From contig NZ_JABBGA010000013.1 in the NCBI RefSeq assembly GCF_012927165.1, positions 62,001-126,000 on the forward strand: DNA of 64,000 nt, in the 5' to 3' direction. Shown piece after piece: positions 1 to 64,000 of this stretch. This DNA comes from Zoogloea dura (lineage in GTDB: Bacteria > Pseudomonadota > Gammaproteobacteria > Burkholderiales > Rhodocyclaceae). The first letter of the stretch is position 1, and every line of letters starts with the position of its first letter. The position numbers were made by a program, and so were the translations under genes. The notes below the pieces were generated by a model. The model saw nothing but the letters and a program-made list of their open reading frames with translations, did no database searches and was not told where the DNA came from.

Positions 1-33
1 GCCGTGGCCTGAACCACCCCGGCCACGCATCTC

Positions 34-58
34 AAGGGCGCCCCGTGGCGCCCTTTTT
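34..58 (+). terminator. Rho-independent terminator of the gene leaving the left edge
   Basis: A 9-bp perfect stem (AAGGGCGCC at 34-42, GGCGCCCTT at 47-55) with a four-base loop runs into a T run. A reading frame entering the window ends with TGA at 10-12; only three codons are present, so its product cannot be named. The hairpin isolates that gene from the GAF gene downstream. Confidence 0.75.
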
Positions 59-129
59 CATCTCCCCCCGCCATCGACGCCAGGAAAACATCATCTGCAC
101 GCGCACGTGCCTTATTACCGGCCCCCGGT

Positions 130-156
130 TTGAAGACTGGCCAAAATGGGTATAGT
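130..156 (+). promoter_or_regulatory. Possible sigma-70 promoter before the GAF gene
   Basis: TTGAAG (130-135) and TATAGT (151-156) resemble -35 and -10 boxes, but the 15-bp spacer is shorter than the usual 17, so this is weak. If real, transcription starts near 163, which favours translation from the ATG at 188 over the in-frame ATG at 146. Confidence 0.25.
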
Positions 157-187
157 GTTAAAAAAGGGTTCAACGGGCTTATCAGCG

Positions 188-742
188 ATGATCGACTACT
201 CCATGCATGAAGTCCCCCCCGGCTTCCTCAAGAAGTGGCAGCACACCCTCGATGAGGTGGCCAAAGCCCTCGACGTGCCGGCAGCCCTTGTCATGCGGGT
301 ATGGCCCGAACAGATCGAAGTACTCCTCTCCAGCCTGAGCACCGGCAACCCCTACGAAGAACACGAAAAGGCCGACCTCGGCACCGGCCTGTATTGCGAG
401 ACCGTCATGGCCAGCAGGGCCCTGCTCGAGATCCCCGACGCCCTCAGCGACCCGGCCTGGAGCGACAACCCCGACATCAAGCTGAACATGATCAACTACC
501 TGGGCGTGCCGCTCGTCTGGCCCGACGACTCCATCTTCGGCACCGTCTGCGTACTCGACGCCCGGGCACGGCAGTATTCGGCGGAAGCACAGGAAGCCCT
601 CTGGAAGATCAAGGCCCTCATCGAGGCCGATTTCTCGATGATCTGGCACGGCGCCCTCGACCCCACCCTGATCGACGAGCGCACCCGTTCGATCAGCGCG
701 GAGGTGGAGACCATCCTGGCCCAACTCAGCAGGCCGCACTGA
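188..742 (+). CDS. Standalone GAF-domain protein
   Basis: A 184-residue soluble protein made almost entirely of one GAF domain, a ligand- or signal-binding fold. The LGVPLVWPD...FGTVCVLD stretch near residues 108-130 is the typical GAF core strand region. The next gene begins with the same kind of GAF domain, including a matching LGLPLLWPD...FG motif, so the two are probably paralogous sensors with related ligands. It ends 21 bp before the hybrid kinase and is probably co-transcribed with it. No catalytic domain is present. An in-frame ATG at 146 would add 14 residues; neither start has a good SD. The ligand is unknown. Confidence 0.75.
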   Translation: MIDYSMHEVPPGFLKKWQHTLDEVAKALDVPAALVMRVWPEQIEVLLSSLSTGNPYEEHEKADLGTGLYCETVMASRALLEIPDALSDPAWSDNPDIKLNMINYLGVPLVWPDDSIFGTVCVLDARARQYSAEAQEALWKIKALIEADFSMIWHGALDPTLIDERTRSISAEVETILAQLSRPH

Positions 743-763
743 CCCCAGCAGAAAACGCACGAC

Positions 764-2989
764 GTGAGCCAAGACCCGCCCCGCCCTGCCGCCGTTCCAG
801 CGCATTACCTGAACAAATGGCAGGAGGTGGTCGACCTCGCCGCCCGCCTGAACGACACGTCCGCAACCCTGATGAGCACGCCCGCGTCCGGGGATTGCAG
901 CTGCCTGCTGGCCAGCGGGCCACTCGCCGAACGGACACCTGGCTCCAGCCAGCCCTTTATCAAGGGAGACGTCTTCACGGCGGGGGTCGTCGCCAGCAAG
1001 CGCGCCCTCCACGTACCCGACGCGCAGCTCGACCCCTACTGGAAGGTGCAGGCCGGCGACGCCCCACCGATACGCGGCTACCTCGGCCTGCCCCTGCTGT
1101 GGCCCGACCGCAGCCTGTTCGGGGTGCTGAGCCTCATCAGCGCGGCTCCCCTGTCCGTCGATGAACCCCACCAGGCCCTGCTGGCCCAGTTCAGAACCCT
1201 CATCGAAGGCGACTTCCGGGTGATCCACCTGATGCGTGCCCTCGACCGCCACACCACGCGCTTCGAGCAGACCGTGCTTGAGCGCACCGAAGAGCTGCGC
1301 CACGCCAACCAGAGCCTCGAACACGAACTGGCCGAGAGACTGAAGGCCGAGCAACAGGCCCGCGACAGCGAAAAGAGCCTGCAGGACGTGCTCACCGTAA
1401 TCCAGGAAGGGGTCTGGGACTGGGACCTCCCCGCCAACCGGGTCAGTCATAACCAGCAGTGGTACCTGACCCTCGGCTACCCTCCGGACGAGGTGCCGAC
1501 GACCTACGAAGGCTTCTTCGACTTCGTCCTCCCCGAAGACCGCCCGACCGTGATGGAAAGAGTCGACAAGATCCGCCGCGGCGACATCCGTGACTACTTC
1601 TCCGAACACCGGCTGGTCAAGAAAACCGGGGATGTCATCTGGGTCCGCGATCGGGGCCGTATCGTGGCCTGGGACGACACCGGCCAGCCCGCCCGCATCC
1701 TCGGCAGCTTCGCCGACATCACCGAGGGCCGCCTGGCCCAGATGCAGCTCGCCGGCCAGCGGGACACCCTAGAAGAACTCGTCGTGATCCGCACCCGCGA
1801 GCTGGAAAGCGCCAAGGAGGCCGCCGAAGCGGCCAACCTCGCCAAGAGCGCGTTCCTGGCCAACATGTCACACGAGATCCGCACCCCGCTCAACGCCATC
1901 ACCGGCATGGCCTATCTCATCCAGCGGGGCGGCCTGACCCGCCAGCAGGCCGAGCAGCTGGGCAAGCTGCAGAACGCCGGCGACCACCTGCTGGAGATCA
2001 TCAACGCCATCCTCGACCTGTCCAAGATCGAGGCCGGCAAGTTCGAGCTGGAATTCCAGCCGGTGGACATCCCGCGGATCCTCGCCAACGTGGGCACCAT
2101 GGTGCGCCAGCGCGCCACCGAGAAGCAGCTCGCCCTGGTCACCGAGGCCGAGCTGCTGCCCGAGGGGCTCGAGGGCGACACCACCCGCCTGCAGCAGTGT
2201 CTGCTCAACTACGTGACCAACGCCATCAAGTTCACCGAGCGCGGCCGGGTGCTCATCCGGACCCGCCTGCTGGAGGAGACCCCCCACGACGCGCTGATCC
2301 ACTTCGAGGTGCAGGACACCGGGATCGGCATCGCGCCGGCCGTCCTGGCCCGCCTGTTCTCGGCCTTCGAACAGGCCGACAACTCGACCACCCGCCAGTA
2401 CGGCGGCACGGGGCTCGGTCTCGCCATCACCCGCAAGCTCGCCCGCCTGATGGGCGGCGACGCTGGCGTGGAGAGCACGCCCGGCGCCGGCAGCACCTTC
2501 TGGTTCACCGCCCGCCTGAGCCGGGGGAAGGAAGGACTCGCGCGCCAGAGCGCCGGGAATGAAGACGAAGAACGCCTGCTTGCCGAGCTGCGCGCACGCC
2601 ATGCGGGCAAGCACGTGCTGATCGTCGAAGACGAGGCCACCAACCGGGAAATCGCCCGCTACTTCCTCAATGACGCCGGCCTGTCGGTGGATGTGGCCAA
2701 CGACGGGGAAGAAGCCATCGAGCACGTCCGCAGCAACAACTACGACCTCGTCCTGATGGACATCCAGATGCCGCGCCTGGGCGGCCTGGAGGCAACCCGC
2801 AGGATCCGCCAGCTGAAGGGCCCTGACGGCCCGCGCATCATAGCCATGACGGCCAACGCCTTCATCGAAGACCGCAGACGCTGCCTGGAAGCCGGCATGA
2901 ACGACTTCATCGCCAAGCCCATCGACATCCAGCAGTTCTTCACCAAGCTGCTGCAGTGGCTCGGCCCGGCGGGCGACGCCGGGCGGTAA
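764..2989 (+). CDS. Hybrid sensor histidine kinase/response regulator (GAF-PAS-HisKA-HATPase-REC)
   Basis: A 741-residue cytoplasmic signalling protein read from a GTG start. Domains in order: GAF (about 20-165), short coiled coil, PAS/PAC (about 207-325), HisKA dimerisation domain with phosphoacceptor H370 in SHEIRTPLN, HATPase with an N box near 482-490 plus DTGIGI and GTGLGLAI boxes, and a C-terminal receiver (about 615-735) with acceptor D666 in LVLMDIQMP. No transmembrane segment is visible, so it should sense a cytoplasmic or diffusible signal. A separate phosphotransfer (Hpt) partner is usually needed downstream of such hybrids, and none is encoded nearby. It follows a standalone GAF gene by 21 bp, probably as one operon. 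The signal and output are unknown. Confidence 0.93.
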
Positions 2990-3005
2990 TCATCCTGTCC
3001 GGCCA

Positions 3006-3022
3006 GTCAGGCACAGCCTGAC
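3006..3022. terminator. Small hairpin between convergent genes
   Basis: GTCAGGC and GCCTGAC form a perfect 7-bp stem with an ACA loop, between the 3' ends of the hybrid kinase and the DUF1343 gene. There is no T run, so it may be a weak bidirectional terminator or 3'-end stabiliser. Confidence 0.35.
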
Positions 3023-3033
3023 CACAAGGAAAG

Positions 3034-4245
3034 TCAGGGATACAGCAGGAAGGGCTGGCGGGCCTCGCCCCAGGCCCGTTCATCCGCCAGTGCCAGCGCG
3101 TCCAGGTCACCCGGACGGGCGGTAGCGTCATCAACCCACTCCCGCAGAATCTCCGAGCCGTTGATCAGGTCGATGGCCAGGCGGTCGTGCTCGTACTCGT
3201 AGGGAAAGTCGCGCCACAACGGGTAATCCCGATTCAGGTGGCGGATCGCCTTGAAGGCCAGGGCCTGCAGGCGCCACGGCCGGAAGGCCGCGTGGTCGTA
3301 GTGGGCCGGATCCTCCACGTGGATCTGCACCCCGTTGCACAGCTTGCCGGCGTGCTTGTGGAAAGTCGGCTCGAACCAGCAGTCACGCAGGCGGCAACCC
3401 GCCACCCATCTGGGAGCAAAGGCCTGCATGTGGGCGATCACCTGGCGGGCGTCGATGTCCGGCGCGCCGAACAGCTCCAGCGGCCGGGTGGTGCCGCGCC
3501 CTTCCGACAGAGTCGTGCCCTCCAGCATCACGGTGCCCGCGTAGGCCCGCGCCATCGACAGGTTGGGGGCGTTGGGGCTGGGATTGACCCAGCTCCGCTC
3601 ACCCGCCGGCCAGCCGTAGCCCGGCCCGACATGGGGATCCCAGCCCTGCATGGTGATCACCTCGCACGCCACGTCGAGCTTGAGGGTGGCGATGAACCAG
3701 CGCGCCAGCTCGCCCATGGTGAGGCCGTGGCGCATCGGCAGCGGCCCGGCCCCGACGAAGCTCTCCCAGCCCGGCTGCAGCAGGGTGCCCTCCACCGGCC
3801 GGCCGGCCGGGTTGGGGCGGTCCAGCACCCACACCGCTTTCTTGTGGTGGGCGGCGGCCTCCAGCACGTAGCGCAGGGTGGTGATGAAGGTGTAGATGCG
3901 GCACCCCAGGTCCTGCAGGTCCACCAGCAGCACGTCGAAGCGGTCCATCATCGGCGCGGTCGGGCGGCGCACCTCGCCATACAGGCTGAACACCGGGATT
4001 CCATGCACCGGATCGAAGAAGTCCGGCGACTCGACCATGTTGTCCTGCTTGTCGCCGCGCAGGCCGTGCTGGGGGCCGAAGGCCGCCGACAGGTGGATGT
4101 CCGGCAGCGCCGCCAGGGCATCCAGGGAATGGGTCAGGTCACGGGTGACGGAGGCCGGGTGGGCCAGCAGGGCCACCCGCTTGCCGGCCAGCGGACGGCG
4201 CAGGGCGGGATCGGCAAGGAGGCGGTCGAGACCGAACTGGATCAT
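3034..4245 (-). CDS. DUF1343 family protein (NamZ-like exo-beta-N-acetylmuramidase)
   Basis: A 403-residue protein matching the DUF1343 family from end to end. Signature stretches include GPQHGLRGDKQDNM, DVLLVDLQDLGCRIYTF, VLDRPNPAGR and the NPSPNAPNL segment. The characterised family member NamZ removes terminal N-acetylmuramic acid from peptidoglycan fragments, so a role in muropeptide recycling is likely. No signal peptide is obvious from this start. The ATG overlaps the stop of the upstream DOMON-like gene as ATGA, so the two are translationally coupled. A longer upstream reading frame exists, but the overlap and family N-terminus support the start at 4245. Confidence 0.9.
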   Translation of the reverse strand: MIQFGLDRLLADPALRRPLAGKRVALLAHPASVTRDLTHSLDALAALPDIHLSAAFGPQHGLRGDKQDNMVESPDFFDPVHGIPVFSLYGEVRRPTAPMMDRFDVLLVDLQDLGCRIYTFITTLRYVLEAAAHHKKAVWVLDRPNPAGRPVEGTLLQPGWESFVGAGPLPMRHGLTMGELARWFIATLKLDVACEVITMQGWDPHVGPGYGWPAGERSWVNPSPNAPNLSMARAYAGTVMLEGTTLSEGRGTTRPLELFGAPDIDARQVIAHMQAFAPRWVAGCRLRDCWFEPTFHKHAGKLCNGVQIHVEDPAHYDHAAFRPWRLQALAFKAIRHLNRDYPLWRDFPYEYEHDRLAIDLINGSEILREWVDDATARPGDLDALALADERAWGEARQPFLLYP

Positions 4246-4802
4246 GGAGTCGGACCTTTCAAAACGAGGGCAAAGCCATCGCGGTGGTGGAAATCGGGGC
4301 GGCCCGGCGGATGCCGCAGGGCCCAGTAGCGGTGGCTGCCGTCGGCCAGTTCCACCACCGCGCTCAGTGCCAGGCGGCATTCTCCAGCCGGCAGGCAGGC
4401 GGCAGGCAGCGCCACCGTCAGGGTCAGGGCGGCCTTCTCGCGGCCCAGGCTGAGCCGCGGCGCGGGCAGCTGCGGATCTGCGGCACGCTGGCGGTAGGCG
4501 GAGAAATCGAAGGCCATCCACTGGCCGCCGGGCGAGAAGTTGAACTCCCGGTAGGCCTCGCCGCCCTCCGGCGCCACGAACAGCTCGCAGCAGGTGTGGG
4601 CCCACAGGCGCTCGCGAGGCAGCGCGCTGCCGGGCTCCGGCACCCGCAGGCCGTCCATGCTGCCCTCCAGGCGCCAGGCCAGAGCCAGCCCCCCGTCCGG
4701 GCGCCGATCAAGACTGACGCAGATGGCGGCCACGCAGGGGTCGGCGCCATCGGGGTGGCATTGCAGCAGGAAGGACGGGCTGGGCAGGGGCGTCGGGGGC
4801 AC
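4242..4802 (-). CDS. DOMON-like domain protein
   Basis: A 186-residue protein resembling the DOMON-like family often found fused to or beside cell-wall enzymes. The conserved WAHTCCELFV and EYRE-type FNFSPGGQW stretches fit a beta-sandwich of the carbohydrate- or ligand-binding DOMON type. There is no clear signal peptide. Its TGA overlaps the ATG of the DUF1343 hydrolase, so it is the first gene of a two-gene operon and probably acts in the same wall-sugar pathway. That role is inferred from context only. It is divergent from the PACE efflux gene across a 139-bp gap. Confidence 0.8.
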   Translation of the reverse strand: MPPTPLPSPSFLLQCHPDGADPCVAAICVSLDRRPDGGLALAWRLEGSMDGLRVPEPGSALPRERLWAHTCCELFVAPEGGEAYREFNFSPGGQWMAFDFSAYRQRAADPQLPAPRLSLGREKAALTLTVALPAACLPAGECRLALSAVVELADGSHRYWALRHPPGRPDFHHRDGFALVLKGPTP

Positions 4803-4941
4803 GGTGGTGGTGGGCCGGGTGGACCAGATAAGACAAAAGTGGGCAAAGCCCTCAGGCCACGCAGTTTAACGGCTTCCTCCCCCGCGTTAAACTCCGTCCC
4901 AGATCCACGGTCCATCCGCTTCCGCATCACGTCCCGCACTC

Positions 4942-5397
4942 ATGTCCGCCTCGCCCCTCCCCCCCCAGCGCAGCCTCGTCGACCGGCTGCGCCAGGTTGC
5001 CCTCTTCGAGATCGGTGGCCTGCTGCTGATCTGCCCACCCTTCGTCTGGCTGTCGGGCGTTCCGGTGGCCGAATCCGCCGCGCTGCTGCTGGTACTGGCG
5101 CTCATCGCCGCCCTCTGGAACGCCGCCTACAACACCGGCTTCGACTGGATCGAGGGGCGCCTCACCGGGCGCACCGCCGACCACCGCCCGTGGCGCCTGC
5201 GCGCCCTCCACGCCGTCGGCTTCGAGGGCGGCCTGCTGCTCATGACCCTGCCCGTGATCGCCCTGTGGACCGGCATGCCCTGGCTCGACGCGCTGATCGC
5301 CGACGTGGGCCTGGCCCTCGCCTACATGGTCTATGCCTTCGGCTTCAACCTGACCTACGATCGGTTCTTCCCGATCGCCCCTTCAACTTCCCGCTGA
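4942..5397 (+). CDS. PACE family multidrug efflux transporter
   Basis: A 151-residue inner-membrane protein with two tandem transmembrane-pair (BTP) domains, giving four helices. The repeated cores are LFEIGGLLLICPPFVWLSG and FEGGLLLMTLPVIALWTG, each followed by a helix carrying NAAYNTGFDWIE or YAFGFNLTYDRFFP. This is the layout of the proteobacterial antimicrobial compound efflux family, whose known member AceI exports chlorhexidine and short-chain diamines. The conserved acidic residue of the first helix (E in LFEIGG) is present. It lies 9 bp before the HMA-like gene and is probably co-transcribed with it. The natural substrate is not knowable from sequence. Confidence 0.92.
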   Translation: MSASPLPPQRSLVDRLRQVALFEIGGLLLICPPFVWLSGVPVAESAALLLVLALIAALWNAAYNTGFDWIEGRLTGRTADHRPWRLRALHAVGFEGGLLLMTLPVIALWTGMPWLDALIADVGLALAYMVYAFGFNLTYDRFFPIAPSTSR

Positions 5398-5406
5398 GCC
5401 CCCGCC

Positions 5407-5610
5407 ATGCCCACCACCCACCTCGTCATCACCGGCATGCAGTCCGACGACTGCCTGCGCACCGTCATGAATGCCATCCAGGACCTGCCCTGCATCGGCT
5501 ACGTGGACATCTCCCTCGAAACCGGCCAGGCCGAGATCGAACACACCCCCATGGTGTCGGAAGGCGACATCCGCGCAGCCATCGAGGAGGCCGGCTTTCC
5601 GACGCGCTAG
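5407..5610 (+). CDS. Small HMA-like protein without the metal-binding CxxC
   Basis: A 67-residue protein with the ferredoxin-like length and pattern of heavy-metal-associated (HMA) copper chaperones: a first strand LVITGM, a long helix, and a C-terminal IEEAGF. Classical members carry GMxCxxC; this one reads GMQSDDC, keeping only the last cysteine. It is therefore unlikely to bind Cu(I) in the usual two-cysteine way and may have another ligand or bind proteins. It sits between the PACE efflux gene and psd, all on the same strand. Confidence 0.75.
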   Translation: MPTTHLVITGMQSDDCLRTVMNAIQDLPCIGYVDISLETGQAEIEHTPMVSEGDIRAAIEEAGFPTR

Positions 5611-5655
5611 GAGGAGCCGGCTATAATCCGGCGCTTCCCATTCCTGGATCTCACC

Positions 5656-6507
5656 GTGTCCGAGCGCCTCAAAGTCCTTCCCCAATACCTGATCCCCAAG
5701 CAGGCCCTCACCGTGCTGGCCGGCAAGCTGGCCAGCGCCCGGGCCGGCGGGCTCACCACCGGGGTGATCCGCTGGTTCGTGGGGCGCTACGGGGTCAACA
5801 TGGCGGAAGCGGCCGAGCCGGAGATCGCCGCCTACCCGAGCTTCAACGAATTCTTCACCCGCGCCCTGCGCCCGGGCGCCCGGCCCCTGGCGGATGCCGA
5901 CTTCCTGTGCCCGGTCGATGGCGCCATCAGCCAGTTCGGGCGCATCGACCGGGACCGCATCTTCCAGGCCAAGGGCCACGACTACTCCACCCACGCCCTG
6001 GTGGGCGGTGACCGGGACCTGGCGATCCAGTTCCAGGACGGCGAGTTCGCCACCCTCTACCTCAGCCCGCGTGACTACCACCGCATCCACATGCCCTGCG
6101 ACGGCCGCCTGACCCGCATGATCTACGTGCCCGGCGCCCTGTTCTCGGTGAATCCCACCACGGCCCGCGGCGTACCCGGTCTGTTTGCGCGCAACGAGCG
6201 GGTGGTGTGCGTGTTCGAGAACGACGAGATCGGCCCTTTCGTGCTGGTGCTGGTGGGCGCCACCATCGTCGGCAGCATGGCCACCGTGTGGCACGGCGTG
6301 GTCAACCCGCCGCGGCCCGGCAAGATCCGCGAGTGGGACTACGCCCCCGGCCAGGTGTCCCTCAAGAAGGGCGACGAGATGGGCCGCTTCCTGCTCGGCT
6401 CCACGGTGGTGATGCTCTTCCCCAAGAAGCGCCTCACCTTCAATCCCGACTGGGCCCCCGCCCGCGCCATCCGCATGGGCGAGGCGATGGGGCGACGCCC
6501 CGGCTGA
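5656..6507 (+). CDS. psd: Phosphatidylserine decarboxylase proenzyme
   Basis: A 283-residue membrane-associated enzyme that converts phosphatidylserine to phosphatidylethanolamine, the last step of PE synthesis. The autocleavage motif LGST is present at residues 247-250; S249 should become the pyruvoyl cofactor of the small alpha chain. Other family blocks are FNEFFTR, the PVDG segment, the [13 protein letters not shown] active-site region and a terminal FNPDW motif. Length fits the E. coli-type enzyme. Translation starts at GTG. It follows the HMA-like gene by 45 bp. Confidence 0.97.
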
Positions 6508-6583
6508 ACCGCGGGGCCGCCCCGCCGACGCCGCACAACCATTCCACAGAGCGGGCCCAAGCCTGCCGCCGGAGGAGACATCC

Positions 6584-7747
6584 ATGCGCCTGCCCGCACT
6601 GCCCCTCATCGTCCTCGCCCAGCTGTTCGGTACCTCCCTGTGGTTCTCCGCCAACGCGGCCGGGGATGACCTGATGCGGGCCTGGCAGCTGTTGCCGGCC
6701 GACCTGGGCAAGCTCACCAATGCCGTGCAGCTGGGCTTCATCCTGGGCACCCTGAGCTTCTCCCTCACCGGGCTGGCCGACCGCTTCCCGGCCAGCCGCA
6801 TCTTTGCTGTCTGCGCCGTGCTGGGGGCCGCGGCCAACGCGGGTTTTGCGCTGCTCGCCGGGGGGCTGGGTGAGGCCATGGTCTTCCGCTTCGCGGTGGG
6901 TTTCGCCCTGGCCGGGGTCTACCCGCTGGGCATGAAGCTGGTGGTCAGCTGGGTGCCGGAGCAGGCCGGGCCAGCCCTGGCCTGGCTGGTGGGCATGCTC
7001 ACCCTGGGCACCGCCCTGCCCCACGGCGTGCGCTTCCTGGACACCGGCTGGAGCTGGCAGGGCACGGTGCTGGTGTCCTCCGGCCTTGCCCTGCTCGCCG
7101 CCGTGCTGATCGCCCGCCTCGGCGACGGCCCTCATCTCAAACGCAAGCCCGGCACCCCGTCCCTGCGCCTCGGGCGGGTGCTGCATGCCTTCGGCGAACC
7201 CCGCTTCAGGGCCTCCGCCCTGGGCTACTTCGGCCACATGTGGGAGCTGTATGCCTTCTGGACCCTGGTGCCCCTGCTGGTGGGCGCCGTCAGTACCGGC
7301 AAGGCGGCTGGCCCGGCCTTTGCTGTGATCGGCATCGGCGCCGCCGGCTGCGTGCTGGGCGGCTTCGCCAGCCGGCGCATCGGCAGCGCCCGCGTCGCCG
7401 CCATCGCCCTGGCCCTGTCGGCCGCCTGCTGCGCCGTCTATCCCCTGCTGGCCGGCGCGCCGCAGTGGCTGCTGGCGGCGGTGATGCTGCTGTGGGGCGC
7501 CAGCGTGGTGGCCGACTCGCCCCACTTCTCGGCCCTGTCGGCCCGCGCCTGCCCACCGGAGATCGTCGGCAGCGCCCTGGCCTTCCAGAACGCCATCGGC
7601 TTCGCCATCACCATGGTCTCCATCGCCCTCACCACCCGCCTGTGGCCCCAGGCCCACGAGCAGGTGGCCTGGCTGCTGCTGCCGGGGCCGCTGCTCGGGC
7701 TGCTGGCCCTCGCGCCGCTGTGGCGGAAGGGCTCGCGGCAGGGGTAA
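6584..7747 (+). CDS. MFS transporter
   Basis: A 387-residue inner-membrane protein with about 12 hydrophobic helices, as expected for a major facilitator. The first loop carries the [10 protein letters not shown] variant of the MFS motif between helices 2 and 3. The second half, after a basic central loop ([14 protein letters not shown]), begins with a [25 protein letters not shown] helix set. An SD (GGAGGA) sits about 6 nt before the ATG. The closest resemblance is to the small MFS group near CynX and nitrate/nitrite-type exporters, but the substrate cannot be assigned. It lies 76 bp after psd and converges with the acyltransferase gene. Confidence 0.88.
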
Positions 7748-7816
7748 TGCCCCGCCAGGGCAGACCCTGCAGGGGCAGCCCTGGCGCCGTGATGTGCCAG
7801 GGGAATACCGGGACCG

Positions 7817-8941
7817 TCACACCCCGCCCCCCGGGGCACCTGTCAGCACCTCCTGGTGGATGCGCTTGTACCCCTTACTCAGAAAACGTCTCTCTACCAA
7901 TAGATAGAAGGGGTAGCACAGCAACAGGGTGCCGACGACGAGCAGCACGCCGTACAGGATGCTTTCAGGGCCCAGGATCTGGCGCACGAACATGTGCGGC
8001 AGCTGGTTGAGCTTGCCATGCAGCAAATACACCGAATACGACATGGCGCCCAGCATCAGCCAGGGCTCCAGCAACCAGAAGTAGAGCTTGTTGTCCCCGT
8101 TCTTGATCCTGCCGAGAAACTTCTCAAAGCCGGAAACCGCCCACAGGAACACCCCGAAGCACAGCGCAAAGGCCAGATGATTGCCTTCCAGCACGGCCAC
8201 CGAGCCGATGAGCAAGGCCGTCACCAGCACCATGGCCACAAACTGGGTCGCCTTGCTCCTCAGGACACGCCCCGCCCAGAAGCCGCTCCGGTGCAGGTAG
8301 GCCAGGCCGACACCGACCGAAAAGGACGGCCAGTAGTGAATGAACAAACCCTTGTTGATCTCCGCCGGAACCACCATGAGCAGGAGCGCCACGCCCGACA
8401 CGATGGCGATGGCATGCCGGTAGTACTGCCGGAAATTCAAGGCCAGGAACACCACGAGGTAGAACTGGAATTCGATGGCCAGGGTCCAGTACACCGAGTT
8501 GATCGTGTTGAACTCCGCCTGCAGATCGTCCGTCGTGGCCCAGAAGACCTTGCTCAGCAACAGAAAGTTGAACCACTCCACATGGTCGAACCTGAACAGC
8601 ATGTTCTCCGGAGCCTCGTAGCCGCCGGACTTGGCCGCGCTGATCAAGGCAACCAGGTAGGGCGTCGCCAGGACCACCGCCACCGAGGCCCAGAAGGTCG
8701 GGTAGATCCGCAAGGCCCGGGCCTTCAGGAAGACCAGCGGCGACTTGCCGTGCGCCAGGCAGGACTCCGCCGAGCAGGCGATCACATAGCCGGATATGAC
8801 GAAGAACATGGGTACCCCCAGGCTGCCATATCCCGACAACTGGTAAATCCCCGGCGAGGCCACCTCGAAGGTCGACTTCACATGGAAGAAAAACACCCAC
8901 AGGGCCGCCAGCCCTCTTGCAAGCTCCAATAGCAATACCAC
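7817..8941 (-). CDS. Acyltransferase 3 (OafA/YrhL) family membrane protein
   Basis: A 374-residue polytopic membrane protein of the acyltransferase-3 family, which moves acetyl or other acyl groups onto cell-surface sugars such as O-antigen or exopolysaccharide. The N-terminus has the family pattern ELARGLAALWVFFFHV, with the conserved catalytic histidine, followed by VPMFFVISGYVI and ALRIYPTFW. The GTG at 8941 is chosen because a strong AAGGAGG lies 6 nt upstream and the family consensus begins there; an in-frame ATG at 9049 would add 36 atypical residues. Base composition is visibly less GC-rich than its neighbours, which hints at transfer. The neighbouring genes do not reveal the acceptor. 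Confidence 0.88.
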   Translation of the reverse strand: MVLLLELARGLAALWVFFFHVKSTFEVASPGIYQLSGYGSLGVPMFFVISGYVIACSAESCLAHGKSPLVFLKARALRIYPTFWASVAVVLATPYLVALISAAKSGGYEAPENMLFRFDHVEWFNFLLLSKVFWATTDDLQAEFNTINSVYWTLAIEFQFYLVVFLALNFRQYYRHAIAIVSGVALLLMVVPAEINKGLFIHYWPSFSVGVGLAYLHRSGFWAGRVLRSKATQFVAMVLVTALLIGSVAVLEGNHLAFALCFGVFLWAVSGFEKFLGRIKNGDNKLYFWLLEPWLMLGAMSYSVYLLHGKLNQLPHMFVRQILGPESILYGVLLVVGTLLLCYPFYLLVERRFLSKGYKRIHQEVLTGAPGGGV

Positions 8942-9077
8942 TCCATGCCTCCTTGAGTGCGGACGTGAAACGGACAAGAGCCCCCCGGAGCACTGCCTGC
9001 CTTCTTTTCCGCAATGCCGCATTCTGGCGCATTCTCCCCGCCCGGACACGTGCCGATAAGGTCGGGAGCAACGCGCC

Positions 9078-9989
9078 TCAGTCCCGCCTCAGCCGCAGGA
9101 TCCTCACCGCCCCGCCCACCACCACCGCGCCGATCAGGCTGCCGATGAGCCAGTCCGGCCAGGGCTGGCCGAGCCAGGCGACGAGGGCGCCGGCAACGAT
9201 CACGCCGACATTGGCGAGGGCATCGTTGGCCGTGAAGATGTAACTGGCCTTCATGTGGGCGCCGCCATTGCGGTGGCCGGCGATGAGGAACATGCAGCTC
9301 AGGTTGGCGGCCAGGGCCAGCAGGGAAACACCCATCATGGCTGAAGCCACGGTGGCCGAGCCGTGGATGACATGGTCGATGACCTGGCCGAACAGCCCGA
9401 CGCCGAGGACCAGCTGCAGCCAGCCGGCAAAATGAGCGGCGCGCAGTTGCAGGGCGGCACTGCGCCCCACCGCGTAAAGGGCCACCCCATACACCGCGGC
9501 GTCGGCAAACATGTCGAGGCCGTCAGCCAGCAGGCCGGAGGATTCGGCCCACCAGCCGGCCAGACCTTCGATCACGAACATCACGGCGTTGATGGCCAGC
9601 AGCCAGCGCAGCGCCCGGCGCTCGGCCACCGGATCGGTGGCCGCCGCAGCTGGCAGCCCGTCCGCCGGCCCGCTGTGCAAGCGCTCCGCCCCCATGCCCA
9701 GGCGGGCGATGCAGGCCTCGATGTCGTCCACCGGCAGGCTGTGCCAGACGCTGACGGTACGCGCCAGCAGGTCGAACTCCAGAGCCTGGGCATGGCCATC
9801 CAGGGCCATGCGCACCAGAGACTCCTCCGCCGGGCAGTCCATGTCGCCCACCCGGAAGGTAGAGCGGCAGGATGCCACGCCTGCCCCTGCTCCAGGCGCC
9901 CCACCGGCCATACTCCCGGCCCCCGCCGGCGCGCTCGCCGCAGCGCAAGCACAGGCGCCGCTGCAACTACCCGTCGTCGATTCACTCAT
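9078..9989 (-). CDS. Cation diffusion facilitator with N-terminal HMA-like domain
   Basis: A 303-residue protein. Residues 1-45 are Ser/Ala/Gly/Cys-rich with several cysteines. Next comes an HMA-like domain with GDMDCPAEES, similar to the GMDCPSEE site of Zn/Cd ATPases. The remainder is a CDF membrane domain of about six helices with LLADGLDMFADAAVYG and HMKASYIFTANDALANVG, the helix II and V segments that hold the transport-site Asp and His residues. It should export divalent metal such as zinc by proton exchange. The ATG at 9989 is chosen over an upstream ATG because it gives the compact N-terminus and avoids overlapping the divergent radical SAM gene. Confidence 0.88.
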   Translation of the reverse strand: MSESTTGSCSGACACAAASAPAGAGSMAGGAPGAGAGVASCRSTFRVGDMDCPAEESLVRMALDGHAQALEFDLLARTVSVWHSLPVDDIEACIARLGMGAERLHSGPADGLPAAAATDPVAERRALRWLLAINAVMFVIEGLAGWWAESSGLLADGLDMFADAAVYGVALYAVGRSAALQLRAAHFAGWLQLVLGVGLFGQVIDHVIHGSATVASAMMGVSLLALAANLSCMFLIAGHRNGGAHMKASYIFTANDALANVGVIVAGALVAWLGQPWPDWLIGSLIGAVVVGGAVRILRLRRD

Positions 9990-10082
9990 ACGCCCATCCC
10001 CAGAACCCGCGCGCCCGTCCATGCGCAGGCGCGCAGGTCCGGATGGTAGCCTCTCATCCTCGTCTTTCGCAGCCCGCCCCGC

Positions 10083-10979
10083 ATGAACGCCCCCCTGATC
10101 CGCTACGTCGAGCCGGTCTTCCGGCCCCCCTCCGAGGCGCAATCCCTGATCCTGCCGGTCACCGACGGCTGCTCATGGAACCAATGCACCTTTTGTGAAA
10201 TGTACACTGCCCCCCAGAAAGCCTTCCGCGCCCGCAGCGAAGACGAGGTGCTGGAGAGCATCCGACGGGTGGGAGCCACCTATGGCGGACAGATCCGGCG
10301 GATCTTCCTGGCCGACGGGGATGCCCTGGTGCTGCCGACGCGCCGCCTGCTCAACATCCTGGAAGCGATCCGCCAACACCTTCCCGCGGTGCACCGGGTG
10401 TCCAGCTACTGCCTGGCCCGCAACCTCAAGAAGAAGAGCGTGGCCGAACTCGACGCCCTGCGCGAGGCTGGCCTGAGCATGGTGTACCTCGGTGCCGAGT
10501 CCGGCGACGACACGGTGCTGGCCCGGGTGAGCAAGGGCGAGAGCTTCGAATCCACCCTCAGCGCCCTCGACAAGCTCGGCGAGGCCGGCATCACCCGCTC
10601 GGTGATGATCCTCAACGGCCTCGGCGGCCGGGTGTTCAGCGAGCAGCACGCCGACAACTCGGCCCGCCTGGCCAACGCCACCCAGCCGGAATACCTGTCC
10701 ACCCTGGTGGTGAGCTTCCCCGGCGGCGAAGCGCGCTTCCGTGCCGGCTTTCCGGAATGGGAACCCCTGGACCCGCCCGGCCTGTTCCACGAGATGGAGC
10801 GCTTCCTGTCGCAGCTGGAGCTGCGCCGCACCGTGTTCCGCTCGGACCACGCCAGCAACTGGCTGGTCCTCAAGGGCACCCTGGGGGCGGACAAGGACAG
10901 GCTGCTGGCGCAGGTGCGGACGGCGATCGCCGATCCGGGCGGAGCGCCCCTGCGCCCGGGATGGGCGCGGGGGCTGTAG
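10083..10979 (+). CDS. Radical SAM protein
   Basis: A 298-residue enzyme with a TIM-barrel radical SAM core. The cluster-binding cysteines are C30, C35 and C38 in CSWNQCTFC. This CX4CX2C spacing departs from the usual CX3CX2C but is seen in a family sharing the following EMY motif. LGAESGDD near residue 130 is the SAM-binding 'GxES' strand. There is no auxiliary cluster domain and no B12 domain. The reaction is unknown. It is divergent from the CDF transporter (93-bp gap), and its stop codon lies inside a REP-like palindrome. Confidence 0.88.
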   Translation: MNAPLIRYVEPVFRPPSEAQSLILPVTDGCSWNQCTFCEMYTAPQKAFRARSEDEVLESIRRVGATYGGQIRRIFLADGDALVLPTRRLLNILEAIRQHLPAVHRVSSYCLARNLKKKSVAELDALREAGLSMVYLGAESGDDTVLARVSKGESFESTLSALDKLGEAGITRSVMILNGLGGRVFSEQHADNSARLANATQPEYLSTLVVSFPGGEARFRAGFPEWEPLDPPGLFHEMERFLSQLELRRTVFRSDHASNWLVLKGTLGADKDRLLAQVRTAIADPGGAPLRPGWARGL

Positions 10980-11062
10980 GGGCGGCTTCAGCCGCCCGCC
11001 GCGCGTTGATCCGGAGGCAGGCCGTTTAGCAGAGTCCGCGGGCGGCTGAAGCCGCCCCTGCA
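10975..11062. repeat. Pair of inverted REP-like palindromes (BIME-like)
   Basis: Two copies of a GC-rich palindrome face each other: GGGGCGGCTTCAGCCGCC from 10979 and its inverted partner GGCGGCTGAAGCCGCCCC ending at 11058. Each copy forms its own hairpin, and the two can pair with each other. The same core recurs singly at 44236-44269. The first copy includes the TAG stop of the radical SAM gene. This is the layout of bacterial interspersed mosaic elements built from REP units. Confidence 0.75.
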
Positions 11063-11174
11063 CGGCCCTGCCCCCCAAGCCCGTCACAGGTGATGCGCTG
11101 CGGGAATGCTATGCTCGGCGGGTTCGCCGGCCGCCTGCGGGCGGGCTGGCCCCACCATTTTGGGGAATCCCGAC

Positions 11175-13076
11175 ATGCCATCCGCCGCCTTCACCCTGCG
11201 CCCCGCAGCCCTGGCCATCCTGCTGGCCGTGGCCGCCTCCCCCGTCTTCGCCCAGACGCCTGCCGCCAAGCCGGCCGCCCCAGCGAGCGCCGCCGCCCCC
11301 CGCAGCACCCCGGCACCGGCGGTCACGCCTGCGCCGGCGGCCCCCGTTGCCGCCCCTGCGACGACAGCCGCGGCACCCACCAGCGGGGCCCCTGCCGATC
11401 CCAACGCGCCGCCGCCAGCCCCTCCTCCGCCGCCCCTGTCGGACGTGATCTTCACCAACGGCGACATCATCACCCTCGACGACAAGCGCCCCGCCGCCCA
11501 GGCGGTGGCCATCAAAGGCAGCAAGATCATCGCGGTGGGCAAGAGCAAGGACATCCTGGCCCGCTGGAAGAGCGAGGGCACCGAGGTGGTGGACCTGGCC
11601 GGCAAGACCCTCGCCCCCGGCTTCGTCGATGCCTGGGGCCAGCTCTCGCGCAGCGGCCTGTTCTCGGTGGCGGCGCGCCTGCAGTCGCCGCCGGAAGGCC
11701 GGGTCGGCGACACCGGCGCCCTGCTGCGCGAACTCCGCGAATGGAGCAAGGGCGACCTGGCCCAGCGCTTCGGCTGGATCATCGGCTTCGGCTACGACGA
11801 GACCCGGCTGCGCGAACAGCGCCAGCCCTCGCGCCATGATCTGGACAGCGTGTCGCGGGACAAGCCGGTGATCATCGTCCACCAGTCGGGCCGCCAGCTC
11901 GTGGCCAACTCCAGGGCCCTGGAGCTCGCCGGCATCGGCCGCGACAGCGTGGCCCCTGCGGGCGGCAGCATCGGCCGCTGGCCCGGCTCCAAGGACCCGG
12001 ACGGCGTGCTCGAGGGCAGCGCCGCCTTCGCCCTGCTGGGCAGCCTGCCGCAACTCCCCAAAGAGGAGCGCCAGGCGATGATCCAGGAGGGCCAGGGCCT
12101 CTACCTGCGCAACGGCTACACCACCGCCGTCGAAGGCCGCGCCACGGCCGATGACCTGGCCTTGTACACCCAGGCGGCCGAGCTGGGCACCCTCAAGCTT
12201 GACGTGCTGATCTACGCCGACCTGGGCAGCAGCGCCCAGGCCCTGAAGGGCAGCAAGACCATCACGCCGCGCTACTACAAGGAACGCCTCAAGCTGGCCG
12301 GCGTGTCCTTCACCCTGGACGGCAGCGCCGAGACCCGCAGCGCCTGGTTGACCCAGCCCTACAAGCTGCCGCCGCCGGGCAAGCGCACCAGCTACGCCGG
12401 CTACCCCGGCGCCAGCGACGAGCAGGCCGGAGAACTCTTCGCCCAGGCCTACGCCAGCGGCTGGCAGGTGGCCGTGCAGGCCAACGGCGACGCCGCCATC
12501 GACCAGTTCATCAAGGGTCTGGGGACCGCCGCCGACAAGCATCCGGGTAAGGACCGCCGGCCCCTGCTGGTGGGCGCCCAGACCCTCCGCGACGATCAGA
12601 TCGAGCGCCTCAAGGCCCTGGGCGTGAGCCTGGCCCTGACGCCCCGCCGCCTCGGCCTGTCCCTCGACGTACTGAAGGACGATGCCCTCGGCGCCGAGCG
12701 CACGGCGCGCTTCATCCCCGCCGGTGCCGCGCTGAAACAAGGCGTGCCTGTGTTCCTCACCCACGACGCGGCGGAGCCGGAGCCCACGCCCTTCGGAGCC
12801 CTGGCGGCGGCCATCAAGCGAGCAGTCGGCGAGGACCAGCAGATCGGTACACTGGACGCCCTCAAGGCCATCACCCTGCTGCCGGCCCGCCAGCTCGGCG
12901 AGGAAAAGCTGAAGGGCAGCATCGCCGTCGGCAAGCTGGCCGACCTGGTGGTGCTGTCGGCCAATCCGCTGAAGACCCCGGCCGACAAGCTGGGCGAGAT
13001 CCGCGTGATCGGCACGGTGAAGGAAGGCGTGACGGTGTTTGGCGGCAGCGAGGGGGGCGTGCCCATCACCCGCTAG
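11175..13076 (+). CDS. Exported amidohydrolase-like protein lacking the metal ligands
   Basis: A 633-residue protein with a signal peptide (MPSAAFTLRP...ASPVFAQ), then an Ala/Pro-rich linker to about residue 85, then an amidohydrolase-3 (YtcJ-like) domain. Family landmarks are recognisable but the metal ligands are replaced. The usual PGFVDxHxH reads GFVDAWGQL (W154, Q156). The strand-5 histidine is Q435 in VAVQANGD. The strand-6 EHAQ is VGAQ (G467). Only the strand-8 aspartate (D531, HDAAEP) remains. Hydrolysis by the usual binuclear or mononuclear mechanism is therefore unlikely. The C-terminal LKGSIAVGKLADLVVLS is a normal family ending. The start at 11175 gives a clean signal peptide. It is monocistronic, between a REP pair and a convergent cytochrome gene. 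Confidence 0.85.
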   Translation: MPSAAFTLRPAALAILLAVAASPVFAQTPAAKPAAPASAAAPRSTPAPAVTPAPAAPVAAPATTAAAPTSGAPADPNAPPPAPPPPPLSDVIFTNGDIITLDDKRPAAQAVAIKGSKIIAVGKSKDILARWKSEGTEVVDLAGKTLAPGFVDAWGQLSRSGLFSVAARLQSPPEGRVGDTGALLRELREWSKGDLAQRFGWIIGFGYDETRLREQRQPSRHDLDSVSRDKPVIIVHQSGRQLVANSRALELAGIGRDSVAPAGGSIGRWPGSKDPDGVLEGSAAFALLGSLPQLPKEERQAMIQEGQGLYLRNGYTTAVEGRATADDLALYTQAAELGTLKLDVLIYADLGSSAQALKGSKTITPRYYKERLKLAGVSFTLDGSAETRSAWLTQPYKLPPPGKRTSYAGYPGASDEQAGELFAQAYASGWQVAVQANGDAAIDQFIKGLGTAADKHPGKDRRPLLVGAQTLRDDQIERLKALGVSLALTPRRLGLSLDVLKDDALGAERTARFIPAGAALKQGVPVFLTHDAAEPEPTPFGALAAAIKRAVGEDQQIGTLDALKAITLLPARQLGEEKLKGSIAVGKLADLVVLSANPLKTPADKLGEIRVIGTVKEGVTVFGGSEGGVPITR

Positions 13077-13121
13077 GGCCGGCCGGTCGCCCTGCTGGCG
13101 GGCCCTGGCGGCCCGCGCCGC

Positions 13122-13766
13122 TCAGGGCTGACTGGACAGGTAATTGACCACGGCCTCGATGTTCTTCTCGCCGAGGCCGTTCACCGCGGCCGTCATCGGC
13201 GGGTAGATCCGCTCACCGCTCGCCTTCAGGTAGCGCTGCAGGCTGCGGCGCAGGTATTCATCCTGCTGCCCGGCCAGGCGGGGAAAGGTCTCTCCCCCCT
13301 TGGCCTCGGCCCCGTGGCAGCGGGCACAGTTGCGGCTGAACAGCTCCTTGCCCTCTCCCACGACGGCCACGGCCTTTGCAGGCGGCACCGGCTGAGCGGC
13401 AAAGAAGAGGGCGATCTGCGCCTTCTCTTCCTCACTGAGCACCTTCATCAGGCCCTGCATGAAGGCGTCCTTGCGCCGCCCGGACAGGAAGGCCTCGATC
13501 TGCCCCAGCACATACACAGGGTGCTGGCCGGCCAGGTTGGGCACTTCGGGATATTTGCTTACCCCGGTCTCGCCATGGCAGTTGGCGCAGAAGAATGCTG
13601 CCTTGCGCCCCGCGTCCTGAGCGAGCTTGAGGCCGGCGGGGCCGGACTGGGTGATCCGTGCCAGATGATCACGGGCCGGCTCGGCTGCGGCAGGCGCCGC
13701 GAAGAGGGACACAGCCGCCGCCAGTGACAGCGGCGCGGCGAGGGAGAGCATGAAAGATCGGGGCAT
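13122..13766 (-). CDS. Diheme cytochrome c (c4-like)
   Basis: A 214-residue periplasmic electron carrier. A signal peptide (to about AAPAAAEP) is followed by two class-I cytochrome domains with heme motifs CANCH and CARCH. Each domain has a downstream methionine that could be an axial ligand (FMQGLMKVLS and YPPMTAAV). The repeat structure PNLAGQHPVYVLGQIEAF / PRLAGQQDEYLRRSLQRY is typical of cytochrome c4, which feeds terminal oxidases. The ATG at 13766 is chosen for the signal peptide; an upstream ATG would add 17 polar residues. It is divergent from the flavoprotein gene. Confidence 0.9.
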   Translation of the reverse strand: MPRSFMLSLAAPLSLAAAVSLFAAPAAAEPARDHLARITQSGPAGLKLAQDAGRKAAFFCANCHGETGVSKYPEVPNLAGQHPVYVLGQIEAFLSGRRKDAFMQGLMKVLSEEEKAQIALFFAAQPVPPAKAVAVVGEGKELFSRNCARCHGAEAKGGETFPRLAGQQDEYLRRSLQRYLKASGERIYPPMTAAVNGLGEKNIEAVVNYLSSQP

Positions 13767-13887
13767 GATGTGCGCTTCCTGGGTGATTCCAGTCGGGTCG
13801 CGGACTACGGCCTGCACAGGATTCTAGGTCAGCGCGGACGGGGCCACTACAATCCCGCACCTGTCCCCGTGAACAACGTCCTCCCCC

Positions 13888-15147
13888 ATGCATTTCCCTG
13901 CCTCCTGCCGCGTCGCCATCATCGGTGGCGGCCCGGCCGGCCTGATGGCCGCCGAAACCCTTGCACGGCAAGGTATCCAGGCCGACCTCTTCGACGCCAT
14001 GCCCTCGCTCGGGCGCAAGTTCCTGCTGGCCGGACGGGGTGGCCTCAACATCACCCACGCGGAGGATTTCGAGGCCTTCGCCAGCCGTTACGGCGCCCGC
14101 CGCGAGCGGATCGAGCCCCTGCTCCGGGCCTTTCCGCCCCAGGCCCTGCGGGCGTGGGTGGAGGCACTGGGGGTGTCCACCTTCGTCGGCAGCTCCGGGC
14201 GGGTCTTCCCCGCCGGGATGAAGGCAGCGCCGCTGCTACGCGCCTGGCTGACGCGCCTGCGCGAGGCCGGCCTGCGCATCCACGTTCGCCACCGCTGGAC
14301 CGGCTGGACGGCCGATGGCGCGCTGCGCTTCGTCAGCCCGGAGGGCGAGCGCCACGTCCGCGCCGACGCCACCCTGCTGGCCCTGGGCGGCGGCAGCTGG
14401 GCCCGCCTGGGCTCGGACGGCGCCTGGGTGCCGGTGCTGGCCGGGCGCGGCGTGAATATCGCCCCCCTGGAGCCCGCCAACTGCGGCTTCGTGGTCGCCT
14501 CGCCGCGTACCCGGCCCGACGCCGGCTGGAGTGCCCATTTCCGCGAGCGCTTCGCCGGCGAACCGCTCAAGTCGATCGCCCTGGCGGTAGACGGGGTGGA
14601 GGCCCCGATGCGTCCGGGCGAGGCCATGATCAGCGACGACGGCATCGAGGGTAGCCTGGTGTATGCGCTGTCAGCCAGCATCCGCGAGCGCCTCAAAACG
14701 AACGGCCGGGCCATCCTGCGCCTCGACCTGGCGCCCGGCCGCAGCCTCGAGCGCGTCCGCGCCGAAGTGGCCCATCCACGCGGAGCCCGCTCCCTGGCCA
14801 GCCATCTGCAGAGCCGGGTGGGCATCACGGGGGTGCGCATGGCCCTGCTGCGGGAATGCCTGTCGGCCGCGGAGCTGGCCGATCCGGCCTGCCTGGCCGA
14901 GCGCATCAAGGCCCTGCCGCTGGAGCTGGTGGCCGCCCGCCCCCTTGACGAAGCCATCAGCAGCGCCGGCGGAGTGTGCTTTGAAGATCTGGACGAGGCC
15001 CTGATGCTCAAATCCCTGCCCGGCGTGTTCTGCAGCGGCGAGATGCTGGACTGGGACGCCCCGACCGGCGGCTACCTGCTCACCGCCTGCCTGGCTGCCG
15101 GACGGCGGGCCGGCGAGGGCATCGCGGCCTGGCTGGCGGGACGCTGA
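13888..15147 (+). CDS. TIGR03862-type NAD(P)/FAD-dependent flavoprotein
   Basis: A 419-residue flavoprotein of the HI0933/BaiN-like superfamily. An N-terminal FAD-binding Rossmann motif (VAIIGGGPAGLMAAE) is followed by GRKFLLAGRGGLNITH, the signature of this family, and a C-terminal second FAD contact (AGGVCFEDLDEALMLKSLPGVFCSGEMLDWDAPTGG region). Homologues are annotated only as oxidoreductases; BaiN-type relatives act on bile-acid-like alkenes, but that substrate should not be transferred here. It is cytosolic, monocistronic and divergent from the c4-type cytochrome gene. Confidence 0.88.
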   Translation: MHFPASCRVAIIGGGPAGLMAAETLARQGIQADLFDAMPSLGRKFLLAGRGGLNITHAEDFEAFASRYGARRERIEPLLRAFPPQALRAWVEALGVSTFVGSSGRVFPAGMKAAPLLRAWLTRLREAGLRIHVRHRWTGWTADGALRFVSPEGERHVRADATLLALGGGSWARLGSDGAWVPVLAGRGVNIAPLEPANCGFVVASPRTRPDAGWSAHFRERFAGEPLKSIALAVDGVEAPMRPGEAMISDDGIEGSLVYALSASIRERLKTNGRAILRLDLAPGRSLERVRAEVAHPRGARSLASHLQSRVGITGVRMALLRECLSAAELADPACLAERIKALPLELVAARPLDEAISSAGGVCFEDLDEALMLKSLPGVFCSGEMLDWDAPTGGYLLTACLAAGRRAGEGIAAWLAGR

Positions 15148-15177
15148 GCCACCTTGGAGGCGCGGCGCTAAACCGCC

Positions 15178-16380
15178 TCAGGGCCGCATAGCCAACAGCG
15201 CCTCGCAGCTGGACAGCAGACGGGCCAGCGAGGCTTCCTGGGTGAGCGCCGCGTTACGGGCCTGCCAGGCCCGGGCGCTGGCGCTGAACTCCGGTGTCCC
15301 GAACACCTTGCGCAAGCCCTTTTCGATCTCCCGCGGGGGTTGCTGGTGCCAGTAATACAGCCCGCAGCCGGTCTGCTCGAGGCGCCGGCTGGTCATCATC
15401 TGCTCCATCTGCAGGGGCAACACGAAGAGCGGCTTGCCCGCCGCCAGCATGACATCCACGGTGCCGCCGGCGTGGCACACCGCCATGTCGACCTGCTCGC
15501 GCACGCTGCGCATGCGCAGGGGCTCAGAGCTGAAGGCCAGGTTGGCGGTCTGGAGGCGCTGCACGGTGGCCCTGGCCAGCCCCGGTGCAAACACCAGCAC
15601 GCTGGCATCGAGCCGTGACAAGGCGCTCACCACCGGCTCGAGTTGGGCATAGTGGGGTTTGAGATAGGCGAACACCCGGCGCTCCCGCCCCGTCGGCCAG
15701 CGCGGCTCGGCGCCATGATCAATGCTGTTGATTGCTCCCGCATACAGCTCGGGGGCCCGCGGCCCATACACGTCGAGCTCCGCCACGCCGGTGATCAGGG
15801 TGGCCTCGGCCTCGTACAGATCGGCGACGCACGCCAGGCGTGGCGCCTGCAGCGCATCAAGGGCGTGGTTGGCGTTGCGCACCAGCTTGTCCTCGCAGTC
15901 CTGCTCCCGGGCCGGCGCCCCGGCCTTCGGGTCCCACCACTGATAGAGAGGCATCGGCGTGGCCCGGCGCGGCACCGCGAAGCTGTTGCCGGTGATCAGC
16001 CGGGGCAGACCGAGGCCGCGGCTGGCCAGCAGGGCCGTCGGCGCATGGTCGAAGACCAGCAGATCCGGCCGCAGCAGTTCGAAGAGCTTGCGCCAGGCAC
16101 GCAGGATGGACAGCAGCCCGGCCGGCTGCAGGAAGCCGAACAGGAAGAGGGACTCGGTGAGGTTGAGAGCCTGGGGCAACCCCGACACCGGCGGCAGCCA
16201 CAGGGGCGCCTGCAGGTATTCGAGGCCGTAGGGGCCGAGCATCTCGTCGGCCCGCGAGATGTCCCGCAGGATCATCACCGGGCGGTGCCCGCGGGCCTTG
16301 AGGGCCTGGGCGATGGGCAGATAGCGGCCGATGTGGCCGTAGTCGGAACCGAGTTCCCAGATCAGGGCGATGGTGGCCAT
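15178..16380 (-). CDS. GT-B fold glycosyltransferase (UGT/MGT-like)
   Basis: A 400-residue enzyme with the GT-B fold of family 1 glycosyltransferases. The N-terminal acceptor domain begins with IALIWELGSDYGHIGRYLPIAQALKARGH. The C-terminal nucleotide-sugar domain carries VDMAVCHAGGTVDVMLAAGKP...PLQMEQMMTSRRLEQTGCG, which matches the UGT signature block (HxGG...GxPxxxxPxxxDQ). The sugar donor and acceptor are not determined. The PEP-CTERM gene lies upstream on the same strand, separated by a very strong hairpin, so the two are probably separate transcripts. Confidence 0.85.
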   Translation of the reverse strand: MATIALIWELGSDYGHIGRYLPIAQALKARGHRPVMILRDISRADEMLGPYGLEYLQAPLWLPPVSGLPQALNLTESLFLFGFLQPAGLLSILRAWRKLFELLRPDLLVFDHAPTALLASRGLGLPRLITGNSFAVPRRATPMPLYQWWDPKAGAPAREQDCEDKLVRNANHALDALQAPRLACVADLYEAEATLITGVAELDVYGPRAPELYAGAINSIDHGAEPRWPTGRERRVFAYLKPHYAQLEPVVSALSRLDASVLVFAPGLARATVQRLQTANLAFSSEPLRMRSVREQVDMAVCHAGGTVDVMLAAGKPLFVLPLQMEQMMTSRRLEQTGCGLYYWHQQPPREIEKGLRKVFGTPEFSASARAWQARNAALTQEASLARLLSSCEALLAMRP

Positions 16381-16404
16381 GTCGTGCGGCAGAGAGGAAA
16401 TGGG

Positions 16405-16448
16405 CGCGACGCAGGCGGCCGCCGGGAACGGCGGCCGCCTGCGTCGCG
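16405..16448. terminator. Very strong 19-bp perfect hairpin
   Basis: Arms at 16405-16423 and 16430-16448 are perfectly complementary over 19 bp, with a six-base loop GGGAAC. It lies between the 3' end of the PEP-CTERM gene and the start of the glycosyltransferase gene. No T run follows on either strand, so it may work as a terminator, a processing or stability element, or both. Confidence 0.6.
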
Positions 16449-16470
16449 GTGGAGGATATCAGCAGACGGT

Positions 16471-17397
16471 TCAGCGTCGGCGACGGCGCGCCAGCGCCAT
16501 GGCCCCCAGGCCGACCCCCAGCAGGGAGAGGCTTCCGGGCGCCGGCACCTGATTGAGCGGGGTGCTGCTCACCACGAAGTTCACACCCCCCGGCGGCAGC
16601 GTGGAGCTCAGATCAGCGGGATCGCCCAGGGCGCCGGTCACCTGCCCGGTCTGGTAGCAGGTACCGCCGTAGTCGCCATAGGCGTCGCTCATCACGCTCG
16701 GCACTTCACCACCGTACTCACCATAATAGCCACAGGAGTAGCCCTGCACCGCGTAGCTGCCGCTGGCCGTGGTGACCAGGTCGAAATCGATGTTCATGCT
16801 CTCGCCGGCGCCGAGCACGCCCAGGTCGAGGGTCACGTAGGTGCCGTTCCAGTTGTAGGAATAGCCGCTGCCCGAGGAATAGAGCTGGGCGCCGTTGAGC
16901 GCGTTGTTGACCGTCAGGTTGCCGCTGGAGTCCAGGTGGGCCGAACTGCCGAAGAGCGAGGTGCTGCCGTTGCGCTTGATGCTCAGGTCGTAGCCCGTGG
17001 CGCCGCTGCCGCTCACGCCGGCCCAGTTCTCGATGGAGAGGTAGCCGTAGTAGATGAAGAAGTTGAGGGAATACTGGGTGGCCGCCGCGTTGCCGTTGAT
17101 CACCTGGAGGGTGCGATGGAAGACGGCGGTACTGTCGAAGGTCCCCTGCCCCGAAGAGTCGGCCCGGTAGGTGCCGTGGTCGTTGCCCCAGGCGTAGGCC
17201 GACGCGCTGTTGCCGGCGGCATCGTTCACATAGCGGCCGTCACTGACGTAGCTGGTTCCGGTGGTCGGCCCGAACGCGCTGGTCGAGCCCGCGGTGGCCG
17301 AACCGCTCGAGATGAGGACGTCGGCCTGGGCCGAGGTGGCGGCAAATGCGCCGAAGGCCAGGAGGGAGGCGACCAGGATCTTCATTTTGTTGTGCAT
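16471..17397 (-). CDS. PEP-CTERM sorting domain protein
   Basis: A 308-residue exported protein. It has a signal peptide (MHNKMKILVASLLAFGAF...SAQA), a Ser/Gly/Tyr-rich body, and a C-terminal sorting tripartite signal: VPAPGSLSLL, a hydrophobic stretch, and the basic tail ARRRRR. That tail is recognised by exosortase (EpsH/XrtA) in bacteria that make exopolysaccharide, and the protein is expected at the cell surface or in the biofilm matrix. No exosortase is in the window. The start at 17397 is preferred because GGAAG lies 8 nt upstream. Its low-complexity, Ser/Thr/Asn-rich body and lower GC are common for this class. Confidence 0.85.
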   Translation of the reverse strand: MHNKMKILVASLLAFGAFAATSAQADVLISSGSATAGSTSAFGPTTGTSYVSDGRYVNDAAGNSASAYAWGNDHGTYRADSSGQGTFDSTAVFHRTLQVINGNAAATQYSLNFFIYYGYLSIENWAGVSGSGATGYDLSIKRNGSTSLFGSSAHLDSSGNLTVNNALNGAQLYSSGSGYSYNWNGTYVTLDLGVLGAGESMNIDFDLVTTASGSYAVQGYSCGYYGEYGGEVPSVMSDAYGDYGGTCYQTGQVTGALGDPADLSSTLPPGGVNFVVSSTPLNQVPAPGSLSLLGVGLGAMALARRRRR

Positions 17398-17435
17398 TTC
17401 AATGGCTTCCTTTGCCAGCATGATTTTTTCGGACT

Positions 17436-17450
17436 ACTTGCTTAGCAAGT
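17436..17450. promoter_or_regulatory. Perfect dyad upstream of the PEP-CTERM gene
   Basis: ACTTGCTTAGCAAGT is a perfect palindrome with 7-bp arms, 39 bp upstream of the PEP-CTERM start codon. It could be an operator or a small leader hairpin. No known regulator motif was recognised. Confidence 0.35.
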
Positions 17451-17627
17451 CCCGAACCCGCTCCGGCAAACCACTGATTACGCTTGCAAAGCCTTACCGC
17501 CAAAAAGCATGATAAGACATATGTGTAAATTAATGCGACACAGCAATGCCATTGAGGTTTTCATGATTTAACCAGGAGCCCGGGTCGGGCAGCGTACAGT
17601 CGGGCCTCCCCAAATACGGAGTTCATC

Positions 17628-17873
17628 ATGGACATCATCTCCACCGTCGTCATCGGCCTGCTGGTCGGGCTGATCGCCCGCTTCGTCAAACCCGGCGACG
17701 ACAGCATGGGCTGGATCAAGACCATCTTGTTCGGCATCGGCGGTTCGCTGCTGGCCACTTATGGAGGCCAGGCCCTCGGCCTCTATCGTGCGGGCCAGGG
17801 CGCCGGCTTCATCGGCTCAGTGGTGGGGGCGGTGATCCTGCTCTTCGTCGCCGCCCGGCTGGGCAGCAAGTAA
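17628..17873 (+). CDS. GlsB/YeaQ/YmgE family stress-response membrane protein
   Basis: An 81-residue inner-membrane protein with three hydrophobic segments. The family pattern is clear: GLLVGLIARFVKPGDDSMGWIKTILFGIGGSLLATYGG, then a second glycine-rich helix, GFIGSVVGAVILLFVAARL. Family members (formerly 'transglycosylase-associated') are induced by envelope or osmotic stress, and no enzymatic function is proven. It is monocistronic and converges with the LysR gene 11 bp downstream. Confidence 0.92.
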   Translation: MDIISTVVIGLLVGLIARFVKPGDDSMGWIKTILFGIGGSLLATYGGQALGLYRAGQGAGFIGSVVGAVILLFVAARLGSK

Positions 17874-17884
17874 GCCCGACGGGT

Positions 17885-18817
17885 TCAGCCACCTTCGGTC
17901 AGGCCCGCCGCCGCCTCGCGGGTCTGCCGGGCAGCCTCCCGTACCCAGTCGGCAAAGCAGGCCACATCCTCCCGCGGCTGGGAGGTGGCGGAGACCAGCC
18001 AGTAGCCCCGCTCGCGGATGAAGCGGCGGGTCTCGCCCAACGGGCGCAGGCGACCGTCGGCGATCAGGTCCGACACCAGCTCGGCGCGGCCGATGGCCAC
18101 CCCCTGCCCCGCCACCGCCGCCTGGATCAGCTGGTCGTAGTGATTGAAATGCAGCACCGCCCGCGGCCGGCGCTCGGCCAGGCCATACCCGGCCAGCCAT
18201 GACTCCCAGCCCAGCCACGGAAAGCCCGGGTCGTCGTAGTTCATCAGGGTGACGGTGGGCAGGTTGTCCGCGCTCAGCGCGTCGATTCCCAGTGCCGGGC
18301 TGGCCACCGGAAACACCGTCTCGCCGAAGAGGCGCTCGCTGCCGGGCGGCACATCCGCCTCCGGGCTGAAGCGCAGGGCCAGGTCTATTCCCTCCCGGCG
18401 CAGCTCGACCACCCGGTTGAAGCTGGCCAGGCGCACATCGATGTCCGGATGCAGGGCCTGGAAGTCGCGCAGTCTGGGCAGCAGCCACAGGGCGGTGATG
18501 CCCAGACTGGCCGTCACCGTCACCGGCGGGCGCTGGCTGCTCGCCTTGAAGCCCGCCGCCAGCTCGCCGTAATCACGCAACCACGGCGAGGCCAGCCGAT
18601 ACAGGCGCTCACCTTCGGGCGTCAGGCTCAAGGTCCGCGTACCGCGCACGAACAGGCTGACCCCCAGCGCTTCCTCCAGCGACTGGATCTGCCGGCTGAT
18701 CGCCGACTGGGTCAGGCACAAGGCCTTCGCCGCCTGAGTGAAGCTGAGCAGCCGGGCGGTGGCGACGAAGCCCCGCAAAGGGTCCAGCGGGGGCAGCCTG
18801 AGGAGCGGATCATCCAT
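17885..18817 (-). CDS. LysR-family transcriptional regulator (GcvA-like)
   Basis: A 310-residue regulator. The N-terminal winged helix-turn-helix is in LSFTQAAKALCLTQSAISRQIQSLEEALGVSLFVRG, followed by a type-2 periplasmic-binding-fold effector domain. The PPLDPLRGFVATARLLSFTQAA beginning is characteristic of GcvA-like members. It is transcribed divergently from the DUF2917 gene, and a LysR-type box lies in the 126-bp gap, so it probably controls that gene and itself. The effector is unknown. Confidence 0.92.
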   Translation of the reverse strand: MDDPLLRLPPLDPLRGFVATARLLSFTQAAKALCLTQSAISRQIQSLEEALGVSLFVRGTRTLSLTPEGERLYRLASPWLRDYGELAAGFKASSQRPPVTVTASLGITALWLLPRLRDFQALHPDIDVRLASFNRVVELRREGIDLALRFSPEADVPPGSERLFGETVFPVASPALGIDALSADNLPTVTLMNYDDPGFPWLGWESWLAGYGLAERRPRAVLHFNHYDQLIQAAVAGQGVAIGRAELVSDLIADGRLRPLGETRRFIRERGYWLVSATSQPREDVACFADWVREAARQTREAAAGLTEGG

Positions 18818-18831
18818 GCGTTTTACTCATC

Positions 18832-18848
18832 ATAAAGATTCCAATTAT
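18832..18848. promoter_or_regulatory. LysR-type T-N11-A box between divergent genes
   Basis: ATAAAGATTCCAATTAT has inverted ATAA/TTAT ends and the T-N11-A spacing expected for LysR-type regulators. It sits 15 bp upstream of the lysR start and about 96 bp before the DUF2917 start, a typical place for a shared operator. Confidence 0.5.
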
Positions 18849-18943
18849 CCGTTTGTGACCGGCCTGACAAGGCTCAATACTGCACTCACGGCCACCGCGT
18901 AAATGCAATCCACGCATCGCGAAGCAGGCCCGGGAGAACATCG

Positions 18944-19303
18944 ATGAGCAGCCTGACCCCGACCCGTTGCGTGAGCCTCGAGGGCCATGCCTCCACCATC
19001 CTCGGCGAGGCCGCCGGCACCCTGATCACCTGCATCTCCGGCTGTGTCTGGGTGACCCGCTACGGCGACCCGCGGGATGTGATCCTCCACGCAGGAAGCA
19101 GCTTCGAGGTGGATGGCCCGGGCACCGTCGTGATGACCGCCCACCACGGCGCCCGCCTGCACATCCATCCCTGCGGGCAGCCCCGCCCCGGCACGTCGGG
19201 CGGCCTGGCCGGCTTCCTCCGCGGCCTGCTGCGCAAGCCCTTCCGGCCGCGCTGGCAGAGTGCGGCGCGACGCCTGGCGGGCGGTTCCATGCATGAGTGC
19301 TAG
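18944..19303 (+). CDS. DUF2917 domain protein
   Basis: A 119-residue protein with the DUF2917 pattern: ITCISGCVWVTRYGDPRDVILHAGSSFEVDGPGTVVMTA, which looks like a small cupin-like beta barrel. The C-terminal 40 residues are basic. The family has no proven function. It is the divergent partner of a GcvA-like LysR gene, an arrangement I recall as common in betaproteobacteria, so it is probably the main target of that regulator. The isomerase gene begins 29 bp downstream. Confidence 0.85.
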   Translation: MSSLTPTRCVSLEGHASTILGEAAGTLITCISGCVWVTRYGDPRDVILHAGSSFEVDGPGTVVMTAHHGARLHIHPCGQPRPGTSGGLAGFLRGLLRKPFRPRWQSAARRLAGGSMHEC

Positions 19304-19332
19304 ACTGGATCTGACCACCCCGGAGATGTCCC

Positions 19333-19941
19333 ATGCATGTACAGACCCTGGAGTTCTGGTTCGAGTTCGCCAGTTCGTACTCCTACCTCAGCGTGATGCG
19401 TATCGAAGCCCTGGCCCGCGAGGCCGGGGTGACGCTGCAGTGGCGCCCATTCCTGCTCGGGCCGGTGTTCCTGTCTCTGGGGTGGAACGATTCGCCCTTC
19501 AACATCTATCCGCCCAAGGGGCGCTACATGTGGCGGGATCTGGCGCGGCTGGCGGCGCGCTACGGCCTGCCGCTGCAGGTGCCGTCGCGCTTCCCGCGCA
19601 ACGGCCTGCTGGCCGCCCGGGTGGCTCTGACGGGGGTGGAGGAAGGCTGGATCGGTGAATTCTCGCGGGCCGTGATGACGGCCAACTTTGCCGAAGACCG
19701 GGAGATCTCCGACCCGGCGGTGATCCGCAGCATCCTGGAAGGCCTGCGGCTCGACGCCGATGCCATCCTCGAGCGCGCCCACAGCCCGGAAATCAAGGAG
19801 ACCCTGCGCCGGCAGACCGAGAGGGCCGGCGAGATCGGCCTGTTCGGCGCGCCCAGCTTCATCACCCCGGATGGCGAACTGTTCTGGGGCAACGACCGCC
19901 TCGAGGACGCCCTCGCCTGGGTCGTGGCGCGGCCGGCCTGA
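19333..19941 (+). CDS. 2-hydroxychromene-2-carboxylate isomerase-like (DsbA-fold, kappa GST-like)
   Basis: A 202-residue protein with the thioredoxin-like DsbA/kappa-GST fold. It begins LEFWFEFASSYSYLSVMRIEALA, where the catalytic CxxC of DsbA is replaced by SSYSYL as in the isomerase subfamily. RPFLLGPVF and FGAPSFITPDGELFWGNDRL are family blocks. The classical enzyme uses glutathione to isomerise an intermediate of naphthalene breakdown. No aromatic-degradation genes lie nearby, so the true substrate is probably different. Confidence 0.88.
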   Translation: MHVQTLEFWFEFASSYSYLSVMRIEALAREAGVTLQWRPFLLGPVFLSLGWNDSPFNIYPPKGRYMWRDLARLAARYGLPLQVPSRFPRNGLLAARVALTGVEEGWIGEFSRAVMTANFAEDREISDPAVIRSILEGLRLDADAILERAHSPEIKETLRRQTERAGEIGLFGAPSFITPDGELFWGNDRLEDALAWVVARPA

Positions 19942-19959
19942 GCGCCGGCCGGCGGAGAC

Positions 19960-20694
19960 TTACTTGCCGGGCAGCAGGCCCGCCTCGCCGGCGGGCTTGC
20001 CGGCAGCCTTGCCGCTGCTCTTGTCCTGCTCGGCCTGACGCGCCTTCTCGGCTTTCTCGGCCTTCTTCTCGGCGGCCTTGCGGGCCCGCTCCTCGTAATC
20101 GGCCTTGCCCTCACGGGTCTGTTCGGCGCGCACACCGGCCGCCCTCGCCTCGGCGGCACGACGGCTCGCGTCGGAAGCGTCCTTGCGCTTGCGCTCAGCC
20201 ACCTCCTGCGCCGCGCGGGCCTTGCCTTCCTGCTCGCGCTGCACGCGGCTGGTTTCCTTGTCGGACAGCTGGCGCAGACGGGATTCGTTGCCGGCCCGCG
20301 CCCGCGCCTCCTGCTCCGAGCGCTCCACGGCCTTCTGTGGGGCCAGCTCGACGGACTCGGCCTGGCGCTCGGCATAACGGCGGTTCTTCTCGGCCAGCTC
20401 GATGCGGCCGGCCTCGACATCCATCTCGCGGGCCTTGCGCACATCGGCCACCCGCCTGGCCCGCGCCTGATCGATGCAGCGGTTGACCAGGAAACGCTGA
20501 TAGCAGGCGATCTCCTCCTCGGAGAAGCGGGCCTCGGCGGCCTTGCGCAGGGTGGACGCCTCATCCTTCAGCCCCTTGGCGCGGGCCATTTCGGCGGCCG
20601 GATCAAGCACCGGGGCCTCCTCGGCAACAACCGGCAGGGCGGCAAGACACAGGGAAGACAGGCAGGCGGCGAGGGTCAGTTGGCGCAGACGCAT
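19960..20694 (-). CDS. Exported charged coiled-coil protein, function unknown
   Basis: A 244-residue protein with a cleavable signal peptide (MRLRQLTLAACLSSLCLAALPVVAEE) and a body almost wholly of Ala/Glu/Lys/Arg-rich helix, so a long periplasmic coiled coil. Two cysteines at EEIACYQRFLVNRCIDQAR could form a disulfide. The tail is KAEKAEKARQAEQDKSSGKAAGKPAGEAG. No enzyme motif is visible. Similar short coiled-coil exports occur widely in betaproteobacteria without a known role. It is divergent from yheS (75-bp gap) and converges with the isomerase gene. Confidence 0.75.
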   Translation of the reverse strand: MRLRQLTLAACLSSLCLAALPVVAEEAPVLDPAAEMARAKGLKDEASTLRKAAEARFSEEEIACYQRFLVNRCIDQARARRVADVRKAREMDVEAGRIELAEKNRRYAERQAESVELAPQKAVERSEQEARARAGNESRLRQLSDKETSRVQREQEGKARAAQEVAERKRKDASDASRRAAEARAAGVRAEQTREGKADYEERARKAAEKKAEKAEKARQAEQDKSSGKAAGKPAGEAGLLPGK

Positions 20695-20769
20695 GGACGG
20701 CAGGGCGATGGACTTCGGGACCGCTTACAATACCGGATTTCCAGCCCGCTTACCCGCGCTTCCTCTGCC

Positions 20770-22680
<1,911 letters not shown>

Positions 22681-22691
22681 GGCTGCGGGGA

Positions 22692-23359
22692 GTGTTGGTT
22701 ATTCTGCGTCAGCGCCTTTACTGGACGGTTTTCCTGTTTTCCGCGTTGAGTTGGCCGGGATTTCGCCCCGGCGGGCGACCCCTTTCTTTGCGTCGCCAAA
22801 GAAAGGGGGAAAGAAAGGCGACCCGGCTTCCCCGGTCGTTCGCGTTGCGAACGACTCCCCTGCGCTGCTCGCATCGGGCGGCCGGCGCGGAACTCGTCGG
22901 CTGCGCCTCCTCAGACAGCCACGCCGGAAAGCCCCGCCCGATGCTGTGCTGCTCGGCGGGTCAGAACGGGCTTTTCGCAAACACCGCGCGTTTGCTGAAG
23001 CCGAGGCTGGCTTCCAACGAGAAAAGCAAAACCCAGCGTCTCGCACCCACCGGCTTTTCCGTAAAGGCTCGGTGCTTGGCCAAAGCCCGTTCCGACCCGC
23101 CGAGCAGCGGAACGGCAGGCGGGGTAGTCCGGCGCGGCTGTCTGAGCCCGAAGGGCGAGTTCCGCGCCGGCCGCCTGCCGTGAGCAGCGCAGGGGAGTCA
23201 TTCGCGTAGCGAATGACCGGCGAGGCGGGTCGCCTTCTTTGCCTTCTTTCTTGGCGAAGCAAGAAAGAAGGTCGCCCGCCGGGGCGAAATCCCGGCCAAT
23301 CCAACGCAAAACAACGGAAAGCCGCCCAGACAAAGGCACAGAACCAGAATAACCAACAC
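22692..23359. repeat. Large palindromic non-coding element, copy A
   Basis: A 668-bp gene-free block. The outer ends are exact 15-bp inverted repeats (GTGTTGGTTATTCTG at 22692-22706, its complement at 23345-23359). The inner core (22743-23307) has 29-bp perfect terminal inverted repeats (22751-22779 and 23275-23303), and roughly 235 bp of each half is an imperfect inverted copy of the other. Short hairpins are nested in each arm: 22779-22808 (12-bp stem), 22835-22855, 23198-23218 and 23242-23271 (12-bp stem). Several long open frames cross it in different frames on both strands, as expected from GC-rich palindromic DNA; none has a recognisable protein. A second copy lies at 25552-26127 in the same orientation. 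No transposase is present. Confidence 0.85.
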
Positions 23360-23515
23360 GCCCTGGACAACACGAGCCTCGGCAGGACCCCAGCGTTTTA
23401 CACCCCCCTCTCCAGCCGCCCGCAAGTGCGGAATCGAAGTTCATGGACGGATGAATCCGCCCCTGCAGGTCCGTGCCTTCCTGAACGCAATTCCCTCAAG
23501 CCGTCACGGTCTCTT

Positions 23516-23524
23516 TGCTAGAAT
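23516..23524 (+). promoter_or_regulatory. Extended -10 promoter of thrH-purU
   Basis: TGCTAGAAT is a good extended -10 element (TGn plus TAGAAT), 46 bp upstream of the thrH start. The -35 region is poor, as is usual for extended -10 promoters. It lies outside the palindromic element. Confidence 0.4.
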
Positions 23525-23569
23525 CGCGGATTCCCCCAAATCAACCGTCGTAACCTGGAGCTTCCCGCC

Positions 23570-24178
23570 GTGCAACTCGTCTGTCTCGACCTCGAAGGTG
23601 TTCTCGTCCCCGAAATCTGGATCGAATTCGCGGAGCGCACCGGCATCCCCGAACTCCGCCGCACCACCCGCGAGGAGCCGAACTACGACACGCTCATGAA
23701 GTACCGCCTGGACCTGCTCAAGCAGCACAAGCTGGGCTTGCCCGACATCCAGAAGGTGATCTCCGAGATGGGCCCCGAGCCCGGCGCCAAGGACTTCCTC
23801 GACGCCCTGCGCCAGGACTTCCAGGTCATCATCCTGTCCGACACCTTCTACGAATTCGCCATGCCGCTGATGCAGCAGCTGGGCATGCCCACCCTCTTCT
23901 GTCACAAGCTCGAGGCCAATGCCGAAGGCTTCCTGGTGAACTACCACCTGCGCATGGCCAACCAGAAGAAGGAAGCCGTCCAGCGCTTCAAGGAAATCAA
24001 CTTCAAGGTCATCGCCGCCGGCGACTCCTACAACGACACCGCGATGCTCCAGGAAGCCCACGCCGGCATCCTGTTCCGCGCCCCGGACAACGTCATCGCC
24101 GAGTTCCCGCAGTTCCCCGTCGAGCGCGAGTACAGCGGCCTGATGGCCCAGATCCGCGCCGCCTCCGCCCGCATCTGA
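23570..24178 (+). CDS. thrH: Phosphoserine phosphatase / homoserine phosphotransferase ThrH
   Basis: A 202-residue HAD-superfamily enzyme closely matching Pseudomonas ThrH over its full length. The nucleophile motif is CLDLEGVLVPEIW (D7 and E9); later HAD motifs are ILSDTFYEF and VIAAGDSYNDT. ThrH dephosphorylates phosphoserine in serine synthesis and can transfer the phosphate to homoserine. Translation starts at GTG with CTGGAG about 9 nt upstream. It lies 46 bp before purU and is probably co-transcribed; both feed serine/one-carbon metabolism. The pair sits between two copies of the palindromic element. Confidence 0.95.
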   Translation: MQLVCLDLEGVLVPEIWIEFAERTGIPELRRTTREEPNYDTLMKYRLDLLKQHKLGLPDIQKVISEMGPEPGAKDFLDALRQDFQVIILSDTFYEFAMPLMQQLGMPTLFCHKLEANAEGFLVNYHLRMANQKKEAVQRFKEINFKVIAAGDSYNDTAMLQEAHAGILFRAPDNVIAEFPQFPVEREYSGLMAQIRAASARI

Positions 24179-24224
24179 CCCTTCCCGCGCCGGCCGCCCG
24201 CGCGGCCGGCAGCCCCCCGCCGCC

Positions 24225-25100
24225 ATGCACCGCGAACGCTTCTACACCCTCTCCGCCTCCTGCCCCGACCGCACCGGCATCGTCGCCAAGGTCTCCGGCT
24301 TCATCGCCGAGCACAAAGGCTGGATCCTCGAAACCGCCCTGCACGCCGAACCGGCCGTGGATGCCGACAGCCGCGGGCGCTATTTCATGCGCATCGAGAT
24401 CCGGGCGGACTCGCTGCCCTTCATGCTCACCGAGTTCCGCGAGCGCTTCCGGCCCATCGCCGAAGAACTCAACATGGACTGGAAGATCACCGACTCGGCG
24501 GTCAAGAAGCGCGTGGTCATCCTGGTCTCCAAGCAGGAGCACTGCCTCTACGACCTGCTCGCCCGCTGGCAGTCGAAGGAGCTCGACATCGAGATCCCCT
24601 GCGTGATCTCCAACCACGAGACCTTCCGCGGCTTCGTCGAGTGGCACGGCATCCCCTTCCACCACGTCCCGGTGACCGCCGACAACAAGCCCCAGGCCTA
24701 CGCCGAGGTGCAGCGTCTGTTCGAGGAGTCCCACGGCGACACCATGGTGCTGGCCCGCTACATGCAGATCCTGTCGCCGGACTTGTGCGCCGCCCACCCG
24801 GGCAAGATCATCAACATCCACCACAGCTTCCTGCCCAGCTTCGTCGGCGCCCGGCCCTACCACCAGGCCTACGAGCGCGGCGTCAAGCTGATCGGCGCCA
24901 CCTGCCACTACGTCACCGAAGAGCTGGACCAGGGCCCCATCGTCGAACAGGACGTGATCCGCATCGACCACTCCGACTCGGTCGAGGACATGGTCCGCTA
25001 CGGCAAGGACATCGAGAAGGCGGTGCTCGCCCGCGGCCTGCGCTACCACCTGGAAGACCGGGTGCTGGTGCATGGCAACAAGACGGTGGTGTTCCGCTGA
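24225..25100 (+). CDS. purU: Formyltetrahydrofolate deformylase PurU
   Basis: A 291-residue cytosolic enzyme that hydrolyses 10-formyl-THF to formate and THF, balancing the one-carbon pool. The N-terminal ACT domain (FYTLSASCPDRTGIVAKVSGF) is the regulatory part sensing methionine/glycine in known enzymes. The C-terminal formyltransferase-fold domain has the catalytic INIHHSFLPSFVGARPYHQA block (Asn, His) and the later GATCHYVTEELDQGPIVEQD block with the catalytic Asp. Length is normal. It follows thrH and ends before a strong terminator. No riboswitch-like leader was seen. Confidence 0.96.
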   Translation: MHRERFYTLSASCPDRTGIVAKVSGFIAEHKGWILETALHAEPAVDADSRGRYFMRIEIRADSLPFMLTEFRERFRPIAEELNMDWKITDSAVKKRVVILVSKQEHCLYDLLARWQSKELDIEIPCVISNHETFRGFVEWHGIPFHHVPVTADNKPQAYAEVQRLFEESHGDTMVLARYMQILSPDLCAAHPGKIINIHHSFLPSFVGARPYHQAYERGVKLIGATCHYVTEELDQGPIVEQDVIRIDHSDSVEDMVRYGKDIEKAVLARGLRYHLEDRVLVHGNKTVVFR

Positions 25101-25123
25101 GGGCAGGCCCTCCCCGCACTATC

Positions 25124-25148
25124 AGCCGGCCCGCGAGGCCGGCTTTTT
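25124..25148 (+). terminator. Rho-independent terminator of thrH-purU
   Basis: AGCCGGCC (25124-25131) pairs with GGCCGGCT (25137-25144) around a CGCGA loop, followed directly by a T run. It ends the thrH-purU operon 23 bp after the purU stop. The 21-bp tandem array begins 9 bp further on. Confidence 0.9.
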
Positions 25149-25156
25149 ATTGCGCG

Positions 25157-25513
25157 GATGGCGTGGGAGGGGCTGCCGATGGCGTGGGATGGCGCGCCGA
25201 TGCCACGGGATGGCGTGCCGATGCCACGGGATGGCGCGCTGATGCCACGGGAAGGCGTGCCGATGCCATGGGAGCGCGTGCTGATGCCATGGGAGCGCGT
25301 GCTGATGCCATGGGAGGGCGTGCCGATGCCATGGGAGCGCGTGCTGATGCCATGGGAGGGCGTGCCGATGCCATGGGAGCGCGTGCTGATGCCATGGGAG
25401 CGCGTGCTGATGCCATGGGAGCGTGTGCCGATGCAATGGGAGGGCGTGCTGATGCCACGGGAGGGCGTGCTGATGCCATGGGAGCGCGTGCCGATGGCGT
25501 GGGAGAGGCTGTC
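25157..25513. repeat. Tandem array of seventeen 21-bp units (minisatellite)
   Basis: Seventeen head-to-tail units of exactly 21 bp follow the consensus GATGCCATGGGAGCGCGTGC plus T. Middle units (6-13) are nearly identical, while the first two and the last are the most divergent, as expected for expansion from the centre. Because 21 is a multiple of 3, several frames stay open on both strands and read as heptapeptides such as MPWERVL. Substitutions change those residues freely, so there is no sign of coding selection. The array begins right after the purU terminator and ends 38 bp before palindromic element copy B. Confidence 0.9.
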
Positions 25514-25551
25514 GGTGCTCTTGTGGTCAGGCTTCTTTGCTGGGCGGCGTT

Positions 25552-26127
25552 CCGTTGTTTTACGTTGAATTGGCCGGGATTTCGCCCCGGCGGGCGACCC
25601 CTTTCTTTGCGTCGCCAAAGAAAGGGGCAAAGAAAGGCGACCCGGCTTCCCCGGTCGTCCGCGTTGCGGACGACTCCCCTGCGCTGCTCGCATCGGGCGG
25701 CCGGCGCGGAACTCGTCGGCTGCGCCTCCTCAGACAGCCGCGCCGGAAGGCCCCGCCCGATACTCCGCTGCTCGGCGGGTCAGAACGGGCTTTTCGCAAA
25801 CACCGCGCGTTTGCTGAAGCCGAGGCTGGCTTCCAACGAGAAAAGCAAAACCCAGCGCCTCGCATCCGCCGGATTTTCCGTAGAGGCTCGGTGCTTGGAA
25901 AAAGGCCCGTTCCGACCCGCCGAGCAGCGGAACGGCAGGCGGGGTAGTCCGGCGCGGCTGTCTGAGCCCGCAGGGCGAGTTCCGCGCCGGCCGCCTGCCG
26001 TGAGCAGCGCAGGGGAGTCATTCGCGCAGCGAATGACCGGGGAGGCGGGTCGCCTTTCTTGCTTACTTCTTTGGCGAAGCAAAGAAGTGAGTCGCCCGCC
26101 GGGGCGAAATCCCGGCCAATCCAACGC
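25552..26127. repeat. Large palindromic non-coding element, copy B
   Basis: A near-identical, same-orientation copy of the core of element A (566-bp core 25562-26127, versus 565 bp). The left side keeps part of the outer inverted repeat (CCGTTGTTTT at 25552-25561), but the far outer 15-bp ends seen in copy A are not recognisable. Hairpins are conserved at 25654-25674 and 26062-26091 with paired changes relative to copy A. No transposase or plausible protein gene is present. The 150 bp that follow, up to the hypothetical gene at 26282, are AT-richer and show nothing I can name. Confidence 0.85.
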
Positions 26128-26281
26128 GAAAAAAAGGAGAACCCTCAGGACGGGCACCCATTCCCATGACACAGGCAACCCGCCCCACACCATGACATAC
26201 AATTTATCAAGCAAGCACCAACGCAACCACACAAGAATCAAATAGCATAAGCCCTCCCACCACCACTCCCGGAAAACCACC

Positions 26282-26650
26282 ATGTCCAGCCCCGCACGCA
26301 AGCGCCTCTCCGCCGACATCCTGCAGGCCGACGAAGAAGCCCTGGTCGGCCTGCGCAACATCCCGGTCTACCAGCCCGCCAACCCGGCCTTCGCCCTCGA
26401 GGTCATCAGCGCCGTCCATACCCGCTACCGCGCCGCCCAGGACGCCGAGATCGTGGCCCAGAACACCCTGGCTGCCGCCCGCGACGCGGCGGTGGCCACC
26501 CAGTGGGAATTCCACGAGGCCATCCTCGGTGCCAAGAACCAGATCAAGGCGCTCTACGGTGAAGACTCCGACGAGCTGGCCGCCCTTGGCCTGAAGAAGA
26601 AATCCGATCGCAAGGCGCCCCATCGCGGCAGCAAGCCCGACGCCGCCTGA
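26282..26650 (+). CDS. Hypothetical protein
   Basis: A 122-residue soluble protein that I do not recognise. It is mostly helical, with an Ala-rich middle (AEIVAQNTLAAARDAAVATQWEFHEAILGAKNQIKALYG) and a basic tail ending KKKSDRKAPHRGSKPDAA. There is no signal peptide and no membrane helix. Codon use (GC-rich third positions) matches the surrounding real genes, which supports it as genuine. It lies alone between element copy B and the convergent amtB operon, with a perfect hairpin at its 3' end. Confidence 0.65.
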   Translation: MSSPARKRLSADILQADEEALVGLRNIPVYQPANPAFALEVISAVHTRYRAAQDAEIVAQNTLAAARDAAVATQWEFHEAILGAKNQIKALYGEDSDELAALGLKKKSDRKAPHRGSKPDAA

Positions 26651-26655
26651 AACGA

Positions 26656-26679
26656 CAACGGGCGCCGAAGCGCCCGTTG
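26656..26679. terminator. Bidirectional hairpin between convergent genes
   Basis: CAACGGGCGC and GCGCCCGTTG form a perfect 10-bp stem. The loop reads CGAA on the plus strand and the extra-stable TTCG on the minus strand. It separates the hypothetical gene from the 3' end of amtB. There is no long T run. Confidence 0.65.
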
Positions 26680-26703
26680 CCATACTGCGAAGGACTACCG
26701 ATC

Positions 26704-28245
26704 TTACTGGTGGTAGGCGGTTTCGCCGTGGGAGGTGATGTCGAGACCTTCCCGCTCTTCGTCTTCCGGCACCCGCAGACCGATGAACATGTCCACCAGC
26801 TTGTAGGCGATGAAGGCAACCACGGCAGACCAGACGATGGTCACGCCGACCGCGGTGGCCTGGATGATGACCTGGTCGCTGATGGAGTAGCCGTCGGCAA
26901 CCTTGTTGGCCACGTAGTCCCACACGCCGGCACCACCCAGGGACGGGGAGGCGAACACGCCGGTCAGGATGGCACCCATGATGCCGCCGACGCCATGCAC
27001 GCCGAACACGTCGAGGGAGTCGTCGGCGCCGAGCAGACGCTTCAGGCCATTCACACCCCACAGGCAGACCACGCCAGCCAGCAGGCCGATCACGATCGCA
27101 CCGACCACGCCGACCACGCCAGCCGCCGGGGTGATCGCCACCAGGCCGGCAACGGCACCGGATGCAGCGCCCAGGCCGGACGGCTTGCCCTTGATGATCC
27201 ATTCGGCAAACAGCCAGGAGAGGGCCGCAGCAGCGGTGGCCACCCAGGTGTTGACCATGGCCAGGGCGGCAACGCCGTTGGCTTCCAGGGCAGAACCGGC
27301 GTTGAAGCCGAACCAGCCCACCCACAGCAGCGAGGCGCCGACGATGGTCAGGGTCAGGCTGTGCGGGGCGAAGGACTCACGGCCGTAACCGATGCGCTTG
27401 CCCACCATGAAGGCACCCACCAGGCCGGCAACGGCGGCGTTGATGTGCACCACGGTGCCGCCGGCGAAGTCGAGGGCGCCCTTCTGGAACAGGAAGCCTG
27501 CGGTCGCGTTGGCGGCCTCGGCAGCTTCGGCAGAGGTGTAGGCATCCGGGCCCGCCCAGTACCACACCATGTGCGCCATCGGCAGGTAGCTGAAGGTGAA
27601 CCACAGCACCGAGAACAGCAGCACGGCGGAGAACTTGATGCGCTCGGCGAAGGCGCCGAGGATCAGGGCCACGGTGATGGCGGCAAAGGCACCCTGGAAG
27701 ATCACGTAGATGAACTCGGAGATCACCACGCCCTTGGTCCAGGTGGCGGCGACGGAGTCCGGCGTGATGCCCTTGAGCAGGACCTTGTCCAGGCCACCAA
27801 AGAAGGCATTGCCCTCGGTGAAGGCCACGGAGTAGCCGTACAGGACCCACAGGAAGGTGATCAGCGAGAACACCGTGAACACCTGCAGGAGCACCGACAG
27901 CATGTTCTTGGCACGCACCAGGCCACCGTAGAACAGGGCCAGGCCGGGGATGGACATCATGATCACGATCGCCGAGGCGACGATGATCCAGGCGTTGTCA
28001 CCCTTGTTGGGAACGGGGGCCGGAGCGGCAGCCTCGGCGGGCGCAGCAGCGGCCTCTACCTTGGCTTCGGCTGCCGGAGCGGCAACCGGCGCTTCAGCCG
28101 GCTTGGCTTCCGCCGCGGCGGCAGCCGGGGCGGCGACGGCAGGCGCGGCGGCCGGCGCGACAGGGGCTTCCTTGTCGTCGGCCAACGCACTGCCCGCGAA
28201 GCTGACCGCCAGGGTGGTCAGCAGGGCTGTGACGATTTTTCTCAT
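26704..28245 (-). CDS. amtB: Ammonium transporter AmtB with long N-terminal extension
   Basis: A 513-residue inner-membrane ammonium channel. Residues 1-23 are a signal peptide (MRKIVTALLTTLAVSFAGSALA). Residues 24-80 are an Ala/Pro/Glu-rich linker, and the 11-helix Amt domain begins at about 85 (NAWIIVASAIVIMMSIPGLALFYGGLVRAKN). The DFAGGTVVHINAA block with a pore histidine and the GVHGVGGIMGAILTG block with the second pore histidine are present. The linker is unusual in length and would lie in the periplasm. SD AGGGAG precedes the ATG. It follows glnK by 16 bp, and GlnK should block the channel when nitrogen is plentiful. Confidence 0.96.
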   Translation of the reverse strand: MRKIVTALLTTLAVSFAGSALADDKEAPVAPAAAPAVAAPAAAAAEAKPAEAPVAAPAAEAKVEAAAAPAEAAAPAPVPNKGDNAWIIVASAIVIMMSIPGLALFYGGLVRAKNMLSVLLQVFTVFSLITFLWVLYGYSVAFTEGNAFFGGLDKVLLKGITPDSVAATWTKGVVISEFIYVIFQGAFAAITVALILGAFAERIKFSAVLLFSVLWFTFSYLPMAHMVWYWAGPDAYTSAEAAEAANATAGFLFQKGALDFAGGTVVHINAAVAGLVGAFMVGKRIGYGRESFAPHSLTLTIVGASLLWVGWFGFNAGSALEANGVAALAMVNTWVATAAAALSWLFAEWIIKGKPSGLGAASGAVAGLVAITPAAGVVGVVGAIVIGLLAGVVCLWGVNGLKRLLGADDSLDVFGVHGVGGIMGAILTGVFASPSLGGAGVWDYVANKVADGYSISDQVIIQATAVGVTIVWSAVVAFIAYKLVDMFIGLRVPEDEEREGLDITSHGETAYHQ

Positions 28246-28261
28246 GATTGAAGGCTCCCTT

Positions 28262-28654
<393 letters not shown>

Positions 28655-29407
28655 TTAGAAAGTACGGGTGATGGACAGAACCACGCGGTCCTTGCCCAGA
28701 TCCTTGCCCAGCAGGTTGGTGTACCAGACACTGGAGGCATTGGTGGTGACGTAGCTGAGGCCGACCACGGTGCCGCTGAAGTCCTTGGTCACGCCGAGCT
28801 TGTAGTCGGTGTAGGAGGCGCCGTCGGACGAATTGCCGTTCACCTTCTGGCGGCCCACGTGGGCGACCAGGTTCACGCTGGGGACCAGCTCGTAGTTGGC
28901 GGTCAGGTCCAGGTAGCCGGAGTTGCGCGAACCAACCCAGCCGAACAGGTCGCTGAAGGAGTGGGAGTACTTCAGGGTCAGGATGCTGTAAGTCCCGGCC
29001 ACGTAGCCTTCCAGGGTGTTCGGGTTGTTGCCGTAGCCGGTGCCCGGGTAGAAGTACTGCAGCAGACCCACGTCGTAGCCGAAGTCGCCGACGGTGTTCT
29101 TGAAGCCACCGTAGAAGTCCATCTCGAGGCTGTTGCTGACGGTGGAGTTGCCGTCGGTCAGCCAGGACACGTTGGACGCCCAGGTGCCCACATACAGGCC
29201 GCTGGAATGCGCGTAATCAAAACCACCCTGCACAGCCGGCTTGCGGTTGGTCTGACCGATGCCACGGTAGACATACTCGGAGGCGAAGCCGATGTTGCTG
29301 GTGAAGGTGTGCTCGGGAGCCGGCGCAGCCGCTTGGGCATGAGCCAGGGTCGGGAGAACGATGCTGGCAGCAGCGATCAGGGCGGAGGCGATGACGGTCT
29401 TGCGCAT
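28655..29407 (-). CDS. TorF/TIGR02001 family putative outer-membrane porin
   Basis: A 250-residue exported protein: signal peptide (to about LAHAQ), then a beta-rich body typical of the TorF/gcw_chp family, beginning FTSNIGFASEYVYRGIGQTN and ending in an aromatic-terminated strand (VVLSITRTF), as expected for a BAM-assembled barrel. It is the first gene of the porin-glnK-amtB operon, which suggests it admits nitrogen compounds across the outer membrane; that substrate is inferred from context. AGGAGA lies about 9 nt before the ATG at 29407. Upstream are a consensus sigma-54 promoter and NtrC-like sites. Confidence 0.9.
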   Translation of the reverse strand: MRKTVIASALIAAASIVLPTLAHAQAAAPAPEHTFTSNIGFASEYVYRGIGQTNRKPAVQGGFDYAHSSGLYVGTWASNVSWLTDGNSTVSNSLEMDFYGGFKNTVGDFGYDVGLLQYFYPGTGYGNNPNTLEGYVAGTYSILTLKYSHSFSDLFGWVGSRNSGYLDLTANYELVPSVNLVAHVGRQKVNGNSSDGASYTDYKLGVTKDFSGTVVGLSYVTTNASSVWYTNLLGKDLGKDRVVLSITRTF

Positions 29408-29450
29408 GATGGAGATTCTCCTGGTAATCAAAGTTGGCGAATCACATTTA

Positions 29451-29465
29451 GCAATCGATGTGCCA
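29451..29465 (-). promoter_or_regulatory. Sigma-54 (RpoN) promoter of the porin-glnK-amtB operon
   Basis: On the minus strand the sequence is TGGCACATCGATTGC. It has the GG and GC doublets exactly 10 bp apart and matches the consensus TGGCAC-N5-TTGC perfectly. It lies 44 bp upstream of the porin ATG. This makes the operon dependent on an enhancer-binding protein, NtrC by context. Confidence 0.85.
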
Positions 29466-29542
29466 GTTTGTAAAAAACATATGCTTTCAAGCAGATGCGC
29501 GAGAATCCGGGCATCTGCTGCGTTGCAGGAAAATTGATGCGC

Positions 29543-29588
29543 GCACCAAGTTGGCATCATGCACCAATAACGGGCGCCGATTTGGTGC
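29543..29588. promoter_or_regulatory. NtrC-like enhancer half-sites
   Basis: Four half-sites of the NtrC motif (GCACCA / TGGTGC) cluster here: GCACCA at 29543-29548 and 29561-29566, TTGGCAT at 29551-29557 and TTGGTGC at 29582-29588. They lie roughly 80-125 bp upstream of the sigma-54 promoter, a normal distance for enhancer sites. The spacings are not the exact canonical 17-bp dyad, so individual site strength is uncertain. Confidence 0.55.
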
Positions 29589-29694
29589 GCGCACGCCGGC
29601 CGCCCATCCTCCAGGCCGGTGCTAAACTTTCATTCAAACCGGGCCGCCCCCTGCGGCCCACCCCGGATTCCCCATTTTCAGGAGGTACGCAGCC

Positions 29695-29955
29695 ATGGCC
29701 AATCCCAGGATCCTCGACGAACTCGGCGCAAAGGTGTCCGAACTGCTCGCCAGCAGCCCCGCGAAAGACATCGAGAAGAACGCCAAGGCCCTGCTCGCCA
29801 GCGGCTTCTCCAAGCTCGACCTGGTCACCCGCGAAGAATTCGAAGTGCAGAAGGAAGTCCTCATCCGCACCCGCGAGAAGCTCACCGAGCTTGAGCACCG
29901 GGTTGCCCGCCTGGAAGCCGAGCTGGCTTCGCGCCCGCCTGCAGCGGGGGTCTGA
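29695..29955 (+). CDS. ubiK: Ubiquinone biosynthesis accessory factor UbiK
   Basis: An 86-residue protein of the BMFP (YqiC/UbiK) family. It has an amphipathic N-terminal helix (ILDELGAKVSELLASSPAKDIEKNAKALLASGF) and a C-terminal coiled coil (FEVQKEVLIRTREKLTELEHRVARLEAEL) that trimerises. UbiK is needed for efficient aerobic ubiquinone synthesis, working with UbiJ in the Ubi complex. AGGAGGT lies 9 nt before the ATG. It is divergent from the nitrogen operon. Confidence 0.93.
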   Translation: MANPRILDELGAKVSELLASSPAKDIEKNAKALLASGFSKLDLVTREEFEVQKEVLIRTREKLTELEHRVARLEAELASRPPAAGV

Positions 29956-30077
29956 ACCACCCCGCCGCCCGGCGGTCGACCCAGGGGCGCTCCGGCGCCC
30001 CTTGTCTTTGCAGCTGCGGCCTCGCCGAGCCCGCCTGTCCTTCACCCCGGCCTTCCCCTCGCCCCAAGGAGCCCCGC

Positions 30078-30644
30078 TTGAAACCCATCCTCGCCCTGCT
30101 GGCCCTCTGCGCCGCCCCGGCCCTGGCAGCACCCGTCAACTACACCATCGACAGCAACCACACCTTCCCGCTCTTCGAGACGGACCACCTGGGTTTCTCC
30201 ACCCAGCGCGGCCGCTTCAACAAGACCAGCGGCAAGATCATCCTCGACAGCGCCGCCCGCAAGGGATCGGTGGAGGTCAGCATCGACGCGGCGTCCATTG
30301 ACATGGGCTTCGCCAAATGGAACGAAAACATGCGTGGCGAGGGATTCTTCAACACCGCCGAGTTCCCGGTGATCAGCTTCAAGTCCGAGCAGCTGCGCTT
30401 CGAGGGCGACAAGCCGGTGGCCGCCGAAGGCACGCTGACCCTGCTCGGCGTGAGCCGCCCGGTCACCCTCACCCTGGCGCGCTTCCACTGTGCCCCGCAC
30501 CCCCTCAACAAGCGCGAGACCTGCGGCGCCGACATCACCGCCCGGATCAAGCGTTCGGAGTTCGGCATGAGCAAGAACATTCCGTCGGTGAGCGACGAAG
30601 TCCGCCTGCTGATCGCCGTCGAAGCCTTCCGCGATGCCCCCTGA
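30078..30644 (+). CDS. YceI family periplasmic protein
   Basis: A 188-residue protein with a signal peptide (MKPILALLALCAAPALA) and the YceI lipocalin-like barrel: NYTIDSNHTFPLFETDHLGFSTQRGRF, then VEVSIDAASIDMGFAKWNENMRGEGFFNTAEFPVISF. Family members bind isoprenoid or other apolar ligands in the periplasm. Two cysteines (FHCAP, ETCGAD) could form a disulfide. It begins at TTG: AAGGAG lies about 7 nt upstream, and no better start exists. It lies between ubiK and comM on the same strand. Confidence 0.92.
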   Translation: MKPILALLALCAAPALAAPVNYTIDSNHTFPLFETDHLGFSTQRGRFNKTSGKIILDSAARKGSVEVSIDAASIDMGFAKWNENMRGEGFFNTAEFPVISFKSEQLRFEGDKPVAAEGTLTLLGVSRPVTLTLARFHCAPHPLNKRETCGADITARIKRSEFGMSKNIPSVSDEVRLLIAVEAFRDAP

Positions 30645-30716
30645 GGCATGACAGGCTGATACCGCCGGGCGCCGGTCCCGGCTACACTCCCGGCTTTACC
30701 CATTCTGGGACATGCC

Positions 30717-32216
30717 GTGAGCCTGGCTCTCCTGACAAGCCGTGCCCTGGTCGGCCTCCTCGCCCCGGAGGTCACCGTCGAAGTGCACCTGGCCAACGGC
30801 CTGCCGGCCTTCACCCTGGTCGGCCTGCCCGACGTGGAGGTGCGCGAAGCCCGCGACCGGGTCCGCGCCGCGCTGCAGACCGCCTGCTTTGAATTCCCGC
30901 AGCGGCGCATCACCGTGAACCTGGCGCCCGCCGACCTGCCCAAGGAGGGCGGCTGCTTCGACCTTCCGATCGCCCTCGGCATCCTCGCCGCCTCCGGGCA
31001 GATCCCTGCCGACGGGCTGGCCCGCTATGAATTTGCCGGCGAGCTGTCCCTCACCGGCGAGCTCCGCCCGGTGCGCGGCGCCCTGGCCCTGGCGCGCCAG
31101 GCCTGCAGCAGCGGGCGCACCCTGATCCTGCCCGCCGCCAACGCCCCCGAGGCGGCCCTGGTGCACGGCGTGCGCCTGCTGCCCGCCGCCAGCCTGCTCG
31201 CCGTTGCCGCCCACCTGTGCGGCCACACCCCGCTGCCCGCCTATGCCGGCGAGCCGCTGGCGGCTCCGCCGGCCTACCCCGACCTGGCCGACGTGAAGGG
31301 CCAGCTGCAGGCCCGCCGGGCCCTCGAGGTGGCCGCCAGCGGCCAGCATTCACTCTTGCTCTTCGGCCCGCCCGGCACCGGCAAGTCGATGCTGGCCCAG
31401 CGCCTGGCCGGCCTCCTGCCGCCGATGAGCGACGACGAAGCGCTGGAGAGCGCCGCCATCCTGTCGGTGGAGGGCAGCTTCCATCCCGGGCTGTGGAGCC
31501 TCCGGCCGCTGCGCGCGCCGCACCACTCCGCGTCCACCGCGGCCCTGGTGGGCGGCGGCAGCACGCCGCGCCCCGGCGAGATCAGCCTGGCCCACAACGG
31601 GGTGCTGTTCCTGGATGAACTGCCCGAGTTCGAGAAGCGCGTGCTGGAGGCCCTGCGCGAGCCCCTCGAGAGTGGCCACATCACCATCTCGCGGGCGGCC
31701 CGGCGGGCCGAGTTTCCGGCCCGCTTCCAGCTCGTGGCGGCGATGAACCCCTGCCCCTGTGGCTACCACGGGCACCCGGACGGACGCTGCCGGTGCACGC
31801 CGGAGCAGATCGCCCGCTACCACCACAAACTCTCCGGCCCGCTGCTCGACCGCATCGACCTGATGCTGGAGGTGCCAGCCCTGCCGGCCAGCGAACTGCA
31901 GTCGGCAGCCCCGGGCGAGGCCTCGGCCACCGTCCGCGAGCGGATCGCCGCGGCCCGGGCTCTGCAGCAGGCCCGCCAGGGCAAACCCAACGCGCTGCTG
32001 GCCGGTGCCGAGATCGACCGCTGGTGCATGCCCGACGCCGGCGGCGCGCGGCTGCTGGCCAGCGCCATCGACCGGCTCGGCCTGTCGGCCCGCGGCTACC
32101 ATCGGATCCTGAAGGTCGCGCGTACAATTGCAGACATGAACGGCGTCGATACTGTCTGCGCCCCCCATGTGGCCGAGGCGGTGCAGAGCCGGCGCGGCCC
32201 GGGCACCACCCCCTAA
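30717..32216 (+). CDS. comM: YifB/ComM Mg-chelatase-like AAA+ ATPase
   Basis: A 499-residue protein with an N-terminal Lon-protease-like domain (VGLPDVEVREARDRVRAALQ), then an Mg-chelatase-type AAA+ ATPase with Walker A GPPGTGKS and Walker B GVLFLDELPEF, and a C-terminal helical domain. A zinc-binding insert CPCGYHGHPDGRCRC is present. ComM in naturally transformable bacteria is a hexameric helicase that drives branch migration during recombination of incoming DNA. It starts at GTG. The downstream small membrane-protein gene begins 19 bp later with its own SD. Confidence 0.93.
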   Translation: MSLALLTSRALVGLLAPEVTVEVHLANGLPAFTLVGLPDVEVREARDRVRAALQTACFEFPQRRITVNLAPADLPKEGGCFDLPIALGILAASGQIPADGLARYEFAGELSLTGELRPVRGALALARQACSSGRTLILPAANAPEAALVHGVRLLPAASLLAVAAHLCGHTPLPAYAGEPLAAPPAYPDLADVKGQLQARRALEVAASGQHSLLLFGPPGTGKSMLAQRLAGLLPPMSDDEALESAAILSVEGSFHPGLWSLRPLRAPHHSASTAALVGGGSTPRPGEISLAHNGVLFLDELPEFEKRVLEALREPLESGHITISRAARRAEFPARFQLVAAMNPCPCGYHGHPDGRCRCTPEQIARYHHKLSGPLLDRIDLMLEVPALPASELQSAAPGEASATVRERIAAARALQQARQGKPNALLAGAEIDRWCMPDAGGARLLASAIDRLGLSARGYHRILKVARTIADMNGVDTVCAPHVAEAVQSRRGPGTTP

Positions 32217-32235
32217 ATCCCTCAGGAGTACTTCA

Positions 32236-32631
32236 GTGCCATCGTCCTTCCCCGCCACCGCACCGCGCTCGTCGAAGTGGCTGCTCTGGCTCATCGGCTG
32301 CGTGATCGTGCTGGCCGGCCTGTTCGCCGGCTACACCTGGCTGGTCCTCAGCTGGAGCTACTCATCCGGCGAGCGGGCCGGCTACGTGCAGAAGTTTTCC
32401 CAGAAGGGCTGGCTGTGCAAGACCTGGGAGGGCGAGCTGGCGATCGTCGCGATCCCCGGCAGCCTGCCGGAGATATTCAAGTTCACGGTGCGCGACGACA
32501 AGGTGGCGGCCAGCATCAACACCTTGATGGGCAAGCGTGTGGCCTTGTCCTACGACCAGCACGTGGGCGTACCGTCCACCTGCTTTGGTGAAACCGGCTA
32601 CTACGTCGACAGTATCCACTCCGTCGAGTAA
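32236..32631 (+). CDS. Small single-pass membrane protein, function unknown
   Basis: A 131-residue protein with one N-terminal transmembrane helix (WLLWLIGCVIVLAGLFAGYTWLVL) and a periplasmic domain with YSSGERAGYVQKFSQKGWLCKTWEGELA, which I recognise as a conserved proteobacterial family sometimes mislabelled 6-phosphogluconate dehydrogenase. Two cysteines (WLCKTW and STCFGE) may form a disulfide. The GTG at 32236 is chosen because AGGAG lies 7 nt upstream. It follows comM by 19 bp. No function is established. Confidence 0.8.
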   Translation: MPSSFPATAPRSSKWLLWLIGCVIVLAGLFAGYTWLVLSWSYSSGERAGYVQKFSQKGWLCKTWEGELAIVAIPGSLPEIFKFTVRDDKVAASINTLMGKRVALSYDQHVGVPSTCFGETGYYVDSIHSVE

Positions 32632-32730
32632 GCGCCTCCCGGCCGCCCGACGGCACTTGCCGCACGACCCGCCGGGCTGAAGGTGATCCAGCCTGCCCCG
32701 GGTGCCCCGCCCCCTTTCCGGAATTCCCCG

Positions 32731-33933
32731 ATGCCTTACGCCCAACTGGCGATGCTCCTCGCGGCGCTCGCCACCGTCGGTCCCTTTTCGATCGACACCT
32801 ACCTGCCGGCGCTGCACGCCATCGGCAGCGACTTGCAGGCCGACCCGGTACAGGTCCAGCAGACCCTCACCGCGTACATGCTGCCAATGGGCATCATGGT
32901 GTTGTGGCACGGCGCCTTTTCCGACGCCTGGGGCCGCAAACCGGTGATCCTGGTGTCGATGCTGCTGTTCATGCTGGCCTCGGTGGTCTGCGTGCTGGCC
33001 ACCAGCATCGAGGCCCTGCTGGTCGGCCGCGCCCTGCAAGGCATCAGCGCGGGCGCCGGCATGGTGGTGGGACGGGCCATCGTCCGCGACCTGATGGAGG
33101 GCCCCCGCGCCCAGCGCCTGATGAGCCACGTGAGCATGGCCTTCGCCATCGGGCCGGCGATTGCTCCGGTGCTGGGCGGGTGGATCCACACCGCCTTCGG
33201 CTGGCGCGCCATCTTTGTCTTCCTGGCCCTGCTCGGCCTCGCCCTGGCCGCCCTCACCGCCTGGAAGCTGCCCGAGACCCATTCGCCGGCAGCACGCCAG
33301 CCGCTGCACCCGGGGCCCCTGGCGCGGCGCTACGGCCAGGTGTTCACGACGCCGGGCTTCCTGCTGCTGACCTTCGCGGTGGGGCTCAACTTCAACGGCT
33401 TCTTCATCTATGTGCTGTCGGCCCCGGTGTTCCTGATGCGCCACCTGGGGCTGGGCGAGACTGAGTTCGGCTGGATGTTCATCCCCGGGGTGATGGGCAT
33501 GATGTGCGGCTCGGCCCTGTCGGCCCGCCTGGCCGGCCGCCTGCCGCCGCCGCGCACCATCGCCCTGGGCTTTGCCCTGATGCTGCTGGCCGCCGTCGCC
33601 AACCTGGCGGTCAGCTTCCTGATGCAGCCGGGCCTGCCCCAGTCGGTGCTGCCCATCGTGCTGTACAACTTCGGCATGGCCGTCGCAATGCCCAGCCTGA
33701 CCTTGCTGGCCCTCGATCACTTCCCCACCCACCGCGGCCTTGCCGCCAGCTGCCAGAGCTTCCTGCAGATGCTGGTGGGCGCGCTCACCGCCGGCGTGGT
33801 GGCGCCGGCCCTGTGGGACACCCCCGGCGGCCTGGCCGGCAGCATGGCCACCTATCTGGTGCTGGGGCTGTGCTGCTTCGCAACCTGGTGGCGGCAGTTC
33901 CATTGCCGCCGCAGCGGTGCCGAAGCGGCATGA
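32731..33933 (+). CDS. Bcr/CflA family drug efflux MFS transporter
   Basis: A 400-residue 12-helix transporter of the DHA1 Bcr/CflA group. The start LAMLLAALATVGPFSIDTYLPALHAIG is the family hallmark (the SIDTYLPA box in helix 1). The helix 2-3 loop reads GAFSDAWGRKPVI, matching MFS motif A, and the helix 5 motif C region is FAIGPAIAPVLGGWI. Known members export bicyclomycin, chloramphenicol or sulfonamides by proton antiport; the actual substrate is unknown. The start at 32731 removes 16 non-conserved residues. It overlaps the following ceramidase-like gene by four bases (ATGA). Confidence 0.9.
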   Translation: MPYAQLAMLLAALATVGPFSIDTYLPALHAIGSDLQADPVQVQQTLTAYMLPMGIMVLWHGAFSDAWGRKPVILVSMLLFMLASVVCVLATSIEALLVGRALQGISAGAGMVVGRAIVRDLMEGPRAQRLMSHVSMAFAIGPAIAPVLGGWIHTAFGWRAIFVFLALLGLALAALTAWKLPETHSPAARQPLHPGPLARRYGQVFTTPGFLLLTFAVGLNFNGFFIYVLSAPVFLMRHLGLGETEFGWMFIPGVMGMMCGSALSARLAGRLPPPRTIALGFALMLLAAVANLAVSFLMQPGLPQSVLPIVLYNFGMAVAMPSLTLLALDHFPTHRGLAASCQSFLQMLVGALTAGVVAPALWDTPGGLAGSMATYLVLGLCCFATWWRQFHCRRSGAEAA

Positions 33934-34613
33934 ACTGGGCGGAGCCCATTGATCTGTACTGCGAGCGCACCGACGCCAGCCTGTGGTCGGAGCCCCTCAA
34001 CGCGGTCAGCAACCTGGGCTTCCTGCTGGTCGCGGCCTTGCTGTGGCAGCGCAGCCGTGGCCGGGGACGGGATCTGCAAGGGCTCAGCGGGCTGATCTTC
34101 GCCATCGGCGCGGGCAGCCTGGTCTTCCATACGCTGGCCACGCGCTGGGCGGCACTGCTGGACATCGCCTTCATCGCGCTGTTCGTGCTGGTCTTCCATC
34201 AGCGCTTGCAGGTTCGCCTGCAGGGCGCGGGCAACGCCAGGGCCGGCGCGGGAACGGCTGTCTTCGTGGCGCTGGCGGCCGTCTTCGTCGGGGCGACACG
34301 GGCCCTGCCGCCGCTCCCTCTGAACGGCTCGGAGATCTACCTGCCGCCGTTCGTGCTGCTGCTGTGGTGTGCGGTGGCAACCCGCCAGGCCCAGCCGGCC
34401 GCGGCCCGCTGGCTGGCCAAGGCGGCCGGGCTGTTCGTCCTCAGCCTGGCCTGCCGGGCCAGCGACACGCTGCTGTGCGGCCTGTGGCCCGCCGGCACCC
34501 ATGTGGGCTGGCACCTGCTCAATGCCGCGGTGCTGTATTGCTGCATGCAGGCCCTGCTGGCAGGCCTGCCGGCGCCGCGGGCACAGGCGGCGGGCCGGAC
34601 GCCGCGGGCCTGA
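33930..34613 (+). CDS. Ceramidase-like (CREST superfamily) membrane protein
   Basis: A 227-residue protein with about seven hydrophobic helices. It has the zinc-hydrolase pattern of alkaline ceramidases: IDLYCERTDASLWSEPLNAVSNLGF, then SLVFHTLATRWAALLDI, and HVGWHLLNA near the C-terminus. The Glu, Ser, Asp and His positions match the catalytic set of the CREST superfamily. Sphingolipids are rare in betaproteobacteria, so another amide or ester lipid is a likely substrate. The ATGA overlap with the efflux pump gene couples the two. Confidence 0.82.
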   Translation: MNWAEPIDLYCERTDASLWSEPLNAVSNLGFLLVAALLWQRSRGRGRDLQGLSGLIFAIGAGSLVFHTLATRWAALLDIAFIALFVLVFHQRLQVRLQGAGNARAGAGTAVFVALAAVFVGATRALPPLPLNGSEIYLPPFVLLLWCAVATRQAQPAAARWLAKAAGLFVLSLACRASDTLLCGLWPAGTHVGWHLLNAAVLYCCMQALLAGLPAPRAQAAGRTPRA

Positions 34614-34675
34614 GCCGCCACGGAGGCCCCCCGCGCCAGCCAGGTCGCTCCGCCGCCGGCAGCGCCCCCGACGCT

Positions 34676-35935
34676 TCAGCTGAAGCTGTCGGCAAACAAG
34701 TTCTTCGCCCAGCCGAACATGTCCTTGTAGTGGCCGGCAGTGGGCGCCGGCGCCTCCGCCAGGGTGTTGGCCACCGGCTTCATCAGGCCACTGGCGGCAT
34801 CGTAGCCAAACACCACGGTCAGCCACGAGGCGGTGGTGGCGGTGATCGGGCTGTAACAGGCCGAGCTCGTCATCGGCGCGGGGTCGGGCTGCTCGCCGGC
34901 GAAGTAACGCACCAGCGCATCGGCGCAGACCTTGGCCTGAGCGTTGGCCATGTGGCCGGACTTGGGCTGGCCGGTCCCCTGGGAATCGCCGATCACGTGC
35001 ACATTGGGAACCACCCTGGATTCGTAGCTGAGGGGGTTGACCGGCGCCCAGCGGGTGGCCGGGTCGCTGCCGAGAAGTCCGGCGGCGGCCACCAGCTTGC
35101 CCGCACGCTGGGGCGGGATGATGTTGGCCGCATCGAAGGGCACGGACTCCCAGTTGGTGACGACCTTCTTGCCCGCCCAATCCACCGACAGGACCTCGGA
35201 GTTCGGCCGATAGTCGATCACCCCTGCGTAGGTGGTCTGGAAGGCCGTGTGGAAGGTGTGGGGCTCGGCCACCACGTCGGAGTTGGCGTCCAGCACGATG
35301 ACCCTGCCGGCACGGCGGCGACGCAGCAGGCTGTCGGCGAGCAGGCAGGCGCGCTCGTAGGGCCCCGGCGGGCAGCGGTAAGGCGCCTTGGGGATGGACA
35401 TCACGAAGGTGCCACCCGCCGGCACGGAATCCAGCTGGGCCTTGAGCGCCAGAGTCTGCGGGCCGGCCTGCCAGGCGTGGGGAAGCACGGCGCTGTCGAG
35501 CCCGGGGATGCTGTCGAAATCGATGCCCGGCGCCAACACCAGCTTGTCGTAGGGCAGCCTGGATCCGTTGGCGGTGAGGACCACCCGGCTGACCGGATCG
35601 ATGCTGACGGCCCGATCGGCCACGATGTTGACACCGTACTTGCTGCGCAGGTTGTCATAGCGCAGGGTGATGGTGCTCATGCCCACCGCGCCGGTCATCA
35701 CCAGGTTGCTGAGGATGCACGAGACATGGCCGGGGTTGGGCTCCACCAGGCTCACCTGGATGGCCGGATTCCACATCCGGACGTACTTGGCCACGGTGGC
35801 ACCGGCAAAGCCGCCACCGATCACGACGACCCGCGGGGCGGCAGCCTGGGCAGGGGTGGTGGCGGACAGGGCGCCTGTGGCCACCAGGGCTCCGGAAGCC
35901 TGCAGAAGCTTGCGACGATTATGCGAGAACATCAT
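34676..35935 (-). CDS. fccB: Sulfide dehydrogenase flavoprotein subunit (FccB)
   Basis: A 419-residue periplasmic flavoprotein with an RRKLLQ twin-arginine signal. The FAD Rossmann motif is VVVIGGGFAGATVA. C73 in HVSCILSN corresponds to the cysteine that links FAD covalently in flavocytochrome c. PYRCPPGPYERA and SSACYS supply the two cysteines of the redox-active disulfide. FccB oxidises sulfide and passes electrons to the cytochrome subunit encoded just upstream (23-bp gap). All key residues are intact, so an active sulfide dehydrogenase is expected. The second Met of the annotated start is an equally good initiator. Confidence 0.93.
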   Translation of the reverse strand: MMFSHNRRKLLQASGALVATGALSATTPAQAAAPRVVVIGGGFAGATVAKYVRMWNPAIQVSLVEPNPGHVSCILSNLVMTGAVGMSTITLRYDNLRSKYGVNIVADRAVSIDPVSRVVLTANGSRLPYDKLVLAPGIDFDSIPGLDSAVLPHAWQAGPQTLALKAQLDSVPAGGTFVMSIPKAPYRCPPGPYERACLLADSLLRRRRAGRVIVLDANSDVVAEPHTFHTAFQTTYAGVIDYRPNSEVLSVDWAGKKVVTNWESVPFDAANIIPPQRAGKLVAAAGLLGSDPATRWAPVNPLSYESRVVPNVHVIGDSQGTGQPKSGHMANAQAKVCADALVRYFAGEQPDPAPMTSSACYSPITATTASWLTVVFGYDAASGLMKPVANTLAEAPAPTAGHYKDMFGWAKNLFADSFS

Positions 35936-35958
35936 TTCTCCCTTTCTGTGCGGTGGGC

Positions 35959-36324
35959 TCAGTCGTCCCGCGACTTGCGGCTGGTGGAGGAGCTCCCTCT
36001 CGAGCCGGTGCTGCCGGTCTTGCCGAGGGATGCGTAATAGCGGGCGATCAGGCGGATCTGCGCGTCGGTGTAGCCTGCGGCCTGGCGGTGCATGATCTCG
36101 TCGGGCTTGAGCTTGGCCTTCATCTCGATCAACTCGTTGTAGATTTCCCGCTCGCTCTCACCGGCCAGCTTCTCCATGCCGGAGACCGCCTGGCCGTTGG
36201 TGCCATGGCACTGGGCGCACTGGGCGGCCAGCAGCCGTCCGGCCGGCGGGGCCGCGTACGCACTGGCCGCCCCCAGCAGGGCCAGCGCGAGTGCGCCGGT
36301 CAGGGTCTTGCGATAAGTCTTCAT
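35959..36324 (-). CDS. fccA: Cytochrome c subunit of sulfide dehydrogenase (FccA-like, monoheme)
   Basis: A 121-residue periplasmic cytochrome: signal peptide (to SAYA), a single CAQCH heme site, and a distal methionine in the KPDEIMHRQAAGYTDAQI region as probable sixth ligand. It ends with a Ser/Arg-rich tail (STGSRGSSSTSRKSRDD). Classical phototroph FccA is diheme; the monoheme form resembles SoxE-type subunits. It is the first gene of the fccAB operon and should pass electrons from sulfide oxidation to the respiratory chain. Confidence 0.9.
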   Translation of the reverse strand: MKTYRKTLTGALALALLGAASAYAAPPAGRLLAAQCAQCHGTNGQAVSGMEKLAGESEREIYNELIEMKAKLKPDEIMHRQAAGYTDAQIRLIARYYASLGKTGSTGSRGSSSTSRKSRDD

Positions 36325-36369
36325 GTCGCTTCCTCCATTGCGGCGCCCGCGGTGGCGAACGCACCCAAA

Positions 36370-37575
36370 CTAGTCTTCGAAGTGGATGAGGGTGGCGACG
36401 ATCACGCCACGGCTTGCGTCGAACCAGCCTTTCAGTTCGACCTTGCGGCCGTTGGCCAGAGCGGCCCGGCTGCCGCCCTCGAAGCGCACCGCCCCGCTTG
36501 CATCGACAGCCTGTCCGCGCAGCACGAAACGCTGGGTCGCCGGCTCGAAGGCCTCGATCAGGGCGGTCAGTTCGAAGGCCTCGTCGTTCGACTCACCTTC
36601 ATCCCCCACTTCCACTTCCTTGGCCATCAGCACCCCGCTGCGCACCACGCCTTCGGCCTCGACCCGCAGTCCGACCGCGAGGACACCCTCGATACGGGCG
36701 CCGGAGGCATCCACCGTCACGCCATCCACCACGAACCGCCCGGCTGACAGGAGAGTGGCAATGCTGCCCTCGATCTTGGCCTCGCCATCCGCCAGCGGCG
36801 CGCGGCGGGCGCCTTCGATGGCGTCGATGCGCCAGACGCCAGCGGCAGGCCCGGTGGCGGCCGAAACCCGCAGGATCTGCCCGTCGGCCAGGCCCGCAAT
36901 CTGGGCATCGGGTACGGAGCGGTAGTCGATTGCCACGCCGGCCAGTACAAAGCGGCGCTGACTGATGTCCAGCCCGCTCACCGGCCCGCGCAGGCGGTAA
37001 CGGCTCGCGCTGAGGCGGGACTCGATGCGGGTCGCCGTGTAAGACCCGGTGGCGGCGTTGTAGGCGCCGTACACCTCGACGACAGCGCCGGGATGCAGCG
37101 CCGGCAAGCCGGCCAGCCCTTCATCGAAGACCGTGGCGGGCTTGATGCTGACCGTGGCCCCGAGCACCTTGAAGTGGCCGCCGGCCAGATCGACGCTGTC
37201 GATGGGGCCGAGGATCTCGCTGCCATACACGATCTGGCTGGCCTTGCCGGTGCCGGCGACGTAATCCGCCGTGCCGGTGATGGTTGTCACCATGCCCAGG
37301 CGCAGGTCGCTGCGGCTGCGGGTGTTGCCGTCTTCGTCCGCCACGCGGGCCGTGCTGTCGTCAAAGCGGACGCCAGCAACGATGACCGAGCCGAAGCCGG
37401 CGATGGAGCCCACCGTCACGGCACTGGACACTGTTCCGGTGCCTCCCGTGCCGACGCCGGCGAGGTCACTTCCGCCTCCGCCCCCACCACAGGCCGCCAG
37501 CACACCGGCAGCGGCGAGGCGGGCAGCCCAGCGGAAAAGGATGTTGAAGGCAGCAGGCTGGCGGCTTTCAGTCAC
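36370..37575 (-). CDS. DUF5666 domain lipoprotein
   Basis: A 401-residue protein with a basic, hydrophobic N-terminus ending in the lipobox LAACGGGGGG, so a lipoprotein. The rest is several repeats of the DUF5666 small beta-barrel: SVIVAGVRFDDSTARV..., FVLAGVAIDYRSV..., FVVDGVTVDASGARI and FVLRGQAVDASGAVRF. Each repeat has the form 'F-x-V-x-G-hydrophobic-x-V-D'. Function is unknown, though the folds suggest ligand or envelope binding. It starts at GTG and overlaps the DUF6502 gene by 8 bp, so the two are co-translated. Confidence 0.88.
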   Translation of the reverse strand: MTESRQPAAFNILFRWAARLAAAGVLAACGGGGGGSDLAGVGTGGTGTVSSAVTVGSIAGFGSVIVAGVRFDDSTARVADEDGNTRSRSDLRLGMVTTITGTADYVAGTGKASQIVYGSEILGPIDSVDLAGGHFKVLGATVSIKPATVFDEGLAGLPALHPGAVVEVYGAYNAATGSYTATRIESRLSASRYRLRGPVSGLDISQRRFVLAGVAIDYRSVPDAQIAGLADGQILRVSAATGPAAGVWRIDAIEGARRAPLADGEAKIEGSIATLLSAGRFVVDGVTVDASGARIEGVLAVGLRVEAEGVVRSGVLMAKEVEVGDEGESNDEAFELTALIEAFEPATQRFVLRGQAVDASGAVRFEGGSRAALANGRKVELKGWFDASRGVIVATLIHFED

Positions 37576-38452
37576 GTTCAGACTCCACGGAATCAGGGGG
37601 AGGAAGGGGGGCCGCCACGTCGGCGTAGCTGTAGAGGCCGATGCGCAGGCGCTGGTCCTGCTTGCGGCCGGCCTGTTGGTCCTGCTCGATGAGACCTTCG
37701 AGCAGAGGCACGGCAGACTTCATCAGGGCGTTCCACTGGGTCAGGACGAAATCCCGGACGACCTCGATGGACTCGGCCGACAAGTCATCGGCAAATACCG
37801 CCTGCTCGAAATGGGGGGGCTCTGTCGCGAGCACGTTGGCGACCGCCGCCGCCAGGTGGTCTCCCACGTTGTCGCCGAGAAAGCCCAGCATGGCAGCCTG
37901 CGCATCGCTCGGCACAAAGGCGTTGCGTACCAGCATGACCTCATCCGAACCCTCGGCCATCCGCGCCACGCCCAGGCGGCACAACTCGTCCAGGAGGCTG
38001 CGCGGATGCACATCACGGGTCACGGACTGGGCCAGGCCCTCGAAGCTCGGCGTCGCGGCGTCACCTGCCACGCGGGGCAGCGATCGCGGCAGGCCTCCCG
38101 CATCCAGGTAACGCGGGTCTGTCTGCCATCGGGCAAAGACTTCCGCCACCGGTGACTGGCGTACCGCACGCGCGGTGCGCTGGCGGCGGGTCAGGCGGGT
38201 CACTTCACGCCGGTTGAGGCCGGTGGCCACGCTGATGCGGCTGACCAGACGTGCATTTGCCTGCGCCGACTGGGCATTCAACGCTTCATCCACGACGGCC
38301 TCCTTCAACATTTCTTCCAGTGCCGCGAACGGCACCCCCTTTGCCAGCGCCAGACGTGCCACGGGTCCAAGCACGGCGCGCAAGGCGTCCGCCAGCGCCT
38401 GATCGCCCGACATCGCGGAATCTCCAGGCAGATCGGTCGGCCCGGTACTCAT
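37568..38452 (-). CDS. DUF6502 family protein
   Basis: A 294-residue soluble protein of the DUF6502 family. Residues about 60-90 (LVSRISVATGLNRREVTRLTRRQRTARAV) look like a winged helix-turn-helix, so DNA binding is plausible. The C-terminal part is helical without a recognisable ligand pocket. It is the first gene of an overlapping pair with the DUF5666 lipoprotein. A perfect AT-rich dyad upstream at 38488-38508 is a candidate operator, perhaps for autoregulation. The function is otherwise unknown. Confidence 0.82.
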   Translation of the reverse strand: MSTGPTDLPGDSAMSGDQALADALRAVLGPVARLALAKGVPFAALEEMLKEAVVDEALNAQSAQANARLVSRISVATGLNRREVTRLTRRQRTARAVRQSPVAEVFARWQTDPRYLDAGGLPRSLPRVAGDAATPSFEGLAQSVTRDVHPRSLLDELCRLGVARMAEGSDEVMLVRNAFVPSDAQAAMLGFLGDNVGDHLAAAVANVLATEPPHFEQAVFADDLSAESIEVVRDFVLTQWNALMKSAVPLLEGLIEQDQQAGRKQDQRLRIGLYSYADVAAPLPPPDSVESERD

Positions 38453-38487
38453 GGCGAAACTCTGTGCAACATGATTGCTCGCATTCT

Positions 38488-38508
38488 AAATGTGCATTTT
38501 GCACATTT
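38488..38508. promoter_or_regulatory. Perfect AT-rich operator-like dyad upstream of DUF6502
   Basis: AAATGTGC (38488-38495) and GCACATTT (38501-38508) are perfect 8-bp arms around ATTTT. The dyad is 36 bp upstream of the DUF6502 start in an unusually AT-rich stretch, the usual position for a repressor operator overlapping the promoter. Confidence 0.5.
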
Positions 38509-38543
38509 CAAGTGAATTTAATCATTTTCTTATGAACGCTCAA

Positions 38544-38577
38544 AAGCAAGCGGGGCGCCTGCGCGCCCCGCTTGCTT
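38544..38577 (-). terminator. Strong terminator of the Nudix gene
   Basis: Arms at 38544-38558 and 38563-38577 form a perfect 15-bp GC-rich stem with a four-base loop. On the minus strand it is followed by TTTTG. It lies 29 bp after the Nudix stop codon and protects the DUF6502 operon from read-through. Confidence 0.85.
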
Positions 38578-38605
38578 GAAGCCCCTGCCCCGGCCGGCGA
38601 TCAGA

Positions 38606-39145
38606 TCACGAGAGCTCCCGCTCCGCCCAGTACAAGGCGGTGATTGTCTTGGCGTCGGTGATCCGCCCGTCAAACACTGCAGCGCGGGCCTCCTCCACGC
38701 TGAGGGTCAGGATCTCCAGGAACTCCCCTTCATCCCAGGCGTGGCCGACATGCTCCAGGCCACGGGCCAGGAAGATCTCGATGCTCTCATCGGAGTAGCC
38801 GATGCAGGGGTGCATCACTCCCAGGTAACGCCAGTCTTCGGTGACGTAACCGGTCTCTTCCTGCAGTTCCCTCCGGGCGCAGGCCAGGATGTCCTCGTCC
38901 GGATCGATCTTGCCCGCGGGCAGTTCCAGGAAGGCCCGCCCCACCGGGTAGCGGAACTGCCGCTCGAAGACCAGGCGGCCATCGGCCAGCACCGGGATGA
39001 CCACCACCGCCCCGGGATGCTTCACGTACTCGCGGCCACCGATGCTGCCGTCCGGCAGCCGGACCTCATCCCGATAGACCTTCAACAGGCGTCCCTCGAA
39101 TACCGCTTGCGTCGACAACTGTTCCTCGTGCAGAGGGTCCTTCAT
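38606..39145 (-). CDS. Nudix hydrolase, ADP-ribose pyrophosphatase type
   Basis: A 179-residue cytosolic Nudix enzyme. The Nudix box GKIDPDEDILACARRELQEETGY fits GX5EX7REUXEEXGU apart from the early Glu spacing, and it is preceded by the FRYPVGRAFLELPAG strand typical of ADP-ribose/NADH-sugar pyrophosphatases. It probably hydrolyses ADP-ribose to AMP and ribose-5-phosphate. The ATG at 39145 is chosen from the GGGAGA SD and the family N-terminus (EGRLLKVYRDEVRLPDG). It is monocistronic and followed by a strong terminator. Confidence 0.92.
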   Translation of the reverse strand: MKDPLHEEQLSTQAVFEGRLLKVYRDEVRLPDGSIGGREYVKHPGAVVVIPVLADGRLVFERQFRYPVGRAFLELPAGKIDPDEDILACARRELQEETGYVTEDWRYLGVMHPCIGYSDESIEIFLARGLEHVGHAWDEGEFLEILTLSVEEARAAVFDGRITDAKTITALYWAERELS

Positions 39146-39258
39146 TCCGATCTCCCGTTCGCCAATATCAATGCCAGGGCCGGAGGATCGCATTGCCTGG
39201 AGGCGCCTGACCAGCCCCATCCCGCATAATCCCGGCCTCACACCTTCGCGGATGCGTC

Positions 39259-39951
39259 GTGACACCTTCCCTGCCACCCCTGCGCGATCAGCTGCTGCAC
39301 CCGAGCGGCGGGCTGGTCTACCACTTGCGTGCCCTCCGCCATCGGCACGGGCTGTGGGCCGGCTTCCATCGCGTGGTGGCGGGCTGGTTGAACAACTGGC
39401 AGCCCGGCCGCCGCCAGCTGGTGCTGGTCGGGCCGAATGCCGGCCACGCACTGCCGGCCGGCTTCCTGGCGCGCTTCGACGAGGTGGTGGCGCTGGAGCC
39501 CGACCCGCTCGCCCGCTGGTGGCTGGGCAGGCGGCCGGATGCCGGCCGGCTGCGCTTCATGGCGCTGGACTGCCTGGCCGGCCCCGAGGGCCTCGCCCGG
39601 CTTGCGGCAGCCTTCCCGGATTCGGCCATCCTCTTTTCCAACGTGCTCGGACAGATCCCCGCCCCCGCAGGCAACTGGTCCGAGCTGCTGCGCCGCCATC
39701 TGGAGATGCAGCCCTGGGCAAGCTACCACGACGTGGTGTCCACGGAGCGCGAACCGCAATGCATGGAGGCCATGGCGCTGGACGGCAGGGACGATCTGGA
39801 CGCGACCCTGGCCCGCTTCTGGCACGGCGGCAGCTTGACGGTGAGTGACCACGAGACCTTCCAGTTGGGCGGACAGGGCCCGTTCAGCTACGTGCCGTGG
39901 CAGATCGTCCCGGGACGCTGGCAACTGGTGGAATGGACGTGCAGGGCCTGA
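39259..39951 (+). CDS. Uncharacterised protein, possible Rossmann-fold/methyltransferase-like
   Basis: A 230-residue soluble protein from a GTG start. The stretch LVLVGPNAGHALPAGFLARFDEVVALEPDPLARWWLGRR has the shape of a class I SAM-binding motif I followed by an acidic motif II. AILFSNVLGQIP could be the motif IV strand. The GxGxG is degenerate, so methyltransferase activity is only a suggestion. Other parts (WNNWQPGRRQLVL, PFSYVPWQIVPGRWQLVEW) look like a conserved betaproteobacterial family of unknown function. It is divergent from the Nudix gene and convergent with the SprA-type gene. Confidence 0.7.
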   Translation: MTPSLPPLRDQLLHPSGGLVYHLRALRHRHGLWAGFHRVVAGWLNNWQPGRRQLVLVGPNAGHALPAGFLARFDEVVALEPDPLARWWLGRRPDAGRLRFMALDCLAGPEGLARLAAAFPDSAILFSNVLGQIPAPAGNWSELLRRHLEMQPWASYHDVVSTEREPQCMEAMALDGRDDLDATLARFWHGGSLTVSDHETFQLGGQGPFSYVPWQIVPGRWQLVEWTCRA

Positions 39952-39968
39952 CAGCCGCAGCCGGAAAT

Positions 39969-40541
39969 TCAGGCGTAGGTGTCGATGCCACCGCCGGCCG
40001 GGCTCTGCATGCTGCCAATGCGCTGGTAGGCATCGGCCCGGGAGGACGCCGCGGCGGAGGTCGATGCCGCCGACTCGGCGCTGTCAGCATCTGCAGCAGC
40101 AGGTGCCGCAACGGTCGCGCTGCCGGAGTCCTGGCGGGCCAGCTCGATGCGTGCTGTGGCCGCCATGCGCGCCGCCTGGGCGGCGATCTGCCGGTCGGCC
40201 CCGGAAGGGTCGGCCGGCGCCAGCGCAGCGGCCTGGATCTGCTGGGCCCGGGCCAGGGTGTCCTCCGGTGTCCGGCCAGGGGATACGTCGATGCCGACCT
40301 CGCCACCCACCGCATAGCGGCGCCCGTCCGGGCCGGTCTCGTAGGTGTAGCTGGCGCCGCTGGTGGCCAAGCCGCCGGCTGCCGACAGATGGGCCTGCTC
40401 GTGGGCCCGGACTTCCTTGTCGCGCTGTGCCAGCTTGTCGACGATGCGCTGCTCTTCAGCACTCAAGCCGCTGCCACTGGCTCGGCTGGCAGCCGACCAG
40501 GCGCTGGCGGATGAGGCGGAGCTGACGGATGAAATGGCCAT
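39969..40541 (-). CDS. SprA-type putative metalloprotease (CJM1_0395 family)
   Basis: A 190-residue protein. The core is LSAEEQRIVDKLAQRDKEVRAHEQAHLSAAGG, in which HEQAH is a HExxH zinc site, followed by the family block YTYETGPDGRRYAVGGEVGIDVSPG and PEDTLARAQQIQAAALAPADPSGADRQIAAQAA. The N-terminus is Ser/Ala-rich with no clear signal peptide, and the C-terminus is low-complexity Ala/Ser/Asp. Protease activity has not been demonstrated for the family. It lies 99 bp downstream of livF on the same strand but is probably separate. Confidence 0.88.
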   Translation of the reverse strand: MAISSVSSASSASAWSAASRASGSGLSAEEQRIVDKLAQRDKEVRAHEQAHLSAAGGLATSGASYTYETGPDGRRYAVGGEVGIDVSPGRTPEDTLARAQQIQAAALAPADPSGADRQIAAQAARMAATARIELARQDSGSATVAAPAAADADSAESAASTSAAASSRADAYQRIGSMQSPAGGGIDTYA

Positions 40542-40640
40542 GATGTTGGGAAGTACCTGCTGCGCAGCACTTTCAGCTTAGCCAGCGGCCGCCGGTTCGC
40601 CACCCCGCGAGGAGGGGCCGATACCCCTCATCCGCCGGGC

Positions 40641-41360
40641 TCACTCACCCAGATAAGCGGCCCGCACCTTGGGGTCGGCCAACAAATCGGCACCGGAGCC
40701 GCTCAGGGTGATGCAGCCCGACTCCATCACGTAGGCGCGGCTGGAAAACTCCAGGGCCAGGTTGGCGTTCTGCTCCACCAGCAGGATGGTCACCCCGTCA
40801 GCAGCCACCGAACGGATCACCTCGAAGATCTTCTCCACCACCAGGGGCGCCAACCCCATCGAGGGCTCGTCCAGCAGCAGCAGGCGCGGCCGCGACAGCA
40901 GCGCCCGGCCGATCGCCACCATCTGTTGCTCGCCGCCGGAGAGGGTGCCCGCCACCTGCTGCAGGCGCTCCTTGACCCGCGGCAACATGCTGAAAATGCG
41001 CTCCATGTCGGCATCCACCGCATCCTGGTCGCGCCGGCAGTAGGCCCCCATGCGCAGGTTTTCCTCGACGGTCAGGCGGGTGAAGATGCCGCGCCCCTCC
41101 GGCACCAGGGCCAGGCCCTGGCGCAGGCGCTTGTGGGCCGGCAGCTTGTCGATGGACTTGCCGTCGTAGAGGATCTCGCCGCCGCTGGTGTTGAGGGTGC
41201 CGGCAATGGCATTGAGGGTGGTGGTCTTGCCGGCGCCGTTGGCGCCGATCAGGGACACCAGCTCGCCGGGCGCCAGCGCCAGGCTGATGCCCTTCACCGC
41301 CTCGATGGCGCCGTAGGCCACCCGGGTGTCACGCAGTTGCAGGATGGGGGTGGCGCTCAT
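40641..41360 (-). CDS. livF: Branched-chain amino acid ABC transporter ATPase LivF
   Basis: A 239-residue ABC ATPase with Walker A GANGAGKTT, signature LSGGEQQ, Walker B LLLLDEPSMGLAP and the switch histidine replaced by the usual Gln/Asn-type LVEQN of LivF. It powers uptake through the LivHM channel. Its ATG overlaps the livG stop (ATGA), so it is translationally coupled as the last gene of livKK'HMGF. Confidence 0.95.
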   Translation of the reverse strand: MSATPILQLRDTRVAYGAIEAVKGISLALAPGELVSLIGANGAGKTTTLNAIAGTLNTSGGEILYDGKSIDKLPAHKRLRQGLALVPEGRGIFTRLTVEENLRMGAYCRRDQDAVDADMERIFSMLPRVKERLQQVAGTLSGGEQQMVAIGRALLSRPRLLLLDEPSMGLAPLVVEKIFEVIRSVAADGVTILLVEQNANLALEFSSRAYVMESGCITLSGSGADLLADPKVRAAYLGE

Positions 41361-42135
41361 GCGGCAGCTCCCGCAGTACCGTGGCCACCCAGGTAGGCGG
41401 AGATCACGGCGTCGTTCTTCTGCACCACGGCAGGCACGTCCTCGGCGATCTTGCGGCCGAAATCGAGCACCGCGAGACGGTCGCACAGGCCCATCACCAG
41501 CTTCACGTCGTGTTCGATGAGGAGCACGGTGACGCCGTCGTGGCGGATGGTCTGCACCAGCTCGCGCAGGCGGGCGGTCTCGGTGGCGTTCATGCCGGCG
41601 GCCGGTTCGTCGAGGGCCAGCAGCTGTGGCTCGGTGGCCAGCGCCCGGGCAATCTCCAGGCGCCGCTGGTCGCCGTAGGAGAGGTTCTTCGACACCGTGT
41701 CGGCAAAACGCTCGATGCCCACGTAGCGCAACAGCTCGAAGGCCCGCTCGGTGATCAGGCGTTCCTCCTCCTTGGCCTTCCGCGTCTGCAGCAGGATGGA
41801 GAGCGGGTTGGCCCGCGAGCGGATGTGGTGGCCCGCCATCACGTTCTCGAGGGCGGTCATGTCGCGGAACAGGCGGATGTTCTGGAAGGTGCGGGCGATG
41901 CCGGCGGCCACCACCTGCTCGGGCTTGCCGCTGGGCAGTTCGGTGCCGTTGAAGACCAGCTCGCCGCCGTCGGGCACATAGGCGCCGGTCAACACGTTGA
42001 AGAAGGTGGTCTTGCCGGCGCCGTTGGGGCCGATCAGGCCGTACACCTCGCCCTTGCGGATGGTCAGCGACACATCGGACAAGGCGGTGAGGCCGCCGAA
42101 GCGCTTGGTGACGTTTCTCGCGTCAAGCAGCGTGA

Positions 42136-42139
<4 letters not shown>
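41357..42139 (-). CDS. livG: Branched-chain amino acid ABC transporter ATPase LivG
   Basis: A 260-residue ABC ATPase. It begins LLDARNVTKRFGGLTALSDVSLTIRKGE with Walker A GPNGAGKTT, then LSYGDQRRLEIARAL as the signature region and LALDEPAAGMNATE as Walker B. The last 20 residues of the family (DFGRKIAEDVPAVVQKNDAVISAYLGG) are intact. It pairs with LivF and overlaps both neighbours by four bases. Confidence 0.95.
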
Positions 42140-43245
<1,106 letters not shown>

Positions 43246-43257
43246 GGGGCGATGTCC

Positions 43258-44190
43258 TCAGGCACGGTCGGCGACACGTTCGCCCAGCAGGCCGGTGGGC
43301 CGGAAGATGAGCACGATGCCGAGGATCAGGAAGGCGAAGATGTCCTGGTAGCTGGAGTTGAGGAAGCCGAAGCTCAGGTCCTCGATGTAGCCGGCGCCGA
43401 TGGACTCCACCAACCCCAGCACCAGCCCCCCCAGCATGGCCCCGCCCAGGTTGCCGATACCGCCCAGCACCGCCGCCGTGAAGGCCTTGAGGCCGGGCAT
43501 GAAGCCCATGGCGTAGTGGGCGATGCCGTAATTCGACGAGAACATCACCCCCGCCACCGCCGCCAGGCCTGAGCCGATCACGAAGGTGGCGGCGATGATC
43601 TTGTTGGTATCCACCCCCATCAGGCTGGCCACCTTGTGGTTCTCCGCCGTGGCGCGCATCGCGCGGCCGAGGCGGGTCTTGTTGACCAGCAGCACCAGGG
43701 CCACCATCAGCAGCGCCGACACCACCAGGATGGCGACCTGCACCGGCGTGATGAAGACACCGGCCACCGGCTCCAGCGGCGTGGTGGAGACGAGTTGCGG
43801 GAAGGTGTGGTAGTTGCGGCCCCAGATGATCATGGCGATGGTCTGGAGCAGGAAGGACACGCCGATGGCGGTGATCAGCGGCGCCAGCCGCGGCGCATTG
43901 CGCAGGCGGCGGTAGGCGGTGCGTTCGATGGTGTAGCCAAGCAGCATGCACACCAGCACCGACACCGAGAGGCCGGCCAGCAGGGTGGGGATCAGGCCGA
44001 GGTCGGGGGCATGCAGCTGGATCAGGCGGATCGCCTCGAGGGCCACCAGGGCGCCCACCATCAGGATGTCGCCGTGGGCGAAGTTGATCAGCCCGAGAAT
44101 GCCGTAAACCATGGTATAGCCGAGGGCAACCAGCGCATAGACGCTGCCCACCACGAGGCCGTTCACGGTTTGCTGAAGAAGGGTTTCCAT
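43258..44190 (-). CDS. livH: Branched-chain amino acid ABC transporter permease LivH
   Basis: A 310-residue inner-membrane permease with about eight helices. It begins METLLQQTVNGLVVGSVYALVALGYTMVYGILGLINFAHGD, the hallmark of LivH. The coupling loop is TRLGRAMRATAENHKVASLMGVDTNKII and the late GGIGNLGGAMLGGLVLGLVES is conserved. Between it and the upstream binding-protein gene is a 94-bp gap holding a REP-like palindrome, which may stabilise the upstream mRNA and lower expression of the permease genes relative to the binding protein. Confidence 0.95.
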   Translation of the reverse strand: METLLQQTVNGLVVGSVYALVALGYTMVYGILGLINFAHGDILMVGALVALEAIRLIQLHAPDLGLIPTLLAGLSVSVLVCMLLGYTIERTAYRRLRNAPRLAPLITAIGVSFLLQTIAMIIWGRNYHTFPQLVSTTPLEPVAGVFITPVQVAILVVSALLMVALVLLVNKTRLGRAMRATAENHKVASLMGVDTNKIIAATFVIGSGLAAVAGVMFSSNYGIAHYAMGFMPGLKAFTAAVLGGIGNLGGAMLGGLVLGLVESIGAGYIEDLSFGFLNSSYQDIFAFLILGIVLIFRPTGLLGERVADRA

Positions 44191-44235
44191 GGAAACGACC
44201 GGAAGAGGTGAATGAACTGCGGCGGCCCCTGCAGG

Positions 44236-44269
44236 GTGCTGTAGGGGCGGCTGAAGCCGCGCCTACAGC
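44236..44269. repeat. REP-like palindrome between livK and livH
   Basis: TGCTGTAGGGGCGGCT and AGCCGCGCCTACAGCA form a near-perfect hairpin around a GA loop, sharing its GGGGCGGCT(g/t) core with the REP pair at 10975-11062. It lies in the binding protein-permease gap, where REP hairpins in other transport operons raise the binding-protein transcript. Confidence 0.75.
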
Positions 44270-44284
44270 ACCATCAGGAAACAA

Positions 44285-45397
44285 TTACTGCACGGCTTCC
44301 CACTTGCCGGACTTGAACTGATACACGGTCACCGCGCCATCCTTGATGTCGCCCTTGGCGTCGAAGGCCACGGTGCCGATCACGCCGGGGAAGTTCACCT
44401 TGCCGATGGCCGGCGCGTACTTGGCCGGATCGGCGGAGTTGGCCGCCTTCATCGCCTCGATGATGGCCGAGGCCGCGTCGTAGGAGTACGGCGCGTAGAT
44501 CTGCACATCGGCATTGAAGCGCTTCTTGAAGCGCTCGTTGAAGTTCTTGCCGCCCGGCATCTTGTCGAGGGGCAGGCCCGGCTGGGTGCAGTAGGCGCTG
44601 CCGCCGATGGCATCGCCGGCCAGCTTGATCACCTCGCCGGTGCAGCCGCCGTCGCCGGTGATGAACTTGGCGTTGATGCCGAGCTGCTTGATCTGCTTGA
44701 GCATCGGACCGGCCTGGGTGTCCATGCCGCTATAGACGATCACGTCCGGGTTCTGGGCCTTGATGCGGGTCAGGATGGCCAGGAAGTCGGTGGCCTTGTC
44801 GCTGGTGAACTCGCGCCCGGTGAGGCTGCCACCATTGGCCTTGACGGCCTTCTCCACCTCGTCGGCGAGGCCCTGGCCGTAGGCCGTGCGGTCGTCGATC
44901 AGGGCGACCTTCTTGCCCAGCTTGGTGGCTGCGTACTTGCCGATGGCCAGGCCCTGCTGCACGTCGTTGGCAATGGTGCGGAAGGTGGCCTTGAAGCCCT
45001 GCTGGGTCAGCTTGGGGTTGGTCGAGGCGGGCGAGACCTGGGGCAGGCCGGCCTCGTTGTAAATTCGCGAGGCCGGAATGGAGGCCCCCGAATTGAGATG
45101 GCCGACAACCCCCTTCACGCCGCTGTCGGCGAGGCGCTGGGCCACGGTGGTTGCAGTCTTCGGGTCGGCCTGGTCATCCTCGGCCTGCAGCTCGAACTTC
45201 ACCTTCTTGCCACCCAGGGTGACACCCTTGGCGTTGTACTCGTCGAGGGCCAGGCGGACCCCGTTCTCGATGTCCTTGCCCAGATGGGCCTGGGTGCCGG
45301 TGAGGGGGGCGGCAACGCCCAGCTTGATGACTTCCTGGGCCTGGGCAAGGGATGCACCAAGACCGAGCACGGCAAGGGCGACAAGGCTGCGTTTCAT
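44285..45397 (-). CDS. livK: Branched-chain amino acid ABC transporter substrate-binding protein 1
   Basis: A 370-residue periplasmic binding protein of the Leu/Ile/Val type with signal peptide MKRSLVALAVLGLGASLAQAQ. Body motifs include IKLGVAAPLTGTQAHLGKDIENG, VKGVVGHLNSGASIPASRIYNEAG and ALIDDRTAYGQGLADEVEKA. It captures branched-chain (or related) amino acids for the LivHMGF channel encoded downstream. It is clearly a tandem paralogue of the upstream gene. The ATG at 45397 gives the clean signal peptide; an upstream ATG would add 12 residues. Confidence 0.93.
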   Translation of the reverse strand: MKRSLVALAVLGLGASLAQAQEVIKLGVAAPLTGTQAHLGKDIENGVRLALDEYNAKGVTLGGKKVKFELQAEDDQADPKTATTVAQRLADSGVKGVVGHLNSGASIPASRIYNEAGLPQVSPASTNPKLTQQGFKATFRTIANDVQQGLAIGKYAATKLGKKVALIDDRTAYGQGLADEVEKAVKANGGSLTGREFTSDKATDFLAILTRIKAQNPDVIVYSGMDTQAGPMLKQIKQLGINAKFITGDGGCTGEVIKLAGDAIGGSAYCTQPGLPLDKMPGGKNFNERFKKRFNADVQIYAPYSYDAASAIIEAMKAANSADPAKYAPAIGKVNFPGVIGTVAFDAKGDIKDGAVTVYQFKSGKWEAVQ

Positions 45398-45443
45398 GCG
45401 GGTTTCTCCTCTGGTTTGTACGGTATTACACAATCAAGCAACT

Positions 45444-46568
45444 TCAGGGCCGGGCTTCCCACTTGCCATTGGCAAACTGGTAGAGCGTGACGCCCCCCTC
45501 GCGGCTGTCGCCGCTGGCATCGAAGGCGACATTGCCGGTGACGCCCTTGAAGGACACCTTCTGCAGCTGCGGCAGGTATTTGGCCGGTTCGGCCGAATTG
45601 GCGGCCTTCATGGCCTCGATCAGGGCCGTGGCAGCGTCGTAGCTGTAGGGGGCATAGAGCTGCACGGGAACGCCGAAGCGCTTCTTGAAGCGCTCGTTGA
45701 AGTCCTTGCCGCCGGGCATCTTGTCCATCGGGATGCCGGCCTGGGTGCAGTACACGTCGCTGCTCATGGCGGCACCGGCGATCTTGATCATCTCGGCGGT
45801 GCACGCCCCGTCGCCGCCCAGGTATCTGGCAGTGATGCCGAGCTGCTTCATCTGCTTGAGCAGCGGCGCGCCCTGAGCGTCCATGCCGCCGTAGAAGATG
45901 GCGTCCGGCTGGGCGGCCTTGAGCTTGGTGAGGATGGCGGCGAAATCGGTCGCCTTGTCGTTGGTGAACTCGCGCCCGACCGGCGGCGTGCCGAGCTTCT
46001 TGAGGCTGTCCACCAGAGCATCGGCCAGCCCCTGGCCGTAGGCGGTGCGGTCATCGATCACGGCAATGCGCTTCGCCTTGAGCACCTCGGTGGCGAAGCG
46101 GGCCATCGCAGCGCCCTGCTGCAGGTCGTTGGCGATGACCCGGTAGGTGGTCTTGAACTTCTGCTGGGTCAGCTTGGGGCTGGTGGAGGACGGTGTGATA
46201 GCCGGAATCCCCGACTGTTCGTAGATGCGCGAGGCGGGAATGGAGGCGCCGGAGGTCACATGCCCCACCACCCCCTTCACGCCGGCGTCGGCAAGGCGCT
46301 GGGCCACGGTGGTGGCGGTGCGCGGATCGGCCTGGTCATCCTCGGCCAGCAGCTCGAACCGGACCTTCTGGCCCCCCAGCGTCACACCCCTGGCGTTAGC
46401 GTCGTCCAGGGCCAGCTGGGTGCCGAACTGCTCATCCTTTCCGACATGGGCGATCGGCCCGGTCAACGGGCCGGCAAACCCGATCTTCACCACCACGTCG
46501 GCGTACAGGGCCTGGCTTCCCGCCAGCAGGCAGGCCGCCACGGCCAGTCGTCTCACACTGTGTTTCAC
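45444..46568 (-). CDS. Branched-chain amino acid ABC transporter substrate-binding protein 2
   Basis: A 374-residue periplasmic binding protein, paralogous to the next gene and sharing most motifs (VKGVVGHVTSGASIPASRIY, IDDRTAYGQGLADALV, PGGKDFNERFKKRFGV). A signal peptide ends near ALYADV. The GTG at 46568 is chosen because AGGAGG lies about 9 nt upstream and it gives a normal signal peptide. As first gene of the liv cluster it would offer the same permease a second specificity. It is divergent from the BamE-like gene. Confidence 0.93.
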   Translation of the reverse strand: MKHSVRRLAVAACLLAGSQALYADVVVKIGFAGPLTGPIAHVGKDEQFGTQLALDDANARGVTLGGQKVRFELLAEDDQADPRTATTVAQRLADAGVKGVVGHVTSGASIPASRIYEQSGIPAITPSSTSPKLTQQKFKTTYRVIANDLQQGAAMARFATEVLKAKRIAVIDDRTAYGQGLADALVDSLKKLGTPPVGREFTNDKATDFAAILTKLKAAQPDAIFYGGMDAQGAPLLKQMKQLGITARYLGGDGACTAEMIKIAGAAMSSDVYCTQAGIPMDKMPGGKDFNERFKKRFGVPVQLYAPYSYDAATALIEAMKAANSAEPAKYLPQLQKVSFKGVTGNVAFDASGDSREGGVTLYQFANGKWEARP

Positions 46569-46691
46569 GGGTCTGTCCTCCTGCGTTTCGGGTTCATGCC
46601 AGAATGGGCACAGCCTCATGCCCACAACAGGGCGGATTGTACCCACGCCGGCCTGCTTTGGCGGCACCGGCATCCACAACAAGGAATCACC

Positions 46692-47174
46692 ATGCGCAGG
46701 CTGTTTTACCTGTTTCTGGGCCTTCTGGCCGCCCTCGGCCTGGCGGGCTGCGACGCGGTCACCATGAAGGATTTGAAACCCGGGGTATCCACCGGCTTCG
46801 ACGTGCGCGACCGCCTCGGCAAACCGGGCATCGAATGGCGCAACGACGACGGCAGCGTGACCTGGGAATACACCCGGCAGCCGGAAGGCACCGAGTGCTT
46901 CATGGCCACCATCGGGCCGGACAACATCCTGCGCAGCCTCGAAAACGTGCTCACACCGGCCAACTTCGCCCGGGTCCAGCCAGGGTGGACCAAGGACCAG
47001 GTCCGCCGCCTGCTCGGCAAGCCGCGTTCGGTCCAGCAATTCACCCTCAAGAAGGAAGAGGTGTGGGATTGGCGGATGCCTCCGGAATTCAGCGCAGACG
47101 TCTTCTTCAACATCCACTTCAGTGATGACGGGCGTGTCGGCAGCACCAGCCGCACGGTCCAGCCAAGGGGCTGA
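46692..47174 (+). CDS. BamE-like (SmpA/OmlA) lipoprotein
   Basis: A 160-residue outer-membrane lipoprotein with signal peptide and lipobox LAGC (MRRLFYLFLGLLAALGLAGC). Two BamE-type repeats follow: GVSTGFDVRDRLGKPGIEWRNDDGSVTWEYTRQ and VQPGWTKDQVRRLLGKPRSVQQFTLKKEEVWDWR. Each has the Gx(S/T)...V...LGxP pattern. It is longer than BamE and is probably not the BAM subunit itself but a relative of unknown role. It is divergent from the liv cluster and precedes the chemoreceptor gene by 96 bp. Confidence 0.85.
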   Translation: MRRLFYLFLGLLAALGLAGCDAVTMKDLKPGVSTGFDVRDRLGKPGIEWRNDDGSVTWEYTRQPEGTECFMATIGPDNILRSLENVLTPANFARVQPGWTKDQVRRLLGKPRSVQQFTLKKEEVWDWRMPPEFSADVFFNIHFSDDGRVGSTSRTVQPRG

Positions 47175-47270
47175 ATGCCGCGCCGGAAGTGACTTTCTAC
47201 TCCCTCAAGATGCTAAAGCGTATGGAGAAAACGCCGTAATACGTCTGGAAGTCATGCCCAGGAACCCGTC

Positions 47271-49058
47271 ATGCGCCAGAATCTGCCCATCACCCAAAAT
47301 GAGTACCCCATCCCGGATGGCTCGGCCATCATCAGCCACACGGATCTGAAGGGGCACATCACCTACTGCAACGACGAGTTCATCGCCGCCAGCGGCTTCT
47401 CCCGATCCGAAGTCATCGGCCAGCCCCACAACATCCTGCGCCACCCCGACATGCCGCCGGAGGCCTATCGGGACATGTGGTCCACCCTCGAACGGGGCCT
47501 GCCGTGGAGTGGCATCGTCAAGAACCGGCGCAAGAACGGGGACTTCTACTGGGTCAAGGCCACCGCCACCCCGCTGGCCGACCAGTCCGGCTACATGTCG
47601 GTCCGCGTCAAGGCCGGACGCAGCGAGATCGCCGCCGCCGACGCACTGTACGGTCGCATGCGGACCGACCCGGGCATCCGGCTCGAGCAGGGCCAGCTTG
47701 CCCCGACAGGCGTACTGGCAGCCCTCGGCAGATTCCTCCCCCACCCGAGCCTGAAAGCCCGCATCTACCTGATCAGCGGCGGGCTGACCGCCCTCAACGT
47801 GATCGTCGCCGCGGTCGGCCTCAACGCCACAGACCATTCCCGCAACGCCTACAGCAACGCGGTCAGGGACGAAAGCCGCCTCATCCAGCAGCTTGCCCTC
47901 CCCCCCGACGACCCCGTCCGTGCCAGCCTGCAGCGCCATGCGGAGGCCAGCCAGGGAGCACTGCAACGCATCGAGGCGGAAGATGCCAGCACCCGCCAAT
48001 GGCTCATCGGCCTCGGCCTGTCCGGGCTGTTGCTGGCGGCCATCGCCACCGTCCAGCTGATCCGGCGCCTCGGCCATTCCGTCGATGCCGGCAAGCGCGT
48101 GGCGGAAGCCATCGCCAAGGGCAACATGCTGGAGCCCCTGCCGCCCGCCTCCAATGATGAACTCGGGGCGCTGATCATCCACCTGGCGGTCATGCGCAAC
48201 AACCTGCATGAACTGGTCGCCTCCATCCGCAACCAGGTCAACGCCCTGCTCGGCAACGCCCGCGAGCTGAGCAGCACCGCCTCCGACACCCGGGTGCTGG
48301 CCGACGCGCAGGCCGAATCCGCCTCGGGCATGGCTGCCGCCATCGAGCAGTTGTCGGTGTCCATCGACCACATCAGTGAACACGCCCGGGAATCCCGGGA
48401 GCTGTCGGAAACCTCCGGCGAGCGGGCTGCCACCGGCTCCCGGGTGATCAGCCATGCGGTGAGCGAGATGCGGGCGATTGCCGACTCGGTCAACCTCACC
48501 GCCGGATCGGTGCGCAACCTGGAATCCCTTTCCGGCGAGATCTCGATGATCGTCGGGGTCATCCGCGAGATTGCCGACCAGACCAACCTGCTGGCGCTCA
48601 ACGCCGCCATCGAAGCGGCGCGGGCCGGCGAATCGGGCCGCGGCTTCGCGGTGGTGGCGGACGAAGTGCGCAAGCTGGCCGAGCGTACCGCCAACTCCAC
48701 CGCCGAGATCACCACCATGATCGAGCGCATCCAGAGCGCCACCCGCCACGCCGCCGACGACATGGACGAAGGCGTCAAGGGCGCGGCGCGGGGCGTGACC
48801 CTGGCCGACGAGGCCGGCGGCACCATCGGCAGCATCCAGGAAAGCAGCAGCCAGGTGCTCGGATCGGTGGAAGGCATCACGCTGGGGCTGACCGAGCAAT
48901 CGGCCGCCGCCCGGGACATCGCCCAGCGGGTCGAACAGATCGCCGGTGCCTCGGAATCCAACGCGGCCAGCGCGGCCCGTATCACCCAGTCGGCCGAGCA
49001 ACTCGAAGAACTGGCCCGCACCCTGGAAACCCTGTCCTCCCGCTTCCGCATCGCCTGA
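47271..49058 (+). CDS. PAS-domain methyl-accepting chemotaxis protein (Aer-like)
   Basis: A 595-residue chemoreceptor. The N-terminal cytoplasmic PAS domain (about 10-110) has the Aer-type pattern [41 protein letters not shown], which binds FAD in Aer and senses redox or oxygen indirectly. A basic linker and transmembrane helix near 168-186 follow, then a short exposed loop, a second helix near 246-262, a HAMP domain, and the signalling helices with the hairpin [41 protein letters not shown]. It has no large periplasmic sensor domain. No che genes are adjacent, so it joins a distant array. Confidence 0.95.
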
Positions 49059-49071
49059 CCCGGGCGGGCCT

Positions 49072-49110
49072 GGTGCGCCATGGCACAGGCGCCATGGAGC
49101 ACCTGCTCCA
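49072..49110. promoter_or_regulatory. Overlapping dyads after the chemoreceptor gene
   Basis: GGTGCGCCATGGC (49072-49084) pairs with GCCATGGAGCACC (49091-49103) except for one G-A mismatch, and TGGAGCACCTGCTCCA (49095-49110) is a second dyad with 7-bp arms. The first may end the chemoreceptor transcript. The second is about 110 bp upstream of the sigma-54 promoter, the distance of an enhancer site. Confidence 0.4.
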
Positions 49111-49220
49111 CAATTGAACACGAACAAGCGATACACCATGCACTGCAACATTCTGGCGCACCACCCCCAATACGCTGATAAATAAGGCCTTTCAACTCAT
49201 CAGCAATCCTGATCGAATCT

Positions 49221-49235
49221 TGGCACGTCCCCTGC
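49221..49235 (+). promoter_or_regulatory. Sigma-54 promoter of the aldehyde dehydrogenase gene
   Basis: TGGCACGTCCCCTGC has the GG and GC doublets exactly 10 bp apart and matches the -24/-12 consensus closely. It lies 57 bp upstream of the aldehyde dehydrogenase ATG. Aldehyde dehydrogenases of this type are often controlled by AcoR-like activators; no such activator is in the window. Confidence 0.8.
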
Positions 49236-49292
49236 TGAATACACGGCAACGCTGTACCGAGCGTTCCGAAACCAAATTCAGGAGGAGATACC

Positions 49293-50813
<1,521 letters not shown>

Positions 50814-50844
50814 TTCAAGAGTTGTACGTGTAAGGCAAGGTGTT

Positions 50845-50874
50845 ACGGGGCGGGATATCTCGCCCCGTTTTTTT
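50845..50874 (+). terminator. Rho-independent terminator after aldehyde dehydrogenase
   Basis: ACGGGGCG and CGCCCCGT form a perfect 8-bp stem followed by seven T residues. It lies between the dehydrogenase and the DUF779 gene, so DUF779 may be expressed mainly by read-through at a lower level. Confidence 0.9.
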
Positions 50875-50899
50875 CTTTCTGGAACCGGAAACACCCATC

Positions 50900-51271
50900 A
50901 TGACCGAACGCATCGTCGCCACCGACTCCGCCCTGCAATTCATCGACGAGCTGCGTGCCGAGTTCGGTCCCCTGATGTTCCTGCTCTCCGGCGGCTGCTG
51001 CGACGGCAGCGTGCCCAACTGCTACAAGGTCGGTGAAGTCATCCCCGGCCAGACCATGCTGCTGATCGGCCAGGTGGGCGGCGCCGACTTCTACCTGGGC
51101 CACCAGGAATTCCAGTATTACGAGAACTGCCAGCTGATCCTCGACACCAAGCCCGGCAACGGCGGCGACTTCTCGCTGGACTGCGGCCGCGGCCGCGCCT
51201 TCGTCACCGAATCGCGCCTGCTGTCGGACGAGGAGCGGGCCGGCCTGCCCCCCGTCCAGCCCGGCGCCTGA
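50900..51271 (+). CDS. DUF779 family protein
   Basis: A 123-residue protein of the DUF779 family, which is typically found beside aldehyde dehydrogenase genes. Cysteines occur in LLSGGCCDGSVPNCY and in QYYENCQLILDTKPGNGGDFSLDCGRGRAF, enough to bind a metal or form disulfides. Function is unproven; a chaperone or quality-control role for the aldehyde dehydrogenase has been suggested by genome context alone. It starts 26 bp after the terminator hairpin. Confidence 0.9.
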   Translation: MTERIVATDSALQFIDELRAEFGPLMFLLSGGCCDGSVPNCYKVGEVIPGQTMLLIGQVGGADFYLGHQEFQYYENCQLILDTKPGNGGDFSLDCGRGRAFVTESRLLSDEERAGLPPVQPGA

Positions 51272-51292
51272 CACTGCCGCCGGCAAAGCACC

Positions 51293-51616
51293 TCACTCCG
51301 GCACGTAGACCAGGCTGCCGTCCGGCATCCGCCAGGCCGTGCCGGCCCGCTTGCCGCCGCTCGCATCCGCCGCACCGCCATCGCCCCGGAAGCGCTCGAT
51401 GCGCTGGCCATCCCGGATGATCACCTCCATGGCCGGTGAGCCCGCATTGCGGATCACCGTGACCCGTTCACCGCCGATCAGCCCTGGCGGCACGCCGGCC
51501 AGCGCCACCAGCAGCGCCGCGGCCAGCACCAGGAACACATCCACCAGGTTCACCAGGGACAGCAGGGGATCGTCGTCGTCCCCCTCATCGTGAAGCCCCA
51601 GCCGCAGCCCCTTCAC
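51293..51616 (-). CDS. DUF2149 protein, ExbD-like
   Basis: A 107-residue protein with a short acidic N-terminus, one transmembrane helix and a periplasmic tail. The helix reads SLVNLVDVFLVLAAALLVALAG with D26 buried in it, closely resembling the ExbD/TolR helix (PLVDVFLVLL), whose aspartate carries protons. The periplasmic part ends with GSLVYVPE. The GTG start overlaps the ExbB-like stop as GTGA, so both are translated together. It is the third gene of the Sel1/ExbB-like/DUF2149 operon. Confidence 0.85.
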   Translation of the reverse strand: MKGLRLGLHDEGDDDDPLLSLVNLVDVFLVLAAALLVALAGVPPGLIGGERVTVIRNAGSPAMEVIIRDGQRIERFRGDGGAADASGGKRAGTAWRMPDGSLVYVPE

Positions 51617-52134
51617 GATGCGCTCTCCAGCACGGTGCCGGCCTGCGCCGGAAGCCCGCCGCTGCCCGCCTCGAGCGCAGCCAGGTCCTGGGCATACCAG
51701 CGCCGCCGCACAGTGGCCACGCCAAAGCTCAGAGCCGCCGCCAGCAGTGCCAGGATGACCGCGGAGAAAGCCACCGACAGGCTGCGCGACACTTCGGCCA
51801 CCTGCCCCTCCCCGAGGGCCCGCAGGGCCGGCCCCATCGGGATCATCGTCGCCACCAGGCCCAGCATGGGCGCCACCCGGGCCGCCAGGCGCACCGGCTC
51901 GAGGCGTTTCACGGCCAGCGCTTCGAGCGCCGCCGCCCCCAGCCGGGGATCCCGCCGGCGTGCCTCCGCCAGCTCGAAGCCGGCCCGCCGGCCGGTACGG
52001 CGCTGCACGGCCTGCAGCATGAAGGCCCCCAACGCATGGAAGGCATAAAGGAAGACGACGGCGATGGCCAGCAACACCGGCGCCAGGAACAACTGGCCGG
52101 CCTCGTACATGAGGCCTTCGATCAGATTCAGCAT
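51613..52134 (-). CDS. MotA/TolQ/ExbB proton-channel family protein
   Basis: A 173-residue inner-membrane protein with three hydrophobic segments. The third conserved stretch, APMLGLVATMIPMGPALRALGEGQVAEVSRSLSVAFSAVI, aligns with the ExbB/TolQ channel helices. It is shorter than ExbB at the N-terminus. With the downstream DUF2149 protein (ExbD-like) it can form a minimal proton-driven stator. The upstream Sel1-repeat gene ends three bases before its ATG. No TonB gene is nearby. Confidence 0.88.
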   Translation of the reverse strand: MLNLIEGLMYEAGQLFLAPVLLAIAVVFLYAFHALGAFMLQAVQRRTGRRAGFELAEARRRDPRLGAAALEALAVKRLEPVRLAARVAPMLGLVATMIPMGPALRALGEGQVAEVSRSLSVAFSAVILALLAAALSFGVATVRRRWYAQDLAALEAGSGGLPAQAGTVLESAS

Positions 52135-52137
52135 GAT

Positions 52138-53085
52138 TCACACTCCACGGGCAGGAAGGGGGGCAACAGACAGGGACATGAAAGGGCCACGGCGCGGGCG
52201 CCACTGGCGCGCCAGGCCGCTCAGGAAGGCCGCCAGCAGCAGCGCCGGCAGCCAGCCACCGGCGGGCTGCGTCTCCGTCGCCAGCTTCGCCACGACGGGT
52301 TGCAGACGCTGGCCAACGGGCGCCGCTGAGGCGGCAGCCACCCCGGCAGGCGCCGCGGCGGGCGCGGGAGGCGGTGACAGATCGGGCCTGTCCACCAGGC
52401 GGCGGGCCGCGGGCGTCGCCCCCCTGCTCCCGGACGAAGCCGCCCCGGCTGGTGTGGATGGCGGTGCAGCCGCCGCCTCCAGCAGATCGCCCGGCAGGGG
52501 CTGGGCGCCCGCCAAGGGTGGCGGCACACCAACACCGCGCGCGCGGCCGTCCCGGTCGCCCACGTGGTAGCCGGTACGCAGGAACTCGATGGCGTCCGGG
52601 TTACCGTCCGCCGCGGCGGCCTCGAACCAGCGCCGGGCTTCCACCTCATCGCGGAGCACACCCTTGCCCTCGTGCAGGGCGCTGGCGTAATGCAGCTTGC
52701 CGAGGGTCGCATAGGGCGAATCCCCGGCCAGGGCGGCCCGCCGCATCAACTCGGCGGCCCCCGCCGGGTCAGGCGCCACGGCGGCCCCGTCCTGCAACAT
52801 CAGGGCCTTCCAGATCATCGCGCCGATGTAGCCGGCGGCAATGCAGCGGTCGAAGATCTTCATCGCCGTTTCGTGGTCGCCGCACTTTTCCAGCAGGTAA
52901 CCCTTGCTGCACACCATCATGCTGGCCGGCTGGTCGGCCATGTACTCCAGGGTCTGGTCGCCCACCACGTGGGCCAGGTCGGTGGGCTCGCCGGTCTGCG
53001 CGACGGGGCCGCCGCAGAAGCGGTTGTCGGCCTGCGCACCCACCAGCGCCAGCGCCAGCAGGGCGCCGGCCAGGGGTCGTTTCAT
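52138..53085 (-). CDS. Sel1-repeat periplasmic protein with C-terminal transmembrane anchor
   Basis: A 315-residue protein. Residues 1-19 are a signal peptide, residues about 45-175 are TPR/Sel1-like helical repeats (AMKIFDRCIAAGYIGAMIWKALML; RRWFEAAAADGNPDAIEFL), and residues 180-265 are an Ala/Pro-rich linker. A hydrophobic helix at 276-291 (LPALLLAAFLSGLA) is followed by a basic tail. The likely topology is periplasmic repeats tethered by the C-terminus. It is the first gene of the operon with the ExbB-like and DUF2149 proteins and may be the part moved by that channel. This function is inferred only from context. Confidence 0.75.
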   Translation of the reverse strand: MKRPLAGALLALALVGAQADNRFCGGPVAQTGEPTDLAHVVGDQTLEYMADQPASMMVCSKGYLLEKCGDHETAMKIFDRCIAAGYIGAMIWKALMLQDGAAVAPDPAGAAELMRRAALAGDSPYATLGKLHYASALHEGKGVLRDEVEARRWFEAAAADGNPDAIEFLRTGYHVGDRDGRARGVGVPPPLAGAQPLPGDLLEAAAAPPSTPAGAASSGSRGATPAARRLVDRPDLSPPPAPAAAPAGVAAASAAPVGQRLQPVVAKLATETQPAGGWLPALLLAAFLSGLARQWRPRRGPFMSLSVAPLPARGV

Positions 53086-53181
53086 CCTCGGGTCCTTTCC
53101 GGGCGGCGGACGGTGCCCGCCTCGACCCCACTTTAGGGGCCGCTCCGCCCCTCGCGCAGCCGCATCCTGCCCGCCGGACAA

Positions 53182-53196
53182 CGGGCAATCTGCCCG
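53182..53196. promoter_or_regulatory. 15-bp dyad upstream of the cupin gene
   Basis: CGGGCAATCTGCCCG is an inverted repeat (arms CGGGCA/TGCCCG). An ATTGCCCG half-site follows at 53224-53231. Almost the same dyad occurs upstream of selO at 55934-55948, so both may bind the NarL-type regulator encoded between them. Confidence 0.45.
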
Positions 53197-53336
53197 CCCC
53201 GGGTGCACCGCCCGGCCGGGAAGATTGCCCGCGCCTTTCCGGGCAGGCTGACCTCGGCGGCCACAGCCCATGCGGGTTCTACTGCGTTCCGGCCATCCGG
53301 CCCGATCTTCACCACCCACCCGCAGGAGACTTCCCC

Positions 53337-53798
53337 ATGCCCCACACCGGCTTCGACGACAGCACCATCGACTGGCAACCCTTCGGTGACTTCCCCCACT
53401 TCCAGTTCGCCATCCTGCACGTGGACCGGGCGCGCAACCTGGCCGACGTGCTGTTCCGCTTCGCCGCTGGCCAGCAGATCGTCCTGCACCGCCACAAGGC
53501 CCTCAACCACACCTTCGTGCTGCGCGGCGAGCACCTGATCTACGAGGAAGACGGCAGCCTGCGCGAAGCCCGCCCGACCGGCAGCTACACCATCTCGCCG
53601 GCCAGCGAGACGCCTCACCGGGAGGGTGGCGGCAAGCAGGACGCCATCGTGCTGTTCAGCATGCGCCCGGAGCCGGGCGAGCTGCTCTACGAGATACTCG
53701 ACGACGCCGGCAGGCTGATCGCCGAAGTGACGCTGGACACCCTCGAGGCCCTCTTCAACGCCCGCCTCGCCACCAACCAGGAGGCCGTGGCGGCCTGA
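53337..53798 (+). CDS. Cupin-domain protein (acetylacetone-cleaving/ChrR-like)
   Basis: A 153-residue protein with the two cupin motifs: VLHRHKALNHTFVLRGEHLIYEEDG (metal-binding HxH and E) and a later strand PASETPHREGGGKQDAIVLF holding the last His. Such small cupins are metal-binding dioxygenases or regulators. The exact substrate is unknown. AGGAG lies about 8 nt before the ATG. It is divergent from the Sel1 gene and convergent with the response regulator gene. A dyad 141 bp upstream matches one before selO. Confidence 0.82.
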   Translation: MPHTGFDDSTIDWQPFGDFPHFQFAILHVDRARNLADVLFRFAAGQQIVLHRHKALNHTFVLRGEHLIYEEDGSLREARPTGSYTISPASETPHREGGGKQDAIVLFSMRPEPGELLYEILDDAGRLIAEVTLDTLEALFNARLATNQEAVAA

Positions 53799-53805
53799 AC
53801 CCGGC

Positions 53806-54441
53806 TCAGATCAGCCCCAGGCGCAAGGCCAGGCGGGTCAGCTCGATGTCGCTGCGCACGCCGAGCTTGCTCTTGATCTGGTAGTGGCAGTTCTGCACCG
53901 TCTTGGCCGAGATGGACAGGCGGGTGCCGATCTCCTCCGGCCCCAGCCCGTCCAGCAGCAGGCGCAGGATCTCGAACTCCCGCGGGGCCAGCTCGGCCAG
54001 GGGCTCCCGCGGCCGGTCGATGAGGGCCAGGGCCAGCTCGGGCGCGATGTCCGGGCTGATCACCTGGCGCCGCGCCGCGACCTGGTACACCGCCTTCAGC
54101 AACTCGTCCGGCGGGCTGCTCTTGGTCACATAGCCCAAGGCCCCGGCGCGCAGGGCCTGGGTGGCGAACAGCGGCTCGCGGTGCATGGTGAACACCAGGA
54201 TGCGCGCCGCCCCGTCGCGCTGCAGCAGCCGGCGGATCAACTCCACCCCGCCCATGTCGGGCAAGCCCAGGTCGAGCACCATCACGTCCGGCGCCAAGGC
54301 CTTGAACTGCTCCAGGGCCTCGCGCGCCGACGCCGCCTCCCCCACCACCGCCAGGTCCGGCCGGGTCTCGAGCAGGCGCCGATAGCCCTCCCGCACAATG
54401 GCGTGATCGTCCACCAGCAGGACACGGATCCTCTCAGTCAT
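53806..54441 (-). CDS. NarL/FixJ-family response regulator
   Basis: A 211-residue response regulator. The receiver domain has the acidic pair VDDHAIVREGYRRLL, the phosphoacceptor D57 in VMVLDLGLPDMGG, and FTMHREPLFATQALRAGALGYVTKSS. The C-terminal LuxR-type HTH is LAPREFEILRLLLDGLGPEEIGTRLSISAKTVQNCHYQIKSKLGV. It overlaps the sensor kinase by 8 bp, so they are a cognate pair. Dyads of type CGGGCAAyyTGCCCG flank the system. The ATG at 54441 gives the normal N-terminus; the upstream in-frame ATG would lengthen the overlap. Confidence 0.93.
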   Translation of the reverse strand: MTERIRVLLVDDHAIVREGYRRLLETRPDLAVVGEAASAREALEQFKALAPDVMVLDLGLPDMGGVELIRRLLQRDGAARILVFTMHREPLFATQALRAGALGYVTKSSPPDELLKAVYQVAARRQVISPDIAPELALALIDRPREPLAELAPREFEILRLLLDGLGPEEIGTRLSISAKTVQNCHYQIKSKLGVRSDIELTRLALRLGLI

Positions 54442-55834
54442 CAGCCACGCCCTCCTCAATCGCCGCCGGCGGAAAGTCCGCCTCCACCCGCATCCCTTGC
54501 GGCAGCCGGCGGATCAGCGCAAAACGTCCGCCCAGCGCCTCGACCCGCTCGCGCATGCCCAGCACGCCGAGCCCGCTGCCGGCCGTCGGCCCTTCGACGC
54601 CATCACCGTCGTCCTCGACCCGCAGCCGGCAGCCCTGCAGGTCGAGGCTCAGGGCCACGCTCACCCGGGTCGGCGCGCCGTGGCGCAGGGCATTGGTGAG
54701 GCTCTCCTGGACGATCCGGTAAAGGCTCACCGTCAGCCCGTCGGCCAGGCCATCGATGTCTCCGGCCAGCATCAGCTCGAAGCGGCAGCCCGACTGCCGG
54801 CGCCGCCAGCCGGCCACCAGCTCCTCGAGCGCCGCCTGCAGGCCGAACTCATCCAGGCCCACCGGCCGCAGTTGCAGCAGGATGTCCTGCAGGCTCTCCA
54901 TCATGTGGGCGGTCACCCCGGCGATCGCACCCGCCGCCGGCAGCAGCGCCGGATCATGGACTTCGGCCCGGCTGCGCACGAAGGCCGCCTCGGCGCCGAT
55001 GGACGCCAGGCACTGGCCGAACTCATCGTGCAGCTCCCGCGCCAGGTGGCGCCGCTCCTCCTCGCGCACCGCCAGCAGGCGCAGGGCCAGCCGGCGCTGC
55101 TCGGCCAGGGTGCGGCCCAGCCGCTCGGCCAGGTGGTCGAAGCCGGCGGCGATCCGGCGCAACTCCACCAAGCGCGGCCGCGGCATGCGCGCCGCCAGAT
55201 CACCGCCCTCCATGCGCCCCAGCACCCCCAGGATTTCGTCCGCCGGCGCCAGCTCGCGGCGCACCGGCCGGTAGATCAGCAGGTTGAGCAGCAGGATCGC
55301 GACGGTCATGCCCAGCACCGTGGACATCTGCCCCCACACCGCCACGCCCTCCGAGTCCAGGTCCGGCGTGACGATGAACTCCCCCACCTTGACCCCCGGG
55401 TACTGGCCGATCACGCCGCGGTAGCGCACCTCCGGCCCGATCAGGCGGGCCAGTACCCAGCGGATCGGCGCAGGGGCCTGGCCCTCCTCATGAAAGCAGC
55501 GATTGACGATGGGCCGCTTGTAGATGTCCTCCACCTCCACGCAGATGCCCAGCAGCGGACCGATGCCGTCGAGGGACGACAGGGCCAGCCCGTCCAGGCT
55601 GCGCTGGAAGGCATCGCGCAGCTGATCGGCCTCGCCGGCGATCAAGCGTTCGACGGTGCCGCCGGTGCGCTCCACGTGCACACGGATGCGCTCGCGGGCC
55701 TGCTGCAGCACCACCCCGCAGGCGACCAGACCGACACACAGGGCAAACAGGGTGACCCGCAGCAGCAACTGGCGTTTCAGGTCAATGGCAGCCGGTGGTG
55801 GCGTCAGCGGTGGCGTCATGTTGGGCTCTTCCAT
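54434..55834 (-). CDS. Sensor histidine kinase (HPK7, NarX-like architecture)
   Basis: A 466-residue inner-membrane kinase. Transmembrane helix 1 (about 20-45), a periplasmic sensor region (about 46-165) containing two cysteines (GICVEVED and NRCFHEEG), transmembrane helix 2 (about 168-188), HAMP, then HisKA_3 with phosphoacceptor H269 in RELHDEFGQ, and HATPase with NALRHG and [11 protein letters not shown]. The signal is unknown. It overlaps the response regulator gene by 8 bp. The CGGGCAATTTGCCCG dyad lies 100 bp upstream. The M6 start is also possible. Confidence 0.93.
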
Positions 55835-55933
55835 CCTTCCCCCAGGGCGCGAGGAACCATACCATAGTGAAATAGTCGGATTTTACGTGCGACTCCGGGA
55901 GAGCCGCGGCCACGCAGCCTACCCCAAGCCCGG

Positions 55934-55948
55934 CGGGCAATTTGCCCG
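55934..55948. promoter_or_regulatory. 15-bp dyad between the kinase and selO
   Basis: CGGGCAATTTGCCCG is a perfect inverted repeat, 35 bp before the selO ATG and 100 bp before the divergent kinase start. It is nearly identical to the dyad at 53182-53196 on the other side of the two-component genes. Confidence 0.5.
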
Positions 55949-55982
55949 ACCCCATGAAAACGACAGCCTTCCCCCGACCACC

Positions 55983-57467
55983 ATGCATACCCTCGAGACC
56001 CTGCCCTTCGACAATGCCTTCGCGCGACTGCCGGCGGCCTTCTACACACGCCTGCCGCCCGAGCCCCTGCCCCGCCCCTACCTGGTGGCGGCCAGCCCCG
56101 ACACCGCCCGGCTGATCGGCCTGGCGCCGGACGAGCTGGCGCGTGCCGACTTCCCGGCGGTCTTCGCCGGCAACGTGATGCTGCCCGGCAGCGAGCCGCT
56201 GGCCGCGGTGTATTCCGGCCACCAGTTCGGCGTCTGGGCCGGCCAGCTCGGCGACGGGCGGGCCCACCTGCTGGGCGAGGTGCAGGGCCCGGGCAGCGGC
56301 TGGGAGATCCAGCTCAAGGGCGCCGGCCAGACCCCCTACTCGCGCTTCGCCGACGGCCGCGCCGTGCTGCGTTCGAGCATCCGCGAGTTCCTCTGCTCCG
56401 AGGCCATGGCCGCCCTCGGCATCCCCACCACCCGCGCCCTCTGCGTGGTCGGCTCCGACGCCCCGGTGCGCCGCGAGACCATCGAGACCGCCGCCGTGGT
56501 GACCCGCCTGGCACCCAGCTTCATCCGCTTCGGCTCCTTCGAGCACTGGGCGTCCCAACGCAAGGTGGACGAGCTGCGCCAGCTCGCCGACTACGTGATC
56601 GACCGCTTCCGCCCCGAATGCCGTGACGCCGCCAACCCCTATGCCGCCCTGCTGACCGACGTGGGGCGGCGCACCGGCGAGCTGATCGCCCAGTGGCAGG
56701 GGGTGGGCTTCATGCACGGTGTGATGAACACCGACAACATGTCGATCCTGGGGCTGACCCTCGACTACGGCCCCTTCGGCTTCATGGATGCCTTCGATGC
56801 CGGCCACATCTGCAACCACTCGGACGACCATGGCCGCTACAGCTTCAAGTCCCAGCCGGTGGTGGGACACTGGAACCTCTACGCCCTCGGCCGCGCCCTG
56901 TCGCCGCTGATCGGCGAAGCTGCCGCAGTGGAAGCCGCCATCGAGGAGAGCTACGCGCCGGCCTTCGAAAGCCGCTTCGTCGCCCTGCTGGGCGCCAAGC
57001 TCGGCTTCGCCGGCAACCTGCCGGGCGACGAAGACTTCATCGGCGACACCTTCGCCCTGCTGCAGCAGCACCACCCGGACTACACCCAGTTCTTCCGCGC
57101 CCTGGGGCGCCTCCCCTCCCGGGTGGACGAGGCAGGCCGGGCCGCCGCCGACGCCCCCATGCGCGACCTGTTCATCGACCGCGACGCCGCCGACGCCTGG
57201 CTGGCCCTTTGGCGCGCCCGCCTGGGCGCCGAGGGGCGGCCCGATGCCGAGCGGCAGGCCGCCATGAACGCCACCAACCCCAAGTACGTGCTGCGCAACT
57301 GGATCGCCGAATCGGCCATCCGCGCCGCCCGCGCCAAGGACTACAGCGAGGTGAACGCAGTGCTGGCCTGCCTGTCGCGGCCCTTCGACGAGCAGCCGGA
57401 GTTCGAACGCTTCGCCGCGCCGCCGCCGGCCTGGGCCGAAGACTTGTCGGTGAGCTGCTCCAGCTGA
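55983..57467 (+). CDS. selO: Protein adenylyltransferase SelO (YdiU/UPF0061)
   Basis: A 494-residue pseudokinase-fold enzyme that transfers AMP to protein Ser/Thr/Tyr residues, linked to oxidative stress. Family blocks are [55 protein letters not shown] and the flipped active site [24 protein letters not shown]. The last residues are SCSS, so the position that is selenocysteine in eukaryotic SelO is a cysteine, as usual for bacteria. The ATG at 55983 fits the family N-terminus ([16 protein letters not shown]). It is divergent from the kinase gene and 10 bp before the DsbA-like gene. Confidence 0.95.
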
Positions 57468-57477
57468 GACGCCGGCC

Positions 57478-58131
57478 ATGCTCCACATCGACATCGCCTC
57501 CGACATCGTCTGCCCCTGGTGCTTCATCGGCCTGCGCCGCTTCGCCGAGGCCGAAGCCCTGGTGCGCCGGGAGATCCCCGACTTCGCCCTGCGCAAGCGC
57601 TGGCTGCCCTTCTTCCTCAACCCGGATACGCCCCCCGAAGGCGAACCCTACCTGCCCTTCCTGGTCGCCAAGTTCGGCAGCCGGGAACGGGTGGACGCAC
57701 TGTTCGCGCAGATCCGCGCGGCCGGGGCGGCCCACGGGGCGGATTTCCACTTCGAGAAGATCCAGGTGCGCGCCAACACCCTCGACGCCCACCGCCTGAT
57801 CCACCGCACCCAGCAGCAGGGCCTGGATGCGGCCCCGCTGGTGGAGCGCCTGTTCGTGGCCCAGTTCCAGCAGGGCCTCAACGTGGGCGACCGGGCCGTG
57901 CTGCGGCAGGTGGCCCGGGACGCCGGCCTCGACGCGCCGGACCTTGCGGCCTGGCTCGCTTCCGATGCCGAGGCCGACACGGTGCGCGCCCTCGAGGGGG
58001 AAGTCCGCCACATCGGCATCCGCTCCGTGCCCACCTACCTGGTGGACCAACGCTTTGCGGTGGTCGGTGCCGAAGATCCGGCCACCCTGGCCGAAGCCCT
58101 CGGGCGGGCCTGGCGCAGCCGGCAGGACTGA
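57478..58131 (+). CDS. FrnE-like DsbA-family oxidoreductase
   Basis: A 217-residue cytosolic protein with the DsbA fold and an intact active-site CPWC ([18 protein letters not shown]). [24 protein letters not shown] and [22 protein letters not shown] are family blocks (the cis-Pro loop SVPTYL). FrnE-type proteins act as disulfide oxidoreductases or isomerases under oxidative stress. It lies 10 bp after selO, and since SelO also has a redox-sensitive cysteine tail, a shared oxidative-stress role is plausible but inferred. Confidence 0.92.
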
Positions 58132-58217
58132 GCCGCGCGGCGGATTCATCCATCCTTCACGGAGGCTTAACAGCCTCCACACACACTTGGCGCCTTTCAA
58201 CCGATTGGAATTGCGCC

Positions 58218-59408
58218 ATGCCCGTGTCACGCCCAACCCTCATCGCCGCGCTATGCGGCAGCCTCGTCCTGGCCGCCTGCGGCGGCAGCGACAGCGACCG
58301 CCCCTTCGCCACCCTGGACGGCAAGCAGCCCCTGGTGGTCGGCCACCGCGGCGCGGCCGGCTACCTGCCCGACCACACCCTGGAGGGCTACCGCAAGGCG
58401 ATCGCGATGGGCGCCGACTTCATCGAGCCCGACCTGGTGGCCACCAAGGACGGCGAGCTGATCGCCCGCCACGAGCCCAACATCACCGCCACCACCGACG
58501 TGTCCACCCGGCCCGAGTTCGCCGCCCGCAAAACCACCCGCATGGTGGACGGCGTGGCCGAGACCGGCTGGTTCGCCACCGACTTCACCCTGGCCGAGAT
58601 CAAGACCCTGCGCGCCATCCAGCCCCTGTCCGACCGCGATCAGTCCTTCAACGGCCAGTACCAGATCCCGACCCTGCGCGAAGTGCTCGACCTGGCCAAG
58701 GCCGAAGGCACCAAGGCCGGCCGCACGATCGGCGTGTATCCGGAGACCAAGCACCCCACCTACCACGAGGACAACAACCTCAAGCTGGAAGACCGCCTGC
58801 TCGCCATCCTCGCCGAGTACGGCTACACGAAGAAGGACTCGCCGGTGATCCTGCAGTCCTTCGAGACCGCCAACCTCAAATACCTGCGCGCCAGGACCAA
58901 TCTGCGCCTGATCCAGCTGGTGGACGGTGACGACTACGACTTCAAGACCGGCGCCGTGACTTTCGCCGCCCCCTTCGACCGCCCCTACGACTGGACCCGC
59001 GCCGGCAGGAGCGAACTGTTCGGCTCGATGGTGACGCCTGCCGGCCTGGCCGAGATCGCCAAGTACGCCGACGGTGTGGGCCCGTGGAAGCCCTACATCG
59101 TGCCGGTGAAAGGCAGCTTCGACGCCAGCGGCAAGATGCAGGACGTGAATGGTGACGGCGCCGTGAACTACGCCGATGCCAGCTCCTCCACCCCCACCAC
59201 CCTGGTGGCCGATGCCCACAAGCTCGGGCTGATGGTGCACACCTGGACTTTCCGCAACGAAGCCAAGCGCCTCGCCGCCGACTACAAGGGCGATCCGAAG
59301 GCCGAGTACCTGCAGTTCTTCCGCCTGGGTGTGGACGGGCTGTTCTCCGACTTCTCGGACACCGCGGTGGCCGCCCGCCAGACCTACCTGAAGGAACTCG
59401 GGCGCTGA
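58218..59408 (+). CDS. glpQ: Glycerophosphodiester phosphodiesterase lipoprotein with EF-hand-like insert
   Basis: A 396-residue exported enzyme of the GlpQ family, with lipobox LAAC in [21 protein letters not shown]. Catalytic motifs are [19 protein letters not shown] (His, Arg, Glu) and [22 protein letters not shown] (Glu, Asp, His), followed by TKHPTYH and a C-terminal VHTWTFRNE. It releases glycerol-3-phosphate from lipid headgroup diesters in the periplasm. Residues 309-320 ([12 protein letters not shown]) form a calcium-type EF-hand/dockerin loop between GlpQ blocks. Monocistronic, with a terminator directly after it. Confidence 0.93.
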
Positions 59409-59421
59409 AGCCGGGGCGCCT

Positions 59422-59443
59422 GGCAGCCGGACTGCCCCTTTTT
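59422..59443 (+). terminator. Terminator of glpQ
   Basis: GGCAG (59422-59426) pairs with CTGCC (59432-59436) and is followed by CC and five T residues, 13 bp after the glpQ stop. Confidence 0.75.
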
Positions 59444-59517
59444 AAGGCGCTTCGAAAAAAACCTTGCGCATCAGTAACCTGAGTCTGCACCCCACAACTT
59501 GTCCACAGGCTTTGCCA

Positions 59518-59546
59518 CGTCCGGCGGGGATAATTCCCGCCGGACG
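59518..59546. terminator. Hairpin after the CopD-like gene
   Basis: CGTCCGGCGGG and CCCGCCGGACG form a perfect 11-bp stem with an AT-rich loop, between the convergent glpQ and CopD-like genes. It probably ends the minus-strand transcript and acts as a bidirectional barrier. Confidence 0.65.
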
Positions 59547-59572
59547 CGTCCTGGCCACGACAGCACCCAGGG

Positions 59573-60061
59573 TCAGAAGTACCAGCCTCCATGGCTGCCT
59601 GCCACGGCGCCGAGCACCACCACCAGGCTGGCCGTCAGCAGCACCACGTGAACACGCTGGATGCGCGCCATGGTGCCCAGCGGGTCCTTTCTTGCCTGGG
59701 CCTGGAACAGCTTCTGCAGCACGAAAGGCTCCAGGATGAAGAGCATCACCGCGAACAGGCTCCAGACGATCACCATGCCGTGCATCCACCACCAGGTGGC
59801 CGGCTCGGCAAAGCGGCTCCACGCATCCAGGCGCCAGGTCAACCACAGACCCGAGGCCCCGGCCAGCAGCACCGTCCACCGGGCGATGGCGGCAAAGCGG
59901 TGCTCCAGGCGCTCGAACAGGTCGAGCTGACCGGCGGGTTCGCTGAGCGCCCGGCAGGCAGGCAGCAGCACCAGGGTCACGAAGGCCACCCCGCCGATCC
60001 AGATCAGCACGGCGAAGACATGCAGCGCCCGGGCGATGGCAAAGTCGTTGAAACCACTCAT
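59573..60061 (-). CDS. CopD-like four-helix membrane protein
   Basis: A 162-residue inner-membrane protein with four helices. It begins IARALHVFAVLIWIGGVAFVTLVLLP, with the conserved His and Trp of CopD-domain proteins, then WWWMHGMVIVWSLFAVMLF. CopD-type domains bind heme or copper and help copper handling. It overlaps the 4Fe-4S protein gene by four bases (ATGA), so it probably passes electrons to or from that protein in a membrane redox module. The substrate is unknown. Confidence 0.82.
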   Translation of the reverse strand: MSGFNDFAIARALHVFAVLIWIGGVAFVTLVLLPACRALSEPAGQLDLFERLEHRFAAIARWTVLLAGASGLWLTWRLDAWSRFAEPATWWWMHGMVIVWSLFAVMLFILEPFVLQKLFQAQARKDPLGTMARIQRVHVVLLTASLVVVLGAVAGSHGGWYF

Positions 60062-61098
60062 GGAAGCGTCCTCTCCTGTTTCAATGGGGGCCGGGGCGGT
60101 GCAAAGGCGGCCTCGTTACGCCGTGCGGCGCTGCCGGACACCCAGTGAAGCAAAGAGCCTGCCGGATTGTCCTGCTGGGTCGTCTCGCAGGCACTGACGC
60201 ACTGCGCGCACTGGGTGCAGGTGAACATCGCGCGCTTGATGTTGCGGGGTTTCAGACGCATCGGACAGACGTGGTCGCAGGCGCTGTAGCAATCCGCACA
60301 ATCCGCCGCCCGCTCCCGCTCGAAGCCCACCACCATCGCCTCCCGGTTGCCCATCCAGGCCAGGCTCTGGAACATCCCCACCGCACAGGCATAGCGGCAG
60401 AAGAGGTGACGCGCGAAAAGAAACTCGATGGACAGCAGCAAGGTGCCGGCCACGATGAAGATCGCCTCGTTGCGGCTCGGCTCCAGGGCCAGCAGATGGC
60501 CATACACCTGGAACGGCGGCAACAGGTAGGTAAGCAGCACCACCGCCCAGACAAAGGCGAAGCCCACCGCCAGCGGCACCGTGACCAGCCACCAGCGGGC
60601 ATCCTGGCGGACCGGGCGGCCATCCGGCTCGCGCGGCGGGAGGGTGCGCGGCTCCCACACGCTGGGCTTGCCGCTGGCCCGGCGCATCAGCCCGTTGAGC
60701 GTCTCGACCACCGAGAAATGGGGACACAGCCAGCCGCAATACAGCCGCCCCCAGCGCCAGGCCACGCCGATCAGCAGCGCCCCGGCCGCCAGGATGGGCA
60801 GTAGCACCCGGCCAAGGATGCGGCCGAGCGCCCCCAGGGCGTCGATCCGGCCGCTGCTGAAATCATCCAGGCCGGCCCGCCACTCGAAACCCAGCAACCA
60901 GGCATGGCCCGCCACCAGGTCGTAGCGCAGCAGGTTGAACACCGGCGCCAGCACGAAGAGCACGAAGAAAGCCGCCTGGGCCAGCATGCGCAGGCGCTGG
61001 CGGCTCCGCTCCGGCAGGGCCCGGGCCGGGACAACCGGGATCACCCGGCGCAAGGCAGGGGAGGTGGCGGGGCGGATCAGATCGGACTCGGCATTCAC
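60058..61098 (-). CDS. Polytopic 4Fe-4S ferredoxin-type membrane protein (CcoG/NapH-like)
   Basis: A 346-residue inner-membrane protein with about five helices and several cysteine sets. CGWLCPH and CRYACAVGMFQ are the CcoG/NapH-type sites near the membrane, and CADCYSACDHVCPM plus CTQCAQCVSACETTQQDNPAGS bind two 4Fe-4S clusters in a C-terminal ferredoxin domain. Such proteins carry electrons in copper maturation (CcoG) or nitrate/nitrous oxide reduction (NapH/NosR). It is co-translated with the CopD-like gene. No cbb3 oxidase or nap genes are nearby, so the partner is unknown. Confidence 0.88.
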   Translation of the reverse strand: MNAESDLIRPATSPALRRVIPVVPARALPERSRQRLRMLAQAAFFVLFVLAPVFNLLRYDLVAGHAWLLGFEWRAGLDDFSSGRIDALGALGRILGRVLLPILAAGALLIGVAWRWGRLYCGWLCPHFSVVETLNGLMRRASGKPSVWEPRTLPPREPDGRPVRQDARWWLVTVPLAVGFAFVWAVVLLTYLLPPFQVYGHLLALEPSRNEAIFIVAGTLLLSIEFLFARHLFCRYACAVGMFQSLAWMGNREAMVVGFERERAADCADCYSACDHVCPMRLKPRNIKRAMFTCTQCAQCVSACETTQQDNPAGSLLHWVSGSAARRNEAAFAPPRPPLKQERTLP

Positions 61099-61133
61099 GT
61101 CGCCGAGGCTAGCCGTCCTGTCCCAGGATGACC

Positions 61134-61147
61134 TTGATCCGCGACAA
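61134..61147. promoter_or_regulatory. Possible FNR/CRP-type site upstream of the ferredoxin gene
   Basis: TTGATCCGCGACAA matches the FNR box TTGAT-N4-ATCAA with two mismatches in one half. It lies 36 bp upstream of the ferredoxin-like gene start. Anaerobic control would suit a 4Fe-4S protein, but the match is imperfect. Confidence 0.25.
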
Positions 61148-61256
61148 CCCGGCCACCCCGTAATGGGTAATACACCACAGCCGGGCGCTGCCTGCGTGCG
61201 ACAAGCCGTTCAAAAGCGCGCAGAATCAGGCATCAAAGCATGGAAAAGGAATCTGA

Positions 61257-61583
61257 ATGCGCACCCCACTCGTGCTCTGCCTGAGCCTGGCCGCCCTCCT
61301 CCAGGGGCTCCCCGCCGCCCATGCGGTCGATGTGGACCTGAGCATCCGCGCGCCCGGCATCCAGCTCTACATCGGCGACCGTGACCGGAACGGCCGCTAC
61401 TGGGATGGTGGCCGCTGGCGTGACGAGCGCTGGTGGAACGACAACTGCCACCGCTACCGTGATCGCCGCGACTTCCGCGGCCATTGCGGGCCAGATCGCC
61501 GGGACTACCGCGAACACCGGGAGTATCGTGACGACCACCGGCATCACTGTCCTCCGGGCCAGGCCAAGAAAGGCCTGTGCTAG
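61257..61583 (+). CDS. DUF2502 (YpeC-like) periplasmic protein
   Basis: A 108-residue protein with signal peptide (to about AAHAVD). The body fits the DUF2502 pattern IQLYIGDRDRNGRYWDGGRWRDERWW, and the C-terminus is very rich in Arg, His and Asp (YRDRRDFRGHCGPDRRDYREHREYRDDHRHHCPP), so metal binding is possible. No function is established for YpeC-like proteins. It converges with the DraG-like gene 11 bp downstream. Confidence 0.85.
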   Translation: MRTPLVLCLSLAALLQGLPAAHAVDVDLSIRAPGIQLYIGDRDRNGRYWDGGRWRDERWWNDNCHRYRDRRDFRGHCGPDRRDYREHREYRDDHRHHCPPGQAKKGLC

Positions 61584-61593
61584 ACGTCGCTAC

Positions 61594-62679
61594 TCACGCC
61601 TCCGCGGCCATCTGATCCGCCAGCCGTCGGGCCTGCTCAAGCAGGCCCGCTGCATTTTCAAGCCCGTCGATGAAGCGCTGCGGAATACCCGACAAACCGG
61701 TCTGGGCGCCGGCCAGCGCGCCGGTGAGCATGGCCCGGGCCAGGTTCTGCCCCCCTCCATTCACGGCATGCAGCACCGCCGATTCGAAATCGTCCGGGAA
61801 GCGCGCCGCCAGGTAATAGGCGGCCGGAAACTGGTGATACACGGCACAGGGCATCCCATACACCGTGGAGACCTTCCAGGCCGGCTCGATGCGGATGCCC
61901 GGGTCGGTCGCTGCCAGCGCCATGGAGGACGGCCCGAGCAGCGCATCCGGCGACGGAAAGCGGCCGGCCACGGGGGCCTCGGCCTCACCGGGGCGGGGTG
62001 CCTGGAGGCGCCCGCTGGTCACCGTATGAAAGGGCAGCAGGCCGCTCTTGACCCGCGCCATCAACAGGCCGGACACCTTGCCATCCATCGGTTGCCCCTC
62101 CACCAGCAGCCCCAGCACTGCTGCAAAGGCGACGGTCATGGCCACCACGGTGCCATCGTTCTGGGTCAGCAAGGTGTTGCGCGTCACCGCGTCGGCCAGG
62201 CGCTCCGGACGCAGGGCATGGCGTACCGCGATGGCGATGATGCGCTCGGCCGCCTCGGTGGTATCCGCATTGCCTGCGCAGCGGCCCCACGGCAGCCCTT
62301 CCAGCACCCGCTTCCGCCATGCTTCACGCATCGACTGGCTGGTATAGCCGCCCGGCCCGGCCATCGGCGTGCCATCGATCTGCGGAAAGAAGTCCTCGTC
62401 CAGCCGCCGACAGAAATCGGCCTCGTCATAGCCCCCCTGGGACACCAGCGAATCCACCGTCAGGGCCATCAGGATGCCGGCCTGGGAGGCTTGGCCGGCC
62501 TTCATGCCGCCGTGGTAGCGCTCCGGGCGCGGATCGGTATAGCCGCTGATCCAGTCCCCATAATCGGCCCGCATGGCGGCCAGGTCGTAATACCAGTGGG
62601 GGCCGAGCGCCAGGGCGTCGCCGATGAAGGCGCCCATCAGCGCGCCGGCGGCACGGTCCTGCAGATCGAGGCTGGGCAT
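61594..62679 (-). CDS. ADP-ribosylglycohydrolase-like protein with altered metal site
   Basis: A 361-residue protein of the DraG/ARH/J1-crystallin superfamily. The opening LQDRAAGALMGAFIGDALALGPHW keeps the GD-A, and family helices continue (QNDGTVVAMTVAFAAVLG). The usual TDDT motif that binds the first Mg is replaced by GQASQAG, and the late GGDTDT is replaced by NGGGQNLARAM. The two-Mg catalytic site is thus incomplete, and it may be a binding or structural member, as J1-crystallins are. It follows the PHB depolymerase gene by 26 bp on the same strand. Confidence 0.82.
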   Translation of the reverse strand: MPSLDLQDRAAGALMGAFIGDALALGPHWYYDLAAMRADYGDWISGYTDPRPERYHGGMKAGQASQAGILMALTVDSLVSQGGYDEADFCRRLDEDFFPQIDGTPMAGPGGYTSQSMREAWRKRVLEGLPWGRCAGNADTTEAAERIIAIAVRHALRPERLADAVTRNTLLTQNDGTVVAMTVAFAAVLGLLVEGQPMDGKVSGLLMARVKSGLLPFHTVTSGRLQAPRPGEAEAPVAGRFPSPDALLGPSSMALAATDPGIRIEPAWKVSTVYGMPCAVYHQFPAAYYLAARFPDDFESAVLHAVNGGGQNLARAMLTGALAGAQTGLSGIPQRFIDGLENAAGLLEQARRLADQMAAEA

Positions 62680-62705
62680 GGAAAACTCCAGAAGGGATGA
62701 GTTCT

Positions 62706-63782
62706 TCAGACGGTTCGAGAGCGGCCCCGTTCCCTCGGCAAGGCAAAGAACTGCCAGGCGAGCCGCAGGGCATCGGGGCCGGCCGGGTCGGAGAAGGCCT
62801 GCCCGGCCGCACCGCCGCTCCAGGCATGGCCCATGCCGGCCACCTCCAGCAGACGCACGCGGAGCTGTCTCCCGGCCAGCCAGTCGGTACGCGTCACGGC
62901 ATGCCGTTTGCCCCGCTGCACGCGCCCTGTCCGCTCAACGATGGCCTGCCCCTCGGGCTGCAGGTCGAGCCACAGCATCGCAGCAGCACGGGCATTGCCC
63001 GCATCCACCACCCGGTCACGCTCGCCGTGGATCAGCAACAGCGGGGGCGGCGCCCTGCCCTCCAGGTGCTTGGCGATAGCCTCGGCGTCCGGAGAGCGTC
63101 GGCCGCGCATGCTCTGACCGGCTTGCAGGGCAGTGCCGGCACTGAAGGGCGCGGCCCCGGAGTGGCTGCCCACGGCCCCGAAGCGTGCGGGGAACTGCAG
63201 GCCCAGGGTCAGGGCCATCGCCCCGCCGGCCGACAGGCCGAGGGCGAACAGCGGCCCCCGCAGGCGTGGGTGCGCAGCCTGGACGTGGTCGACGATGGAC
63301 ATCAGGATCTTCGCCTCCAGCCCGATCTGCAGCGGGCTGCCGAACCAGTTCCAGCAGCGCTGGGGATTGGCCTCGCGGGCCTGCTCGGGCATCAGTACGG
63401 CAAACCCCTTGTCCCGCGCCAGGCTTGCGCAGCGGGTGGACGCGGCGAAAGCCGCGCTGTCCTGGGCACAACCGTGGAGCAGGAGGAGCAGCGGAATCGG
63501 CTTGCGGGCAGTGGCTCCAGCGGGGATGAAGAGCCGGTAGTGACGCATGGCCATCGGTCCGAGCCCCCAGCGCCCTTCGCTCCAGCTGCCGCCAGTGAGC
63601 GGCCCTGGAGCCCCGGCTGGCGTCATCACACCGGAGAGGACGTGGCGCGCCGAATCGGCAAACCTCTCTCCTGCGGCCACGCCTTGGCGCCCGGCCGCAC
63701 GGCTGATCCGGGCCCCCTGCCGCATGCTGCTGCGGGCCAGGCGGGAGAAGGCAGTCAACAACGGGGATTTGCGGCGGGCCAT
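62706..63782 (-). CDS. PHB depolymerase family esterase
   Basis: A 358-residue alpha/beta hydrolase of the PHB-depolymerase/LpqC family. The nucleophile elbow is GLSAGG (S184), the oxyanion loop is LLLLHGCAQD, the catalytic Asp lies in LLIHGERDRVVDAGNA and the His in GMGHAWSGG. The first 75 residues are basic with no signal peptide, so it is probably intracellular. It likely hydrolyses polyhydroxybutyrate or a related ester. The ATG at 63782 has GGAGA about 5 nt upstream. Its neighbour is a phasin gene, which supports a granule role. Confidence 0.88.
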   Translation of the reverse strand: MARRKSPLLTAFSRLARSSMRQGARISRAAGRQGVAAGERFADSARHVLSGVMTPAGAPGPLTGGSWSEGRWGLGPMAMRHYRLFIPAGATARKPIPLLLLLHGCAQDSAAFAASTRCASLARDKGFAVLMPEQAREANPQRCWNWFGSPLQIGLEAKILMSIVDHVQAAHPRLRGPLFALGLSAGGAMALTLGLQFPARFGAVGSHSGAAPFSAGTALQAGQSMRGRRSPDAEAIAKHLEGRAPPPLLLIHGERDRVVDAGNARAAAMLWLDLQPEGQAIVERTGRVQRGKRHAVTRTDWLAGRQLRVRLLEVAGMGHAWSGGAAGQAFSDPAGPDALRLAWQFFALPRERGRSRTV

Positions 63783-63799
63783 GATCGTCTCCACAAAAA

Positions 63800-63827
63800 C
63801 CAAAAAGGCCCCGAAGGGCCTTTTTGG
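63800..63827. terminator. Bidirectional rho-independent terminator
   Basis: CCAAAAAGGCCC and GGGCCTTTTTGG form a 12-bp stem with loop CGAA and T runs on both strands. It stands between the phasin 3' end and the depolymerase start. Confidence 0.85.
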
Positions 63828-63858
63828 ATCATGCCACAGCACAAGGGCGGGCATGTAA

Positions 63859-63886
63859 AACCGGGTCCGCAGATGCGGACCGGGTT
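63859..63886 (-). terminator. Terminator of the phasin gene
   Basis: A 12-bp stem with one mismatch (arms 63859-63870 and 63875-63886), 10 bp after the phasin stop on the minus strand and followed there by TTTTA. It is followed by a second terminator at 63800-63827. Confidence 0.7.
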
Positions 63887-63895
63887 CCGGCAGCC

Positions 63896-64000
63896 TTAGG
63901 CCACCTTCAGGGCGCTGGCAGCAGCCTTGGCACCCTTGTCGACGTTCTCGACGGCGACAGCGGTGGCCTTCTCGACGCTGGCCTGGGCAGCAGCAGCAAC
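63896..64000 (-). CDS. Phasin (partial, C-terminal end)
   Basis: The last 34 codons of a minus-strand gene entering from the right edge, ending at TAA 63896-63898. The residues read VAAAAQASVEKATAVAVENVDKGAKAAASALKVA in segments of Ala/Lys-rich amphipathic helix, which is typical of phasin C-termini (small proteins coating PHB granules). Only the 3' end is visible, so the family call rests on composition and on the neighbouring PHB depolymerase gene. Confidence 0.6.
   Translation of the reverse strand, partial: VAAAAQASVEKATAVAVENVDKGAKAAASALKVA

Follow-up and report, generated by a model that had tools for sequence, protein, structure and literature searches.

Integron cassettes carry single, unrelated and mostly orphan genes, and their attC sites are conserved in fold over sequence and have one preferred strand. 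Elements of the MIC, MITE and TIME kinds have inverted ends and no transposase of their own, with or without a passenger gene, the ends being short copies of a known IS or Tn3 end, while eukaryotic foldback elements have very long inverted arms and occur in cargo-less and cargo-bearing forms. REP sequences are described as hairpins of 20-40 bp lying in 3' intergenic places (PMC3733652), as occurring in inverted doublets (PMC3116915) and as being acted on by RAYT when folded and single-stranded (PMC8266576).

Here we describe a repeat family from Zoogloea dura whose units have a compensated fold on the outward strand and stand in head-to-head pairs, at sites that are filled in one genome and empty in others, with different genes at one site of another genus and in association with REPs. 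There are two copies in the window (the whole stretch of DNA analysed, 64,000 nucleotides) and about 38 pairs in the genome. The first copy is an imperfect palindrome of ~620 bases, and the inverted repeat claimed in an earlier, sequence-only reading of this DNA is real, with four pairs of arms found at 78-84% identity (22688-22719/23332-23363, 32 nt, 84%; 22721-22815/23235-23329, 95 nt, 78%; 22823-22896/23156-23229, 74 nt, 84%; and 22910-22999/23057-23146, 90 nt, 79%). The exact 15-bp inverted ends and the small hairpins at 22779-22808 and 23242-23271, both perfect 12-bp stems, lie where that reading had placed them; its 29-bp perfect terminal repeat also exists, but with the right copy at 23271-23299, the proposed 23275-23303 failing to match. 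The features of the two copies are as follows.

22692-23359, no strand: whole element, copy 1, a cargo-less unit pair with outer inverted ends, missing in congeners at the orthologous site between uup and thrH
22692-22706, no strand: left outer 15-bp inverted end, GTGTTGGTTATTCTG, exact match
22753-22972, minus strand: left unit of copy 1, folding strand outward from the centre; full-length match to model R1, 244 bits, with the left arm itself in the R1 training set
22779-22808, minus strand: left-unit hairpin CTTTCTTTG/CAAAGAAAG, helix 8, with 5 pairs invariant and 6 changed on both sides
22973-23083, no strand: central spacer of 111 bp between the 5' ends of both units (model coordinates), poorly conserved
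23084-23297, plus strand: right unit of copy 1, folding strand outward; full-length match to model R1, 240 bits
23242-23271, plus strand: right-unit hairpin with perfect 12-bp stem, counterpart of the left-unit hairpin in the helix analysis
23345-23359, no strand: right outer 15-bp inverted end, exact match to the left end, inverted
23448-23466, minus strand: REP-like sequence directed towards copy 1, 3 mismatches to the REP query (G000:C5:85448-85466)
25535-26138, no strand: element copy 2, downstream of purU, 93% identity (G000:C5:87535-88138)
25572-25791, minus strand: left unit of copy 2, from the unit-model search
25904-26117, plus strand: right unit of copy 2, from the unit-model search

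Between purU and the second palindrome, a minisatellite (25157-25505) holds 16.6 copies of the 21-bp unit GATGCCATGGGAGGGCGTGCC.

The block had been thought to hold no plausible protein, and our analysis agrees. No Pfam family was found at E 0.5 in four ORFs taken from it, and no reading frame is conserved across 36 aligned copies, the best frame being stop-free in 13 of them and the length of the core not divisible by three in 29; a protein-coding element was rejected on these grounds. The view that it matches no recognised RNA family was likewise upheld, since Rfam 15 gave no match in the window at curated thresholds. In the loci of 20 relatives Rfam matched only rRNA and the L10 leader, and no unit. 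Two known RNA families were considered and rejected (P17, E 0.0041; P33, E 1.1), their scores being half or less of gathering, and others were alike; matches to miRNA families (best E 3.7e-5) scored far under gathering and fell on both strands, so they were read as chance matches of AT-rich hairpins. Among the matches listed by searches of the open-access literature, which takes in few subscription papers or bioRxiv preprints, none described the unit, in keeping with the earlier statement that no functional description was known.

Judged from its alignments, each arm is an independent unit of ~220 nt with its own predicted branched fold. The genus-level alignment held 114 arms from own and congener copies, of which 42 were used after near-identical and short ones had been dropped, and RNAalifold on these 42 gave 57 pairs, 23 with both sides changed. 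Compensatory changes within the arms are strong: they affect the hairpin CTTTCTTTG/CAAAGAAAG, the closing helix and two further stems, one being GGTCGTTCG/CGAACGACT and the other the long stem at the centre. With this fold 98.3% of cells were paired, against 90.8% in shuffled controls, which ignore the relatedness of the sequences, and at most 49.5% in slid controls, which flatter the fold because the structure was derived from the same sequences. A class-wide set was obtained from 105 model matches, reduced to 83 by removing the own genome, duplicates and short matches and to 67 under 80% identical, with a mean identity of 53%; being found with the genus-level fold model, this set leans towards the fold. 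Its structure-free MAFFT alignment gave 34 pairs, every one with double changes, and 90.3% of cells were paired compared with 65.6% in shuffled and at most 46.5% in slid controls, to which the same cautions apply. E-values from the models are rough.

Where 49 pairs were predicted on both strands, G-T cells outnumbered A-C cells by 30 to 5, and the outward strand was the more stable, having the lower energy, in 35 of the 42 units at genus level and in 77 of the 86 found class-wide. The class-wide pairs held 97 G-T against 42 A-C cells, a bias partly favoured by a search model built on the outward strand. From these counts the predicted folding strand is shown to read outward from the centre of the element. 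Unpaired nucleotides, YUGUYUGAG...CGAGUUC for example, are strongly conserved, and are common to loci from Firmicutes, Bacteroidota and Nitrospira.

A structured RNA had been among the suggestions of the sequence-only reading; the structure is strong, by covariation, while its RNA nature belongs to what is the main rival to the gene-cassette reading that we develop below. Each unit would be a selfish or regulatory RNA, transcribed and structured, acting in cis in 3' UTRs or in trans, with the pairs spreading passively. Compensatory changes and an excess of G-T over A-C on one strand are equally expected of a functional RNA, and the conserved unpaired nucleotides, recurring in distant phyla, also argue for it, as does the gene context of the own copies, of which 15 are convergent, 16 co-directional and only 4 divergent (35 with both neighbours called, by ORF scoring). 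We regard this explanation as unlikely, though with a real claim to attention, and give the evidence against it with the arrangement and cargo of the units; a functional RNA could possibly even coexist with mobility.

Pairing between the two arms was rejected as a selected structure. In the 31 of 36 aligned copies with two scorable arms, arms of the same copy are 80.6% identical and arms of different copies 80.8%, and the observed value is equalled or exceeded in 4560 of 5000 permutations. Arms of one type are 94-95% alike across the same 31 copies, and together these values indicate that the element multiplies as a two-arm unit, of which the giant hairpin is a by-product. The description of the block as one giant inverted repeat with nested hairpins thus holds for the palindrome but has the hierarchy reversed, the fold within each arm being conserved and the pairing between arms not maintained. 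Some cassettes of genus g31 have two units that resemble each other more closely (e.g., L322, 94% over 207 bases).

A genome-wide search with the core had been proposed as a check, and our DNA search with the block gave 40 matching places in the own genome (counted from listed rows; best 40 of 92 candidates scored), while the arm model gave 79 units (best 150 of 8127 candidates scored); numbers of this size lie well outside anything expected by chance. The figure of 38 pairs is approximate, as two contig ends may in some cases belong to a single element (C37/C49, C14/C40). The copies are scattered across many contigs, their units are 80-95% alike, and a core is common to the 36 aligned copies, the outer ends of which are ragged. 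Exact outer inverted repeats of at least 12 bp flank 13 of 40 pairs (one of 41 was too short and excluded) compared with 1.4% in mismatched controls, but many are extensions of the units, so they do not establish where the element ends. Only 3 of 36 own copies have a fixed junction within a REP hairpin. Among plasmids, two records matched the element in part; no match was found in phages.

Several further observations were made on individual copies. A block swap from GCCGAGCA to TTTGATCC at one fixed position of the unit occurs in both arms of two own copies, L031 (2501-3133) and L052; L093 has it in one arm, L088 has it too, and it resembles an exchangeable module. Short inverted motifs, GGATTTGAGTTC for example, form arrays beside several own copies, L009, L010 and L019 among them, and a related motif set near own elements has 90 occurrences in 172 kb of own loci, compared with 6 in one shuffle. 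In a congener element (L080:1830-2460), 633 bp between the arms consist of repeats around GGACTTGAACC with no clear gene.

The units are arranged with a strong preference. All 38 pairs in the own genome are head-to-head (counted from listed rows), and its three lone units comprise one in a shortened copy and two at contig ends. Neighbours within 1 kb are head-to-head in 22 of 23 cases in the 120 named loci, the exception being in the same orientation ('++'), and in 9 of 11 cases in the 38 class-wide loci, with one '++' and one '--'; no tail-to-tail neighbours occur within 1 kb in either set. Four genomes of genus g31 have 16 of 16 pairs head-to-head (counted from listed rows), with 11 of 43 units unpaired. 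The congener loci L082, L083 and L084, chosen for having two matches, each have two units in the same orientation, L309 has three units, and the Stenotrophomonas loci have single ones. Units often stand alone: of 154 core-motif sites in named loci, 108 have no partner within 1 kb by regex, a figure inflated by diverged partners and contig ends. A functional RNA might account for the head-to-head form by having one unit in its functional sense in read-through transcripts from either side, which we hold to be as unlikely as the RNA explanation of which it is part, and the strength of the bias is left unexplained by it.

The block had also been described as gene-free, which is true of the copies here, none of the unit pairs located by the model in the own genome carrying a gene, but this view missed pairs that bracket genes elsewhere. 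The position of the central spacer of copy 1 is occupied by cargo genes in genus g31 (family f24). At one site of this genus, between a gene that we take from its translation to be lnt and one that is presumably GIY-YIG-like, 16 of 30 matching genomes were examined; six have units, each around a different gene, and ten are unit-free. Of the six with units, five were matched in both flanks and one, G709, in the right flank only. The six cargoes are a protein of 175 aa of no known family, with a small ORF before its gene, one of 357 aa with a RelA_SpoT domain (PADLOC PDC-S33, 1.6e-104), and four of 304, 213, about 177 and 145 aa with no Pfam family over cut-off. This one site of one genus constitutes the evidence for cargo exchange. 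The 16 unit pairs in the four g31 genomes have gaps of 99-117 bp (5), 240 bp (1) and 559-1153 bp (10), and all ten long gaps contain an ORF of at least 140 aa, one gap having two. Cargo in g31 also includes a HEPN protein (6e-16) and an 8xMP membrane protein (1.2e-11). No similarity at E 0.01 was detected among 17 cargo proteins from unit pairs, and no transposase among the cargo proteins scanned with Pfam. Gene-bracketing pairs were also found in L107, L139 and L165, the gene in the last looking broken. At L137:3138-4343, a CAP12/Pycsar-type TIR gene (PF10137, 1.3e-18; PADLOC PDC-S35) lies between a lone unit and a pair and, being outside the pair, is not counted as cargo.

The bracketing of different genes at one site is not explained by a functional RNA. 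In the g31 cassettes, moreover, cargo and units are separated by GC-rich hairpins followed by T-rich stretches, which by eye look like terminators and would stop transcripts ahead of the unit, against the RNA explanation; nor was a promoter noticed. The same different cargo at one site, together with the 80-95% likeness of the own-genome units, would agree with the units serving only as homology arms, ordinary homologous recombination after DNA uptake swapping the cargo with no dedicated enzyme involved. As this explains neither the conservation of fold and loops across the class at 53% mean identity nor new insertions at unit-free sites, we think it quite improbable.

Comparison of empty and filled sites in relatives, also proposed as a check, supports the earlier suggestion of a non-autonomous mobile element. 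The window site (uup-thrH) has no unit in 18 of 18 congener stretches, and both flanking genes were found in 17; since the site is empty in all 17 with both flanks, the element moved in. Larger gaps at this site in L280, L288, L293 and L294 were considered as cassettes and rejected, as there is no unit there; the gap gene in L288 and L293 is presumably esterase-like. Orthologous sites were read in detail in G010. The nearest relative is 96% identical in the genes adjoining the window site, and at eight further own sites it is element-free at five and has an interior-deleted copy at one (L009 and L034 were left out); at the latter, the L002 site (L300:490-670), the element is reduced to its outer ends and the interior of the palindrome is lost. 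A chromosome-organising site, another of the earlier suggestions, found no support: high copy number across many contigs would suit such a role, but presence varies among close relatives, and with no frame maintained and no Pfam match on the coding side, we consider a chromosome-organising or protein-coding element scarcely credible.

At five of six element-free sites of the nearest relative, the window site included, a REP or REPIN is present (read by eye). In the own genome, 14 of 89 REP-query matches lie within 100 bp of one of the 40 elements and all 14 point inward (counted from rows), where ~0.1 would be expected genome-wide, perhaps tenfold that in intergenic DNA by our own estimate; the background of the query is given by 39 matches in the reversed control. 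The gene context of the own copies resembles that of REPs. In genus g31, REP-like palindromes adjoin cassettes (by eye), and the L313 cassette has a 22-bp palindrome on both flanks. Inspection of six own sites by eye showed no clear target-site duplication, and the outer ends are ragged. Since REPs are present where the element is absent, they look like targets rather than parts of it.

These associations also suggest that the elements may be giant REPINs, that is, REP doublets moved by RAYT with the unit pair and its genes as filling between the REPs. Inward REP-like sequences at some element ends, the REPs at element-free orthologous sites and beside g31 cassettes, and the action of RAYT on folded single-stranded REP (PMC8266576) all fit this explanation. 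REPs that occur without the element fit a target better than a part, however, and the unit is conserved across genera with differing REPs. The repeated unit is moreover the 220-nt fold instead of two inverted REPs with a short spacer, and the 14 REP-query matches, of one REP type, lie near only some of the 40 elements. Of ten genomes tested, two lack Pfam Y1_Tnp: G691, a single contig with 10 units (99% complete), and G010 (89% complete). This indicates that a resident REP transposase is unnecessary, and the single Y1 gene of the own genome has another REP beside it. We therefore judge the giant-REPIN explanation improbable. The Y1 match in the own genome, its only one, lies at L048:1316-1935, and the REP that flanks it is GTAGGTCGGGTTAGCGCAGCGTAACCCGAC.

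No transposase had been recognised in the block, and none was found with Pfam in four of its ORFs; nor did a transposase or recombinase recur beside units in 120 named loci, each of at most 8 kb. What did recur beside units in these loci were common families (ABC transporters, GGDEF), along with spurious ORFs that overlap the unit itself.

The suspicion that such palindromes are common in proteobacterial genomes proved well founded. Model searches at E 1e-6 found units in 103 of the 300 genomes sampled from the order and in 63 of 369 sampled from the class, nearly all listed matches being full length, and per-genome copy numbers are floors as at most 7 (order) or 6 (class) candidates were scored per genome. 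About one in three of the genomes sampled from the order thus has the unit, hidden beneath spurious ORFs, and a covarying fold this large and widespread would amount to a nucleic-acid family of considerable size that has yet to be filed. At least 120 stretches of named genomes, several of them metagenome assemblies, contain the core pattern CTGTYTGAGCGCAGCGAGTTCNGC, and the taxa among the matches listed include Variovorax, Stenotrophomonas, Haemophilus, Thiomicrorhabdus, Nitrospirales, Desulfofustis, Lachnospiraceae, Thermoclostridium and Barnesiella. Loci from Firmicutes and Bacteroidota have the core at the tip of a long stem, with most of the remainder different and with model scores weak or absent. 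Strong full-length matches come from proteobacteria and one Desulfofustis assembly, which has a head-to-head pair (78 and 65 bits), and as the core alone is common to the other phyla, we keep common descent of the whole unit to such matches.

The simplest account of all these observations, and one that on balance we think somewhat probable, is that the block represents a mobile gene cassette, non-autonomous and dispersed, in its form without cargo, the ends of the cassette being head-to-head folded units of ~220 nt. A putative trans-acting DNA enzyme would recognise the unit in single-stranded folded form, and the pair would move with or without a gene between its units, inserting into 3' intergenic places with a preference for REP sequences; recombination may also exchange units and inserts, so that one site would come to hold different genes in different species. 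We infer that the units are recognition sites and that the relevant single strand is DNA rather than RNA; cargo would travel with its flanking units, moved by the putative enzyme. That no linked enzyme was found in the loci searched, that no target duplication is clear and that lone units are many are weak points of this reading. If pairs do move single genes, they would form a gene-exchange route invisible to annotation, and the units would mark places to seek new defence-type genes.

A broader proposal, which we advance tentatively and hold to be possible but short of probable, is that these pairs represent a class of cassette distinct from integrons, scattered and mostly single-gene, with two head-to-head folded recombination sites of ~220 nt and a core motif that crosses phyla. 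A putative trans enzyme would act on the folded single strands, and the cassettes would settle at REPs and shuttle small orphan or defence-type genes (RelA/SpoT-type PDC-S33, HEPN) between bacteria.

Compared with described systems, the unit pair looks like an undescribed kind of gene cassette, which in the copies of the own genome is without a gene. It shares with REPs and REPINs moved by RAYT the many copies, inverted doublets, 3' intergenic places and non-autonomy, and REPs and REPINs are found at element sites and at some element ends, but its unit is ~220 nt long and multi-branched and has conserved loops, and a gene can lie between the two units of a pair. Like MICs, MITEs and TIMEs it has terminal inverted repeats, no transposase of its own and an optional gene, although its ends are covarying folds of ~220 nt and no parental transposon was found in 120 loci of at most 8 kb. 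Foldback elements similarly have long inverted arms and both cargo-less and cargo-bearing forms, whereas the arms described here are maintained by internal folding and not by mutual pairing. The likeness to integron cassettes lies in single, diverse and orphan genes between folded sites (17 cargo proteins in 16 unit pairs), in conservation of fold rather than sequence and in strand preference. An integron cassette, however, has one attC in direct order and stands in a tandem array, while the element has two inverted units, mostly in head-to-head pairs, and occurs as scattered single insertions with no array seen.
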